Assembly (NCBI GenBank): GCA_037042915.1
Contig: JAXOIZ010000013.1
Coordinates: 124,001 to 188,000, forward strand
Source of the DNA: Auricularia sp. M13
Lineage: Eukaryota; Basidiomycota; Agaricomycetes; Auriculariales; Auriculariaceae
Length of the DNA: 64,000 nucleotides
Direction: 5' to 3'
The position numbers were made by a program, and so were the translations under genes. The first letter of the stretch is position 1; each line of letters begins with the position of its first letter. Below, piece after piece: positions 1-64,000 of this stretch. The notes under the pieces are model-generated. The model was given only the letters and a program-made list of their open reading frames with translations, was not told the origin of the DNA and did no database searches.

Positions 1-473
1 GCAGACTGAGCCGCCCGTCGAGCGCGGTGACGAGACAACAAGGGCTGCCAATCCATCGCGATCCCATTGGCATCCGCGCCGTCGTCGCTCAAATCGTCCC
101 GGGGCCTTGTTGAATCAAAGCCCTTGGAGAGACCGAACCCGACAGACTCAGCGTCGCCTGGAACTCGGAGCAAGGCGCTGAGCGGGTCCAGATGCGACGA
201 GCTGGTTAGGTCGGGCAGTTGGCTGAATGTCGAATTTGGCCCGAGGCCGACGTAAATCTCGCCAGCCTCGGCGAGCTTCTTGGGAAACCGGGGCATATGG
301 GAGGCCCTTCGCACTTTGGGGAGCTCGCTCTTGGGAATGAACCGATACTGGGACTCTGGCGCGGCGGTGGTGCTGCGCGTTGTGCCCTGGCTGAGCTCGT
401 TGTTAAATGCTGCGTCCGCACGCGCAGCTGCAGCGGCACTTTTGCGTCCAATGCGAAGAGATCTCTTGCTCAT
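1..473 (-). CDS. Partial hypothetical protein, N-terminal 157 residues
   Basis: An open frame runs from an ATG at 473 leftwards to the window edge with no stop, so at least 157 residues are present and the C-terminus is missing. The protein begins MSKRSLRIGRKSAAAAARAD, is basic and Ala-rich at the start, then becomes Ser/Pro/Asp-rich with a DDLSDDGAD stretch, so it looks largely disordered. No domain is recognised. It points away from the 187-aa gene at 1116, and the 640-bp spacer between them holds GTGCTA/TAGCAC dyads at 557-584 that recur beside the neighbouring genes. The length without a stop and the good context support a real gene; function is unknown. Confidence 0.5.
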   Translation of the reverse strand, partial: MSKRSLRIGRKSAAAAARADAAFNNELSQGTTRSTTAAPESQYRFIPKSELPKVRRASHMPRFPKKLAEAGEIYVGLGPNSTFSQLPDLTSSSHLDPLSALLRVPGDAESVGFGLSKGFDSTRPRDDLSDDGADANGIAMDWQPLLSRHRARRAAQS

Positions 474-1115
474 CGACGGCGGTAATACGGGATGTGGGAG
501 GAAGGAGACCAAGTGTCGGAGTTGACGCGTCGGGCAATCCCGCTGTGATACGGCTTTAGCACCAGTGCTATCACGCTAGCACTGCAGGTCATTGTGAAAC
601 CTGTGTGTCTCTGTATTATCTCAGGGTCTAATTGACATCTACCAGCTGAGAACCATTGTCTGTGAACAGCTACTTAGGATTAGCAAGCTATTTCTATGCA
701 CAGGCGGATGCGCAACATGTTCTACCGCGTTTAGCACAGCTCTCCCAGACATTGACTTTGGCTTATTGGAGCCCGAGCTGTTACATTATATAGGTAGCAT
801 GAAACAGGGTATATTCGCCTGATCTCCTACTCTTCAGTGCAATGCGGGGATTTCGTCCGTACAGACTTTCGTCCGTACAACTCCAAAATTGTAAACAAAA
901 AATGAACACAGTTTCCAATACACCGTTAGCTCAGCAAAAGACTGACTTATCGATGCACACCTTGATGGTGCTGAGTCTTGCAGTGTGCAGGTGTTGTTGA
1001 GCGCTGCCAGACAGTCGTCAAGGTGTGGACCGGTTGTGTTTCCGACTTGCACTTCGACCTCCGACTTGCAACTCTTCCCGCCCCCTGCCAGAGCTGTCAA
1101 ACGGAGACGGTTGAG
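474..1115. other. Spacer between divergent genes
   Basis: This non-coding stretch separates two divergently oriented genes. Apart from the dyad cluster at 557-584, and a possible minor TATA-like tract near 784-792 (ttatataggtag), nothing else can be supported. The region is AT-richer than the coding sequence on either side, as expected for fungal promoters. Confidence 0.5.
557..584. promoter_or_regulatory. Clustered TAGCAC/GTGCTA dyad
   Basis: Three alternating half-sites are visible: TAGCAC (557-562), GTGCTA (565-570) and TAGCAC (577-582). The outer pair forms CAGTGCTA-6 nt-TAGCACTG, an 8-bp perfect inverted repeat. A further GTGATA lies at 545-550. The same half-sites and spacing recur at 3491-3561, 3685-3696 and 9240-9600. 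Binding by a dimeric protein is an inference; no factor is identified. Confidence 0.5.
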
Positions 1116-1792
1116 ATGGCGCGCGGGCGTCCAAAGATTCACGCTGACGCAAACGCACGTAAAAGGGCTTTCTACGCAAGGTACGAAGAGCGTTATGCGT
1201 CCCATTTGGCGCTGCGAGTAATGTTTGTACAGGCACAGCGAACGAGAGAAAGAACGAGTTCGGAAATACCGTGCAGCTTCCAAGACGAGGGGCAGTGTTA
1301 CGTCTGCCACAGGAGCAAATGAGGACCTTGGATTCCAGGCAGCTCGACGCACCGAGAGCTTTGAACAGGTGTGTTGGTGTGCAATACAGAGGGTATGGTA
1401 AAGGTGCCGATGAGATTCAACATTCTCAGCAAATGCTGGGCGCCCTTAAAGACGCAGAGAGAGTATCTGCGCTGCGCACGGAGCTCAGGTCGTGGAGGAC
1501 GCGCGAAACGGACGAGGAGGAATGGATCGCCTTGACTGTCGGCGCCATCAAGCTGCAGTGCAACGGTCGCCCCGTCGGCGAGCTTCAGGAGCGTCTCTCA
1601 CGCGGCATATCTGTCGCGCGGACAGTCATGACCGCTGCGGATACGGCTGGTGACTGCTGCCGTGTTATTGCGCTCGATGCGTCGCACGTTCACAGGAGTT
1701 TGATGGACATTGAGCGGCACTATACGGACGACGACGTGGCAGATGCATTCAGGCAGGGAACTCTCATTTGGCAGAGCATGTACCGCAGCTAG
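1116..1792 (+). CDS. Small basic hypothetical protein (187 aa, 3 exons)
   Basis: The model is join(1116..1180, 1233..1368, 1430..1792). The introns are 52 and 61 nt with gtacga..acag and gtgtgt..tcag ends, and both junctions keep the frame. The product starts MARGRPKIHADANARKRA, a Gly-Arg-Pro AT-hook-like and strongly basic N-terminus. A charged helical stretch (SEREKERVRKYRAASK, about residues 23-40) follows, and then an acidic-to-neutral helical C-terminal domain containing TDEEEWIALTVGAIKLQ. The basic start suggests nucleic-acid binding, but this is inference and no family is named with certainty. Its TAG stop shares the CTAG tetranucleotide with the stop of the convergent gene at 1789-3068. 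Confidence 0.6.
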
Positions 1793-3068
1793 AAGGTGGG
1801 CTGATACATCGAGACAACTTGTTCTTTCAACGCAGCGCGCTCCTCCCGCAACTCAGCGACGTAACGGCGCTGAGCGGCCACCTCATTCTCCAGGTCCGCG
1901 GCTTGCTTTTTGAGGCGAGCTGACTCGGCTTTGAGGTCATGCACCTGCGCGACTGCGCGCTCGTATTCCCGCCCGGCGTGTCGATGCAACTGAAACGCTC
2001 GCTCGCTGCGGCTGAGCGAGTATGGGACGTCCAAGCCCTCGTCGTCGGAAGAACCAGAGATCTCGCTCCGGTTGTCCCATGATGGGTCTGGGGGCGTTGG
2101 GTTCGCGGCGGGCGTACCGTGGGGACCGAGCGTCTTCCAACGCCGCGCCACCCCGGCCGAGTCGTGCGTGCGCCCGTAGATGACAGTCGCACGAGGGTCG
2201 ATGCTGAATAGACACATCGTTAAGAGCGTTACTTAAAGGAAGCCGGCGAGCGTACCAGATGAGCACATCGCGGAAATCGTCAAGGCAATGCTCGCCCATG
2301 ACGTCCGCGAGCATTAAAGTCTCGTCAACAGAGAACCTCACGTCGAGCCTCGCGTTCCTGATGTGCAGATCGCGCAGGGCAACCATACGGCGGGTCGGGG
2401 ACCGCGAGTGCCGCAACCAGATCATGTCGATGCGCGCGTGGAGGCCACTGAGCTCGAGATCGGAGAGATTCCAAGCTGGGGACTTTGCAGCGAGCACGCC
2501 ATCCAGAGCCGCATGAATCTCGACGGGCGCGATATCGCCCCGTCGACCTCGGCCGTACATCTGTATGTTGTACTCGTGCTCGCGGTGCCAATGTAACCTC
2601 ATCCGCTTCACGCGCAGTCCCATCTGCAGCGCCTCGTCGTACTGAGGTGAGATGAGCAGGCGTATGGTGAATCCATAGAAATCATGCTCACCACCGCATG
2701 GAAAGCCTGCCCTGCGGCAATCGCGTCCGCTTTGAGCCAGCCCATGGGGTACTCCTTGACGTCGAAAGACCATACGGGATCCACTGGACGACGCCGTGTC
2801 TGGTAGGCCGGTCCCCACTCGTCGGCCGGGCTGGGGGGTTCCGGCTCGTTCCACCCGCTCGTTCGAGGCCGATCCACATCCTTGACGGGAGGCGGGGACG
2901 GAGCACGCATTTCCGGCGAGAGCCACGCAATGTCTGCCAGCGTCCAAGGGTGACTAACAGTTCGGCTTATCAGCACGAGAAATCGCTCGCGTAGCAGCCT
3001 ACTGACACGCGCCACTCCTCAGTGGTAGGCTCGAGTTCGAGCTCGGCGGGGACGGGAGAGGAGCTCAT
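1789..3068 (-). CDS. Hypothetical coiled-coil protein (371 aa, 4 exons)
   Basis: The model is complement(join(1789..2203, 2256..2641, 2692..2953, 3016..3068)), with introns of 52, 50 and 62 nt. The last two splices (gtacgc..ttcag and gtgagc..ctcag) are clear. The first donor (gtggcg) is weak, so the extreme N-terminus MSSSPVPAELELEP is less certain. Residues 25-85 are Pro/Asp/Arg-rich. A central folded-looking part follows (SFDVKEYPMGWLKADAIAAG, then basic segments with many His and Arg). The last 75 residues form a clear coiled coil ending in LREERAALKEQVVSMYQPTF. No known domain is recognised. The gene is convergent with the 187-aa gene and divergent from the 1430-aa gene, sharing with it a spacer of dyads. 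Confidence 0.6.
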
Positions 3069-3490
3069 GTTCGCACAAGGACAAGACGCGTGCGAACCGG
3101 GGATGAACGAGCAGGAACGACACAGATGCTTCTGTGGGAAGCATCTGTGCTTGGCACTACTGCGCATTTGTTACGTGGCGGAGAGAGCAACATGCCGGAT
3201 AATCAGGGAAATCATCCAGATTTAGACGCGTGCAAATGCGGCAATCTGCTACCGGGCACTTCACGCGAAGCCCGACTTGTTTGGGCTGTTTGTTTAGACT
3301 CTCTCTTCCTCTCCCCCCAACGTTCCCGCCAACGAGCTCGCAGCTCGTCGGCAACTGCGAGCTCGTCGGCGAGCGCAAGGGAAGATGAATTGGATATATG
3401 CTGTGGCGTGATGACAAGCCAGGGCCGTAAAGTGCGCACTCGACCATGTGAAGCCGCAGATCCGAATACTGATCACGGGGATTTCAGATC

Positions 3491-3561
3491 AGTGCTGCAC
3501 TGTGCTACTCCTCGTAGCACTGTGATAACTGGTATATCACCGTGCTATCCCAGATAGCACG
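3491..3561. promoter_or_regulatory. Array of four dyads with GTGCTA/GTGATA half-sites
   Basis: Four inverted repeats lie head to tail. They are AGTGC-T-GCACT (3491-3501), GTGCTAC-5 nt-GTAGCAC (3502-3520), GTGATA-7 nt-TATCAC (3522-3540) and CGTGCTAT-5 nt-ATAGCACG (3541-3561). They occupy the bidirectional promoter space between the divergent genes starting at 3068 and 3780. Read directly from the sequence; the regulatory role is inferred. Confidence 0.55.
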
Positions 3562-3684
3562 ATGATGACCATCCTTGGCATTGTCGCAGACCGCGTGCGC
3601 CGTTGGCTCGGGCCTAGATGTCAGCCATATCATTCATGAGTAATGGTCAGCACCACCAGCAGACTGTGCTACAGCGTCACAGAC

Positions 3685-3696
3685 GTGATATATCAC
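3685..3696. promoter_or_regulatory. Perfect 12-bp palindrome GTGATATATCAC
   Basis: This palindrome fuses a GTGATA and a TATCAC half-site with no spacer, 84 bp upstream of the ATG of the 1430-aa gene. It uses the same half-sites as the upstream array and the cluster at 9240-9600. Confidence 0.5.
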
Positions 3697-3779
3697 CGGC
3701 AGCACGATTCTACACGGACTTGCGCTCCTTTCTGCCCAGTCTTGCCCATCGCACCCCGCCGGCACCGCGCTCGAAACCG

Positions 3780-6719
3780 ATGGCGAACCCGAAAGGCTCA
3801 ACATCCCAGAAACCTGCGTCTACCGGCACGCGTAGCGGCAAAAGCGATGTGAGTCGTTAAGTCTCAGACTCACGGAGGTGCTCATGCGACGTCTCAGGCG
3901 CGCGAAGGAACACGGCGCTCGGCGCGTCAAAGGTCTCAACCAGCCTCCGGGCCCTCTGACAACGTGACGGTAAGGAAGGTCGTCAGCGTTGCAAAAACAG
4001 CTATCTGACGTTAGCCTTTAGAAACCCGGCCGCGGTTTCGCGCGCAACGGCGCTCCCGACCACCAACCGCATAAGTTCTGGACATTCCAGCCAATCTCCG
4101 AGGATGAAGCCGACGATAACGCCCCGACGCCAGAGTATCAGCCGGATATCAGAACAAAACGGCCGCCCAAACGCCATTTCACGCCCAATGGGTCGCCGCC
4201 GACGTCGCCGGCCGATCAGCACGCGCCTCTGCCCGGTGGCGACCAGGGCGATGTGTCTGAGCCGCCGCGGCCGAACGAGCCGGCCAAGGCATCCTCGACA
4301 GCGCCGTCCAACGCGCCGTTGAACACGTCAACTGCGAGGCCCGCGTCCAAAGCGAAGGCGAAGGCCACGTCCAAGCCCAAGGCCTCGTCCAAAGCTGCGC
4401 CACCACCCACCGCGCCGCTTCCCAACGCGCCGCCGCCCACCGCGCCGCTTCCCAACGCGCCACCACCCACCGCGCCGCTTCCCAACGCGCCGCCGCCCAC
4501 CGCGCCGCTTCCCACCGCGCCGCCGCCTGGAGGGCCGCTTCCCACCGCCCCGGCGCCAGTCCAGGAGCCGCTGTTCCTGCCAGATCCTGATACCGTCGAA
4601 GAGGCGAAGGATGCGGTGTCCACGGGATGGGATGAAGACGATGACCTGCCAGCATCTCTGCAGGAACTCGAGGACCAGTATGCTCAGGACGTTGAGCGCG
4701 AGCGCGAGTCAGAGCTCGCGCGCGCGTCCAGCGAGAATGAAGGCAGCGCCGACGCGTTCAAATTTTCGCCGCCGACTGGCGATCTGGAAGGCTTGGACCT
4801 CGACGACAACGACGAAGGCTCTCTTCCAGACGATACCGCGGGTTCAGCATCTGGCAGCGCCGACGTCGACGGGGTTGACGCGCTGCCCCACGTCAAGTCG
4901 AAACCTGGACGTCTGAGCAAGAAGGAAAGGCAGCGCGTCGACGACGAGGTTGAGTTCATCAAGACGCGCGTCAGGGATCTTGCGCGTGAGCTCAAGAAAC
5001 CGGAGCGCGTCATCTGGGCCTTGACTGGCTTCTCGGAGATCCTCGCGCGCGCACCGAACCTCTACAACATGTTCGTCCGGCGCTGGTGCCTCCAGAATAA
5101 GGTCGAAGAAGGCGGTACGTGTGCAGTTTCGCCCGCTCTTGCATTTCCTGACGTTCAGTAGAGACTTTCTCCGCGTACGTTCGCCGGTTCGTGGCCGCGT
5201 ATCGCCAGGAGGTGGGTCCCAAGGATCACGACGCGCGAGAGGTGCTGCGCGCGCAGCTCATCAAGTGGCTCGCGTTGTTCGACAAGGAGGTCGCCAAGGA
5301 AGTTGTCACTCGCGGCGAGGTCTATCAAGCGATGCTCAAGATGAAAGTTCAGATGCTCGAAATTGTGAGTGATATGTTGCCTGTCGACGTATCGTTAACT
5401 AACCGTCCTTTCATAGGCTGAAAGGAATCGCCGCCTGTACAACATTGTCTCTTTCGGCGGCATAGCATGCGCTGTGCCTGGTGACCTGAAGGGCATGGCG
5501 GCAAATTGCTTCTGGACGTCCGGCGCCGACCTCGAAAAGGTCGTTACGGAAAACAAGGCGACGCTTCGCAGGGTGCTCGCATACATCGGAGCATGGTCTA
5601 TGTGAATCTTCCCGCACACAGCGCGCGCATATCAGACCTGCTGACCCCAGCTTGCAGTGTGAAAGGTACCATGGAAGATCCGTCGGACGGGCCAATGCCC
5701 ACGAGCGACTCCGTGCGGAACATCAACCAGCTCGACGTGCGCAAGTGGGTTCCGCCTCTTGTTGCGGAATGGGAAAGTACGTCGGTTGATGTCAGGCGTC
5801 CGAATTACACTGATAGAGCATTATCAGAGGCAGAGCTGAAGACTCGCGGTACGTCCGTCCAATGGGCGGAGTGTCCGTCGCAGTGCCTGGAACAGCGCGT
5901 CTGCATCGTCGACTGGCCGGAGGAGCTGGCCATCATCAACAGGGACCGCTCACACGTTTGGTCCACGGACATGGCGCGCGCCACGTACCTGTTCTTCGAA
6001 CGGCTGCGTCGGGGCGATCCGTCGTTGAAGAGACCAAAAGCTGTGCCTCTTGATAAACGTGAGCACAGTTACTGATGCGGATAAGGCCGTGTTCTAATGT
6101 AACGCGCCACAGTACAGCTCACCTACGAGCACAGCGAGATCCCGGGTGACTACGAGAGATGGCTTAACACCGCGCTCTGGAAGTCCGTCACGGGTCACGT
6201 TCTACTGACCGTCGCCGAGGTTCTCGAAGAAAACCTGGCCAAGCTCGACAAGCGTACGGCCAAGCTCGTGACAGAGGTTGCGGATGCGGCGCGCGCGAAC
6301 CGGACGGAAGCGCTCCAGAAGCAGATCCCCACGGCGGACAGGAAGCGCGCGGGCGCGCAGACGAAGGCCGAGGCGAAAAAGAAGGCGGCCCGCAAGAAGA
6401 AAAAAGCGAAAACGCAGCGCGCGAAGAAAGGCCGGGCGGCAAGGCGCGCCGCCGTCGACGATGCCGATGAAGCCGACGAACCGGAGAGCGAAGACGGACA
6501 AGAGCCTGACGCAGACGACGATCTCGACGATTCGTTCAGCAGCCAGCATGACAGCGACAGCGACACCAGCAGCAGCGAATCCGAGCGGGACGCAGGGGCC
6601 TCCCGGCGTCGCGCGCGTACTGCGCCAGCCGTAGCCCGCCGCCGTGCTGCGGGTAAGCGAGATGCGCGCGGTAACGAGCACCGTGGAGACAAGCCGGCGG
6701 GCAACAAGCGTACTGCCGT

Positions 6720-6757
<38 letters not shown>

Positions 6758-8481
6758 TCGTCGACCGCGAGCTACAGCAAAAGAAGCGGGGGAAGTCCCA
6801 GGCGGCGCGCTCTGGTAGCAAGAGCCGCGTTGCAGGCGACGAGGACGCAACCCGCGACGCGCTGCAGAAGCGGCGCGGGAAGTCTCTCGCGGCAGGTTCT
6901 GGGAGCAAGAAGCGCGATGCCGACGACGACGACATCGACGACCGCGACAGGCCGACGAAGCGCTTGAAGAAAAAGGTTGCCGCCCCCGACGACGACAGCG
7001 AGCGTGTCAGCCGTCACAGCAAGGGCAAGCGCACGCGTTGGCAACTGGACGACGAGACCGACCGATGGGACGTTCGTCGCCGCCGTCTCGACGGCTCTGA
7101 AAGACATGACGCGCAGTTCGGAGGAGGCCCCGATCTAAGCAGGATGCACGTCGAGGTAAGTCACGGCCCTTTGCGAGTTGCCTGGTGTGTACTGAATGTA
7201 CAATAGATCGAGGACGACGACCTAATGCCGAGCCCGTCAGCGCAACTGCCCACGTCTCCACGCGAAGGGGCGTATGCTACGCACTTCCCCTGGGATCTCA
7301 GCAGCCGCGCGCAGTCGCATGAGCCTCTGATCGGTGCGAACAACGCTGCACCGCCGGAGGTCGCGTCGGGCCTGCGTCACATGAGCAAGACGCCGGCGCC
7401 TGGTCCATCAGGAGAACACGGCGGACCCGGCGCGCAGTCGGGGCCGCCGCCGCAGCAGCAGCAGCACCAGCGGCCGTTCGCGCCGCAGACGATCAACCCG
7501 GCAGTGCTCAGCTTGCCCGCACACCCACCAGCGTCGGACCAGTCGCTCGCGCCGCCGCGGAGTCAGTCGCTCGCGCCGCCCCCACCGCCGCACAACAGCT
7601 CCTTGTTGTCGTCGTCGTCCTCGCACGGGAGCGCGCCGCAGGCCGTCCAGCAAATCCAATTTCATGCGCTGCAGCCAGCGCCGCCGTATAACACGGCCTC
7701 GTCGTCCGCGCAAACAGTCGGCACCGCGCTTGCCGTCCAGTACGAGCAAAGCCTGCAGCAGGCGCGCACCGCGCAGCAAGCAGCCGCTGCGCTGCGCACC
7801 CAGCAGCTGCTCCGTGCTCGTCAGGAGCTTCAAGCAAAGCTGGATGCGACGAGGACGGAGTTGATGCAACTCGACCCGCAGCGTGCGCCACCCTCAGCGC
7901 ACATCCCGTTGCAGCAGGCTGCGCAGACCAGCCACGGGTACACCGCGAGCGGCATCAGCCTGGGCGTCGCTTCAGCCTCGCAGCCCCCGGTGCCGACAGC
8001 AACGTCGCTGGCAGGCTACGGCGTCGGGGGCGCTGGCACGTCGGTGCAGCAGCACCAGCCGCCGCTGCCGCCGCCGACGACACAGCAGCAGCAGCAGCAG
8101 AGCCGCGTGCCGCTGCCGCCACAGCAGCAGCGCGCTCAGGCTGCGGCGCCGGAGGCCTATGGCTACGCACCCGGCGGGTCATCAGTGCAGTATGCACAGC
8201 ACGCGGCGACCGCGCATTCCGACTACAGCGCTGGTATAGCCGATCCCATGCCGCTGCCGCCGCCGCCGCCGCAGCTCCCCGGGTTCCAATCCGCTGCGCA
8301 ACCCGTCGGGCTTGGCTATGGGGCGCATACCTCGTCGAACTACGACGGCTCAGGCCCTAACCCCGCGCAAATCCCGAACGCACACGACATCAACATGGGA
8401 GTCCCCGGAGACGACGCGGCTTGGGAGGCATTCATGGCACATGGGTGGTCGGGTCTTAATAATGCGGGGGACAGTATTTAG
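3780..8481 (+). CDS. Large disordered protein of unknown function (1430 aa, 9 exons)
   Basis: The model is join(3780..3848, 3898..3969, 4022..5114, 5159..5364, 5417..5601, 5658..5776, 5828..6058, 6113..7155, 7207..8481). All introns are 44-56 nt with GT..AG ends and every junction keeps phase. The start MANPKGSTSQ follows a promoter with dyads. In order, the protein has a basic N-terminus, a Pro/Ala decapeptide array (residues near 175-225), an acidic stretch, and a well-conserved-looking helical core (RVRDLARELKKPERVIWALT onward, through the KWLALFDKEVAKEVV segment and several Trp/Cys-rich exons). It continues with a Lys/Arg/Ala nuclear-signal-like tract, a 12-residue Asp run, and a Gln/Pro-rich tail with polyQ tracts. 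The composition suggests a nuclear regulatory or scaffold protein, but that is inference and no catalytic motif is seen. Confidence 0.65.
4389..4545 (+). repeat. 30-bp coding tandem repeat (Pro/Ala decapeptide)
   Basis: About five near-identical 30-bp units encode PPPTAPLPNA, with only silent or single-residue changes (the last units read TAPPPGG). The unit length is a multiple of three, so copy number can change without frameshift. It lies in exon 3 of the 1430-aa gene. Confidence 0.8.
6721..6757 (+). repeat. (GAC)n microsatellite coding polyaspartate
   Basis: Twelve consecutive GAC codons, followed by GTCGTCGAC, give an uninterrupted Asp run in exon 8 of the 1430-aa gene. The GAC/GTC arms can also fold back on each other. 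Slippage here would change Asp number without breaking the frame. Confidence 0.85.
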
Positions 8482-8703
8482 ATTTCGTTCATGTCGTTTA
8501 TGCAATAAAGAAGTGGGTATTTCATTGCTCATTAACGCATAGGGACATCTTCAAGCACGTTGTATGTGACACACACGCGAGTTAAGAGACTGTACTTGGA
8601 GTCGCGTCGGTGCAATCACGGGAAGCACGCGGGTCGAAGGAAGTCGTGACTGATGCGGGACGGTGAGAACAACTTGGGGGAGAGGATGGAACAAGTACCT
8701 GGA

Positions 8704-9179
8704 TTATGGGCCCTTCTCAGCAGCGCCGAGCCGGTCCTCGAGCTCCTGGCAGCGCGCGGTGAGCCGCTTGATCTCCTTGTTCTGCTTCCTGACAGTCTTC
8801 TCCAGAGCAGACATGTCCGAGAGCAGTTCCTCGAGGTCCCTGTGGGCCGTCACCCACTCCTCCACAGCATCCGGCGCTCGCCCTTCGGCCATGTCGATGT
8901 AGATATCGCGGCAGCCAGGAGATCCTCGCGCGTCTTCATCCCGTCGTAGACAGACGAGTTGTGCAACGCGCGACAAATCCAAGGGTAGGGCTCGGGCTCG
9001 GGCTCTGGCTCTACAGCCGTTGAGACGGAGGCGCTGCGAGAGCGCTTGCGCGAATCGGGGGTAGACTCGGCGTCTAGCTGTTCCGCGGGAGGGCTGGGAG
9101 AGCGGCGCCGGCGGCGTACGTCCGGGGTCGAGTTTGAGCTGCGGGGCAAGGCAACGAAAGGCGTCGGGGGAGGATCCAT
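8704..9179 (-). pseudogene. Frameshifted coiled-coil hypothetical protein (about 158 aa)
   Basis: An ATG at 9179 opens a Pro/Ser/Arg-rich frame (MDPPPTPFVALPRSSNSTPD) reaching the segment VYDGMKTREDLLAAA. The sensible continuation, DIYIDMAEGRAPDAVEEWV and a C-terminal coiled coil ending QELEDRLGAAEKGP, is in another frame. The switch falls near 8908-8910, where no GT..AG intron fits. The total of 476 nt is one short of 159 codons, so a single-base deletion explains it. Either the gene is freshly broken or there is a sequencing error in a GC-rich run. No domain is recognised. It shares with the 1789-3068 gene a disordered front and coiled-coil end, but no clear sequence identity. Confidence 0.5.
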
Positions 9180-9239
9180 GCGGGGAGGTGAACAGAGCAG
9201 CCGGTCCAAAACAGAGATAGGGCGCACCGTGTAGCCTGA

Positions 9240-9600
9240 GGAAATAATTGCTACACGGTGCTAGGAGTGTATCAGCACGAGTTCTACGAGTGGGAACGGT
9301 GCTTATCACGAGGATATGTGAGAGCACTGTGTAGCTCAGTAAAGCCGGGATGCTAGCACTGGTGAGACCCACAGTCAGCGGTTATATCACAGCGCATGTG
9401 GGCATCTCCAGAGATGCTGCAGATATCACAGTGACGCTGGAAAATAGCACTGAGATGCGGATTGCTGGATGATGACGCCTGCGGCCGGACCTGATATCAC
9501 TGGATATGCGCGGTGATACGAGGTGATATTGGCAGCAACACCAGGTATAGCAAGTGCTAGGCCTAGGAGGTCCTACGAGGGGATTGTTGCATGTGATGGC
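9240..9600. promoter_or_regulatory. Dense cluster of TAGCAC/TATCAC half-sites
   Basis: At least nine hexamers of the form TAKCAC or its complement GTGMTA occur here in both orientations, including positions 9258, 9304, 9354, near 9382, 9423, 9444, 9492, 9508 and 9549. The cluster lies just upstream of the 9179 gene start and directly beside the truncated edge of an F-box fragment that begins near 9640. It could be a promoter, or the subterminal repeat zone of a mobile block covering the first 9.6 kb; the sequence does not decide. Confidence 0.45.
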
Positions 9601-9639
9601 ATTGCATCTTATAGGTTCATAATATATGTCAGCCTGAGG

Positions 9640-11311
9640 TGGTGAGCCTGACGTTCCTGACAGATCAAATGGCGTTGAATCAGGCCGACCGCAGCGTGGA
9701 CACACGCTGCAGCACACCTCCATTTCTCAGGATAATTCTTCTACATTCGAAGTTGCCGTTCCCCGAGATCATTCAGGTGCTGGACCATATCGTCAATCGC
9801 GACAGCGTTTTGCCCGCGGTGATTGTTTCCTTGGCCCGGGGCCACGATCTGCAGGTAATTGGCAGAATATGCGGCCCCTTTCTCCATGGTATTGGCGCGA
9901 TCATATCTTTCGTGATGAAGAGCGACCAAAACTTCACGGCGGGTCGCTTGCGCACGATGAACGGAAAATCCGCGATTCTCTTCGGAGCGCGTCTGGCCGT
10001 ACCTCACCGCTCCTGTGGGCGCGCATTCGCCTATCCACGCGCATGTATTGCAGGCTCCTTCCCCTAGTTCTCGAGCGGTCCGGCCCCTCTGTACTGCTTT
10101 CCGTTGAGGTATTGGGCCATTCCCTTAACGCCACGGTAGCGGGAAATATGGACTTGGAGCGAGCAATGGGCACGCTGGAATCCTATGCCCCGCGCATTCA
10201 CGAAATCATGACAGACGAGCCGACTTCCGCATTGATCAACCTTTATCAGCAGCTCAACTTTCCGGTGCTCCATACGCTGCGTGTGCGTGGGTTAAGATGC
10301 GCAGGCCAGTTAACGCCCCAAGTCCGCTTAACCACTCCGAACCTGCGCGTGCTCGAGTTGTTCGAGGTCTTTCCGGTGCGGCTTACGGATATGCTGTCCA
10401 CACACCTCCGCGAAGTGTGCATCGACCGTTGTGTGGCCGTCTATCATGCTGCTTTGCCGATGATTCTCACGCGCTGCGTACACATTGAGCACCTGGCCTT
10501 CCGTGACGACGAGAAACATGTGCAGCAGGGCTATGATCAGGAAATACACTGGGGCATGCCTCCTCCGCGTCACCTGCAGACGCTGGATCTACGGTTACCG
10601 GTCCCGCTTCTTCTCAAGGTGCTGGACAAGGCGGCACAGAATGACACCGTGCTTTCGGCTTTGACGGTGGCCGTACCTTACGACCACACTTACGGCGGCG
10701 ACTCGCAGCAGATTGTGCAGCTTTTCTCCGCAGTTATGCGCGGAGTGGGCCCTATTGTCCGATTTACGATCGATTGTGGGGGTTGCGTCAAACTTCGCGA
10801 TTTGGCGGGCCGCGCACGCGCAATATCCTCGAGGATAGCCTTCACGTTGTCTCAGGAGCGAGTGTGGCCGCGCCTCTGCGAGCTATACGGTGCGCATGAT
10901 ACAACGTGCGAAGTTACGATACCCCTCGCGCTCTGGGACGGGCTTGCCGCAGACTTCACGGTATACACGCCTCGTAGGGTCCGGCAACTGCGTGTACTAG
11001 TCTCCTCGGACAACATCGAGGCGTTTGAGGATCGCACTTTCGGAATCGGTCGCTACTTTCCTGAGATCAAAGAAATGAATTTACCCTCTCTGGATCGCGT
11101 GGAGTTTGCAATCGTGCAGACGTATACGCTGTATGACCCGGTGCGGCTCCCAGCACTCCTCGCCGTCCGCGTATTGCGCAGCATCGCCTGCGACTTCCAG
11201 CGGAGACTTGACGTGGAGATAGTGGGTGAACACATCGACGGTGCAGAGGGTGAGGCGATGCGAGGCCTAATTTGGAGAGAGGGCGGAGGTAGGTGGAAAT
11301 TGGTGAATTGA
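9640..11311 (+). pseudogene. Chimeric F-box/LRR paralogue lacking its F-box
   Basis: Two pieces of the local F-box family are joined. From 9640 to about 10007 the sequence matches the middle of the family (PFPEIIQVLDHIVNRDSVLP, then SSERVWPYL in shifting frames). From about 10008 it resumes at the end of the F-box (SPLLWARIRLS) and continues open to a normal C-terminus (EGGGRWKLVN, stop at 11311). The F-box itself is missing. A 480-codon frame starts at an ATG at 9869 but reads the first piece out of frame. Deletion between two tandem copies would produce this. It could still make a protein with the repeat domain only, but it could not dock to Skp1 in the usual way. Confidence 0.6.
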
Positions 11312-12106
11312 CTGTGATACCGCGGTATCAAGATGACAGTATCAAGGAGCCGGGGTTGTAACGGGGAAATGGAACGCGTTTTGATTTACCTTGGAACGAT
11401 TTTCTTTTCCTGTGTAAAGTCTGCAAAAGAGACCATCTACGGGCATAGTCGAGATGTGGATGAGAATCTTGGTCAGTACAGCAGCACGGCTCACAGCTCC
11501 ATTTTTTTGTCGTGTGACTGATTAGCTTTGAGGATAGGGTGGATCTGGATACCGCAGTGAGGCTGCACGGTGCTGGTGCGGCGGTGTTGGCAGCCGCAGC
11601 CGGGCGGTGGCACTGCAACTGTGAATGTCTCTGCGGCCAGCATCAGCTTGCAGTAGTCCGGGAAGACCTCAAAAACGAAAGTCACGCACAATTTAATCAA
11701 ATAGGGCCGCACAGTGCTCGCAGGTGCTGTACGGTGTTCGAGCACCGCTAGTCTCCTTCGCAGACTTGGCGGTCAATTGAAGTTGCTCACGTAAGTTAAT
11801 CAAAGTTCAGATTCATTTGTCGTCACTCGCACTCTCAATACTTTCAAATCAAATCTTGGTTGCGTGTTGATCTTCGACTTTAAGCTACTAGAGTCGGCCC
11901 TGAAATGAGTGTACCATTTTCCGGAAATCCTTCAACAGCACCAGGAAGTCCCAATTTCTTCTGAGACAGGACTGATACAATATTGGTTGATTGATCGTGA
12001 GCTTTCTATCTAAGACTATCGTTACTTAGGTACTTTGCATCCGTCGGCAGCATAGCGCCAGTGCTGATGAGGCTGTGCGCGCCTCTTTTCTCTTCCCAAC
12101 ACCATC
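11312..12106. other. Spacer with 14-bp palindrome
   Basis: No gene is supported here. Five bases after the stop of the chimeric F-box copy lies the perfect palindrome GATACCGCGGTATC (11316-11329), which again contains a GTGATA half-site on its left flank. The last 170 bp before 12107 (for example ccaggaagtc and tttgcatccgtcggcag) match the leader of the broken F-box copy near 15885-16045, so this is the family promoter. Confidence 0.5.
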
Positions 12107-13486
12107 ATGTCTGCCATCGCTCTGCTTCCAGGCGACCTGCTCAGCGACGTACTGTGTTTGGCCGCTTCCTCTGCTGACATTTCCTCTAAAATTGCCGTAG
12201 CGCAAGTGTCACCGCACTGGCGGCGCGTCGCGCTCAGCTCGCCGTTGCTATGGACCTACATTCGCTTGTCCACCAGCCAGGACTGCCATTATGTCCCTGT
12301 AGTTCTTCCGCGCTGCGGTCCCTCAGCTCTGCTTTATATCGTAGTATCTGGCTCTTTCCTCCGCCCTGATGCCGCTGCGGATCTGGATGCAGCAATGCAC
12401 GCACTGGAGCCATATGCCGCGCGCATTCGGTCGCTCAACACGTCCGCGCCGACCGACGCGCTGCTAAACGTCAATCTGGACTTCCCAGTGCTTCATACTC
12501 TGCGGGCGCGCGCGGCTATCACAAACGACAGGCACTTGACGCGCATCTGCTTGAAGGCGCCAGCACTGCGCGTGCTCGACTTGACTCGGTGCTCGCCAGT
12601 CGTGCTTGAAGATCTGGTCTCGCAAGAACTCGAAGAAGTTCGTCTCGACTGTTGCCCGGGAGTCCAGCAGGCCGATTTTGTTGCGGTTCTCGCGCGTTGC
12701 GTCAATGTCTCGCACTTGACTCTGCGCTGCGAGGAGTCTGAAGTGCAGCACACCGAGGTAGGAACCCGCTGGGAAACTTCACCGCTGGTCCACCTCGACA
12801 CACTGGAGCTGTCCCTCCCCTGTCCGCTTATTATCACTGTCCTGGGCCATGTAGTGCACCCCGACACAGTTCTGCCGGCGGTTACAATCTGGATCCCTTT
12901 CGCCCAATACCCACATGATACGATGCTGCTAATGGACGTCCTTCTCCGACGCGTGGGCCCAATTACAGAATTCGTACTGGACGCCTACTCCGTCAGGCTC
13001 AGCGACGATGCAGAGCATCTGCGCGTGATAGCACTACGCGACGGCGCATTTGCCTTCGGCCCACTCTGGCCACTACACCGGACGCACGAAACGATACGCG
13101 ACATGACGATCCCTCTAGCCCTCTTGAGTCCGCTCGCGGACGATATTGCCGCGTACGGGTACCAGCCGGAGGCAGTCACACGGCTACGCGTGGAAGTCGA
13201 CCTGGAGTACGTCCAGATTTTTGACATTCACTCCACCGGCGGATGGCGTCTCCCCCCGCGCGGTATTCCTCTCTCCCGGCTGCGTCGCGTAGAGCTTGGC
13301 GTCGTCAGGTTGGGTACCCGTATCACACGGCTCCCGGCGCTTCTCGCCGTCCGCATTCTGGAGGCCATCACCTGCAACCCGGGCCAACGGTTGGAGGTGG
13401 AGATAGACGCACAGGTTGCAGAAGTTCAGGAGACACAAGATCTGTTTGAGCGAGACGGTGGCGGCAGGTGGCAGCTGTTGAATTGA
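12107..13486 (+). CDS. F-box/leucine-rich family protein (459 aa), intact
   Basis: A single uninterrupted exon encodes MSAIALLPGDLLSDVLCLAA at the start. An F-box spans about residues 4-50, with the LPxDLL entry, the AQVSPHWRRVAL core and the SPLLWTYIRLS exit. The remainder is an irregular leucine-rich fold (FPVLHTLRARA, LRVLDLTRC, EEVRLDCC, LDTLELSLP), ending in the family signature DGGGRWQLLN. In known biology the F-box binds Skp1 and the rest selects a substrate for the SCF ubiquitin ligase; the substrate is unknown. It is one of only two intact copies among seven in the window. The start is supported by paralogues beginning MAAIALLPDDV and MPAISKLSDDL. Confidence 0.85.
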   Translation: MSAIALLPGDLLSDVLCLAASSADISSKIAVAQVSPHWRRVALSSPLLWTYIRLSTSQDCHYVPVVLPRCGPSALLYIVVSGSFLRPDAAADLDAAMHALEPYAARIRSLNTSAPTDALLNVNLDFPVLHTLRARAAITNDRHLTRICLKAPALRVLDLTRCSPVVLEDLVSQELEEVRLDCCPGVQQADFVAVLARCVNVSHLTLRCEESEVQHTEVGTRWETSPLVHLDTLELSLPCPLIITVLGHVVHPDTVLPAVTIWIPFAQYPHDTMLLMDVLLRRVGPITEFVLDAYSVRLSDDAEHLRVIALRDGAFAFGPLWPLHRTHETIRDMTIPLALLSPLADDIAAYGYQPEAVTRLRVEVDLEYVQIFDIHSTGGWRLPPRGIPLSRLRRVELGVVRLGTRITRLPALLAVRILEAITCNPGQRLEVEIDAQVAEVQETQDLFERDGGGRWQLLN

Positions 13487-14709
13487 CTCTGCGCTGGTTC
13501 CCTTTGGACCGCATGTCACATTGCGAGTGCCGATGACTCAATTGCCGTACCGTCCATTCTCTTTACGAGCGTACCTGCTTCGTCTCCATTTCAGGCCGCG
13601 TTTGGAGACTTATGGGACATGCTGTACGCCCCATCCGCTCATTTCTGCTCGCGACGTTGCATATGTGTGACGGTCCCCGGTGATTGTCCACGCAGATTGT
13701 CCACGTAGACACTGACGCACTGACATCTGCAACTCCCGCCGCGTGGCCGCGTCGTCCCCGAGAGTACTCTAGGTGCGACTCAGGTGGCACTGGCGGCATT
13801 GCATCGTTCGCGCCGACCGAGCTGGCTGCGCGCTCCTGGGCAGGCGGGGCTCAGCCCACCTGTTCACAAACTTGCGCCATTATAGCAGCGGTTGTCCAAC
13901 GTTCAACGGTCGACCGCTGGGACCCTAGATCTCTAATGGGAATGGGAGGCACGTTGGCGACTGAAGCCTTCGCACCATAGCCCGTTTGCTGTCTGCATGT
14001 CACAGCCCGCAGCCCGCCCGCACTCTCTTCCAATTGTGCTGTCTACACGCTACACGTCCCTTTCAAATCGTCGACGGCGTGCGTCTGGCACCCCCGCATA
14101 TCCCCCTTCCCTCCTGTCACTCGCGTCCCTCTCGCTCATCGTCGTGCAGCAGTTGCTCCCATATGATATGCTCGCGACATGGGGCGTCCGACTCATTGGC
14201 GACCACAGCGTGGCAGAGGCCGACAAGAGCATCGCTCATCTCGATCGCATGCCGCGGACCCCGAGGCATCGTGCGGCCGTGTGTGGTATATGAGAGCCGT
14301 GTCACGAGAAACGTCCGTCAACATCCGCGACACAGCCTACTTGAATTTCATGCTTCACATTCCTGCACCTCCCTGCACTGTGTGCAACCACTTGCGCCTG
14401 CTCGCGCTTATGCAGCATCCGCCAACCTCCGGTCGATCTGTCGATCCATTCACAGTGGCGTTTTCAGTCATCAATCGTTTATTCGGCATCAGTGATCGAC
14501 GAGTTAAGGTGTAATTTTATGCTTCTGGACGAGTTCAGTTTCGTATGCTCAGGCACTTCAAGTCTGCCTTGGTAAGTGCTCAGTTTGTAAGCAGCCAAGA
14601 AATTGATCAGTCAGCAAATTCTCACCATCTACAGAAGGTTCGCCTTAAAAGCGCGCGTTGCAGGCTGGAATCCTCATTGACATCGTCTTTCCACAATCTC
14701 CACATCGCA
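13487..14709. other. Upstream region of dehydrogenase 1, no gene supported
   Basis: The open frames here are short and not conserved in frame. From about 13900 the sequence is similar, on the opposite strand, to the region upstream of the second dehydrogenase up to about 31095 (for example gctgggaccc and the tcactcgcgtcc block), so it is part of the inverted duplication. A shared ccttaaaagcgcgcg block about 60 bp before both ATGs is a possible core-promoter element. Confidence 0.5.
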
Positions 14710-15910
14710 ATGCCTTCCTACGTCGTCGCTGGCGCTTCTCGCGGCATCGGAGTTCGTCTCATCCAGTCCTCAGCGTCCTACACAACGCCGATTGACACCC
14801 TTTAACTGTTGCAGCTTGAATTTGTCGTACAGCTCTCGAACAAAGCCGATAACACTGTCTTTGCGCTCGCGCGTAACCCCGATGCAGCGCCCGGTCTCCA
14901 GGCCCTTGCGAGCAAGTCCAACGTCCACATCTTGAAAGCAGACATCGTGGATCCTGCTTCTTTGAAGGCGAGCAGTTGCATGATACACAAACGTCGAGGT
15001 CGCTGACTTGTCACACCGATAGGCTGCAGCCGACGCCGTGGCCAAGGTGACTGGAGGTTCGCTCGACGTGCTGATCAACAACGGCGCTATCCTGGGCGAC
15101 TTCGTGTGGTACGCGATTGACGAGTAGTGAGTACCCTTTAATCCATGGCATCTACTCTATGCTTATATACATATTTCGCAGCCCTACGCCGGAAGACCTC
15201 ATCCAGGACTTCCGCAAGGTGTTCGACACCAACGTGCTCGGAACCATCCTGCCGACCAACGCGTTCCTCCCGCTTCTTCGCAAGGGCACTCTCAAGCAGG
15301 TGCTCACTCTCAGCACGGGCCTCGCAGACACGGCGCTGGTCCTCGCGAGCGGGCATAAATATAACCCGTCGTACTGTATCACCAAGACGAGCGTTGAGAT
15401 GGTCAATGTCAAGTATGCCGGTGAGCATCCGAGACATGTAGCCTACATCGCTGTAGAATGAGCTAATCGTCGTATAGTCAAGTACAAGGACGAGGGCTTC
15501 ACGTTCCTCACGATCTCTCCCGGCATGGTCAAGACCGACATGAACAAGCCGCCGGGTCAGTCCTACCTTCCTGCAGCGGACTGACATGATCTGACGCTGT
15601 TCATGCTGGTACAGAGAAGCCCGAGGAGCTCGCCAAACTGCACGAGATGGTCGGACAGTTCATGAAGTTTGCGCCGCCGGACTGGAAGGGGCCCATCGAG
15701 CCGTCCGAGTCGGTCAGCAGCATGCTCGCCGTGCTCGAAGGCAGCACGCCGGCGGAGTCGGGCAAGTTCGTCAGCCATCACGGCGATCGCAACTGGCTGT
15801 AATTATGTACTCTTACTTGAACTTGCCTCTAAATCGAAGCTTCTGAACTGTGTTGCCTAGCTTCAAGTTGGAAGATGTAGCCGGACCAGGAAGTCGCTTT
15901 CGCTTTGAGA
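13900..15910 (+). repeat. Left arm of inverted segmental duplication
   Basis: This arm carries dehydrogenase 1 with its upstream and some downstream sequence. It is the diverged inverted counterpart of 29100-31095. Matches outside the coding region include the ccaggaagtc block just after the gene (about 15885) and several blocks upstream. The limits are approximate because they were judged by eye. Confidence 0.6.
14710..15802 (+). CDS. Short-chain dehydrogenase/reductase 1 (267 aa, 6 exons)
   Basis: The model is join(14710..14751, 14815..14967, 15023..15126, 15182..15420, 15478..15555, 15615..15802). Rossmann-fold NAD(P)-binding features are the glycine motif GASRGIG (about residues 8-14), DVLINNGA (the NNAG-type motif), the catalytic Tyr/Lys pair in YCITK, and the upstream Ser in LTLSTG. 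The enzyme should oxidise or reduce a small alcohol/carbonyl substrate with NAD(P)H; the substrate is not predictable. The 267-aa length fits classical SDRs. Intron 2 begins with GC (gcgagc at 14968) where the paralogue has gtgagc, so this is a GC-AG intron. Exon lengths are identical to those of dehydrogenase 2. Confidence 0.88.
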
Positions 15911-16218
15911 GAGTATTGACACCAAATTTAACCTTCTAATAGCCCTTGGATCGATCATGAGCTTGATGAGCGCACCAAAGTGCTTTGTATCCGGCGGCAG
16001 ACGGCGCTGAGGCGCTGCGCGCCGCTCTTCACTTCCTAAAACCATCATCTCTGACACCGTTCTGCTCCCGTTGACGTTGAGCTTCATTCAAAAAACTTAC
16101 ATTTGTCGTTGTGAGAAGGTTGCAAAGCTGGTTGACAATTCCCTTTTGATCTCGTCGGACTTCGCGCCGAAGCGTTCTTCCTCTTCCTATCATCGCGCCC
16201 CCTGCGCTCCACATTGTT
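15911..16218 (+). pseudogene. 5' remnant of F-box paralogue, interrupted by copia
   Basis: The sequence follows the leader and first codons of the intact copy at 12107: ccatcat then tctgacaccgttctgctcc against the intact ccatcatgtctgccatcgctctgcttcc. The initiator ATG has become ATC at 16047-16049. After about 16075 similarity is lost, so most of the body had been deleted before or alongside the copia insertion at 16224. The 3' end of the same gene appears beyond the element at 21791. Confidence 0.6.
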
Positions 16219-16223
16219 CCGTT
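16219..16223. repeat. Copia target-site duplication CCGTT, left copy
   Basis: The five bases CCGTT immediately before the left LTR are repeated exactly at 21786-21790 after the right LTR. This marks a complete insertion. Confidence 0.95.
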
Positions 16224-16506
16224 TGTGCGAGGGCACGGGGGTTGAGCGGTACTGAGCGCGACGACGGAGTGAGCAAAGAGAAGTCAGTGTATATAAATCA
16301 AGAGACTGACCTGAGCGCGACGACGGAGTGAGCAAAGAGAAGTGAGGCTCAACTCCGCGCGGCTCGGTCCTAAATACAGTGCTACGGAAACAAAGAGCGG
16401 AACGCGGGATCAAGATGTGAACGGAATGACAAATCGGGCAGGATCCTCAGGGACCGCATACAGAGAGTGTGATGACGAGAATAGCGGGAGGGGACCGCCG
16501 CGAACA
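16224..16506 (-). repeat. Copia 3' LTR (left on the plus strand)
   Basis: This 283-bp LTR starts TGTGCGAGG and ends GAACA. It contains a 33-bp direct repeat (16252-16284 and 16311-16343) that brackets a TATA-like tract (gtatataaatc, 16288-16298). That arrangement suggests duplicated promoter elements. It matches 21503-21785 at every base compared. Confidence 0.93.
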
Positions 16507-16518
16507 CACCCCCCTGAC
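16507..16518 (-). other. Copia polypurine tract
   Basis: On the coding strand the sequence CAGGGGGGTG directly abuts the 3' LTR. A purine run at this position primes plus-strand DNA synthesis in LTR elements. Confidence 0.6.
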
Positions 16519-16531
16519 GTAGCACGGCAAA

Positions 16532-19500
16532 TCAAGAAAAATCATCAAAAGAATCAACCACACCAAGCATTCTACGCGCGGCCTCCATCTTCAATCGACC
16601 GAGAGGTTTCGTCAACACATCGGCGGGCATGTCGAGCGTACCGCAGTGCGCGATTTCGATAACGCCGGAGGTGACCTGGTCGCGCAGCCAGAAGTAGCGA
16701 AGGTCCAAATGCTTCATGCGGCCATGGTGCTCCGGGTTGCGCGAGACGTGGACAGCGGACAGGTTGTCGAGGTGAAGACGAGACGCACCAGGCTCCTTCC
16801 AGCCAAGCTCGCCGAACAAGTTGCGGAAGAATACAGCCTCCTGGCCGCCAGAGCACGCAGCAACGTATTCGGCTTCAGTTGTCGACAGAGTAACGATGGA
16901 CTGCAACTTGCTGGACCAGTTCACGGCGCCGGTGCCGATCTTAACGACAGTGCCCGTTGTTGAGCGTCCAGTGGACGGATCGCCGCCATGATCAGCGTCG
17001 GCATAGACCTCGAATAGACGCGGCGATGGGACGCGAGATGGTGCGTAGACGAGCATCTTGTCGACGGTGCCGCGCACGTAACGGAAGAGGTGCTTCAGGG
17101 CCTTCCAATGTTCCATGCCGGGGTTCGACTGGTAGCGAGCGAGAACGCCAACTGCGTAGGCGATGTCGGGGCGCGTGGCGACGGCGAGGTAAGCGAGAGC
17201 GCCGACGGCATTAATGTAGGGGATACCAGCCATGGCAGCGCGCTCGTCATCCGTCTGAGGGCACATGTCAGCGGAAAGGCGCGCGTTGGTGTCCATCGCT
17301 GTAGCGACCGGCGAACACTTGTCGAAGCCATAGCGTTCAAGAACGTCGAGCACATACTGGCGTTGCGAGAAGCCCAGCATGCGGCGAGATTCGTCTCGCT
17401 TGACCTCGACGCCGAGAAGCCATTTCGTCGGCCCAAGCTTCCGCAGCTCGACATGTTTCCCCAACTCGTCGAGGAAAGCCTCAGCGACATCCAAGGTGCG
17501 CGCGGCGACCTGGACGTCGTCAACGAACACAGGGACGATAATACGGACGGTGTTGGCGGGGTCGCTGTAGACCCAGACACTCGCTTCGACCGTCGTGCGC
17601 ACGAATCCCATGCTGAGCAGGATCTCGTGCAGCTTCAAGTGCCAATTGCGTCCAGCCTGCCGCAGACCGTATAGAGCCTTCAGAAGCTTCAACACCCATT
17701 CGGGGCCCAGCTCCTGAAAGCCCTCGGGTTGCTTCATATAGACCTCCTCATCCAGCTCCCCGTTGAGATAGGCCGCGGTCACGTCTGCACTAAGCAGAAC
17801 CCAACCCTCCATCGCAATCATAGCAAAGATGCCGCGGAGAGAACCCCACCGAACGGTGGGCGCGAACGTCTCGCCGAAGTCGACACCTGGTCGCTGCGAA
17901 TCACCGCGCGCGACCAAACGCGCTTTATAGCGCTCAATGGTGCCGTCTGCATTGCGCTTGACCTTGAATACCCATTGAGACCCGATTGCCTTGCGGCCAG
18001 CGGGTAACTTGACCTTCTCAAACGTCTTATTGCGGACGAGGTTTCCCAATTCCTCGAGCGCAGCCGCGTGCCACAACGCTGCTTCCTCTTTGGGTCGCAG
18101 CATTGCCTCCTTATATGTCCTAGGTTCCTTCTGCTTAAACGACACTGGGCGCGCAGCGAACGCGTATTCCAGTGCCTCGTCCATAGTCAACGTAGAGGCA
18201 TCGATCATGTCCTGGAGTCCAGCAGCCAAGGCGGCGTTAAGGTCATCAGAGGATAGATCCTCCTCGCTATCGGACGGCACTTGCGGTGGGGGATCACGAT
18301 ATTGCAACAACGGATTGACGGGAACGGACGCGACGGGGTAGTCGAGCGTCCGGCGCAGGTCGGGCTCGCGAAGCGAACCCGCAGCAGGTCTCCCAGGACG
18401 GAGAGAGCGTTGCAGTCCCGCCGAAGCGGATGCGTTGGTCATTGCGGGTGTTCCCTCAGCGTGAGAGCCTCCGGGGCGAGGGTCACGTCGAGGCGGTCGC
18501 GGAGTAGCGTCGTCGTCACGCGGCAAGGCGGACGGCGTGCCCACAGGGAACGGAGGAGGCGGAGAAGCCGGGAGCGGCGTCAGAGGAGAGGAAGGGGAAG
18601 GGGGTAATGGAGGGAGCTCGCTCAGTGAAGGCGAGGGAACGGACACGGCAGGCGCAGGCGCAACGGGCACGGAATCTGCAACGAGATGCTGGGGAGCAGC
18701 GGCGTCGGGCACACGAACAGGAGAAGTGGGCGTACCAGAATCATCAGGCGCCGAACCACCGACAACTTGACTTGCGTCTCCATCATCGTGCCCGTGCTCG
18801 GAGGCTGCATCGTCGCCGAGTCCACCTCCCCAATCCTCCGCATCGTCGTCCTCTCCTTCCAGATCCTCAAGACCAGCAATCTCCTCAGGTAGGGCGGCGA
18901 GAATGGACTTCCACTCGTTCGAGGAAGACCCAGGGAAGCGCGACTCGTCGAAGATGGCCTCGGAGGAATCGAATGTTGTCTGGCGGTCCAGGTCGAAAAA
19001 TATCCAACAACCTGGCTTAATTTCCGAGTAGCCAACGAAGATGCACGCAGTATAGCGTCGCGCGAGTGCAGGGCGTTTCTCTGGGGTCACAAGAACATAA
19101 GCGAGGCAGCCAAACACACGGAAACGCGAGACGTCGGGCTTGTCGCCAGACCAGGCTTCCAGCGGCGTGATACTGCCTTCAAGCGCGCTGGAGACCGTAC
19201 GGTTCGAGATATGGATCCAAGCAGCAGCTGCCAGCGGCCACCACGAACGCGGGAGACGAGCCTGAGTGAGCATAGACGTGACGGCGTCCGCAATGTCGCG
19301 ATTTGCGCGTTCCGCGACACCGTTCTGCCAAGGAGCGCCCGTTTCGGTCCACTTCGTTTCGATGCCGAGCGATTTGCAGTAAGCGAGCGTGCGTTTTCCG
19401 ACGAACTCTCCGCCTTTGTCGTTGTGGAAGACCTTGAGGCGCTTGCCAGTTCGCCGTTCGGCCCACGCGACGTAGTCGACAAAAGAGTCGTGTAACTCGC

Positions 19501-21286
19501 TCTTGCGACGGAGAAAATAAGCGGTCTTATGGCGCGAGCTGTCGTCGACTGCAATGGCCCAGTAGTAGTAGCCAGCTGTGGAGCGCGGGAGCGGGCCCTT
19601 CAGGTCCCAATGTACGAGCATCAGCGCATCAGGGTGGCGGCGCGCAGGCCCTCGCGGGATCGGATTGCGATGCATCTTGCCCGCCAAGCAGGGCTCGCAG
19701 ATCCCGGGAGCGGCAGTGCCGGTGATCTTCAAGCCAGTCACAGCGCCCGTACGAGACATGGAGCGGATCGCGTCGACGTCGCGGTGGCCAAAGCGACGAT
19801 GCCATATGTCCAGACTGACGGGCAAAGCGCGCGCGGCATTCGCCACTTCCCATTCCACAGTACGACCGTCGAGATAGCCAATATCGCGGTCGTTAACGAC
19901 AGCCATGAGCTCAAGGCGATCATTGCGGGTGAACTCAAGTTCGCGTCCTCGTCCGACGATGGTGTAGTCGTATTTCGTCATCAGAGAGAAAACACAGAAC
20001 AGGTTGGCGCGGATACGAGGAACGTGCAGGACATTATGGAATAACACGGAGAAAGGTTGCGTAACGCCTCTGATGCGTGGGACGAATTCCACAGTCCCAA
20101 TCCCCTCGGAATGGATAACCGTATCATCCGCCAGCACGATCCCAACGCGGTGCGGCACATAAGTGCGGAACCAGCGTCGGTGAGGCGTCATGTGTGACGT
20201 GCAACCTGTATCCGTGTTCCAGTCAGCCAGTGCAGTCGAGGACGCCGCAAGCATCGCCAGCGTCGAATGAACAAAGTGGCGTACAGAGACGGGAGCGAGC
20301 GAAGCAGCAGCAGGAGCGGAGGCAGGAACAGCAGAAGGAACGGCGCCGACGGTGGCTGAAGCGAGAGCGGCAGACTCTTTGTCCTTCTTGCGGTTCTCGT
20401 TCTTGTTGTTGCGCTCCTGGCGCGCCTTCTTGGCGGCTTCCCTTGCGGCCGCGATAAAGTGACAGTGTTCGCAGCTGTGGGACTTCCCGCCACAGAACCA
20501 ACATCCGGGAAGTTTCCCGAGGAGCGCTGAGAACTGAGCGAGGGCGTGCTTCTCCGAAGTGGCATGCGGAGGAGCGCTGGCTGGGCGAGCGATCGCGACG
20601 GCATGGGACTCCAGCTCAAGACGGGCGCGCATGGCGACAGCGGCGGGCGTGCCGCGGATCGATTGTTGCGTGTCCTCGACCTTCAATGCCTCATGGAACG
20701 ACCTGAGCGTGAGGGGAGCTGCTCCTTGACCGATGAAGAGGGTACTGGCGAAGTTGTCGTACTCCTTCGGCAGAGCGCGCAGAAGCGTGAAACAGTCGAG
20801 CTCGTCGTCAAGCATCTTAAGCGTATAGTTCGTCGGGCGAAGGACCTTGCGGGACTCTGAGGCGAGGGAGACGCGGTGGAAGAGATCGGTGAGCTTTTCG
20901 TCGACCTTCATGCGGATGTCGAGTTGAGCGATGAGCGCGCCGTAACGTGAGCCAGCATTCTGGGACTGCGCCTCGGCCTGGATTGCGAGCCACATGGTGT
21001 ACGCTCTGGCCTCGCTCATGGCGGTAGCCACGTCCTCGTTGTCGCGGATTTTCTGGGATATGGCCTCCCAGAGAACGCCAACCGCGACCTGCGACGAGAT
21101 CTCCCACTTCGCTGCCTCGACGGCGCCAGGGGGAGGGTATGCGCCGGCAGCGGTGATGAACGAGCGCAGTCCGCGAGTGCCGAGGAACGCCAGAGTATCA
21201 AGCTTCCACGACGCATAGTTGTCGTGGGTGAGACGAGGGTAGTTGATCTTGACCTCGGCGGCCTGGGCCGAGTGAAGGTCTGCCAT
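16532..21286 (-). CDS. Copia gag-pol polyprotein (1584 aa), intact
   Basis: The start is taken at the ATG at 21286 (MADLHSAQAAEVKINYPRL); in-frame codons further upstream lack an ATG. The gag part includes a CX2CX4HX4C knuckle (CWFCGGKSHSCEHC, near residue 285). Protease shows DTGCTSH. Integrase has the HHCC finger (HRRFGH..CEPCLAGK) and Asp/Asp/Glu residues (HWDLKG, FHNDKGGE, NGVAERAN). Reverse transcriptase follows with QWVFKVKRNADG and the active site FVDDV in place of the more common YVDDM. RNase H has the YADADHGG, STTEAEY and LDNLSA motifs. Domain order PR-IN-RT-RH defines copia. There is no internal stop or frameshift. Confidence 0.95.
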   Translation of the reverse strand: MADLHSAQAAEVKINYPRLTHDNYASWKLDTLAFLGTRGLRSFITAAGAYPPPGAVEAAKWEISSQVAVGVLWEAISQKIRDNEDVATAMSEARAYTMWLAIQAEAQSQNAGSRYGALIAQLDIRMKVDEKLTDLFHRVSLASESRKVLRPTNYTLKMLDDELDCFTLLRALPKEYDNFASTLFIGQGAAPLTLRSFHEALKVEDTQQSIRGTPAAVAMRARLELESHAVAIARPASAPPHATSEKHALAQFSALLGKLPGCWFCGGKSHSCEHCHFIAAAREAAKKARQERNNKNENRKKDKESAALASATVGAVPSAVPASAPAAASLAPVSVRHFVHSTLAMLAASSTALADWNTDTGCTSHMTPHRRWFRTYVPHRVGIVLADDTVIHSEGIGTVEFVPRIRGVTQPFSVLFHNVLHVPRIRANLFCVFSLMTKYDYTIVGRGRELEFTRNDRLELMAVVNDRDIGYLDGRTVEWEVANAARALPVSLDIWHRRFGHRDVDAIRSMSRTGAVTGLKITGTAAPGICEPCLAGKMHRNPIPRGPARRHPDALMLVHWDLKGPLPRSTAGYYYWAIAVDDSSRHKTAYFLRRKSELHDSFVDYVAWAERRTGKRLKVFHNDKGGEFVGKRTLAYCKSLGIETKWTETGAPWQNGVAERANRDIADAVTSMLTQARLPRSWWPLAAAAWIHISNRTVSSALEGSITPLEAWSGDKPDVSRFRVFGCLAYVLVTPEKRPALARRYTACIFVGYSEIKPGCWIFFDLDRQTTFDSSEAIFDESRFPGSSSNEWKSILAALPEEIAGLEDLEGEDDDAEDWGGGLGDDAASEHGHDDGDASQVVGGSAPDDSGTPTSPVRVPDAAAPQHLVADSVPVAPAPAVSVPSPSLSELPPLPPSPSSPLTPLPASPPPPFPVGTPSALPRDDDATPRPPRRDPRPGGSHAEGTPAMTNASASAGLQRSLRPGRPAAGSLREPDLRRTLDYPVASVPVNPLLQYRDPPPQVPSDSEEDLSSDDLNAALAAGLQDMIDASTLTMDEALEYAFAARPVSFKQKEPRTYKEAMLRPKEEAALWHAAALEELGNLVRNKTFEKVKLPAGRKAIGSQWVFKVKRNADGTIERYKARLVARGDSQRPGVDFGETFAPTVRWGSLRGIFAMIAMEGWVLLSADVTAAYLNGELDEEVYMKQPEGFQELGPEWVLKLLKALYGLRQAGRNWHLKLHEILLSMGFVRTTVEASVWVYSDPANTVRIIVPVFVDDVQVAARTLDVAEAFLDELGKHVELRKLGPTKWLLGVEVKRDESRRMLGFSQRQYVLDVLERYGFDKCSPVATAMDTNARLSADMCPQTDDERAAMAGIPYINAVGALAYLAVATRPDIAYAVGVLARYQSNPGMEHWKALKHLFRYVRGTVDKMLVYAPSRVPSPRLFEVYADADHGGDPSTGRSTTGTVVKIGTGAVNWSSKLQSIVTLSTTEAEYVAACSGGQEAVFFRNLFGELGWKEPGASRLHLDNLSAVHVSRNPEHHGRMKHLDLRYFWLRDQVTSGVIEIAHCGTLDMPADVLTKPLGRLKMEAARRMLGVVDSFDDFS

Positions 21287-21490
21287 GACGCGAGAGAAGC
21301 GCGCGAGCGACGGAAGCGATAGGAGGTGGTTCGACAGCAGCGACGTGATGTCGGCGAACCAAAGGATAGCGAATCGGACGGCGAAGAAAAGCGCCTGACG
21401 ACCGGTCGAGCGGATGCCGAATGCGAGGAAGCGCGAGCAAAGGTGTGATGTTTGACTCCTGAATGCGTGGCGTGTTGTACCGCTCACGCG

Positions 21491-21502
21491 GGGCTCATAA
21501 CC
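21491..21502 (-). other. Copia primer-binding site for half initiator tRNA
   Basis: Directly inside the 5' LTR, the plus strand reads GGGCTCATAACC. This equals the anticodon arm of eukaryotic initiator tRNA-Met (loop CTCATAA containing anticodon CAU). The element RNA is therefore complementary to the middle of the tRNA rather than to its 3' CCA end. Drosophila copia and yeast Ty5 are known to prime from such a tRNA-iMet half. Confidence 0.75.
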
Positions 21503-21785
21503 TGTGCGAGGGCACGGGGGTTGAGCGGTACTGAGCGCGACGACGGAGTGAGCAAAGAGAAGTCAGTGTATATAAATCAAGAGACTGACCTGAGCGCGAC
21601 GACGGAGTGAGCAAAGAGAAGTGAGGCTCAACTCCGCGCGGCTCGGTCCTAAATACAGTGCTACGGAAACAAAGAGCGGAACGCGGGATCAAGATGTGAA
21701 CGGAATGACAAATCGGGCAGGATCCTCAGGGACCGCATACAGAGAGTGTGATGACGAGAATAGCGGGAGGGGACCGCCGCGAACA
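21503..21785 (-). repeat. Copia 5' LTR (right on the plus strand)
   Basis: This 283-bp LTR is read as identical to 16224-16506 and is followed by target duplication CCGTT at 21786-21790. Transcription of the element would start here and run leftwards. Confidence 0.93.
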
Positions 21786-21790
21786 CCGTT
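21786..21790. repeat. Copia target-site duplication CCGTT, right copy
   Basis: Exact repeat of 16219-16223, flanking the other end of the element. Confidence 0.95.
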
Positions 21791-22022
21791 TCCCTTGCTA
21801 TCTCGCGTGGAACTTGCAGCTATGGTTACCTACGGGGGTGAGCAGCTCGGGGACGCGAATGTGGCCCTCGACAATGTGCGGCTCCCAGCATTGGTCGCCG
21901 TCCAGCTCCTGCACGCTATTACCGACGTAGAGGGGCAGACAGTCGATGTGCAGATAGAACCAAAGATTATGGACGTGGAGGAGGTGCGGGAGCTTATTGA
22001 GAGAGAAGGAAGCGGGAGGTAG
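21791..22022 (+). pseudogene. 3' remnant of the F-box paralogue split by copia
   Basis: Immediately after the element the plus strand encodes VALDNVRLPALVAVQLLHAI and ends LIEREGSGR with a stop at 22020-22022. This matches the C-terminal signature of the intact F-box proteins (LPALLAVRILEAITC..ERDGGGRWQLLN), with the last residues lost. Together with the 5' remnant it shows that one paralogue, already shortened inside, received the copia insertion. Confidence 0.75.
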
Positions 22023-22995
22023 CAAGTATCAGCCTGACTTCTTCAAGTCGGGAGGTCCGCACTAGTGAAATCGCAAACGCAAAAGTGAACGCATATAGAC
22101 TAAGGTAACAGCTCCCCGCCAGAGCTCTGCACGACGTCGACCAGGAGTCCAATAATGCGCGAAAGAACGCGGCGACGAGTTTGAGGATGGCTTGGGCGGC
22201 CTCGTCCCCTTGTAGTCCCGGGAAAATGAAGTGCGAGCTGAAGTTACCGGGACATAAAGAGCAGTAATAGATGGCGTGGTTGGAAGAGTCGGTGCGAGGT
22301 GCAGAGTTGTCAGGGAAGGCAGCGCAAACAATCACGGCTGGAAAAGAAGCGCGAGAAAAGGTCGCCCAAGCTCAATCTCGTGGGCAAAAGGTAGCAGCCA
22401 GAGAATACAGCAGTCGACCAGTGCAGGCCACCATTCTATGCGCAGTTGCCAGTATAGGATGCTCGGTGGCCAGATAGCGCTGGAATGCAAACCGAGAACG
22501 CGTACATGTAGGAGAACAGAATCAGCGGCGCCGATGGCCGAAGAAGCCAGCAGTTCGAGGCGGACTCGGACGGCAGCTTCGCAACGTGAGATGGCGTTGC
22601 ATGAGCGCTGGCGCTGACACGCAAGCGGGCAAGAGGGCGCCGAGAACATTGAAGACAGGACCATTGATGTGATGAGAATCAGCTGCAGACACCCAGAACA
22701 TGACCGTAAGCACAACGCCACACGATACTTATCACACGCACCAAACTCCAAACGATCCCAACTCAATCGATTTCCATTCATTCCGAAACAGCAAGACAGC
22801 GCCACACAGAGACGAGGACTAAATAATAATACAGGATATACAAAGCGCTGTAGCAACATGACATCGACTACCACATGTTCTGTACAAGTACGTTAGCAAG
22901 TACGCACATCCAAGAAGATCGACAGATTCAGACAGTCCCACCAGCCGCGCAACATCATCTCGCAGTAGCAGCGGCAGGCAGCACGCAGCAGGAAG
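22023..22995. other. Spacer, no gene supported
   Basis: A hydrophobic 180-codon open frame exists on the minus strand (22332-22874), but it has no recognisable motif, no start context and no partner exons. I treat it as chance. Nothing else is visible before the 3' end of the zinc-finger gene. Confidence 0.4.
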
Positions 22996-25900
22996 CTACG
23001 TCGCCTCCTGCAGCGCCCAAATATCCGCGACGGCGCGCGCGAAGACATCAGGCTGGCCAAACAGCAGCGCGGCGTCCGCGGGCGGCGTCATCTCGCCCTG
23101 CACGCCGAGCCAGACCTCCGCGCCCGCCTCCGGCGCGGTATCGTCGTCCGGCACGAACACCGGCTCGGGCACGAACACCGGCTCCCGCTCCTCCTCGGGC
23201 GGCGGCGGCGAGTACGTATACGCGACGCCGTACGACGACAGCGCGAGCTTCTTGCTGTTCTTCCCCTTGCCCTTCCCGTTCCCCTTGCCCTTGCCTTTGC
23301 CTTTGCCCTTGCCCTTGCCCAGACCAGGCCCGACACCGCGCGGCGGGCCCATCTTGGGCGTCTTGGCGTTCGCGACGGGCTGGCGCGGCGTGAAGTCCGA
23401 GTCGTCCGAGTCGTCCAGCACGACGACCGTCCCGGGCGCCGCGGCCGGCGTGCCGTACGTCCGCGCCTTCTTGAGCCGGCGCGCAAGCCCAAAGTCGTCT
23501 GCGTCGGTGTCGTCGTCGAGGTCCGCGCCGGCCAGGGCGAGGTAGTCCGGCTTTGCTCGCGCGCGCTTCTTTGGTGCGGAGGGAGGAGGGGGAGGGGGAG
23601 GGGCGGGTACGAAGACGAGCGGGATGCCGACGAAGCGGCGTGGGTTGCATGGCACGAAGGGCTTGCGCACGAAGGAGCTCGCGTCAAAATCGGAGTCGGG
23701 GTACCGCTGCACGACGGGCGAGACGGGCGCCGTGGTCGACGAGCCCTCCGACGTGTGGGTGTGCGTGAGCGCGGGCGTCGGCTCGTCAGTCTGCCGCGCA
23801 GCAGGGCGTCAGTAAAAGAAAACAACGGGCATGAAAAGGAAGCAAAGGACGCACCTTGTCATCCTCATCATCACCTTGCGCGCCGAGAAACGCCGCCAAC
23901 TCGTCCTTGAGCGTCTTGCCGGGCGTCTGCGACTTGGCCTGGAGAACCCGCGTTGGCGATGGACCATAGCGCTTCGAAGCAGGCACCGGCGATGGCTCAT
24001 CGTGCTTCGTCGACCGCGTCGGCGACGGAACATCGTGCCTGGGCGCCCGCGTCGGCGATGGGACATCGTGCTTGGGCGCGCTCGTCGACGACGGACCACT
24101 GGACTTCTGCGGCGACCCATGGTGTTTCTCTGCACGCGGCGACGAGCGCCCATCATCCCTGGGCGCCCGCACCGACGACGACCCATTGCGCTTCGACACC
24201 GGCGACGGCTCGCGCGACGACGACGACGACGACAGCGTCGACGCGCGCGTAATGTCGAACTCCACATCCAAGTAGTCCGTCGGCTGCCGGGACGCATAAG
24301 CGGACGCGAAGGCCGCGGCGAGTGCACCTGCTGCGCTGGTCGGCTGGTCGACGGCGACCGTGCGGGTGGACGAAGAAGCTGCGGGATGTGTGGAGGGACG
24401 CGTGGAGGACGAGGTAGCAGGGCGCGCAGCGAAAGCGGCATCCGACGAGCGGCCAGGGGTAGCCGACGCGCCGCCGCTGTACGCAGCGCGCATAGCGTCC
24501 GCAAGCGCACTTGCGCCCGACGAGGGCACAGACGTAGCACCGCGTGACGACTGGGACGCGCCAGAACCAGAGGGCCGGGATGACGAAGCAGCGCCACTGC
24601 CGTACGCAGCGCGCATGGCCTCCGCCAACGCGCCCGCCGCCGACGTCGACGCAACCGCCTCAGTTGCGCGGGACGAGGATGACGAGGCAGCCGTGTCCTG
24701 CAGCGTCCGTCTGTCGAGCGTGGGCCGCGGCGTCGGCAGGCCCTGCACGACCGTGGGCGCAGCCGAGTCCTTGCGCGCGGTGATCTTGGACCGCGGCGTG
24801 TGCGACTCGACGCCGGGCTCCTTGCGCGCAGTAATCTTCGACCGCGCCTCATCGTCATCCACGACCGCCTCCTCCACGCGCGCACGCTTGCGCCCAAGCG
24901 GCACGAGCTCCTGCGCCTGCACGCTGCGCCGCACGTCCTCCAGCCGCCGCCCGCCTTCGGCATTCTCCAGCCTCCGCCCATCGCCCACCTCCGCGGCAGC
25001 GCTCTCTTCAGCGAGCTCATCGCGTTTGCGCTTCGTCGTCGTGAGGGTCTTCAGCTTCGGTATGAACATCGCCAGCGCGGCCTTGGCGCCTGCGGGCGGC
25101 GGGGCCACTGCGGTAGGACGCTGGACGTCGGAAGACGTCGCGCGCGGCAGAGCAGACGGCAGAGCAGACGGCAGAGCAGACGGCAGAGCAGACGGCAGAG
25201 CAGACGGCTGGACCGCGACAATGGGCGACGGGTACGCCGGGTCGGCGCTCCCCTCCGCATCAGCATCTCCATCTTGGTCGACCAGCCCAAGTCCAAGTGG
25301 ATCCGTCTCGACTTGCAGCGCGAGATCAGTCTCGACGCGCAGCGCGTCCGAGAATGACGAGCCGGACGAGGACTCTGAGCGGTGCGGCGGCGCGGGCGTT
25401 GCGGGATCCGCGGGGTGCGCCCTCTTCGACGTCGGGGTCTTCGATACTGGTGCTGCAGGCGACAGTACAGCGCGCGCCACAGGAAGAGCAACCATCCCCG
25501 CCGGCGACGGCGACGATTTAGCAGTCGGCGGGAACGACAGCGGCGACTGGACGAGCGGGCCCGAGTCCATGCTGATATCGCCGTCGAACAGCGAGTCAGC
25601 GTCGAACAGCGAGTCCGGCGCGTCGTCCTCTTTGTCGTCGATGGTCAGATCTACAGCCCAGGCGAGGCGTCAGAACGGCCGAACAGGTAGGGGTGTGTGC
25701 AGGGACGCACCGATCGTTTCTGCCTGTTGCAGCAGCAGCCGTTCCGGTTTCGAGTGCACGCCGCGGGGCTGTTCTGCGCGCGTACGTTCTGCTAAATTGC
25801 GCGAGCGTCAGCCGATAACGCAGCGCCGATGTGATGCAAAAAACGAGAGCGCACCTCGCCGCATCGGCGGCGGCATAGCGCCCACGAACCACCTCCTCCG

Positions 25901-27332
25901 TCCACACCGCACGTCCTCCGCCCTCACAGCCCGCTCGCCCGCCCACACGCGCGCGAACTCCTCCCTGGCTGCAGGCGTGGCGTCGATCGTCCACCGCCCC
26001 TTGCCACTCCCCTTCTCCGCATCCACATCCACATCCACATCCATCGCATCATCCTCCACATCCTCCTGCTGCAGCTTAACCAACACGCCACCTCCCAGTT
26101 CCACCTGCCGCTTCGCCATCTTAACAGCATACAGCGACCTGCGCTCGATCAAATGCGCAGCGCCCTCGACCAGCAAGCCTTCCCGCTCCAGCCACTCTCT
26201 CGGACAGAGCCCCGCGGGGTTCTTGGAGTTTCGCGCGCTGCTATTTCGAGCGAGGGATGTGAGGAAGGCTTTATGCGCGCCGAGCCCGACGCGGTCGAGG
26301 CAGAGCGAGCACGAGCAGATGCCGCGGCAGTGCGGGCAGCCTGCGGCGTGGATGTCGTCTTGCGTCCATTTGTATCTGCACGAAGGACGTCAGCAATTGG
26401 CGGGGGAAGGAAAGGACGAAGAGAAGAGGGGGGGGGAGGCGTGCGGAAGATGCAGAATGATACAACGGCAGATGGCAAGCAAAGCGTAGTAGCGGGTCGC
26501 GGGTCGCGGGTCGTGGGTGTGTGGAAGAGGACTTGTGCGCGCAGGCAGGCAGGCAGGATGAATAGGAACGAAGCGCGGTGATGTGTGCGAGTCGTCGGAT
26601 GGGACGGTGAATGCGAGGGGGAACGGGCGGAGAGCGCAGAGCGCAGTGGGTGAGGAGCCACGCGCTGCGCGCAAGAAGAAGATAAACGAAGAAAGAGGTG
26701 GCGGCACGCGCGCCGCAGTCGGCGAGCATATGCAAGGGGATGTATGTGCGGGCGCGAAGACGCGGTGGGGCAAAAATGACGGGGCCGGGGCGACGGGGAC
26801 GGCAAAGCAAGCTGGCGGGGGCGGATGGAGAAGGACGGTCGGGCAAGCGGGGAGGCGCATGCGTGCGTGCTGAGCGGGGAGGAGCGCGGCGCGCTGGAGG
26901 GGCGATATGGAACCAACCACGCGGCGCGCGTGCAAGGCAGGGGGTAGGGGTATGATGGAAAATGGATGAAGTGGCGAGTACGATGGCGACGAGCGACCAG
27001 ACGAAATAACACGCAACCGACGCGCACCTTTTAGTCAAGCAAGCGGTGCAGTACGCCTGCACGCAGTCCCTGCGGCCGCACACGAAGCGCGGGTGCATGT
27101 TCTTCGAATTGCGGCACTGGTGGCAGCACTTGTCGACCTCGACCGGGCTGCTGCGCACGCGCTTCGTCGGCCGCTCTTCGAGCCATCCTTGCGGGAGGCG
27201 CGGCAGGAGGACGCAGTCGAGGACCTGGCGCGACGACGACGCTTGCGGCTGGGCGGGCGAGCGCGGCGCGGGCGGGGTGAGGATCATGTCGGGCGTCGGC
27301 GTCTCTGGGTACGCGATTCTGAGGTACTCCAT
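22996..27332 (-). CDS. CXXC_R1-type zinc-finger protein (1165 aa, 5 exons)
   Basis: The model is complement(join(22996..23790, 23855..25650, 25711..25791, 25855..26375, 27028..27332)); every junction keeps phase. Residues 69-125 form a cysteine-rich domain, CHQCR..CGRRDCVQAYCTACL joined across the first intron to CPHCRGICSCSLC. This matches the zinc-finger domain named for monoamine-oxidase A repressor R1, which is shared by CDCA7-type chromatin proteins. The remaining thousand residues are disordered: acidic stretches, a five-copy PSAL array, repeated SAAGALAxAxxxAY modules, PSPTRAPRHD-type repeats, a Lys-Gly tract and an acidic tail. A nuclear, chromatin-bound role is inferred from the finger. 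The first intron is unusually long (652 nt); the others are 60-64 nt. Confidence 0.8.
25140..25207 (-). repeat. 12-bp coding tandem repeat (PSAL)n
   Basis: Five exact or near-exact copies of a 12-bp unit (gcagacggcaga register) encode PSALPSALPSALPSALPSAL within the disordered tail of the zinc-finger protein. Frame-neutral length variation is likely. Confidence 0.8.
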
Positions 27333-29095
27333 CGTTGTTGTTGGTGTTGGTCAGGTGGTTCGTTTCGTTGGTATGCAAGAAAAATTGCTGGGCGCGGGTC
27401 AGGACGCGCGCGGGGTGTGGGCGGTATCACCACGCGCACCGGTGTATCGCGTACAGCGTCAAGCAAAATAGTCAAATAACTGCGTGGTTACGAAGCGCGC
27501 TGCGTGTCATTGAGCATCGGGCGCACGGCCAGCGCGTGTGCAGGCGCGCACCTGGGTGCGCGATATCCGGGTGGTGTAACCGGGTGTTCTTGGAATGGAT
27601 GGCGCGCCTTGTTGGTGGTGGGCTCGGTTGCTTGGTGTTTTGACTTGGATGTGGCCAAACGCGGCGCGGATGTCGGCGCGGCGGTGGCGGGCGCGCGGGG
27701 TGTGTGGATGATCCCAAGTCAAGGTGTCGGGAGCGGTCAGGCTTTTGCCGCCCCGCGACAGCGGCAATCCCGCCCCGACCCCCGGCTCCGCGGACGCTCG
27801 CCATCCCGCCTCTTTCTTCCTTTCTACTTTTTAATTTCCTTTCCACCTCTGCCTCGCTGCTCGCTCACAATCTTGTGCTGTACCGAGCCTGCGCTACCGC
27901 GTCCGCCGTAGATTAGCCGCTACGCGGTGGAATTACTGTACAAGGCTCATCGTCGAGACTCTGTCGTCTGCCCCGTGAGCGCCGGACACTTTCGTCGCCG
28001 CCGTCCTGTTAGCCCGCCATCGGACAGGTAGTATGGGCTCTTCAAAGCCGCTCTCAACCATTCTTTCATTATATCACGCGTGCGAACCAAGCAGCTGCAC
28101 GCGTCCAGACTCAACTATTTACACTGATACAGACCGCCCTTCTCACAGCTCGTCCTTGCCTCGCTTTATACGTCTTACAAATACGCCAGACAGTCTACGC
28201 TTTACGGTCTCCTGTGTCGCTCATTTCTATCTCTTTGCAACGCTTCTAACTTGAAGTAAGTACCCCACATCTCGACTTTGTGCGGTCCAGCACTTTGAGT
28301 CCTATGCGACTGTCGACAGTGCTCCGCGACGATTCGGCGCGCAGCATCGCAGTTCCCGTCGTGTCACACATACAGCATTCTTTCCCGGGGTGCGCGGATG
28401 CGTCTTGCTCTTCGCCGACCAACCTTTCCCGTTCGCCCTACATATTCTTCTGGCAGCTGCACCACAGCGCCCGTTGACTCACTCACACGGCTCGCACTGG
28501 ACCGTACCGATTTTCCTATCCTCCGACAGACCTCATGCCGATTTCTGTCTCTAGAACTCTGGACATACTAACAAGTGCTACCGGGACCGCTGCTTGCGCC
28601 GACTACGGCATCTTCCCCTAGCCTGCCTGCTGGCACCCACGGTCTCCGCCGCTTGACACTCGTGCGTGCGTACGACAAACACCCGCGCCTGCGCCTCTTC
28701 CCAATAAATCATTCCTTCTTCCCAATTCCTTCTCCCCATCCCTCGAGTCCGTAGCTGCTTCCCATTGACACCAACGGCCGAGTCCCACGTCGCCTTCCCC
28801 GCAGGCTGCGCGGACGTCAGAGTTACTTAGCGTATTCAACTTGCCACTTGCCAGCGGATGTCCGCGTCACTTTGGTTTGAATTATTCCCTCATGGTCAGG
28901 CTGCGCAGGGCCCGGGAACACACTCTGACAGTACCTCGGCACCGGGCTCGGACAGACAGAAATACTCGTCGAACTCCAGGCCCAACTAAGCCGGCCCCGA
29001 GCCGCTTTGAGTTGGGGTTTGATCCGAACCTAGTCGAACTCCACGACGTGCAGCTGCCTACTCATGCTTCGCTCGTTCTCGCCGCCCATCAAGTT
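27333..29095. other. Gene-poor spacer with a dispersed repeat
   Basis: No coherent gene is visible. The block ggatgatcccaagt..aa..tgtcgg near 27705-27730, and a ggaattactg block near 27930, recur in the same order at about 32242-32265 and 32399. This suggests an old direct repeat on either side of the second dehydrogenase. The 28000-29000 stretch is pyrimidine-rich with many short frames and no splice pattern. Confidence 0.4.
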
Positions 29096-29099
29096 CTTT

Positions 29100-31095
29100 C
29101 TCTCTCAGAGCTACTACAAAGACTTCCTGGTCCCGGCATGCTCCATCTTCGAAGCTAACTAACTTTCCGCAGTTCTGAGTTCAGGGCCTTCGATTCGATT
29201 CAGAGACAAGCTCAAGCTCAAGTAAGAGTAAAAGCACAAGCAGCAACATTTCCATTTTATACTGTGATCACAGCCAGTTGCGATCGCCGTGATGGCTGAC
29301 GAACTTGCCCGAGTCCGCCGGCGTGCTGCGTTCGAGCACGGCGAGCATGCTGCTGACCGACTCGGACGGCTCGATGGGCCCCTTCCAATCTGGCGGCGCA
29401 AACTTCATGAACTGGCCGACCATCTCCTGGAGTTTGGCGAGCTCCTCGGGCTTCTCTGCAGCGGCACGAGCAGCGTCAGATCATGACATTCGGCTGCAGG
29501 GAGATACTGTAGCACTAACCCGGCGGCGTGTTCATGTCGGTCTTGACCATGCCAGGCGAGATCGTGAGGAACGTGAAGCCCTCGTCCTTGTATTTCACTG
29601 AGGATGCATTGCGATTAGCCCAATATGCAGCGGACGGAAGGACGATCTCGGATGCGCACCAGCATATTTGACGTTGACCATCTCGACGCTTGTCTTCGTA
29701 ATGCAGTACGACGGGTTATACTTGTGGCCGCTCGCGAGGACCAGGGCCGTGTCGGCGAGGCCCGTGCTCAGCGTGAGCACCTGCTTGAGCGTGCCTTTGC
29801 GAAGAAGCGGGAGGAACGCGTTCGTCGGCAGGATAGTCCCGAGCACGTTCGTGTCGAACACCTTGCGGAAGTCTTGGATCAAGTCCTCAGGCGTAGGACT
29901 GCGCAGCGTGTATGTAAGCATGCAGTAGTTGCAGGAACGCCAAAGCACCGGCCAATAAACTGGACAACTCACTATTCGTCGATCACGTACCACACGAAGT
30001 CGCCCAGGATCGCGCCGTTATTGATCAGCACGTCGAGCGTGCCGCCAGTTACTTTCTCCACGGCGTCCGCTGCAGCCTAACAGCGAGACAGTCAGCAACC
30101 ATGCAGCTGTATATATGCGACTGCTCACCTTCAAAGACGTAGGATCCACAATGTCCGCTTTCAGGATGTGGACGTTGGGCTTGCTCGCAAGTGCTTGCAG
30201 GCCGGGCGCGTTGTCGGGGTTACGCGCTAGCGCGAAGACAGTATTATCCGGTTTGCTCGAGAGCTGTACAACAAATTCGAGCTGCAAAGGGTGCGGGTGT
30301 CAATCAACAACACATAATATTATCACGATTCGACTAACTCCGATCCCGCGAGAAGCACCAGCGACGACGTAGGAAGGCATTGCGATGTGAAAATCGTAGA
30401 AAGACTGTATCAATGAGGATCCCGATCTGCGGCGCGCGCGCTTTTAAGGCGCAGTTGGCGTCGATGGTCAGCATCTGCTGACTTATCAGTTTCTTGGATG
30501 CTGACTAACTGAGCGCTTACCAAGACAAAGTGCCCAAGCGTGCGAACTGAACGTACGGAACTCGCAGAAAGGCATTCAGCACTTTGTCTACCACGCACAC
30601 TCATGATGGCTTATAAGGCAGATTTTCCGGGATACAGCGGAGGCGTGCATAAGCGCAAGCAGGCGTAGCAGTACACGGTCAAGCTCTGGCGTCGCCGATA
30701 TTAACGGACGTTCCTTGCAATGCGGCTCTCCCACGGCAACGCGATGAGTCGGCGTCCGCGCTGCAAGTGCTCGAGCTGGAAGACGCACTGCTCGGCTTCG
30801 GCGGCCGGCAGCGATGTTTCATGTCGTGTGCGCAGGTAAGATGGGAGTGACCGGTCCACAATGATTCGGGAGCGGGACGCGAGTGAAAGGACATGAGAAG
30901 AAGCGGGTCCATGACGCCCCACGTCAAAGCGTTGAAAGGGAGATGTGGAAAGCGCAATAGGACGAGAGCTCAGGCGGGCTGTGGAGCGTGACCTGCAGAA
31001 ACCGACCGCGCCCCGGAGCGACGGCCTCAGCGCAGGGCGCCTTGCATTCCCATCGAAGACTTCGGGTCCCAGCGCTACACCTTTGTAGAAAACTG
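29100..31095 (-). repeat. Right arm of inverted segmental duplication
   Basis: This is the counterpart of 13900-15910 in opposite orientation, carrying dehydrogenase 2. Similarity continues into the upstream DNA (blocks near 30470, 30700 and 31060) and downstream (ccaggaagtc near 29127). Coding exons are far better conserved than the spacers, indicating an old duplication under selection. Confidence 0.6.
29268..30380 (-). CDS. Short-chain dehydrogenase/reductase 2 (267 aa, 6 exons)
   Basis: The model is complement(join(29268..29455, 29520..29597, 29660..29898, 29973..30076, 30129..30281, 30339..30380)). Exon lengths (42, 153, 104, 239, 78, 188) equal those of dehydrogenase 1, and all splice sites are GT..AG. 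The protein has the GASRGIG cofactor loop, LINNGA, the LTLSTG serine and the YCITK catalytic pair. Substitutions against copy 1 are few and mostly conservative. It should act as a cytosolic NAD(P)-dependent oxidoreductase; no signal peptide or membrane segment is seen. The paired arrangement with copy 1 points to divergence in expression or substrate rather than loss. Confidence 0.88.
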
Positions 31096-32769
31096 CTGCG
31101 GTGAGTGCGGAAGCTCATGAAGAGGCATGATACGCAGCCCAGCCTGCGCTCGGGCGAGCGCTCAACTTGGTCGGCGGGGATGAGGCACGACGCCGGTGTT
31201 GACTCCATATTCTCAGTGATGACACCACCACACTGAGGGAATTGCAGACGTCAGCGCGGAATCCGCTGCGGTCTAATGCTGGACAACGCCAGTGACCGCT
31301 GCATAAGCAAACGCGTATGGCAAGCAGAGAATGCGAGGGCGGCGCGTATGCTGAGTCATTCGAGACTACGCGGAGTGAAGAAGAAGCACGTGAACGAGTG
31401 AACGAAATGGTGGGGGGCAATGGAGAGGGTTGGAGTCATGTGGAAGAGTCCTTTCCGCGGTAGAAATAGACTCGGGTCATGCAGAGGCGCGCGCGGCGAG
31501 ACGGCGCAGTCCGACCTGGCGCGCGCAATACGCAGTCCAGCCGCATATGTCAAGGCGCGAGCCCTAAATACCCGCAGGCACAGGGCATGGAAAAAGACAG
31601 CTGGTGTGAGAATAGTGAACGGCAAGTAACGAGCTAGATGTCGGTACCGCTGGGAGGCGCAACCACGCGCCAAGAATAGTCCTCAATCACTCATCCTCCA
31701 AGATCCTACCGGTCGGGGAAAGCGTGGAAGTACCCACGCCGTGGCGCATCCACCAGCGGGCAGGGAAAGATGAATGAAGTTCGACGTGGAGCAGGAATGA
31801 AAGAGCGCATAACAAGCCTCTAGAATAGAATGCAGAAAATAAATAGAAGCGTGGCATAAGTGAAGAGCATGAGAGCGAGTCGAAGCGGGCAGTGAGCAAA
31901 GAGAATGTTGGCACGGTCCGGTGGGAAAGACGGGAAGTCGGATGCTGAAAGCGCTCTGCTGGGCAGGCGAAGATAATCGGTGATTGGCGACGGGCGAACG
32001 AAGATGCATTGCAAGAGGAGTAGATATTTATGCACGCAGTATGGGCGGCTAGAAAGGGGCAGACACAGTGTATGCAAACGACGACGAGAGCAGCTAAGCC
32101 TGCTTTCGAGCCCGTGAGTTGGTGGCTGGCTTGCCGTGTATTGGGAGAATGGACGCATCACGGTTTGCCGGTGCCAGGTCACTCGGGAGTCGTGTCGTTG
32201 GATGGCGCCAGCGCTGGCGGCTGGCGGCGCGGGGTGGGTGGGATGATCCCAAGTTAAAATGTCGGCGTTATCCCGCCCCGGCCCGGTGCCAGAATCGCTA
32301 AGCGCTCGATCAAACGAAAGGGAAACATGCCGATGCGGAACGTTTCAGCCCTCTCTCACAGGGCAACTATTGTTCCATTATTCATTTGTTTATTGCACGG
32401 AATTACTGAGGCTCGCTCTTCAGTATCGAATAGATAATCCGAATGACAATCACAGAGCTGCGCAGACCATTTGGCCATTGGAAGCAGATTTGGATACGGC
32501 GGCGAGCGCTGAACATTGAGTCGAAGTCATATTGAGAAACATGTCTGTCCGCTGAACGGTTATGCAGCGTGCACAGGTGATTATGAGCATCAGCATCCTG
32601 CTTTCAATCAGAATCTTCAATCTGTCAGCAGCTTTCTAACAGATTAGTTCATCTCCAAGCAACATATTTCGCATCCTGAACCCCTCATTTAAAGTCAAAG
32701 ACATAAAGCACGAGTCTTCGAGCCTTGTCTCACCGCTACATTCCATCCCTCCGCCAGAAAACTAGCACC
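31096..32769. other. Spacer, no gene supported
   Basis: Short frames on both strands have no recognisable motifs. The stretch 32190-32420 is the second copy of the diverged direct repeat also seen near 27600-27950. The last 100 bp before 32770, including catttaaagtcaaagacataaagc, look like the promoter of the NTF2-like gene. Confidence 0.4.
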
Positions 32770-33382
32770 ATGCCATCAGCTCAATCCGAATCAGCCAACG
32801 TCAGCCTCACGCGCCGGTTCTTCTCCGCAATCGCCTCAAAGCAGTTCGACGTTCTTGCCGCTGAGATCATGTCGGACGACTTCGCGGTGGAGGTTCTCCC
32901 TGCGAGTCTCGGAATGGGCACGACGAGCAAGGCGAAGTTCTTGGCCAATTTGCAAGGTCTGGAAGCGGTCACTAACACGGGGACTATGAATGTACGTCTC
33001 TCGTTCGCATTCGACGTTCACGCCGTACATGCTCACGAGCTTGGCGTAGCTGAAGCCGATTGAGATCATTGATTCGCCCGCGACCAGCCAGGTCATCGCC
33101 CATGTACGCATGCGAGCCTGCGGCTGTCCAGACGGCTGACAATCGTAGGCCAAGGTCGTCGATACCTTCGCGAAAGACGGCAAGACCCCGTTGTACGCAC
33201 TGCTATACTCATCGCGTTATCATATGAGAAGCTGAATCTGGGACAGCGCGAACGAATACATCTTTATCTTCAAGATTGCCGATGGGAAAATCGCGGGAGG
33301 GAAGGAATTCGTCGACAGCAAGTTCATTTCAGACTTCTTTGCTGCTACTGCTGCTGCCGCCGCCGCAGGCAAACAGGCTTGA
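32770..33382 (+). CDS. NTF2/SnoaL-like fold protein (151 aa, 4 exons)
   Basis: The model is join(32770..32991, 33050..33103, 33149..33192, 33247..33382), with introns of 58, 45 and 54 nt and all phases consistent. The protein (MPSAQSESANVSLTRRFFSA..) has the small alpha+beta plan of SnoaL/NTF2-like proteins: an N-terminal helix with FFSAIASKQFD, a mid segment KAKFLANLQGLEAV, strands PIEIIDSPATSQVIAHAKVV and NEYIFIFKI, and a C-terminal DSKFISDFF helix followed by polyalanine. Family members include isomerases, dehydratases and ligand carriers of about 130-150 aa. The specific role is unknown. It stands alone between dehydrogenase 2 and an F-box copy. Confidence 0.75.
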
Positions 33383-33872
33383 CTTCCCGTAAATTGCAAT
33401 GTATTACTGCCTGCTCGTGGGAAAGAATGACCTTTTGCTTGATCCTCGATTCGGAGAGTCGCCGTGGCTGCGCCAAGGAATTACGGCGCACTCTCGCGAC
33501 AGCCTCAGCGCCAGAATATCTCGGACGGGGTTGCAGCCGGGACAGCATCGCGCCGCGGGCGACGTTTGGGCGCAGGAGAATGTCGAGATTGATGCAGAAT
33601 CAAACCGTGGCATGAGATTAAGCGTCTCCCGTTTGCCGTGCAAACGGATACTGAGCAGTTATGTAGGGAGCACGTGCAACAAGTTGCACAAATGGGCGTA
33701 GTCGGTCGCAGGCACATGAGCACGCCATACTGAGAGTAGCCTCGCAGGCGCAATCAAGCGGAAGGTAAGTATGCAACCATCCACCGTATATGACCTCAAT
33801 GATACACGCAACGAAGTGTGGTCTCCATGAAGGAGCGAGAAAAAGGTCCAGTTTCGAGCGCAAGTGACGGTC
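33383..33872. other. Short spacer, nothing recognised
   Basis: About 490 bp between the convergent ends of the NTF2-like gene and an F-box copy. Only short overlapping frames without motifs are seen. Confidence 0.4.
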
Positions 33873-35257
33873 CTATGTAACGAGCTTCCATCGACCTCCC
33901 TCGTCGCTGTCCAGAAGTTCCCTAATCTCCTCCATTGGTCCGATGGGTGGATCAATCGCGACCTCAATCGTGCGGTGGACGTCACAAGTGATACTCCGCA
34001 GAATGAGGAGGACGAAGGGCACGAGAGGCCGCTCTATTGTTCCGAGATCACAGAACTCCACGCGCCTAAGCCCAGGCAACACCAGCGCGTGAAGGGTAGG
34101 CAGGGCCTCGTCACTTTCGGATGAAGCATCCCACTCCCAATCGTCGCGGATTCGCAGCGTCTGGCACGCGCGCGGGGGATGAGTGGCAAAGTCCGCGGCG
34201 AGCTCATCCCAAGAGTCCACACAAATCGCGATGTCGTGCACCGTGTCCTGGGCGCCGTGATGGTCCGCGAGAAGGCGCCAGACGTGTACAGAGGACAGCG
34301 TCCAGTTCCGCACCCAGATGGTAAAGGTGCGTTCGCGACCAACGGCATCCTGCAACGTAAGCCACTGCTCTTTCGCCCGGTCCAACAGAATGAGGGGGGT
34401 GCCGTTCCACGGAGTAGTAATGTGCAGAGCTGTTGGATTTCCTGAGCGTCATGTGTGGGGTCCACACTAGTCAACACTTTTACTATCCGCGGTGAAGACC
34501 TCCGGTCTATAGCAACATTGAGCAAGTTGATGATCTGGGCATATGAAAGGTGCAAGTCCAGAGTTTGTAACATTCTGAGCGGTGTGATATGCGAGAACGG
34601 CGCTGCAGATGGCAGCAGCCTGGGCGTCCACCGCGGGCGGTAAGCGAAGTGCACCAGATTGGGACAGAGCGAGAGCACGGGCCTCAGACTTTCATACCCA
34701 ATCCCCCCGCCGCGATTAATGGTAACGCTTGTAATGCTGGGGGAGAGTAGTCCGTCAATGCGCCTGAGGGTCACTTTGTCGAGGTCGAGCACGCGCAAGG
34801 CTGGAGCCGCGAGGCGAAGCTCCCCACCAGGTACGCTGAGGTCGCGAATGCGCAACGCATCGAGAGCGCTAAATTCGAAATTTAGTATCAGAAGAGTGTC
34901 GAGCGCCGTTTCCGCCACTTCCAGGACGCGTATGCGGGCGGTATAGGGGACCAGTATCTCGGCCAGTCGAGAGGTTTCCTCCCGAGAGAATGGGCCGGTT
35001 ATCACAACGTCAAGCAGCGCACGTGAACCCGACCGCGCGAGGACCACGGGAAGGCGCTGGAAATCAAATCTGAGCTGGAATACATGCGAGGCTTTCGAGA
35101 GCTCAAAGCGCGTCCAAAGCACTCGCGAGTTGAGCGCAATGGCACGCCAGCGCGCAGATACCTGGCTCACGGCGAACTTGGCGCCAATATTAGAGCCAGA
35201 CGAAAGACAGAAGAGCTCGCAGAGCAGGTCGTCGGGCAGTTTCTCGATGGCAGCCAT
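33873..35257 (-). pseudogene. F-box/LRR family member with a C-tract frameshift
   Basis: An ATG at 35257 opens MAAIEKLPDDLLCELFCLSS with a good F-box (AKFAVSQVSARWRAIALNSR, VLWTRFELS) and leucine-rich body to TLLLRGTAP near 34400. There the frame is lost at a run of six cytosines on the coding strand. The expected continuation (ILLDRAKEQWLTLQDAVGRE, ending DEGGRWKLVT, stop at 33873) is one frame away. The decayed copy at 59593 reads through the same place with GTAPIVLFNRAEEK, which fixes the site. One base too few in the C run explains it. Either the gene is newly broken or the run is miscounted; every other part is intact. Confidence 0.7.
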
Positions 35258-35798
35258 GTCGATGAAGGGAGGAAGAGACAAGGAGCGGGTGCACAGCCTC
35301 AGCGGTCCGCGCCGTTTGTAGCCGAAAATGGGCTGCAAGGGGTCACCACATTTAAAATTATGGATATTACGTCGTTTTTTCTTGTAAGCCCTCTGAGCCA
35401 GGACTAACTAACTGATTTGCTTCCGGACTTCCTGATTTGGCATATCCGGATCTATATCCTGACAGATCCGGACCTGAAGGACTCAATCCCGAGGCTGAGG
35501 TCAGTAAACTATAATGTTCAGGTGCTTGGCTGGGCCCCTGCGTGAGTTTCTGCTCACAGGAGTATCTCAAACTCCTGCCTGCACTTCTAAGTGTCTTAAT
35601 TTCGCTGATTTTCAGCTCAAATATTTTTTTGGTAAGGGGCCCACCGGCTGGACTAACTAACCAACATGATATCCCGGAAGCAAAATGTGAAGACCCCTTG
35701 ATGGGCTGGAAAAGAAAATTGCGCTCGCAGACGATTCTTTTGTACTCATTCCGCAAGAGACACGTGCCGCCACGTGAGCGGTCAGTTTTATCTGTAAA
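35258..35798. other. Spacer with imperfect inverted and direct repeats
   Basis: No gene is supported. TTTGCTTCCGG near 35415 and its reverse complement near 35677 lie 260 bp apart. GGACTAACTAAC occurs at 35401 and 35653 in direct orientation. Several tccgga palindromes fall between them. This may be a worn miniature element, but ends and a target duplication could not be defined. Confidence 0.3.
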
Positions 35799-35803
35799 TT
35801 GTC
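35799..35803. repeat. Target-site duplication TTGTC, left copy
   Basis: TTGTC directly precedes the left 206-bp LTR and recurs exactly at 37238-37242 after the right LTR. Confidence 0.93.
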
Positions 35804-36009
35804 TGTTGGAATGCCGTCCGGACGAGGCACTCGAGTCCGAGTCGTAGTAGCAGGAGACCCCGGCAAACGCGCGGGGATGTCGCATTGCACACGGTGAGAG
35901 ATAAATACAAAACGGCCGCCAAGATAAGCTGCGGCCAGACATGTGCAATGCCCGGTGTGATGCGGCATGGCAGGCACGTCGGATTGCCCATGAATCAAGA
36001 ATTTCTACA
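35804..36009 (-). repeat. 3' LTR of the gag-only element
   Basis: This 206-bp LTR has TG..CA ends and one mismatch to its partner at 37032-37237. Confidence 0.9.
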
Positions 36010-36020
36010 CACCCCCACAA
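36010..36020 (-). other. Polypurine tract of the gag-only element
   Basis: The coding strand reads TTGTGGGGGTG directly against the 3' LTR. A second copy of nearly the same run lies at 36071-36082, just after the gag stop codon. A duplicated tract is seen in some LTR elements as a second start for plus-strand synthesis. Confidence 0.55.
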
Positions 36021-36084
36021 TCTGAGCGTGCATGCAAGTAAGAATCCCAAACAAAAGAAATGATACCGATACACCCCCACAAGC

Positions 36085-36930
36085 CTAAAAGGCCTCATCG
36101 GAGGACCAAGCGTCGCCGATCTCCTCTGCAATGGCGGCCGTACCTGAGGATGGGCGGAATTTTGACTTCGCCCAGAGCTCGAATGCCTTCTTGAGCGGGC
36201 AGTCGACCTTGTAGTGGCCCTTCTCGTCGCAGAAGTGGCACGTGATCTCGGAGACGGGACGCGGAGCAGTGGAGCGCGAGCGAGCGGGAGTGACAGCGAG
36301 TGCGGCATCAAAGTTGTCGACGGGCTCCTCGACGGGAGTGGGCTGCTGACGAGTCTCCTCGTTGAGCAAGCGCGTAACGACGTGCTCGAAAGTGAGCTGA
36401 TCGGCAGGAGTGGCGTCGAAATTAATAATGACGGGGTCGTACGAAGCGGGGAGACCGAGCGTAGCGGCGAGAATCTTGTCCTGCTCAGCGACAACGATGC
36501 CCGCCTCCTCCATGCGGAAGGCTTGCGCTTGGATGTCGCCAATCCAGGCGCGCATGGACTGCTGGGGCATCTTCTTGGCGGTGAGGAAACGGCGGCGGAG
36601 AGCGAGGCTCGTTGCAAAGCCGCGGGACTGGTGCACGCGCTTCAGAGACTTCCAGATTTCGTACGGGTCTCGGGCACGCATGTGCGCGAGCTGGGAGTCC
36701 TCGACGTGCAGGAGGAACTCGCTTCGGGCTTCTTCAAGCTTCGAATTTGGGCGTGCGGCAAGTTTCGTCTTCAGATCGGCATCGGGGTCGGAGGCACTGG
36801 CGTCGGGCTGGACATCGACAACGGACCATAAGCCTTTTCGAATGAGCAGGGCCTCCATCTTCATCGACCAGGAGACCCAGTTCTCGTCGTTCAGGGGGGC
36901 AAGCGAGATACGGACGCTGTCAGTCGTCAT
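36085..36930 (-). CDS. Copia-type Gag protein (281 aa) with CCHC knuckle
   Basis: The start is at the ATG at 36930 (MTTDSVRISLAPLNDENWVS). The frame is unbroken to the stop at 36085. The N-terminal two thirds is the copia gag fold (DENWVSWSMKMEALLIRKGL, then YEIWKSLKRVHQSRG and LALRRRFLTAKK). A zinc knuckle of form CX2CX4HX4C (CHFCDEKGHYKVDC) lies near residue 235. The chain ends in an acidic tail, DAWSSDEAF, with its own stop. Nothing of pol follows. Gag would form the particle and package RNA, while replication enzymes must come from another element. The open frame suggests selection on Gag itself. Confidence 0.88.
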   Translation of the reverse strand: MTTDSVRISLAPLNDENWVSWSMKMEALLIRKGLWSVVDVQPDASASDPDADLKTKLAARPNSKLEEARSEFLLHVEDSQLAHMRARDPYEIWKSLKRVHQSRGFATSLALRRRFLTAKKMPQQSMRAWIGDIQAQAFRMEEAGIVVAEQDKILAATLGLPASYDPVIINFDATPADQLTFEHVVTRLLNEETRQQPTPVEEPVDNFDAALAVTPARSRSTAPRPVSEITCHFCDEKGHYKVDCPLKKAFELWAKSKFRPSSGTAAIAEEIGDAWSSDEAF

Positions 36931-37031
36931 CGTCGGCAGCAGCGGGCAAGACAGCAATCAGCGGGTTCAGTTCGGCAGGTTCGGCGGGTTCGGCAGTTCG
37001 GCGGCGACGACAGGGGTATGCTGCGCGTTTG

Positions 37032-37237
37032 TGTTGGAATGCCGTCCGGACGAGGCACTCGAGTCCGAGTCGTAGTAGCAGGAGACCCCGGCAAACGCGC
37101 GGGGATGTCGCATTGCACACGGTGAGAGATAAATACAAAACGGCCGCCTAGATAAGCTGCGGCCAGACATGTGCAATGCCCGGTGTGATGCGGCATGGCA
37201 GGCACGTCGGATTGCCCATGAATCAAGAATTTCTACA
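37032..37237 (-). repeat. 5' LTR of the gag-only element
   Basis: This 206-bp LTR precedes gag in the direction of transcription. The interior next to it reads CAAACGCGCAGCATACC on the coding strand as the presumed primer-binding site. I could not match that sequence to a tRNA 3' end or anticodon arm. Confidence 0.9.
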
Positions 37238-37242
37238 TTGTC
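37238..37242. repeat. Target-site duplication TTGTC, right copy
   Basis: Exact repeat of 35799-35803. Confidence 0.93.
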
Positions 37243-38317
37243 GCGAGCCTGAATTGAGCATTGAGAATGTCTTTGAGAATGCAATGACTGACCTTACCTC
37301 ACTCACGAGCATGAGTAGTTCGTGGAGCCTGTCCGCGTATAGGCGCCATTGCCATATGCATCCTTCCACGGTGAGAAGTACGAACATGAGCTCGTCAGAT
37401 GGGGAGTAAAACGTGAAATATGTCGCAGCGCAGCTCATCTGATAGAGTCTACTGGACTACAAACTGCAAACTGCGCGCGTCGTGACATTCCCAACTCGAT
37501 GACGCGCAGCTCTGAGACAATTGGAGCCTCTGAGCTGACCGAATTCGTCTGAGCAGCGGCCAGCCTGCGAGGTGTCCGACTGAGAGATCGTCGAGCTCGA
37601 CGGTTGTATAGGCCGTCCTAGGCCTGAGAATAGCCACGCCCCTCGAGTGCTGGTACGGACATCGATATTCCTCGGTGAGACATGCAGAAACTCGCTTTAA
37701 GTGCATGTCGACTGTCGAGGTCGAAGCTTTCACCGACAAAGCGCGGAAACGAATATCATGAACTCGAGCGAGCGTCCTGAGAGCATATCATCGATGAATC
37801 CGCAAAAGTCTAAAGTCAAGCCCAAACTGCCAGTGAGACTCTCCGCAATATAGTTCCAGTATCAAATGGAATAGGCGTAGCACACTCAATCAACCGAGTT
37901 TCGCGGGCCGAGAGAGAGCTAGGGGGACGTGTGGGCGGCGCGCCGGTGGTAAAGGCAGGGCCTCGCGAGCCAGTGGGAAACACGGTGAGACTGATAAGCC
38001 AGGGCGGCGAGCGCTAATGCTTCGCGGGCGGGGTCATCGTTTGATCGTACAACTCATACATACTGCATGTCCGCGTCACCGTCTGATCAAGTATCGCGCC
38101 AGCAGAACATCATGACGAGAGCGCACACTGGCAGAAATCAAACCAATCAATTTGATTATACGCCCACCACGCCAGCGACACAAACTCAAAGCGGATGGCG
38201 GAGAGGAGGGGAGGGGGGGGGTCTCTATCCGAGTCCTTTTACCAAGAATCGCGCATCACCAAAGCCAATCGCATCTACCGTACCGTACCCACAGTTCAGC
38301 TCCATCCCACCCCGACC
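37243..38317. other. Spacer, no gene supported
   Basis: A 72-codon minus-strand frame at 37223-37438 continues from inside the LTR and lacks a motif. The rest shows no splice-consistent coding. The 3' untranslated region of the cyclophilin gene must fall in its right part. Confidence 0.4.
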
Positions 38318-41300
38318 TCACGGCGTGACGCCGCTCGCAGCAATAACCACGCGCGCCTTGGGGCTGCCCGAGTCCGCGCCGAGGCCCTCGAGGCGGCGGA
38401 CGAGCTCCATGCCCTCGACGACCTCGCCGAAGACGACGTGGCGGTTGTCGAGCCAGGCCGTCGGCGCGAACGTGATGAAGAACTGGGACGCGGGTCAGCA
38501 TTTAGCATTTGGGTATGCACACTTGGAGGCGTTGCAGTGCGGCAGCAGTGGAGGCGTGATGGATAAGGAACCCAGTTGCTGGGGAGGACGACGGGACGAG
38601 GAGAGTGGCGCACAGAATCTCACCTGCGACCCATTCGTATTCTTCCCCGCATTCGCCATACTCAACAGCCCGGGCTTGCTATGCGGGATGGCAAAGTTCT
38701 CATCTGCAAGAGTTCAAAATCAAATCAGCGCAAGGTTCGATCCGACCGATGCGGGTTATGGAAGGAAAGGAGTATCGTCGGTCAAGAAGCAGCAAACGAA
38801 GTAAGGGGGGGGGGGGGGCAGCACACGGAGCGATCAAGTCAAGTGCAAGAGAGCATCGCCCAGGCCGAAGGTTCACTATCCAGCGTGATCCGCCAAACAA
38901 CGCGGAAAGCGCGTGAGCGTCCGCACACCGACGGCCGGGTCTGGAGAATGCGTAATAAACGCGCAGGGTGCGACGACCGGGGCTATGTGAAGGGCGGCGA
39001 GGCGACAGGGTAGCGGCACGTGCGAAGGGATGACGGCAGCACGGCGCGCGGTGAAGAGAAAACGCCAGAAGAAACCGAAGACGGGGAGACGGAGTGAATC
39101 GAGACGTAACAAGTGAAACGTTCGCGGGGCCGGTGGCACGGAAATGAATGTTCGCCCGGCGCACGCGCGAAGGCGAGGAAGGCGAGTGCAAGGCGCGCGT
39201 GACTCTTGTCCCCGCTGTGGTGTGTGGCGAAGACACGGCGGCAGATGGAGGTGGGAGGCGAGCTTGGATGGAGTTGCACGTGATGGAATGGATGCCTGCG
39301 ACGGCCAGTCACGGAAATGAAAAGCATCCCCCCGCGCGCGAAGAGTGGGAAGGCGGGCGCGGGCGGCGCAAGTGCAAGCATCGCAAAATCTATTCCGCTC
39401 TGTGGCGGCGAACTGGAAGACGGCGACGGAGCGAGGGGCCAAATCGGGCCTACTGCAACAGAGGCAAAAAAAAAAAAAACGCAGCCGCGGACACCGAACG
39501 AGCGCGCCAAAACGCAAAAACGGACGGGGCGCTGGTGGATCGCAGGACGAAAGGGATTCGAAGGCGCGACGGTGGAATTAGAGTGTGGCGAAGGAGCGTG
39601 TCAAGGGGTGGAAGAAGCGTCCGGCGAGACACCAGACGAGGCGCGCACACACGGCGGCGGGACGAACGGGGTGACGGCGAGACCGAGAAGACGGAGAAGT
39701 CGGGTAGGTAATACGAGCAAGGGATGCGAGCGGCTGGACGAAACACGACAATAAGGCGTGGACGGCATGGAAAAACAAGCGCGGCGGCGCAACTGGACGA
39801 AGCGGGAAAACGGCAGCGGCGTAAAGTGGAAAGGGACGGGACGCGGGGACTCGGAAAAAAAAAAATAACATACCAGGGAACCGCTCGCCATAGATGCTCT
39901 TCCCGCCAGTACCATTATGTCTCGTGAAGTCGCCGCCCTGGGCCATGAACTGCAGCGTAGCGCGCGTCAGCGAACAAACCAAGTGACAGAGTGGGCGTCG
40001 AGTGAGGGCAGCGCAGCATACAGTCGCTCGCGGACTGGACTGGAGCGCGCACATCTCCCATGTCGGGCGGGCGGGCGAGCAGACGAGCGAGGATGCCTTC
40101 CCCGCCTGCTCGGCCCCCATCGGGAGTCGCAGACAGCCAGCGCGCGCGCAGTGACGGCGGCTAGCGAACGAGCGCGCCTTCCCTCAGCCATCCATCGTGC
40201 AGTCCATCCAAACCGCGAATAGGCAGCCAGGCCGCGAGACAACCAGCGAGCTTCGCGTACGCGCCTCAGCCGAGTCTTCCGAGCCTGCTGAGCAGCGCGG
40301 CACAGCGACCATCCGGATGGTGCGAGCGAGCATGCGCGCACTCGTTGACAGCGAGCCTGTTCGTGCTCAGCCGTGCTCCTCCCAGCCCGCGTGCGCCATG
40401 CAGCGGGCAGCGCAGCATAGCGACCGGCGCCCACCCTCGCAGAGCAGCGAGCATGCGCGCGCTCGTTGACAGCGAGCCAGTTCGTGCTCAGCCATCTCCT
40501 CCTCCCAGCCCGCGTGCGCCATCCTCGCAAGTCAGCAGGCAGCGCAGAGCGCCCGTCCGAACGAGCGCGCACGGCAGCGAGTACGTGGTGAAAGCTGCTT
40601 CAACCGGCGCGCGCGATGCAGGGCATAGCGACGAGCGCGCTACCTCCTCCCGTCCTCCTCCCACACCAACACCGCAAACCTCAAAAAAAGCCCAACCCCA
40701 AAGCCCAACCCAAAAAAGCCCAACCCCCACACAAAAAAACCCCCAAAAACTCACATTCGGAATAATACGATGGAACGTGCTCCCTGCGTACCCGAAGCCG
40801 TGCACGCCGGTGGCCAGCTCGCGGAAGTTGCGCGCCGTCTTGGGCACGACGTCGTCGTACAGCCGGAACGTGATGCGCCCCGCCGGCGCGTTGTTGATAG
40901 TGATGTCGAACTAGGGGGAGCGTCAGCGAGCGTGCGGGGCGGGGAAGGCGAGCGTCAGCGAGTGCGAAGGGGAAGGCGGGCGTTAGCGAGTGCGAAGGGC
41001 GGGGAGAGGCGCATGCGGAGGTGCCAGAATGACGCAAATTGCTAGAGGAAGGTGCGGGAATGCGGTAAAGAGAAGATAAAGCGCAAGGGTGAGTATGCAG
41101 ATGCGAGAGGAAGGGACGGTGCGTGGTGCATGGGAGAGGGAGACGCCGCGCGGATGAGGGGGCCCGGCGTGGGACTGGCAAGCGGGACGCAGGACGCGCG
41201 GCTGACGGGCTGGCGTTCTGCGCGCTCAGAATGGAGCGTCCGGCTCCAAGCGCAGCCAGACCCGTGCGCGGGCATACTCTGGCGAGCGTCGTGAGATAAG

Positions 41301-42145
41301 GCCACGACTGCTGCCGCTGCAGTCCTCACGCCGGCGCTCGTACGAACCGGGTCCGCGTCCGTGTACTGGATGAAGCAACACCGGATAGCGACCCTGCAGC
41401 GCTCGCGCTGACCGCTGACAGAATGACGAGCGCAGCGCTCAGCGCCAGCGTTTGCTGGGGCATGGCGACCCTGCTGACGCAGAGAGCGAACAACGTCGAG
41501 CGCGGGGCCAGCGGCAGAGTGCGTGCGTAGACTCATGGAATGGGAGGCGGCTCCGCTGACGCGGTCGCTCGGTCCGCCAGAATGAGCTTGCACCGACGCG
41601 CGGCAGCTCACAGGCGCGTCAGATGGAGCCCGTGACCGCCCTGGGCCAGACGACGACGCCTGGCGGGCTGACCAGGCTCGCGCTTTTGCGCCGGCGTGTG
41701 CTGACAGCAGCGCTGGCACCCGACGACGCGCTCCGTAGCTCTGCGCCGGGCGTTTGCTGGCGCACGACGACACCGCTGACGTCGCGCGCGTTGCCTGGGC
41801 CAGACCAGCACGGCGCGTAGAGTATGACGCGCAGGGCACCGGCGCGAAGGGCCGAAGTAACCCCTCCAGCGCGTCGCGGCGTCCCAGAGCAGCAGTCGCG
41901 CTCGGGCCTCTGCCAGCAGGGGAAGGGAAAGGAAGACCTCACAGCGGACTCACAAAGACATTCTCCCTGCTCACCGCGTCAGCGCCCCCATCCCCGTCCG
42001 AATCTGGCTGCAGCACGCACTTTTTAGCTACGGTCGAGTTCATCCGGACGCCGAGTCCGAGTCCCGCGACGAGCCCGAGGCGGGTGGCATAGCGGAACGA
42101 CGTCGCCGAGGGGCGGAGGAGCGGGCGGACGGCGACGGCGAGCAT
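38318..42145 (-). CDS. Probable mitochondrial cyclophilin, peptidyl-prolyl isomerase (222 aa)
   Basis: The model is complement(join(38318..38482, 38624..38703, 39874..39949, 40755..40910, 41954..42145)); all phases fit. The first about 40 residues ([20 protein letters not shown]..) are rich in Arg and Ala with no acidic residue, which fits a mitochondrial presequence. The cyclophilin domain follows: [57 protein letters not shown] and [13 protein letters not shown]. Residues equivalent to human CypA Arg55, Phe60, Met61, Gln63, Asn102, Phe113, Trp121 and His126 are all present, so it should be active in protein folding and able to bind cyclosporin. Introns of 1043, 805, 1170 and 141 nt are far longer than elsewhere in the window. 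Confidence 0.9.
40326..40530. repeat. 121-bp tandem duplication inside cyclophilin intron 2
   Basis: Blocks beginning gcgagcatgcgcgc at 40326 and 40447 run in parallel for about 80 bp (tcgttgacagcgagcc, tcgtgctcagcc, cccgcgtgcgccat). They lie within the 805-nt second intron, showing growth of the intron by local duplication. Confidence 0.65.
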
Positions 42146-45100
42146 GGGCGGCGAAAACGAGGAAGAATTAGAAAGGTGAGTTGCGGGCGGGGCCGGCTGG
42201 AAGACGTCGGACGTACGGTAACCGTGTCTTGCGCTCATACTCGTACAGTCTTCAGTCTTCAGTCTACCCGACGCCAGAAAAGCCCAAGAACAAGGAACAA
42301 GAGGAAGGAAGGAAAGCAAGAAGGCGGAGATGCAGATGCGAATGCGGGGGAGTGTGCGGGGGAGTACGTACGTACGCCATCAACACTCTCTCCAACTTGT
42401 CTGCTTTTTATTCATTCCTCTTTCCCTGGCAGGCAGGTTCAAGCGACCTTCCTCCGTTTTTGCCTTCCTTCCCTGCTTACTTACTTACTTCCTTCTCACT
42501 TCTCACTTCTCGCAAACACACACACGCCCTCAGCCCCCGCGCACGGACCTCCACCTCGGCCCGAACTGCATCACCTCGAGGCGGACATGACTGACATTGA
42601 CATCTGGATCTGAATGTCATGGTCAAGATTATCTTTACACTTTGACGATGGGCGGACCTCTGAGTCGCCGCTTCGCGTGCCTGGTCTTCGTCTTCGCGCG
42701 AACCCGGCTTCGAAATCGAGATCGAGATTGGGATCTGGGCCGCTTCGATAGCCAGGCTGGACACTGCCTGATACCGATACTGGCCGATAACTGATACTCT
42801 GGTCCCGCGCGCCCTTACGTCCCAAGCCACGCCCCCGCCTGCCTGGTCCGTGCGACGCCTTATCGCGTCTTCGCCGCCCAATCCACGCTCCTGCTTCGAA
42901 TCCTGGACTATTCCTGCCAGTGGGACTCATGCGCGTTGCACTATTCCTGCCAGTGGGACTCATGCGCGTTGCACCACGTCTCTCGAATCGGCTCGAACGG
43001 CTCAGGGATCCACGCTACTCTGTATTGCACGCCGAGGTCGTCTGTATACTGCACGCCGGGGTCGTCTGTAAACTGCACGCCCCGCGCCCTCACCGCCAGT
43101 ACTAGTGATCCCGGCAATTCGTACCGTCTGGTGCAGAGTTCCTATTCAGTGCCGGAGATACCTCCCGCACCTCTCACAAATGCGTATTCACTCCCGGAGA
43201 TACCTCCCGCACCCCCTTCTCCCAGGGCAGTTCTCCTCGTTCGCCCATTCAGTCCCGGACATACCTCCCGCGCCCTCCTCGCTCTGGTCGGCCACTCATC
43301 CCGGTGCCCAATTCAATCGCGGACATACCTCCCGTGCCCTCCGAGTCTTTGCCAGGCCCGGGCATCCCTCCCGCGCCTTTTTCGCGTTTGCAACAAAACC
43401 GCTCACACGAATTGCCACCGCCTCTGCGTCTCACCACTTCATCCCCCTTTCGCTACTCGTGGACTATAGAGTCTCCGGGCTGCGTTCAACTTGAAGTTGA
43501 CTGCGTGCAGACCGTTTCCACTCTGTACATTCACCCCGCGCTCCACTCTCCGCGCCCCGCATGTCAATGCGTTCTCTAAATGGCGCACTGGCATCCGGTT
43601 GCTCAACGCATGCGCACATATAAACGCGCCCTTGACAGAACTCAGTATCGCATGCACTTCCTGGTCGCATGCACTCACTGTTCAGCGGACGCATGCAGTT
43701 CCTCCTCGAACGCCGCTTGCAGCTCTGAAAAACAACAGCGATCGCATGCAGTTCCTCCTCGAACGCCGCTTTCAGCTCTGAAAAACAACAGCGATCGCAT
43801 GCAGTTCCTCCTCGAACGTCGCATGCAGTTCCTCAAATTCACTTCTCGTCGCATGCAGTTCCTCGAACTCACTGTTCAGCGATCGCATGCAGTTCCTCAA
43901 ATTCACTGTTCAGCGATCGCATGCAGTTCCTCAGACTCACTTCTCGTTGCATGCATTTCCGCGCATTCAGTCTTCCGAAGTTGCCCACACCGTACTCTAC
44001 ACGGTCTCAGCTCCCGCCTGCGCCTCAGACGCCGCGAAACGTTCTCTCTTACTTGGGGCTGTTCGGCATTCAATGTGCGAATCTATCTCGCCGCGTTGCG
44101 TGAATAGGGCCGTTCTGCATTCGGTGCGCGAATACTAGTAGGGCCGTTCAGCATTCAGCGCCCGACGACTCTCACCGTTCTACATCTAGCACTGCTTCGC
44201 ACGCCGCGCTCGGACGAACGTGTTTCGCATCTCGCACTCCGAGTACGCTTGCCAGTCCCCGCGCGCCCTAACCCCTAACTGGTTGTGGGCCGGACCGCCC
44301 GCGCGCGAATCCCTATGTGCCATGGTGGACATCTCACCGTCTTCGCTTCTGCTTCAAGTTGCACTCTCTCTCAGGCTCGCATGCCAGTGGGGACTCCTCC
44401 GGCGGCCCATTGCCCATTGACACACTCCGAGTCCCGAGCACGGAATCCTCGCATGCTTCAACATGCTTTTTTGTTTCTTTCGGAATGAATCTCCGGGCTC
44501 AGCAGCTGAGTTCTGAACTCTCAGCCTGTCGAGGCCCGGCGCTTCCTTCTCTCCTTTGTCGACGAATCTGCGATCCGGCACCGCGAGCCTTTCGACCTCG
44601 ACCTGGCATGCGTCTCCGCGGCGAATAAGGACTTGGCGATAGTGCCTCTCCAGCAGATTCACGCGTGGTCGGCCCGGGGCGGTGAACTGACATTGGCATG
44701 GCCATGGGAGCGGCCTATATCTCGAACTCTCAGATGCGGCGATGTCGTTCGGCGCCGCCTATCCGCCAGTGTGCTTGTCATTTGAACTGAACTTTGCCAC
44801 TTGCAGACCGTCGTGATTCCCACACAACTCTTATCTGATAACGCGGTCTGTCACTGCCAACGCTAAACTTCGAACGGTGTCACTGTCAGTCTCGCCGCAA
44901 CCCTGCCACGCATGGGAAGTTGAACGTCCGGCAGCGCGGGAGAGACGCCGCGAGGCCTCATCCTTTCCCTTCGAGTTTACCGTTGTCTGCCGCGTGTGAG
45001 CTCACTGCGAGTCTTATCAGTATGCATTGCGATCCTGCGCCACCTTGCCGGCAGCGCTGTCCCAGATCGCTTGTCTGCCTGTCTGTCTGTCGTCGCAAAT

Positions 45101-46013
45101 GACAAGGTCAGGGACAGTGAAATCTCGTTCGATAAACGCTGGTGCTATCTCAGTCTGTTCAGCTACTGCTTATCATCCCTCCCCTGCACATAAAACTACT
45201 CTATGGAAAAATGCCGTACTCCTCCGACGACGACAGCCTCCGCGAAGCATTCGAAACTGAAATGACGCCAGGTAGACTTCGACTTCCGCTGCCGCTGAGC
45301 ACTGGCACCAAGGCTTATCAGTCTCTCTCGGTTTGTCACGCCGCGTTTTGTTGTCCTGGAACTTTGGGCCGGTGCCGGCGCCGCCCACACATCCCTTCCT
45401 TCGTCTCCGCGCCGGCTCTCACACTTGCTATAGACTCGATTTGTTGATCCACTGTCACGAACGTCGATGCGGCTGCCACTGGAGCCGCGGAGTCTCTGCC
45501 CAGGTCTGAGTTATCGGGGGTCCCAGTATGGATTTCACTAGTCTTTAGACTTTCTCAGGTAATATCACCATGGTCTAATGTGTTGGGTACACTGCCGCCG
45601 GATAGTTCGCTGGCTATCTCAGTTGGAAATGCAGGCGAGACCGAGCTCTGGCAGCAACTTCGTCGCGCTGCTGCCGCCGTCGTTGCCGTCCCGTCCATCA
45701 ATTCGCAATACTTAGACTTTAAGCTTTAAGCTTCAAATTGGGCTGTAGCCCCACACTCCACGCGCCGGTAACGGGTCAAACTCCAAACGACATCGGTGCC
45801 GGCGCACAGAAACATTTGCAAGCTTGAACTGGTCACTGGCAATTCGGCTCTTGAGCTCAGCGATCTCTCACTAGCAAGCGCGTCCAACGCGCCTCATCAT
45901 CGACTACGCCCTCGGACACCGATGACGGAGGCCTCCCATAATCTGCAAGCTCACTCTCAGTGGCTGTTCGCCATCTGCGGCCGGTGGCGCTGATGTACCG
46001 TTACTATCTCTAC
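42146..46013. other. Gene-poor repeat-rich region
   Basis: No gene with consistent exons is seen over 3.9 kb. Visible structure includes a 36-bp tandem pair (42903-42975, ctgccagtgggactcatgcgcgttgcac), a threefold ctgcacgcc repeat at 43020-43083, five degenerate gatacctcccgc units (43150-43375), and a GCATGC-centred array (43610-43960). A short possible coding start (MPYSSDDDSLREAFETEMTP, ATG at about 45210) has no convincing continuation. The left flank of the chromovirus lies at the right end. Confidence 0.5.
43610..43960 (+). repeat. GCATGC-centred degenerate repeat array
   Basis: The word cgcatgcagttcctc recurs at least six times, mostly 27-54 bp apart, with variants (cgcatgcactt, tgcatgcattt). 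Around 43690-43800 a longer 54-bp unit, including ctcgaacgccgc and tctgaaaaacaacagcgat, is repeated twice. Each unit carries the palindrome GCATGC. No coding reading is conserved across units. Confidence 0.7.
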
Positions 46014-46018
46014 ACGAG
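46014..46018. repeat. Chromovirus target-site duplication ACGAG, left copy
   Basis: ACGAG immediately precedes the left LTR and is repeated exactly at 55766-55770. Confidence 0.93.
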
Positions 46019-46403
46019 TGTAAGCGTACCGCAGGATCGTAAAGGCGGTCCTCGGGTTTCAGCCTCGAGTGGCCGACGTGTCAGTGGGAAGGTAGCGAGC
46101 TCGGCGCCTAGGAACGCGGAGTGAGAGGCCTGGCAGGTCGTTAGGGCCGGCGGCAGGCGTAGACGGAGCGGGACAGGCGTCGCGGGCGAGGCGAAGCGGC
46201 GTGGCGCGAGCGTGAAGCAAAGCGGAACCAAGGTCAAATTTCCAGTCGTGCTAACTAGCTATCTTAAATACATGAGAGTTGGGCTCGGGCCCGAACACGA
46301 TGAGTAGCTATGACTAGTATTGGAATGAAGTAGAATCCTCTGGTAGAGGATCAAAGGCTCTCGATCGTTCGAGAGAGAGCGAGTAATTTCTGGTTTGTTT
46401 ACA
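46019..46403 (-). repeat. Chromovirus 3' LTR
   Basis: This 385-bp LTR runs TGTAAGCG..TTTACA and is the same as 55381-55765 throughout. A purine-rich tract (AAGGGCGGAG on the coding strand, about 46413-46422) lies just inside and may serve as the polypurine tract. Confidence 0.93.
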
Positions 46404-46584
46404 TCACTCCGCCCTTACGAAGGAGCGAAGTCCTCTTTGCGTCAGATTATTCCACGAAGACAATTGTAATGTCATTCAGAAACGTGTACTGTTCTGACTG
46501 CACTACAAAGTCTGCTGGATCAACTATAGCCCGTACGCGAATCCCGAGGCGGTACATGGAATGAGATGCGAGTCACAGACTCTT

Positions 46585-47918
46585 CTAAAGAATATACGAG
46601 CAAGAAGTTATGGGGCCGCCTGACTGAGCGCGACGCCACATTGGTCCGAGGATACGATCTCCTTCGGCGAATGCGTACTGAGGGAGGTTGGTGAGCGCGA
46701 CGATTTGCTCACGGGTGAAGGTACGCGGTGAGTTCTCCCAAAACTCGTACACGAGCTTCTGAGCACTCGGTACGAGGCGAAGGTTGATGTCGCGGTGCCA
46801 GGTGAGTGATCCATCCTCCATGATGCACTCGTAGTCCAGGCCGTAGTGGTGGAACGCGCAGCGGTGAATGCGGAGAATCTTGACGAGTTCCGTGGTGCAG
46901 GTCGCGTCGAGACGGAGGGCTTCGGTGACCTCTAGGATTTTGATTTTCGTCTCGTCGTCGAGGCTTAGTAGGTGCGAAGTGAGCTCATGCGGCGACATCG
47001 CCATGGACAAGCAATTTGCGGCGATGCGTTCTGATGATTTTGTGAGTGAATGCACGAGCTCAGCGGGTTTTCCCGCAGTGGATAATGCACACCTGCAACG
47101 AACTCGGATCTCCTGTAGTCCGACTGCGGTTCGGTGTCAAATACGCCGGGATGAGAGTCGCGTAGAACGTGCGCGGCTCCTCGAGTTGGCGGCGGCGGCC
47201 TGGAGGAACGAGCGACCGGCGGCGGCGGCGTTTGAGTTGAACGTCCGCTCATAGGCTGGAGGCGGGTCGTCGACCATCATGGGAGTGTCGTAATCGTACG
47301 CGGGAGAGTCAGGGCGGAGGATGAGGCCGGGATCGAAACGCGGATAGGGTGTCGAAGCACGGATTGGCGCGTCGTTGTCAGAGTCGACGGACATTGCGTC
47401 GTGGCGAGCGTTCTGCGCCGCGATGATGCCGTTGAGCTCCGCTTCCAGCGTCTCGAAGTCGTCGAACGTCGTATCGCCATGGATCGGCGATGGATCGACG
47501 TGCACGTAAGGTGTGGCGGCGAGCTCGTCGAGTCGGGCTCTGAGGGCGTTGAACTCGACGTCCGACGTGTTAGCGTCTGAAGTCTCGTCGTCGTCAGCAT
47601 CGATGTCGCTCCAGCCTGACCAAGAGCGCGTAAGTCTATGCAATTAGTGGGACAGAGTCCTCTCACCATCCGATGTGGTGGCGCGCATATCAACGGCCTC
47701 GGCCTGCGAGGCAATACGAGCGACTGGAATGGTTATTAGAATAGAACGCAGAGGCTGACAATGGACGTACGCATACGCTGCCTCCATCTTTCGATGCGAA
47801 GCAGATTGCAGAATGAAGCCAATGCGCTGGGTGAAAGGGAACGGACAAAGTCGTTTTGCCCGGGGAACCCGGAGAGGGATCCGTTGGGCGTGGAAACACC
47901 GGAGTCGTAAACGGGCAT
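46585..47918 (-). CDS. Accessory spliced gene inside the chromovirus, unknown function
   Basis: Downstream of pol on the same strand, the first exons are complement(47771..47918), (47667..47723) and a third from 47615. They are separated by 47- and 51-nt introns with canonical gtacgt..ccag and gtgaga..tcag ends and ctaataac/cactaat branch-like sites. Phase is kept: MPVYDSGVSTPNGSLSGFPG, then LARIASQAEAVDMRATTSD, then WSDIDADDDETSDANTSDVE. Exon 3 is acidic and disordered to about 47160. The last part (MSPHELTSHLLSLDDETKIK to GPMWRRAQSGGPITSCSYIL, stop at 46585) is in another frame, and the joining splice (or splices) between about 47160 and 47070 could not be fixed. No known domain is seen. 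Introns in the sense of a retroelement are unexpected. Confidence 0.6.
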
Positions 47919-48174
47919 AGCAGGCACGAAGTCGAACGAGAGGCGAGGCAGTCGAGGGACCCGGCGAGGAGAATGAGTCGTCACATAGCAGTCTTTTATA
48001 CGCCCATGGCGTACCTACTGCGTAGTGCTCATGTGAGTATCTTGAGGTGACGTATATCTCGAGCGTGAGGAGCTGCGCGCGCGGCGGAGAAGTGAGATGT
48101 GGATCGGGTGGAACGTGGGGGGTTTCGGCGTTGTGCGCGCAGAGGGAAGCTCGGCCCGACGTCTGCCTCGTGTA

Positions 48175-50088
48175 TCAGGCAGCGCCGACCTTCTTCGACT
48201 TGCGTAACAGGTACGCCTCGAGCAGGTCTGGGTCTTGCTTCCTGACTTGCGCTGCAGGCAACCAGACGCTTTCTTCGCGCGGTATGCCTTTGAACTTGAC
48301 AAGATATTGCGCACCTCTTCCTCGCTTCCGGTCGTCGAGAATTTCCTCTCCTTCAAAGAATTCCTCACCATCTTGAATATATTCAGGCGCAGCGCGCGCT
48401 TCCGATCGAGCGACGAATTCTTCTGGGGTGCCGATATGCGGTTTGAGATATTCTGCATTGACCACGTCATGGATCTGCATATCCGCCGGGATCAGCAAGC
48501 GGTATGCGTTTTCATTGACAACCTCAGTCACCTTCCATGGGCCTAGCCACTTGGCCATGAGTTTTGCGGTGGGGCGCTCCCGTTCCCAAGGTTGGGTGAT
48601 GTGCTTGCGCGAAACCATGACGAAGTCGCCCACTTTGAATAAGTGGAAGCGTCTTTTCCGGTCGTGATAACGTGCTTGAATTTCTTGAGCTCTGGTTAAC
48701 GCTTCTTCTGCCTTCTCAGCGTCAAGTTTTAGCTTACCGATGAACTTGTCCACGTCGGGTTCACCCGACGGAGTCCCTGATAAGACTAAGTCGTGCGGCA
48801 TCCTGGGAAACCAGCCGCAGTCGAGCTCAAATGGGGTGTAACCCGTTGAGGGATTAACTGAGCTGTTGTACGCGAGTTCTAAAGCTGGCAGAAGGTCAGA
48901 CCAGTTGTCTTGGGCATAATTGATGTAATGGCGTAGCATGCTCTTCATGGACCGAACCGCCGATTCTGATTGGCCGTCGGTTTGAGGATGATAAGCAGTA
49001 CTGAAAGACAGCTTAACACCCAATTTGTCGAATAGCGTGCGCCAGAACTCACTGGTAAATTTCGTATCGCGATCCGAAATGATTCTCTCGGGCAATCCGT
49101 GCAGCCGCACAACGTCTTTGAAGAAGCGATGCGCAGTGTCTGCTGCGGTGTCCTTTGAGTGCGCGGGGATGTAATGCACGCGTTTGGACATCTTGTCCAC
49201 GACGAGTAGAACCATATCGTGGCCGTCCCGCGAGGTAACGAACGGTCCTGCGAAATCCATAGTAAGCGTATGCCAACGTGACGTCGTTGTGGAGTTCGGC
49301 ATCAGCGTACCGATTGGCAGCTTATTCATCTCCTTGTTCCTCTGGCATGAGTCGCAAGACAGAACATACGATTTGACGTCTTTCGACATGCGCGGCCAAA
49401 AGTAGCGGCGCGAAATGGCCAGATAAGTCTTGTCTATGCCGAGATGTCCTGCCGCAAGGGCGTCGTGGTGGTCGTGTAGAATCGTGAGTCGTAAGTTTTT
49501 GTGGTTCGGAACGCACAGGGTGCGACGAAGGTCGTTACCGCTCACGTGTTTGCGAAAGAGCACGTGATCGGCCCATTCGTAGTCGCGAGCGAGCTGTCCC
49601 GGCGCTCCTACTGAGAATGCCTCAGCTATGGGCGCAAAGTGAGCATCCTGGGCGTAGCCCTCACGCACCGAGTTGAGAAAGTCGGGGTCTGCACGGATAG
49701 CACTTGCGTGCAGCGATTCGCTTTCCATAACGGGTGCGAGCTCTCGGACTGGAGCTCGGGAAAGAGCATCTACGTTAGAGTGTGACCTTCCAGGACGGTG
49801 AAGGATCTTGAGCTTACCGTCCCACCCCTGCAGCTCCACGACCCAGCGCTTTATGCGAGCGTTGGTCCCTTTGTAGTCCATGATCCACTGCAGAGCGGAA
49901 TGGTCAGTGATCAGCTTGAGCGATGGAACTCCTTCAATATACGGGTGGAACTTTCGAAGTGCCCAAACGATGGCGAGGAGCTCGAGCTCCGTGGCAGAGT
50001 ATCGCTGTTCAGCTCCAACGAGAGTACGCGAAGCTGTACAGACTATATGTTCTTTGTCATCGCTCGCCGATCTGCGCGAGGACAGCAC
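48175..50088 (-). CDS. Chromovirus pol part 2: RNase H, integrase, chromodomain
   Basis: The frame is continuous from the RNase H region (CTASRTLVGAEQRYSATELE, ITDHSALQWI) to the stop at 48175; the true 5' entry is by the broken junction with part 1. Integrase has the zinc-binding His/Cys set (HDALAAGHLGIDKTY..CDSCQRNK) and the catalytic Asp/Asp/Glu residues (MDFAGPF, SDRDTKFTSEFW, QTDGQSESAVRS). The C-terminal end has a chromodomain-like segment (YLVKFKGIPREESVWLPAAQ), which in relatives targets integration to marked chromatin. The frame is otherwise unbroken. Confidence 0.9.
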   Translation of the reverse strand: MLSSRRSASDDKEHIVCTASRTLVGAEQRYSATELELLAIVWALRKFHPYIEGVPSLKLITDHSALQWIMDYKGTNARIKRWVVELQGWDGKLKILHRPGRSHSNVDALSRAPVRELAPVMESESLHASAIRADPDFLNSVREGYAQDAHFAPIAEAFSVGAPGQLARDYEWADHVLFRKHVSGNDLRRTLCVPNHKNLRLTILHDHHDALAAGHLGIDKTYLAISRRYFWPRMSKDVKSYVLSCDSCQRNKEMNKLPIGTLMPNSTTTSRWHTLTMDFAGPFVTSRDGHDMVLLVVDKMSKRVHYIPAHSKDTAADTAHRFFKDVVRLHGLPERIISDRDTKFTSEFWRTLFDKLGVKLSFSTAYHPQTDGQSESAVRSMKSMLRHYINYAQDNWSDLLPALELAYNSSVNPSTGYTPFELDCGWFPRMPHDLVLSGTPSGEPDVDKFIGKLKLDAEKAEEALTRAQEIQARYHDRKRRFHLFKVGDFVMVSRKHITQPWERERPTAKLMAKWLGPWKVTEVVNENAYRLLIPADMQIHDVVNAEYLKPHIGTPEEFVARSEARAAPEYIQDGEEFFEGEEILDDRKRGRGAQYLVKFKGIPREESVWLPAAQVRKQDPDLLEAYLLRKSKKVGAA

Positions 50089-51493
50089 CGATGCCTAAGT
50101 ATGACCCGTCCGTGTAGATTAAAAACTCACGGTCATAGTTTGGATGCGCCAGAATGGGTTCTTCGCAGAGTCTCTCCTTGAGAGTCTCGAAGGCTGCTTG
50201 ACACTCAGGTGTCCAGTCGAAAGCCGTATCCTTGGCCAATAACTTCGTAATCGGCCGGGCGATCATGGAGTAATCTTTAATGAAGCGGCGATAATATCCC
50301 GCCATGCCTAAGAAAACTTGGATTTCCTTGACATTGGTCGGCGGCGGGAATTCTCGGATGGCACGAACGTTCTCCGATTTCATGCCTATACCGAGTCTAC
50401 TCACATTGTGACCGAGTGCCTGCACTTGTGAGTAGCAGATATGCGACTTCTTCAGTGATAAAGTGAATCCAGTGGGAATAAGACGACGGAATACTGACTC
50501 GAGATGGGTCATATGTGTGTCGAAGTCCGCGGAGTACACTATGATGTCGTCAATATACACCACAGCGTAGTCCCATTTAGCCTTGCCCAGTGCTTTATCC
50601 ATACAACGCTGGAAAATGGAAGGTCCATTTTTAATTCCAAAGGGCATGCGCTTGTATTGGAAAAGACCCACCGGGGTCCTGAAGGCTAACTTCGGACGAT
50701 CCTCCTCCTCGATTTCAACCTGATTGAATCCCGCATTAGCATCGAATGTTGAGAAGAACTTCTTACCCTGGAACTGGTTGAGGTAATCATCAATACGAGG
50801 TATGGGATACTGGTCTGATCGTGAGACAGCGTTTAGCTTCCTATAATCGACGCAAAATCGAATTTTACCTCGTTGTTTGATGAGTACGACGTTCGCAGCC
50901 CAGGGCGAATCTGCAGGTTCAATGACGTCGTTTGCGAGCAAACGAGCAACCTCTTCTTCAATGAATTTCCTCCCCTCGGGAGAAACGCGGAACGGTGGCG
51001 TTGCAACAGGCAGAGCGTCACCAGTGTCAATACGAACTTTGGTGAGGTTGGTATGTCCCAGCGGACGGGATCCGTACGCAAAGGCCCGTCTGTGGGTCCT
51101 GAGGACGTCGAGGAGACGCGTTTGCTGCTCGTTTGTCAGGTCCGAGTTGATATCGAGATCACGCAAAGCTTTGTCGAACTCCTCGAGGTCTTCGAGGTCG
51201 GATTCGTCTCGCGCTCTCGCGCTAACGGCGAGACAGTCGATTTCAGACGCTTTGGAACGGTCAAGCAGCGGCAGAGCTCTGCCTAGAACCTGTCCGCGTG
51301 AGATTCTGAGCGGGAACGGCTCGAGATTGTAGATCTCGACCATCTGTTCACGGTTTGACGTATCTCCTATCATTCGAGACGCAGCGGCAAGAATCTCGCC
51401 GCCGCGGAGCGGTACAGGATCTAGATAAAAACTACGGGTCTTGATTCTTCCCGTGAGCTCAGATCTAATCCGTGCCGTATGGAATGGTCTCAC
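50057..51493 (-). CDS. Chromovirus pol part 1: reverse transcriptase, truncated by frameshift
   Basis: Reverse transcriptase shows KIRFCVDYRKLNAVS, FDANAGFNQVEIEEED, FGIKNGPSIFQR and the active site YIDDIIVYS, then the start of RNase H (DREFLIYTDGSYLGIGAVLA). It stops at 50057. The next frame takes over at once, with a tandem GCGA GCGA at the junction (about 50060-50067), so a 4-bp duplication is the simplest cause. Its beginning overlaps the end of the gag-protease frame by 29 nt in a different frame, so gag-pol may need frameshifting or was broken a second time. Confidence 0.85.
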   Translation of the reverse strand: MRPFHTARIRSELTGRIKTRSFYLDPVPLRGGEILAAASRMIGDTSNREQMVEIYNLEPFPLRISRGQVLGRALPLLDRSKASEIDCLAVSARARDESDLEDLEEFDKALRDLDINSDLTNEQQTRLLDVLRTHRRAFAYGSRPLGHTNLTKVRIDTGDALPVATPPFRVSPEGRKFIEEEVARLLANDVIEPADSPWAANVVLIKQRGKIRFCVDYRKLNAVSRSDQYPIPRIDDYLNQFQGKKFFSTFDANAGFNQVEIEEEDRPKLAFRTPVGLFQYKRMPFGIKNGPSIFQRCMDKALGKAKWDYAVVYIDDIIVYSADFDTHMTHLESVFRRLIPTGFTLSLKKSHICYSQVQALGHNVSRLGIGMKSENVRAIREFPPPTNVKEIQVFLGMAGYYRRFIKDYSMIARPITKLLAKDTAFDWTPECQAAFETLKERLCEEPILAHPNYDREFLIYTDGSYLGIGAVLAQIGER

Positions 51494-54400
51494 CGTGTAA
51501 CATTCTGTCGCACGGACCGCTCCCCGCGAAGTCGCGCTTCACGCGAACATCAATTTGAACCTCCTGTGCGAGGTTTCGCGTCAGCGTAAGTCTCTGAGAA
51601 GGAATATCGATTATCCCACCATAGAACATGATGAAGTCGTTCCCTAGAATCATTCGCTCTTCATCTGACTCGTTGACATAGAGTTTGGTGGGGACGCGCA
51701 CCTTGCGTCCCCATCTGTCCTCGAATATCAGCGTGAGGACTACGAAGTGCGTGATGACGGCATTGCCTGACACTCCGCGCACGTTAATTATTGGACAGGG
51801 ATGCGCGACGGCATTTTTGAAATGGCGCGAACGAAGACGAGAGTCGATGAGTGAAATCGATGAGCCAGTGTCGATACAGGCACGGAAACACGTACCAACG
51901 GCGTAATTGTCCACTGTAACCGAAGCGTACGTCGGGCTCTTGTCGGCGTAGCTCATGCCGTCGAGGGAAACCTCATCTTGTCTGGGCGGAGATGCAGAAG
52001 CATCGGGCTCGTCAAGTGGAATCGCGCGCACTGGAAGATCGTCAGCGATCTTCTCAATGCACGGGGCTACCTTTCGACGTCTCCTAGGCGCACTGGCCGT
52101 TCCAGACTCTCGACGGCCACTCGCGACAACAGCTTGATCGTCCTTCAATCGCGTTGCGGATCGCGTCTTGACGGCGTACGACTCGGCGAAATGAGCACCC
52201 TCGTCGCTGTCGTACGCGTCAGATGAGTGCTCTGAATAACCGTCAGACTCATCTTCTTCCTCGTCCGGCTCGGCCTGCTCAGGCTCGTCTGCCACGGGAT
52301 CCGCTACATATGTCTTAGCGGGACGCTGCTGCGATTGAGTCTTGCTGGAAGACTGACCTGGCTTAGATTGGGCAGCTGCCGCGTTACGGCGTTGGTAACC
52401 GGTATTTGAAGCGGGAGCGGGGGCCCGAGAGCGGTTATCCGTCGTGGCAGATCTTGTCGCGGTAGTTGTTGTCGTAGTTGTTTGTTCGCGCTGAGCGGTG
52501 CTTGGGTTCCGGAAGCGAGAGCCCGCGAATCGTCGTTGAGGTTCGAGCCGATCGCGCACAGCAGGCGGCTGTTTCTTGTTCAGACTCGGTTCGAGATCTA
52601 GCAACACGCGACGGAAGGTTGTAAGGGTACGCGCACCTTCCGCTACCATACCCGACTTGATGTGAGGATGGAATTCGGGCGGCAGTCCCGAAAGAAGATC
52701 TTGAATGCAGTCGTTCTGAGACGCGCTGGGCATTACGACCCTTTGTAAGCGCGTGCGATCGTAAAAGTACGTCGAGAACGACTCACCGTGTCGCCAGACG
52801 CGTTGCCTAAGCTCCTGACCCTTCTTGGTCAGGTAGTTGGCTTCTCTGAATTCCATACGAAGGGCTTCCGCCCAGCTGTCCCAAGAGTTGTAACCCGTTC
52901 GAATATCGGGCGCGAGCGTGGTAATCCACTCGCGAGCTTCTCCGGAAAGCAGCATAGGCAGGTTGGCAAGTAGATGATCGAAGGGAACCCGCATCTGATC
53001 ATAGATAGCAGTCAGCTTCGCGATCCATAGGTCAATATCCTCGCCAGGCTTACCCGAAAACTTAGGGAGATCGCGCAGCTTCGGGAAGACTTGACCGCTC
53101 TGACCGGTCGACCAGTTCGAGCCCTGTGACGCTCGCATATCGGGCCCAGGTGTCTGCGATTGCCCGTGATCAGGTCCTGAAGCAGGCGGCGGAGGTGGTG
53201 GAGCAGCAGGTGGCGCACCTCCTGCTCCTCCGAAAAGTGACGGATTAGGGCCGAATGCAGGTCCTTGGGATGCGTACGCTGGAGCAGGCGTTGCTCCAGG
53301 TCCGAATACGAATGGCGCAGCCGTGGCGCTAGATCCGAATGCAGGCACGCGCGGATCAGCTGGCGGAACTGACGGCGGTGCAGAGGGCGGAGGTACTGAC
53401 GGAGGACGCAGATGTTCGGGTACGGCGCCCATGAAGGTTGGGCGCGCAGCGCTCGAAAAGAGCGGAGGCACCGTGACGGGCGGCGAAGGGAAGCGGACGC
53501 GTGTAGGCGCTGAAGCAGGTGCAGAGTGAATGGCTGGCGCGTGACTCGGCGGCGCGGATGGCTGCGTCCAAGGTGGTGTCGTCGAGCCGCCAGGATCGAT
53601 GAAGAACGAGCGCGGCTCGGGCTTCTCGTGGCCGAGCGTGGTATCGAACTGACGAGCTCGATGCGGAGGAGAATCAGGTACAAAGCGTCGATCGGTAGCC
53701 GTCCAAGGTGGTGTCGTCGAGCCGCCAGGATCGATGAAGAACGAGCGCGGCTCGGGCTTCTCGTGGCCGAGCGTGGTATCGAACTGACGAGCTCGATGCG
53801 GAGGAGAATCAGGTACAAAGCGTCGATCGGTAGCCGGCGGATCCCGAGGAGCCTCCGCCTTGCGATACAGACACGGGCATTCGTACCCGTTTCTTTCCTT
53901 GATGGCTTCTGCGAGAGCGTCAAGTTTCTTGTCGAAGTGGTCAAACCGGGAGTTGTCACATTGGCAAGACGAAGAGACAGTCGGCGCAGAGCAGTGGCAC
54001 GAACGCGGAGCGTCCTGCTTGAGAGCATCATAAAGTTTCTGCGCTCGATCGTTGGCGCCGGCTTCGATGGTATTGATGGCTTCGCGAAATAAGTTTGCGC
54101 TGGCTTTGTTCGAGTCATCCAACGTCATATCCATCCTCATCTCTAGCGCCGCGTGAACTTGCTCGAGTCTCTTTTCGAGGGCATCCAAGCGTTCTTTCAA
54201 CAAGTTCTGGCTTTCGATGCGACGCACCTCCGATTGATGTGACACTTTCTTCTCAAACTGGTCTATAAACACAGTCAAGAGCTGAAGGTTGTCGTTGCTC
54301 GTGGCGAGGTCCTTCTGAATGGTATCCAAGCGAGCTAGAAAGCCCGAATCGGAATGAGAGAGAAGTTGAAGAATAGTGGTAGCCTGCTCAAATGTTGAGA

Positions 54401-55313
54401 GCCTGTGAGGTGACTCTTCGCTCGAGAAGTAGTTGAACAGTGCCACTATTTGATTGAGTATATCCAACGTGCAGTTCGAGCCCTCCTCATTGACTTCGTC
54501 CGCAAAAGCGCGTAGTAGCTCACGCAGATACTGGTTCTGATTTCTCATTGCAGTACCGAAGATGTCATACACATTATAAGACGAGCTAGCCAGCTTGCCG
54601 AGCACAGTACCGATAATCGGAACAGAGCTCGGAGCAGATTGCTCGGCTTGCTGTGAATCAGCTTGTTTCATCTCCGAGATCTTATCTGCGAATGAAGGCC
54701 AAGGGTCTTCCGTTTCCTGTGGAGGAGAGTCTGGAAGAGGAATCCGCGTGGCTACTTCGTCATAGACTGCCGGAGATTCTTGCGTCATTGGGGTTGCGAA
54801 TACCGTGGTGACGACAGGGGTGCTGCGAGCACGCGGAAGCCCCGGGGAAAGAAGAAGTGAGTCATCAGAGATGCGCGATTGCGCAAATGATTCACGAGTA
54901 TGCGGAGGGAACGTGTGTTCCCAGTCATCCCCCGCAACACGAGGCGAAGTCACCTGACTCGCCGCATGTTCGGAAGTTGGAGAGCCCGTCTGTACGGGCG
55001 GTGGAGTCGTCACTGGTGTGTACGAGGGGAAAGCGCCAGGCACTGGCTGTGGCGCTGGTTGTGGATCCTTCCGCTTTCGCGGTTTGGGAATATAAGTGGT
55101 TTTCTTGTAAGTACCGTGTCTGGTAGTCATGGCAGGCGTCGAATACGTAACTTGAGTTGGTAGAAGTGTGTCGGTAGGCAATGTCCCGAAGGACTCGACG
55201 TTGAGTACCGGCGTGTTAGCGGGCACTTGATCTGCAGCGGCAGATCCTTCCTGGGACGCAAACTGCGGCGGCACGTCTGCAGTGGCGCGGCCGGGACGTC
55301 CAGGGGAATCCAT
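51465..55313 (-). CDS. Chromovirus Gag-protease (1282 aa), unusually long
   Basis: The start is the ATG at 55313 (MDSPGRPGRATADVPPQF); sequence further up belongs to the primer-binding region. In order there is a Pro/Ser/Thr-rich N-terminus, a helical coiled-coil region (RLDTIQKDLATSNDNLQLL to RLDALEKRLEQVHAALEMRM, near 54100-54400), a Cys-rich patch (CHCSAPTVSSSCQC), a duplicated 45-residue block, Pro-rich linkers, the classical gag domain (FPKLRDLPKFSGKPGEDIDL to LSGLPPEFHPHIKSGM), a basic and acidic linker, and an aspartic protease (ACIDTGSSISLID). No CX2CX4HX4C zinc knuckle is visible. The length is more than twice that of ordinary chromovirus Gag. Confidence 0.88.
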   Translation of the reverse strand: MDSPGRPGRATADVPPQFASQEGSAAADQVPANTPVLNVESFGTLPTDTLLPTQVTYSTPAMTTRHGTYKKTTYIPKPRKRKDPQPAPQPVPGAFPSYTPVTTPPPVQTGSPTSEHAASQVTSPRVAGDDWEHTFPPHTRESFAQSRISDDSLLLSPGLPRARSTPVVTTVFATPMTQESPAVYDEVATRIPLPDSPPQETEDPWPSFADKISEMKQADSQQAEQSAPSSVPIIGTVLGKLASSSYNVYDIFGTAMRNQNQYLRELLRAFADEVNEEGSNCTLDILNQIVALFNYFSSEESPHRLSTFEQATTILQLLSHSDSGFLARLDTIQKDLATSNDNLQLLTVFIDQFEKKVSHQSEVRRIESQNLLKERLDALEKRLEQVHAALEMRMDMTLDDSNKASANLFREAINTIEAGANDRAQKLYDALKQDAPRSCHCSAPTVSSSCQCDNSRFDHFDKKLDALAEAIKERNGYECPCLYRKAEAPRDPPATDRRFVPDSPPHRARQFDTTLGHEKPEPRSFFIDPGGSTTPPWTATDRRFVPDSPPHRARQFDTTLGHEKPEPRSFFIDPGGSTTPPWTQPSAPPSHAPAIHSAPASAPTRVRFPSPPVTVPPLFSSAARPTFMGAVPEHLRPPSVPPPSAPPSVPPADPRVPAFGSSATAAPFVFGPGATPAPAYASQGPAFGPNPSLFGGAGGAPPAAPPPPPPASGPDHGQSQTPGPDMRASQGSNWSTGQSGQVFPKLRDLPKFSGKPGEDIDLWIAKLTAIYDQMRVPFDHLLANLPMLLSGEAREWITTLAPDIRTGYNSWDSWAEALRMEFREANYLTKKGQELRQRVWRHGESFSTYFYDRTRLQRVVMPSASQNDCIQDLLSGLPPEFHPHIKSGMVAEGARTLTTFRRVLLDLEPSLNKKQPPAVRDRLEPQRRFAGSRFRNPSTAQREQTTTTTTTATRSATTDNRSRAPAPASNTGYQRRNAAAAQSKPGQSSSKTQSQQRPAKTYVADPVADEPEQAEPDEEEDESDGYSEHSSDAYDSDEGAHFAESYAVKTRSATRLKDDQAVVASGRRESGTASAPRRRRKVAPCIEKIADDLPVRAIPLDEPDASASPPRQDEVSLDGMSYADKSPTYASVTVDNYAVGTCFRACIDTGSSISLIDSRLRSRHFKNAVAHPCPIINVRGVSGNAVITHFVVLTLIFEDRWGRKVRVPTKLYVNESDEERMILGNDFIMFYGGIIDIPSQRLTLTRNLAQEVQIDVRVKRDFAGSGPCDRMLHGETIPYGTD
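53566..53835 (-). repeat. Exact 135-bp tandem duplication in gag
   Basis: Two adjacent 135-bp copies (53566-53700 and 53701-53835) appear identical. They encode 45 residues, including RRFVPDSPPHRARQFD and PRSFFIDPGG, twice. The frame is preserved. Identity of the copies means the duplication is as young as the insertion or nearly so. Confidence 0.9.
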
Positions 55314-55364
55314 CACAGAGGGTACCTGGTGTGTGGGGTGTGAGACAGTCAGCAGACTCAAGGA

Positions 55365-55378
55365 GGATTCGTCCACCA
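55365..55378 (-). other. Chromovirus primer-binding site
   Basis: Two bases inside the 5' LTR the coding strand reads TGGTGGACGAATCC, complementary to a tRNA 3' end of the form GGATTCGTCCACCA. The TGG start pairs with the universal CCA tail. The tRNA identity is not assigned. Confidence 0.55.
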
Positions 55379-55380
55379 AG

Positions 55381-55765
55381 TGTAAGCGTACCGCAGGATC
55401 GTAAAGGCGGTCCTCGGGTTTCAGCCTCGAGTGGCCGACGTGTCAGTGGGAAGGTAGCGAGCTCGGCGCCTAGGAACGCGGAGTGAGAGGCCTGGCAGGT
55501 CGTTAGGGCCGGCGGCAGGCGTAGACGGAGCGGGACAGGCGTCGCGGGCGAGGCGAAGCGGCGTGGCGCGAGCGTGAAGCAAAGCGGAACCAAGGTCAAA
55601 TTTCCAGTCGTGCTAACTAGCTATCTTAAATACATGAGAGTTGGGCTCGGGCCCGAACACGATGAGTAGCTATGACTAGTATTGGAATGAAGTAGAATCC
55701 TCTGGTAGAGGATCAAAGGCTCTCGATCGTTCGAGAGAGAGCGAGTAATTTCTGGTTTGTTTACA
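55381..55765 (-). repeat. Chromovirus 5' LTR
   Basis: 385 bp, read as identical to 46019-46403, followed by target duplication ACGAG at 55766-55770. Confidence 0.93.
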
Positions 55766-55770
55766 ACGAG
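55766..55770. repeat. Chromovirus target-site duplication ACGAG, right copy
   Basis: Exact repeat of 46014-46018. Confidence 0.93.
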
Positions 55771-58251
55771 AGCTGTCTCAGCAGACTGCGAGTCGCCAAA
55801 TTGGGCGACAGGTACGCACCATGTTTGTTGACCTCGGCTTCCGCTTGTTTGTAACTGCAAGTGCGATTAGAGGCTGCTCTCAGTGTGCTCACGTGCCAGC
55901 AGCCGTCTACGCCCCATTGTGCAACTTGAACATAATTGTACGTGCTCTCCAAGCCACTGCTCATTATCCGCCGCTACGCCTGACTCCTGAGAGCTCCGGT
56001 TCACGTGAACCGTTCCGTTCGCAGCTGTCCAATTGCCCCTATTGTTTCTGTTCCGCTGCACGTTTACACTAGCACATGGATGGTGCCTGCATCACGGCGT
56101 GTGCCCCCTCCGCCGCGCCATTTTGCCATTCGCGACAAAATGGATCACAAGACCTTTTCGACGGAGTCACGGGACATGGGAGACTAATGATTACTGATTA
56201 GACTAATACTCAGATTCACGAGTAAAAGATGCATTCTGCGTGACCCTAGATGCTGCAAGCGACGTCCGGGGGCCGGATCGCAAATGCGGGGAAGCGGACT
56301 GATAGATGTTCAACGTCCGTTACGACATCGAATACACGTCCGAGCCTGTGCATCATATTTCACGAGGGTACAAGCATCTCATTGGCCGAAGGTATGTTGA
56401 TGAGGAGAAGTCTGGGGAGTGGGATTCCAAACTCGATTCGGGCGGTGACATCGCCAAGCCAACCTTGAGCCGTTTGAGACTTCCGTACCCGCTCTCATTC
56501 TCTGGGCCACGATCTCCACCAGTCTCGAGTCACGCTAGTCGTTTCGAACCGTCGCAGGGTAAGCACTAGACATCCATCGTAGCGCCGCTAGCGCGGCAGT
56601 CACCGCCTCCTAAGGTCTGTCCCTCATATATATGCTACTCCAGAGTTAGATCCCATCTACATGGTATTATCCAAGAAAATAACCCCTCTCAAGTGATTGC
56701 GCTGCACGCGCGTTTAAATGACAGACCAAGAACGAGCATATTCTACGATCACAACATGTTCTGCCTCGCGAGCGCCTCACGTTCAAGGTCGCAGTTGCTG
56801 CTGAGCGACTTGAGGTTGCGGCCAATCTAGCGGAGCAAACCGCCGTTCGTCGACTGACCGGGGTTGCAGCCGGCAGTGAGCGCAATTGCGGTGTATGGGT
56901 ACTTCGCCCTACACTGAGTTAACACGCCTGTGATCCGAAGAAAGAAAATCAGTTATATCTGAGGAAATGCGTGAGGGAGAAGGGAGCGCACCTTTTGCCA
57001 TGTACACACAAGTAACAGCATCGCATACTTACGCGTGACGGCGCCTTCCATGTCAAACACACTCAACATACAGCTGCCTGTGCCACGACAAGGTACCCTG
57101 AGAAGTACGGCAGCCTGAGCCAGTCTACAAGCTGCTGGTCACTTGGCGGTGCGGCGTCGCGGTGAATGGTACTGCGTCCGTTAGGAACAGCATCCTCCTC
57201 AGTGATGTTGAAGTTCTTCACGTAGAAAATATTCTCGCGCAGCGCGTTGATAACAAAAACCCAAAGCTCCATCTTGCCGTCCGGAACGGCGAGCGGGGTG
57301 AGGTTGAAGATGCACTTGTCCTGCGCCACGTCTTCACCACCCAGCAACGAGCTGCTGTCGTCGAGCTCGGCGTCGCAGTCAGAGCCCATTTCCTGCGAGA
57401 AGGAGCTGGTAGACGCGGTCTCGACAGCCCGCGGGCAGCGCACAAAGCAAGCGCAGTGGGAGGCGCAGGCGCAGCGCACGACGTGCTGAGCGAGATGATA
57501 CACTGGCTCGTGCATTCGTCCCAGCAGGACTCTTGAATTCTTTTCCCTCTCACTTCTCCTGGGTGCAGAGTGAGTAGCTGGCGGCAGGTAGCGGCAGGGT
57601 ACCGCAAGAAGGCGGAACTGGAGAGGACGCTGATGCTGACGCACAGTAACCATCAGCTGGTGATCGCGAAACAGGATGTTCTGCCAAATCGCGGCACGTC
57701 GCGCAACATTGGCTGGCCGTGCCACGTTCCTGCCATCCCTAATCCACCCCCAAAACACCAGGCGCACCAGCACGTACATCCCTGGCTCTAGACGACTAAG
57801 CTTCAAGACTTTGACACCGGAATATGCGCCAGAACGTTTCATATAGCCCACGCCAGAACGCCGCGCAGCAGAACGGATATCAGAACCTCTAGCAGGGACA
57901 GCAGCATAGGTCGTAGCAGCACGATATGGAGTCCAGCACCAGCACCAGGAGCACCAGAACGACCATCAGCACCAGCAGCGAGACTGCCGCGATCGACGCC
58001 CACCAGTGTGAGCAGCCGCCTTGTACAGAACGCGATAGCCGAATAAACATATCCCGCCTAGGCTGCGTGCCGTCCGGGTGTGCAGAGTGGAATACGTATA
58101 CGAGTACCCGCGTTGGTAGGAGCATGATGATGGGCGCACGGCCATCGCGAGCAGGTTCGGCGGAAGCGACGGCAGGAAAACCGAGCAGAACCAGGTGTCG
58201 TACGTCGCCGTGTCCACTTCCATGTCTAGGCACGGCTGCTGCCGCTCAGCG
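55771..58251. other. Relic or non-coding region
   Basis: Several frames of 60-260 codons overlap on both strands (for example minus 57063-57851), but none has a motif or a consistent exon chain. The 57063-58250 stretch lies directly downstream of the decayed phosphodiesterase and may hold more of its worn 3' part. A plus-strand frame at 56306-56569 begins MFNVRYDIEYTSEPVHHISR and is unassigned. Confidence 0.35.
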
Positions 58252-58830
58252 GTGCTCACCGCCGTGGTGGGGGATGACACGGTGGGCGGTGACGAGGGCA
58301 CGACAACCGAGGACAGCTGTGAGGGTGGCGGTGGCGCTGAGCTTCGCCCACATCTTTGTGTTCTTGGCGCACAAAGTCGCGAACTCTTGCATGGCTATAC
58401 GAAAACACATCAGACCCCATATAAAGCGCCAGAACGAAGAGCACAAGCCCGTTGGCACATACCGGATTAGAAATGTCGGTGCTCTTGAGCACCAACACGC
58501 AGAGCGTTGGCCAGGGGTCTGCAAGCTGCTCGAAAGTGCTGCATCCAATCGAAGTGCAAGCGGAGGTCGGTGACCAACAGAGTCTTGACAAGTAGGTTGC
58601 GAAGCTCGGACTGGCGGATGCCGTCTTCGGATAACATTCGACAAGACGAAGTGCATGCAGTTGAGTGGCGAATTGCTGCCGTAGAGCTGGGAGCGGCGTG
58701 TCGGAATAGGTTGTACAGGCCGGGTGGCCGATGTCGTGGCCGATGGAAACACTGTAGAGAATGAAGATGCCGACATCGCACAGCGTCTTGTCGTGCAGGC
58801 CGGGCGCACGGTCACGCTTTTAAATGCGGC
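58252..58830 (-). pseudogene. Decayed cyclic-nucleotide phosphodiesterase fragment
   Basis: Pieces of the PDE catalytic domain appear in order but in three frames: HDIGHP with TYSDTPLPAL (metal-binding HD motif), YGSNSPLNCMHFVL, MLSEDGIRQSELRNLLVKTL leading to VTDLRLHFDW, and KSTDISNP. The last is followed by a canonical 68-nt intron (58395-58462, gtatgt..tatag) and an exon starting MQEFATLC. At least two frame changes within 300 bp have no intron to explain them, so this is a relic. Family knowledge: the HD(I/V)GHPG and ADISNP motifs are typical of class I 3',5'-cyclic nucleotide phosphodiesterases. The rest of the enzyme is not recognisable nearby. Confidence 0.5.
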
Positions 58831-59592
58831 CCAGAGGTTATAGTTGCAGGACGCTCATGCGGGGCAGGAAATGGGCACGCAAGAGAAATGTGACGGTCGC
58901 CTGCCATCGCAGTGTGCAGAGCTGCCAGGCAGAACGAGCGAACAGCACGCGCGATTGGAGCTGAAGAGCCTGAGCGCAGCGCTGGACGGCCCAAATTGAA
59001 GCTCATGGAGGAGCTGAGCACCGTCACCCAGCAGCGCGGCGCGGTAAAGGGTCGAGCAGAAGAACTGTATGCCGCGCGTCACCAGGCATCCACTCGCTGC
59101 GCTCCGTCGCGTCCCAACGCGTGCTCCATCTGATTTGGGGGTAAAGAAGGTCCAGCTTATGTGTACAGCCTGTGCTTGCCGTGTTCCAGTACCGATAAGT
59201 AGCAATGAGCAGGAAGACCTGGTGGCGGACCGGAGCCGAAAGCATCGGATGCAAAACGGAGATGGCGCAGGTTAATGCCAAAAGTGAAATCTGAGCTGAA
59301 GAATATTTAACCATGTTATAGACTTGGGAGCGTCGAAAAAAGAGTGGTGTGATAGTTAATAGTGGGTGAGACTACGGGGAGAGAAGTGGACGCAGGTATT
59401 TGGACTTTCGGGTGGTCTCGGAAAGCGTTTTCGGAGAGGACCGGGTTGTCCAATCTGAACACCCCCCCCCCCCCAGTGAAGAACCGACTTAGGAGTCGGT
59501 GAATCAGGTTGAAGTCCCGGCAAAATCGGCGCGGAGCACTGTGGCTGTGCACGTGCTCTTTTTTTCTCTTCTCATCGCCAGCTTCGGTGAAC
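58831..59592. other. Spacer with a homopolymer C run
   Basis: No gene is supported. A run of about 14 cytosines lies at 59461-59474. The last 100 bp resemble the leaders of other F-box copies (ctgtgcacgtgctctttttttctcttctcatcg against the leader before 35257). Confidence 0.4.
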
Positions 59593-60926
59593 GTGGCTGC
59601 TATCGCGCAGCTGCCCGACGAGCTACTCTCCGAGACATTCTGTATCGCAGCTGGCTCTTCAATTGAATTCAAATTTGACGTGGCCCAGGTTTCTGTGCGC
59701 TGGCGCGCCGTCGCGCTCAACTCGCGGTTGCTCTGGACGCGCATCCATCTATCGGCAACCACGCGTAGAGCCAAGGGCAAGTTAACAGTCAGGCGGATTT
59801 CCTTGGTTCTCGCGCGGACGGCTCCATTCGTGCTGCTAAACATTATACTTGTCGGTCCATTTCCTGGTCTGGTGGAGACACTGTTCCCTTATGCCGCCCG
59901 TATACGCGCTCCGGAAGTGGCGGCAACCTCTTTTGAAAATCTGTTGACCGGAAATATCGGTTTCCCCGCTCTGGATTCGTTGCGCGTTCGCGACTGCCAC
60001 ATGAATGCCGAGTCACAGCTTCGCCTCATCGCTCCAAACTTGCGAGTACTTGACGTCGCCCATATAACCCGTCCGTAATTTTCTGGACTTGTTCCAGCAA
60101 CCACGAAAATTTCCGCATTCATCGATGTTGGGATACAGGATATGAGGCACTTGTGCGAGTGCTCTCTCTCTGACCTCATCCCACCAGCCTCGTCTTCACG
60201 CCGAGTCGCATGGCAACATCTCAGGCTTCTGCCACGCGGTCCTGGAATCTTACGCCTCTCTGAATGCTACATACTCTGCATTTGGAGCTTCCATGCGCTC
60301 AGATCATCGACGTGCTGGATATTGCTATAGACCGCGAGACTCCACCGCAGAGAGTACGGACTAATGTGGACGTCGCCCATGACGTGCATGGCATCCAACA
60401 GCTCTGCACCTCAATTCTCCTTGGCACGGCACCCATTGTCCTGTTCAACCGGGCGGAAGAGAAGTGGCCACGGTTGCAGGATGCCGTTGGCCGCGAACGA
60501 ACGATCACCCACCAGACGTGGAACTGGAAACTGCCATTTGTACACATCTGGCGCTTTCTCGCAGAGCATCACGGCGCGCAGGTCACGGTGCGCCACGTTG
60601 TGCTTTGTATTGGACTGTTGGGATGAGCTTGCCGAGGACTTCGAGACACATCGGCCGACCGGATGCCAGACGCTACAAATCCACGACACCTGGGTGGATG
60701 GCTCGATCGAAAGCGACGATTCCCAAGGGGCCACCTGCCCTTCGCGCGCTTGTCCGGGCTCAGGCGCGTGGAGTTTTGTGATCTCGCAATAACGGCGCGG
60801 CCTCTCGCGCCCTTCGTCCTTCTCGTCCTGCAGAGTATCACTTGTGACATTGAGCGGACGGGTTTGTCGTCATTTAACAGAGAAGTCTGGACAAAGCATG
60901 CTCAAATTTTGTTTTGGGAGGCTTGA
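59593..60926 (+). pseudogene. Decayed F-box/LRR family copy
   Basis: The family start ATG-GCT-GCT is GTG here (59593). The F-box is still readable (LPDELLSETFCIAAGSSIEF, AQVSVRWRAVALNSRLLWTR) and the frame is open to 60078. A stop and frame change follow. Further pieces resume at 60264 (LELPCAQIIDVLDIAIDRET to ILLGTAPIVLFNRAEEK and LQDAVGRERTITHQTW) and again at about 60745 (LRRVEFCDLAITARPLAPFV, LLVLQSITCDIERT). The closest relative in the window is the copy at 33873-35257, with which it shares QDAVGRER and RRVEFCDL. Multiple lesions make it a pseudogene. Confidence 0.8.
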
Positions 60927-61175
60927 GGAAATTAATTCGTTGCGAATCGCGCAACGCCCAGGCACATATGGAAGTGGTACCAGCCAGCCACTTTCTTCAA
61001 TACTTTCTTGTGCCTCCCATCAATCTGTCGTCCAATCAGGACATCACCGCGCAGAGGCTGTGCACCCGCGCCTTTTCTCCTCGTCGCCATGCTAGGGCAA
61101 CTAGGCTACCTGAGTGCGTCGCTGTTTCAGCACCCCAATTATCAGGAAAACCCGACGGGGTCACTGTATAACGCC

Positions 61176-62552
61176 ATGCCTGCTATATCGAAGCTCTCGG
61201 ACGACCTGCTTTCCCAGATTCTCTGCCTGGCGGCTGGTTCCGCGCTATACGCAAAATTTGACTTGGCCCAAGTATCAGCGCGCTGGCGAAGCGTCGCGCT
61301 CAACTCACCGCTGCTTTGGACGCAGATTCACATAGCCTCGCAGTCCGAGTTTTATGGGACAGGCCGCAGGTGCTTTGCGCTTGTCTTAGAGCGCACAGGC
61401 TCATCTGCTCTGCTCGACGTTGTGTTGTCAGGTCCGTTCCGAAAGGACGATGCCCTCTATATGGCGACGGCACTGGTCCCATATGCCGCGCGTATGCGGG
61501 TGCTGGACACGCCGGACGATAACTTTGACGCTCTTCTGACGAGCGCTTGGTCTTTCCCTGCACTGGGTGTATTGCGCGTTCGCGGTGTTGGAGGTCTTCG
61601 CAAGCACGGCCCGCAGCTAGACCTAACCGCCCCATGCTTGCGCGAGCTCTATTTGAATTCCGTCCCGCTCCCCATCCGATTCAAGGAGCTGTTCTCAAAT
61701 CGAATCGAAGAGGTCAGCATTCACTATTGCGACAACATCAAAGTGACCGATCTCCTGGCCGTCATCGCGCGCTGTGTTCACCTTGTGGACTTGGAGTTCA
61801 GCATCAATACGGCAATGGAGCACCGTGAGGAGGTTTCCTGGGACGTTCCGCCACTGCGTCGGCTCAATAGTCTGACGCTGGTCTTCCCATTCCCCGAGAT
61901 CCTCGATATGCTGGACAATGCCGTCGACCGAGACACCGTTCTTCAGACGCTGACAGTTTCCACGTCCTGCAACCGTGACGCCGACTGTGTACTGAGGCTC
62001 TGCGCTTCTGTTACTCGTGGCTTCGGCGCGCTCATATCGCTGAAGTTCCATGACAAGCACTCCTTTGTGTTGCGTGATGATGCTGGCCGCATGCGCGAAA
62101 TCAAGGTGGGGAATCTATCCCGAAATACTTCCCTTCAGGTCTGGCCGCATCTCGCGAAGGAACACAGCGCCCAGGCCACCGTCAGGGAGCTACACGTACC
62201 CTATAAATACTGGAACGATTTCGCCGAGGGATTTGCCAAGCATCCCCCTGGCTCACAGCTGCGCAGCCTGCGTATCCTGACCTCGGAGTATGGCTTCGAG
62301 GAAATGACCGAATCCAAGCTACCTGCTCTCAAAAGGCTCGTTCTTCCTGGACTCGAGCGAGTAGAAATTTTGGCATCCAGGCTATCTCTACCCCCAGCGG
62401 GCGTCACCTATCTCTTGCGGAGCATCTCGTCCGGGCACGCGGCGCGCCCAATCGAACTCACCGTCAGCGGGTTGACGGAAAGCGTCGAGTATTTGCGGGA
62501 TCTCATTGAGACGAATGACAGCGCTGCATGGGATTTGGTCGGCGCATTGTAG
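61176..62552 (+). CDS. F-box/leucine-rich family protein (458 aa), intact
   Basis: A single exon starts at MPAISKLSDDLLSQILCLAA. An in-frame ATG at 61089 exists, but the family start supports 61176. The F-box spans about residues 4-50 (LSDDLL, AQVSARWRSVALNSPLLWTQ). It is followed by leucine-rich repeats of irregular length (LGVLRVRGVGG, LRELYLNSVPL, EEVSIHYCDNI, LVDLEFSIN, LNSLTLVFPFPEILDML) and a C-terminus EYLRDLIETNDSAAWDLVGAL that differs from the GGGRW ending of its paralogues. It is expected to be an SCF ubiquitin-ligase substrate receptor. It sits between a decayed copy and a frameshifted one in the same direction, as in a tandem array. Confidence 0.85.
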   Translation: MPAISKLSDDLLSQILCLAAGSALYAKFDLAQVSARWRSVALNSPLLWTQIHIASQSEFYGTGRRCFALVLERTGSSALLDVVLSGPFRKDDALYMATALVPYAARMRVLDTPDDNFDALLTSAWSFPALGVLRVRGVGGLRKHGPQLDLTAPCLRELYLNSVPLPIRFKELFSNRIEEVSIHYCDNIKVTDLLAVIARCVHLVDLEFSINTAMEHREEVSWDVPPLRRLNSLTLVFPFPEILDMLDNAVDRDTVLQTLTVSTSCNRDADCVLRLCASVTRGFGALISLKFHDKHSFVLRDDAGRMREIKVGNLSRNTSLQVWPHLAKEHSAQATVRELHVPYKYWNDFAEGFAKHPPGSQLRSLRILTSEYGFEEMTESKLPALKRLVLPGLERVEILASRLSLPPAGVTYLLRSISSGHAARPIELTVSGLTESVEYLRDLIETNDSAAWDLVGAL

Positions 62553-62950
62553 AATTCCGCGCACACCATAATTAGGGATAAGTATTGTCCATTTCGCGTA
62601 GCTCGTGTAGTTTTCATCCACTCCATGCGGTGCGATTTGGATTTTATATAGACATGCCACAGTATAATAGTTACTGCGCTCAGTTTAGGCTCGGGAGACT
62701 CGGCGCAAGGGGCTGTACGCTCCTACTTTTCTCTCTCCCCCCCCCCATGCCTGCCCTCCCCGCAACTTACACTCCGAAAATTTCCTCTGTGAAGTGGATA
62801 GCTTTGAAATTTTGGAAAAGCGACGTTGAACCTCCAAAAGCAATTATCTGGGAGCAGCCTTTGTCCGGGTCAATGTCGGAGCTTAAAGTCATTTTGTCAA
62901 GTCCGTGATGCAGGCGGCTGCGCGCTTGGCTCTCGAACCTCGACATCAAC
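62553..62950. other. Short spacer between tandem F-box copies
   Basis: This 398-bp stretch holds a run of cytosines near 62737-62746 and no gene. It presumably contains the terminator of the upstream copy and the promoter of the next. Confidence 0.4.
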
Positions 62951-64000
62951 ATGGCCGCTATAGCGCTACTACCTGACGATGTGCTCATTCTCATAGTCCG
63001 TGCGGCCACAGGCCCTATTATCCAGGCCAAGTTAGCCGTGGCACAGGTCTCGCGGCGCTGGCGTCGCGTCGCCCTCAACTCGCCGCTGCTCTGGTCGCAC
63101 ATTCGGATGAACAGAAGCGCCATCGCAAACCAAGCGGAGGACGGGCAGCTTTCGCTGATCTTGGAACGGACTGGCCAGTCAGTACCTCTCGATGTCGAGC
63201 TTTTTGGTCCATTCTTGACTCGCCTTCCGGAGGCACCCTTGGTTGCGCATGCAGCCCGTATACGCGTTCTGAATTTGACCTACGCAGCATATGACGGCCT
63301 GCTGAATGCAGACCTCGAATTTCCCTTACTTGGAGTTTTACGTGTGCACGGCTTCGGCAACGACGAGCTGCGATTGACTGCTCGGAACCTGCGCGTGCTT
63401 GAGCTGGCAGAAGTCGTCCCACGCCGCTTTGAGGAGCTGCTTTCCGACTCGCTGGAAGAGCTCATCATAGATAGGTGCTTGGACGTCGACTATTATGCCC
63501 TTCTGTCAGTGTTCGTGCGCTGTCCAAAGCTACGGCACCTCACGTTTGGACGGCGGCCATGGCCGAGCCGAGCGACGCTCCTCCTGATATTGCGGACGTT
63601 ACATCACCCCTGCACATGCTCGAGACGCTGTATCTGCAGCTCCCGCGGATCAACATTCTCTCGGTGCTGGAGAACTACGTTTGCCCGCCGCGGGGAATAC
63701 AGGCTGCTCAGGGCATTATTCCGCACCGTATCACCGTCAACGTATACTCCTGCCAAGACGCCCACGACAACAAGTTGCTCTGCTCCTCGCTGCTCCGCGG
63801 CATCGATTCCCTCGTCACGCTGGAAATTCCAGATTCACACACTATCATCCTGCACGATGCTCGCGGCCGTACACGCACTATGACCGTTGCGAGCCAACAA
63901 TCCCGCTGGGAAAACGTGTGGCCCTGCCTCGCGACGTCGCATTTTGCCCAAGATACCGTGCGCGTTGTGACAGTACCTTTCAGCTATTGGCACCGGCTCG
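62951..64000 (+). pseudogene. F-box/LRR copy with one frameshift, running off the edge
   Basis: MAAIALLPDDVLILIVRAAT starts a good F-box (AKLAVAQVSRRWRRVALNSP, LLWSHIRM) and repeat body to LRHLTFGRRPWP near 63560. The family-like continuation (DIADVTSPLHMLETLYLQLP, then SRWENVWPCLATSHFAQDTV and VTVPFSYWHRL at the window end) is in a different frame. No intron fits the switch, so a one-base indel between about 63545 and 63575 is likely. The rest of the C-terminus lies beyond the window. The gene may be newly broken or affected by a sequencing error. Confidence 0.7.

What the first reader, a model, noticed from the sequence alone, without database searches (positions are those of the whole stretch)
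46585..47918. Intron-containing cargo gene carried in sense inside a chromovirus
Between pol and the 3' LTR lies an extra gene with two well-formed introns that keep phase. It is in the same orientation as the element. Genomic RNA that passes through reverse transcription should lose sense introns, so their presence implies recent capture of a host gene, export of unspliced RNA, or use of splicing to make a subgenomic message as env genes do. Identical LTRs show that the element moved with this gene on board, if the gene was not inserted later.
Basis: partly seen in the sequence, partly recalled or inferred. Interest (0 to 1): 0.78.

Follow-up and report, generated by a model that had tools for sequence, protein, structure and literature searches.

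The report
Fungal retrotransposon's intron-bearing third gene
A jumping element in a mushroom-class fungal genome carries a conserved third gene whose introns have survived copying through RNA, so the gene looks like an old resident of the element family, not freshly captured cargo, and it raises the question of how the copied RNA escapes splicing.

Summary
A chromovirus (LTR retrotransposon, minus strand, identical 385-bp LTRs, target duplication ACGAG) has a gene between pol and the 3' LTR, in sense, with introns. It is not a recent capture: 9 of 9 own-genome pol loci at 48% identity or more carry a homologue there. Five copies sit between 98.5-100% identical LTRs with different 5-bp duplications, so they are separate retrotranspositions with the gene aboard. 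It shows purifying selection (dN/dS 0.07-0.32, rough). A homologue annotated in Auricularia subglabra is joined at the same place.

Its position and phase are shared by 7 of 7 compared loci in two divergent clades. Intron 1 is shared by 3 of 5 close copies. Two intact genes of another clade have no intron.

A TATA-like box stands 55-96 nt before the start codon in 8 of 8 copies read, suggesting an internal promoter. Best reading: a short internally initiated transcript is spliced, while genomic RNA mostly is not. Splicing is unproven. The window copy has broken frames in this gene and in gag-pol. Protein function is unknown; a chromo-like fold is a weak lead.

The parts
46014..46018 (.). target site duplication ACGAG, left copy
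46019..46403 (-). 3' LTR, 385 bp, TG...CA ends
   Evidence: identical to the 5' LTR
46585..47030 (-). ORF3 exon 4 (part B, conserved C-terminal domain) with stop codon 46585-46587
   Evidence: 54% identical to A. subglabra protein P0001; 48-55% to copies on C9, C1, C11
47031..47092 (-).
   Evidence: same position and phase with GT-AG ends in 7 of 7 compared loci
47093..47615 (-). ORF3 exon 3 (rest of part A); frame changes twice against relatives in this copy
47616..47666 (-). ORF3 intron 2, 51 nt, phase 1, holds an in-frame stop
   Evidence: no confirmed counterpart in other copies
47667..47723 (-). ORF3 exon 2
47724..47770 (-). ORF3 intron 1, 47 nt, phase 1
   Evidence: same place in copies on C11 (50 nt) and C8 (48 nt); absent in C9 and C1
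47771..47918 (-). ORF3 exon 1 with ATG and the SLSGFPGQ motif
47993..48000 (-). TATA-like box TATAAAAG, 82 nt before the ORF3 ATG
48151..48177 (-). block conserved in the 5 close copies: pol stop codon region, then ACGAGGC...GTCGGnCCG (CGG-n-CCG palindrome), possible promoter element
48175..50094 (-). pol frame 3: RNase H, integrase, chromodomain (about 48211-48348)
50057..51538 (-). pol frame 2: reverse transcriptase
51465..55442 (-). stop-to-stop frame taken to hold gag and protease (assigned by position, no family search was made of it)
55381..55765 (-). 5' LTR, 385 bp
55766..55770 (.). target site duplication ACGAG, right copy

Best explanation
The feature is the third gene (ORF3) of an old chromovirus lineage, not cargo. 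Shown: it sits after pol in all 9 close pol relatives found, shows purifying selection, and keeps a GT-AG interruption at a fixed position and phase in five copies made by separate retrotranspositions and in a second, divergent clade. Inferred: that interruption is a spliceosomal intron; the gene is expressed from its own promoter between pol and ORF3, as a short capped transcript ending in the 3' LTR, and is spliced there because its introns lie close to the 5' end of that transcript. The same introns lie about 8 kb from the cap in the genomic RNA and are usually left in, so copies keep them. When a spliced genomic RNA is copied, an intron is lost; this would explain the C9/C1 pair without intron 1 and the uninterrupted genes of C2 and C6. 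The product is probably a non-enzymatic nuclear accessory protein: an acidic, probably disordered N-terminal half plus a small folded C-terminal domain, possibly chromo-like. It could help in chromatin targeting or against silencing; this last step is a guess, at about 25%.
For: Gene in 9 of 9 pol loci at 48% identity or more and in two further places, L069 and L070. Five copies with 5-bp duplications and LTR identity 98.5-100%. Intron 3 at one position and phase in 7 of 7 compared loci, each either shifting the frame or holding an in-frame stop; A. subglabra P0001, annotated by others, joins both parts at that junction without intron residues. dN/dS by a counting method: full ORF3 0.14-0.26 in 3 pairs, part B 0.07-0.32 in 6 pairs. 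TATA-like box in 8 of 8 upstream regions read, 6 of 8 by the strict form TATAA[AG]; chance per sequence 0.1-1.3% strict in shuffles of 7 of them. No membrane-like stretch in 6 proteins.
Against: No RNA data, so neither splicing nor the internal start is shown. The TATA pattern and the -100 to -70 interval were chosen after looking; L069 falls outside it (and its ATG is my choice), C8 and C2 match only a looser pattern; the copies are related, so they are not independent tests. Synonymous sites are near saturation (pS 0.60-0.77 in ORF3; one part A pair gave no ratio), so dN/dS values are rough. P0001 may be a computed model. The window copy is broken in ORF3 and in gag-pol. C9 and C1 are also two codons shorter at the intron 1 site, so that loss was not exactly clean. 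L070 has no pol piece in its sense nearby; the one RT match there is on the opposite strand. A chromo-like fold has no sequence support and both models are poor (mean pLDDT 43 and 52).
Confidence: 0.6

Rival explanations
1. Retrovirus-like expression: ORF3 mRNA is made by splicing the genomic RNA from a donor near the 5' LTR to an acceptor before ORF3, with the small introns removed from that RNA too, and there is no internal promoter.
For: A paper on rotifer elements says ORF3s of LTR retrotransposons are typically expressed from spliced messages (PMC5408684, passages read). It would also explain why some genomic RNA stays unspliced.
Against: The TATA-like box 55-96 nt before the ATG in 8 of 8 copies read needs no long-range splice. 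No 5' donor was searched for.
Confidence: 0.25
2. Parts A and B are two separate proteins and the intron 3 region is just a frame change, part B starting at its own conserved Met (MSP).
For: Part B has a Met about 12 residues in that is conserved in the 7 rows of the alignment other than C2 and C6.
Against: Residues before that Met ([ED]RIAxNC) are conserved in 5 of 5 clade I rows of that alignment, GT and AG ends are kept in 7 of 7 loci, P0001 joins both parts in one protein, and C2 and C6 encode one unbroken protein of 395 and 370 aa.
Confidence: 0.07
3. Recent capture of a host gene with its introns by this one element.
For: Introns in sense inside an element with identical LTRs.
Against: Gene in 9 of 9 close pol loci with deep divergence and purifying selection. 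Own-genome searches with P0001 (11 matches) and the C6 protein (9 matches) hit those loci and two more; one of the two (L069) has a pol piece upstream, the other (L070) shares ORF3 and 432 bases downstream of it with L069 but its own element was not seen.
Confidence: 0.02
4. The gene was inserted later into an already integrated element.
For: None found.
Against: Same place in the five copies compared, between pol and the 3' LTR, with different target duplications.
Confidence: 0.01

Closest known systems
Fungal chromoviruses with an additional ORF (Novikova et al. 2010, PMC2864245; passages and section 5 read)
   Same: Chromodomain Ty3/Gypsy elements of fungi; [quoted passage not shown]
ORF3-bearing LTR elements of bdelloid rotifers (PMC5408684; passages read)
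   Same: A family-specific third gene after pol, of several unrelated types; the paper says ORF3s typically are separate transcriptional units expressed from spliced messages.
   Different: Rotifer ORF3s named there include env-like, GDSL lipase and DEDDy exonuclease; this protein matched no Pfam family. A search of that text for 'intron' found none.
Penelope-like elements that keep or spread introns (PMC3846280; passages read; Arkhipova 2003 seen only in its reference list)
   Same: Retroelement copies that keep spliceosomal introns.
   Different: Penelope elements use a GIY-YIG endonuclease, not an LTR integrase; [quoted passage not shown]
Retroviruses and insect gypsy elements with env (recalled)
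   Same: Sense splice sites are kept in genomic RNA that is copied.
   Different: There the main intron is the long upstream region; here the introns are 47-62 nt and lie inside the third gene's coding sequence, and the protein is not env-like.

Membership tests
Chromovirus (Ty3/Gypsy LTR retrotransposon) | paired LTRs with TG...CA ends and a 5-bp target duplication | tested here: met
   also C9, C1, C11, C8
Chromovirus (Ty3/Gypsy LTR retrotransposon) | RT, RNase H, integrase in that order | tested here: met
Chromovirus (Ty3/Gypsy LTR retrotransposon) | chromodomain at the integrase C-terminus | tested here: met
   PF00385, 35.2 bits, cut-off 25.1
Envelope-bearing retrovirus-like element | third gene with a membrane anchor | tested here: not met
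   highest 19-residue Kyte-Doolittle mean 0.63-1.16 in 6 proteins (1.6 is the usual mark, recalled); signal peptides were not tested with a proper program
Retrovirus-like splicing of a subgenomic message | 5' donor joined to an acceptor before the third gene | not tested
   needs RNA data
Spliceosomal introns in ORF3 | GT-AG ends at a conserved position and phase, interrupting the frame | tested here: met
   intron 3 in 7 of 7, intron 1 in 3 of 5
Spliceosomal introns in ORF3 | removed from a transcript | not testable with these tools
   no transcript data; only an annotated model, P0001, is consistent
Chromo-like domain in ORF3 part B | sequence or profile similarity to chromodomains | tested here: not met
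   hhalign probability 0.1% against 7 chromodomains of these elements; no Pfam family better than E 0.03 in 9 members
Chromo-like domain in ORF3 part B | three strands then a helix, matching chromodomain structures | tested here: inconclusive
   strand order fits in both models; among the 50 rows listed of each search a chromodomain has the highest probability (0.47 and 0.30), but no match reaches E 0.001 and mean pLDDT is 43 and 52

The most novel reading that the evidence does not exclude
A fungal chromovirus lineage runs two transcription units in one element: a genomic RNA that must escape splicing and an internally initiated, spliced ORF3 message. The choice whether the same small introns are removed depends on their distance from the cap, or on an element-encoded factor, so the introns themselves distinguish messenger from genome. 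ORF3, with a chromo-like domain of its own, would act in trans on chromatin targeting or silencing.
Probability: 0.2. Interest if true: 0.75.

Novelty: new variant of a known kind. Interest (0 to 1): 0.5.

Why it matters
Introns in sense are expected to vanish from elements that copy themselves through RNA. Here one has kept its place and phase across two clades whose shared domain is only about 29% identical, while other branches lack introns. The family gives a natural series (several introns, some, none) for asking how a retrotransposon keeps its genomic RNA unspliced while still making a spliced message, and it adds a conserved, uncharacterised third protein to fungal chromoviruses.

Tried and rejected
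Recent capture and later insertion: rejected. Envelope: no membrane-like stretch. Chromodomain by profile: hhalign probability 0.1%; a fold-level resemblance stays a weak lead. Weak matches of ORF3 to Codanin-1 C-terminus, PAX, DUF7141, Ams2/SPT21 and others: all E 0.03 or worse, treated as chance. Protein homologues in 5.8 billion sequences: part B of the window alone gave none; a 5-row profile gave one, P0001, with only 7998 candidates scored; the last search gave only P0001 itself. IMG/VR scan with P0001: none. Nine paper searches (10-20 rows shown of each) listed, by title and start of abstract, nothing about conserved introns in an ORF3 of fungal LTR elements; the library lacks most subscription papers, and I opened four papers in part only. 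Whether the A. subglabra gene lies inside an element could not be seen. The tRNA primer, the 5' splice donor and the gag region of the relatives were not examined.

Full report
WHAT IS THERE. The element runs on the minus strand from LTR 55381-55765 to LTR 46019-46403, both 385 bp and identical, flanked by ACGAG on each side. Pol domains RT, RNase H, integrase and a chromodomain are present. Between the pol stop (48175) and the 3' LTR is a gene in the same sense, ATG 47918 to stop 46585. With only these two removed, the frame stops at 47139-47137; a third intron, 47092-47031 (62 nt), joins part A to part B.

THE WINDOW COPY IS DAMAGED. Against its relatives, exon 3 changes frame twice, and gag-pol is split over three frames, while the copies on C9, C11 and C1 have open frames of 2375, 2337 and 2358 codons. 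Whether this is real or from assembly cannot be told here.

THE GENE BELONGS TO THE FAMILY. In the own genome, searched with the RNase H-integrase-chromodomain part of pol (73 rows, 69 of 435 candidates scored), nine loci match at 48% identity or more (11 rows); the other 62 rows are at 40% or less. All nine carry the gene: C13 (window), C9, C11, C1 and C8; C2, C6 and two loci on C10 (on C10 the gene is in pieces). Two more places, at C1:37.5 kb (L069) and C11:2662 kb (L070), turned up with P0001. L069 has a pol piece 56% identical over 108 residues just upstream. L070 has none in its sense; a 54-residue RT match there lies on the opposite strand. The two share 936 bases of the gene (75.5%) and 432 bases downstream (73%). 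By eye, no match of the two ORF3 proteins used lies within 5 kb of any of the 62 weaker pol rows.

IT MOVED WITH THE ELEMENT. LTR pairs: window 100%, C1 100%, C9 one difference in 363, C8 five in 343, C11 none within the LTR (the one mismatch lies outside it). Reading the flanks, the duplications are CATCT (C9), CCTAT (C1), TCAAG (C11) and GATTG (C8), and ACGAG in the window: five separate insertions.

INTRONS. Intron 3 stands at one place and in phase 1 in 7 of 7 compared loci: window 62 nt, C9 49, C1 49, C11 53, C8 54, L069 52, L070 60 (the phase of the window, C8, L069 and L070 by reading). Where the length is a multiple of three (C8, L070) an in-frame stop lies inside. The annotated A. subglabra protein P0001 joins the parts at that place. 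Intron 1 is read in 3 of 5 close copies (window 47, C11 50, C8 48 nt) and not in C9 and C1, which are also two codons shorter there; in C8 its 48 nt are also open in frame, so only homology argues for it. C2 and C6 encode 395 and 370 aa in one uninterrupted frame. On a tree of part B (9 rows, P0001 counted as intron-bearing by its model) the intron-bearing rows fall on one side of a branch with support 100/100, and the window groups with the A. subglabra protein (90/91); the program warns that long branches meet there. Intron 3 of C9 and C1 is 25 of 49 identical, while part B of the same pair is 79% identical in protein.

SELECTION. Counting method, codon pairs: full ORF3 dN/dS 0.14, 0.26 and 0.15 in three pairs; part B 0.07-0.32 in six pairs; part A 0.21 and 0.30, with no ratio for a third pair. 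Synonymous differences are 0.60-0.77 per site, so the ratios are rough. Pol could not be given a ratio in 6 of 6 pairs because its synonymous differences exceed 0.75; its pN/pS is 0.15-0.19.

PROMOTER. Upstream of the ATG a TATA-like box occurs in 8 of 8 regions read: window -82, C9 -75, C1 -78, C11 -96, C6 -88, L069 -55 in the strict form; C8 (CATAAA, -77) and C2 (TATTTAA, -91) in a looser form. Shuffles of seven of these (L069 not included) give the strict form in the interval in 0.1-1.3% of trials per sequence, observed 5 of 7; the loose form in 0.4-3.8%, observed 7 of 7. The interval and the loose form were set after looking, and L069 lies outside the interval. L070's upstream was not read. 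A block just after the pol stop, with a CGG-n-CCG palindrome whose middle base varies, is conserved in 5 of 5 close copies.

PROTEIN. No Pfam family, no membrane-like stretch, acidic first 230 residues (net charge -13 to -27) and near-neutral rest. Models of part B are poor (mean pLDDT 43 and 52), but both show three strands then a helix. Among the 50 rows listed, a chromodomain has the highest probability in each search (0.47 and 0.30), with E 0.40 and 0.51. Profile comparison does not support it.

KNOWN WORK. Fungal chromoviruses with an additional ORF of unknown function were drawn by Novikova et al. 2010 (PMC2864245; passages and section 5). Rotifer LTR elements carry several ORF3 types (PMC5408684, passages). 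[quoted passage not shown] In 'LTR Retrotransposons in Fungi' (PMC3248453, passages) the word intron was not found.

VERDICT. An old, selected third gene of a chromovirus lineage with conserved introns carried through retrotransposition: new variant of a known kind. The unproven steps are splicing, the internal start, and the protein's role.

Noticed in passing
loci L039, L040, L041, L045, L048 (C10:1829120, C11:1397929, C10:573589, C3:85812, C9:333458): A second post-pol gene family, with no blastp similarity to this one, in other chromoviruses of the same genome: long unbroken frames, 407 and 455 codons from the first Met in the two searched; three begin M[TLI]NPFEPL; 43-52% identical among L041, L045, L048 and about 29-31% to L039 and L040; no Pfam match for the two tested.
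   Followed up: partly
48151-48174: Block right after the pol stop conserved in 5 of 5 close copies, with a CGG-n-CCG palindrome whose middle base varies; it looks like a protein-binding site.
   Followed up: partly
53565-53834: Exact tandem duplication of 135 bp (45 codons) in the gag frame.
   Followed up: no
43683-43975: Imperfect repeats of 53-59 nt containing GCATGCAGTTCCTC beside the element.
   Followed up: no
C8:1020669-1034944: Related copy about 14 kb long between its LTRs, with ORF3 interrupted between parts A and B, possibly by a nested insertion.
   Followed up: no
L069 (C1:37.5 kb) 623-1400: The upstream part of this diverged ORF3 changes frame in ways that suggest further introns of its own; not worked out.
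   Followed up: no
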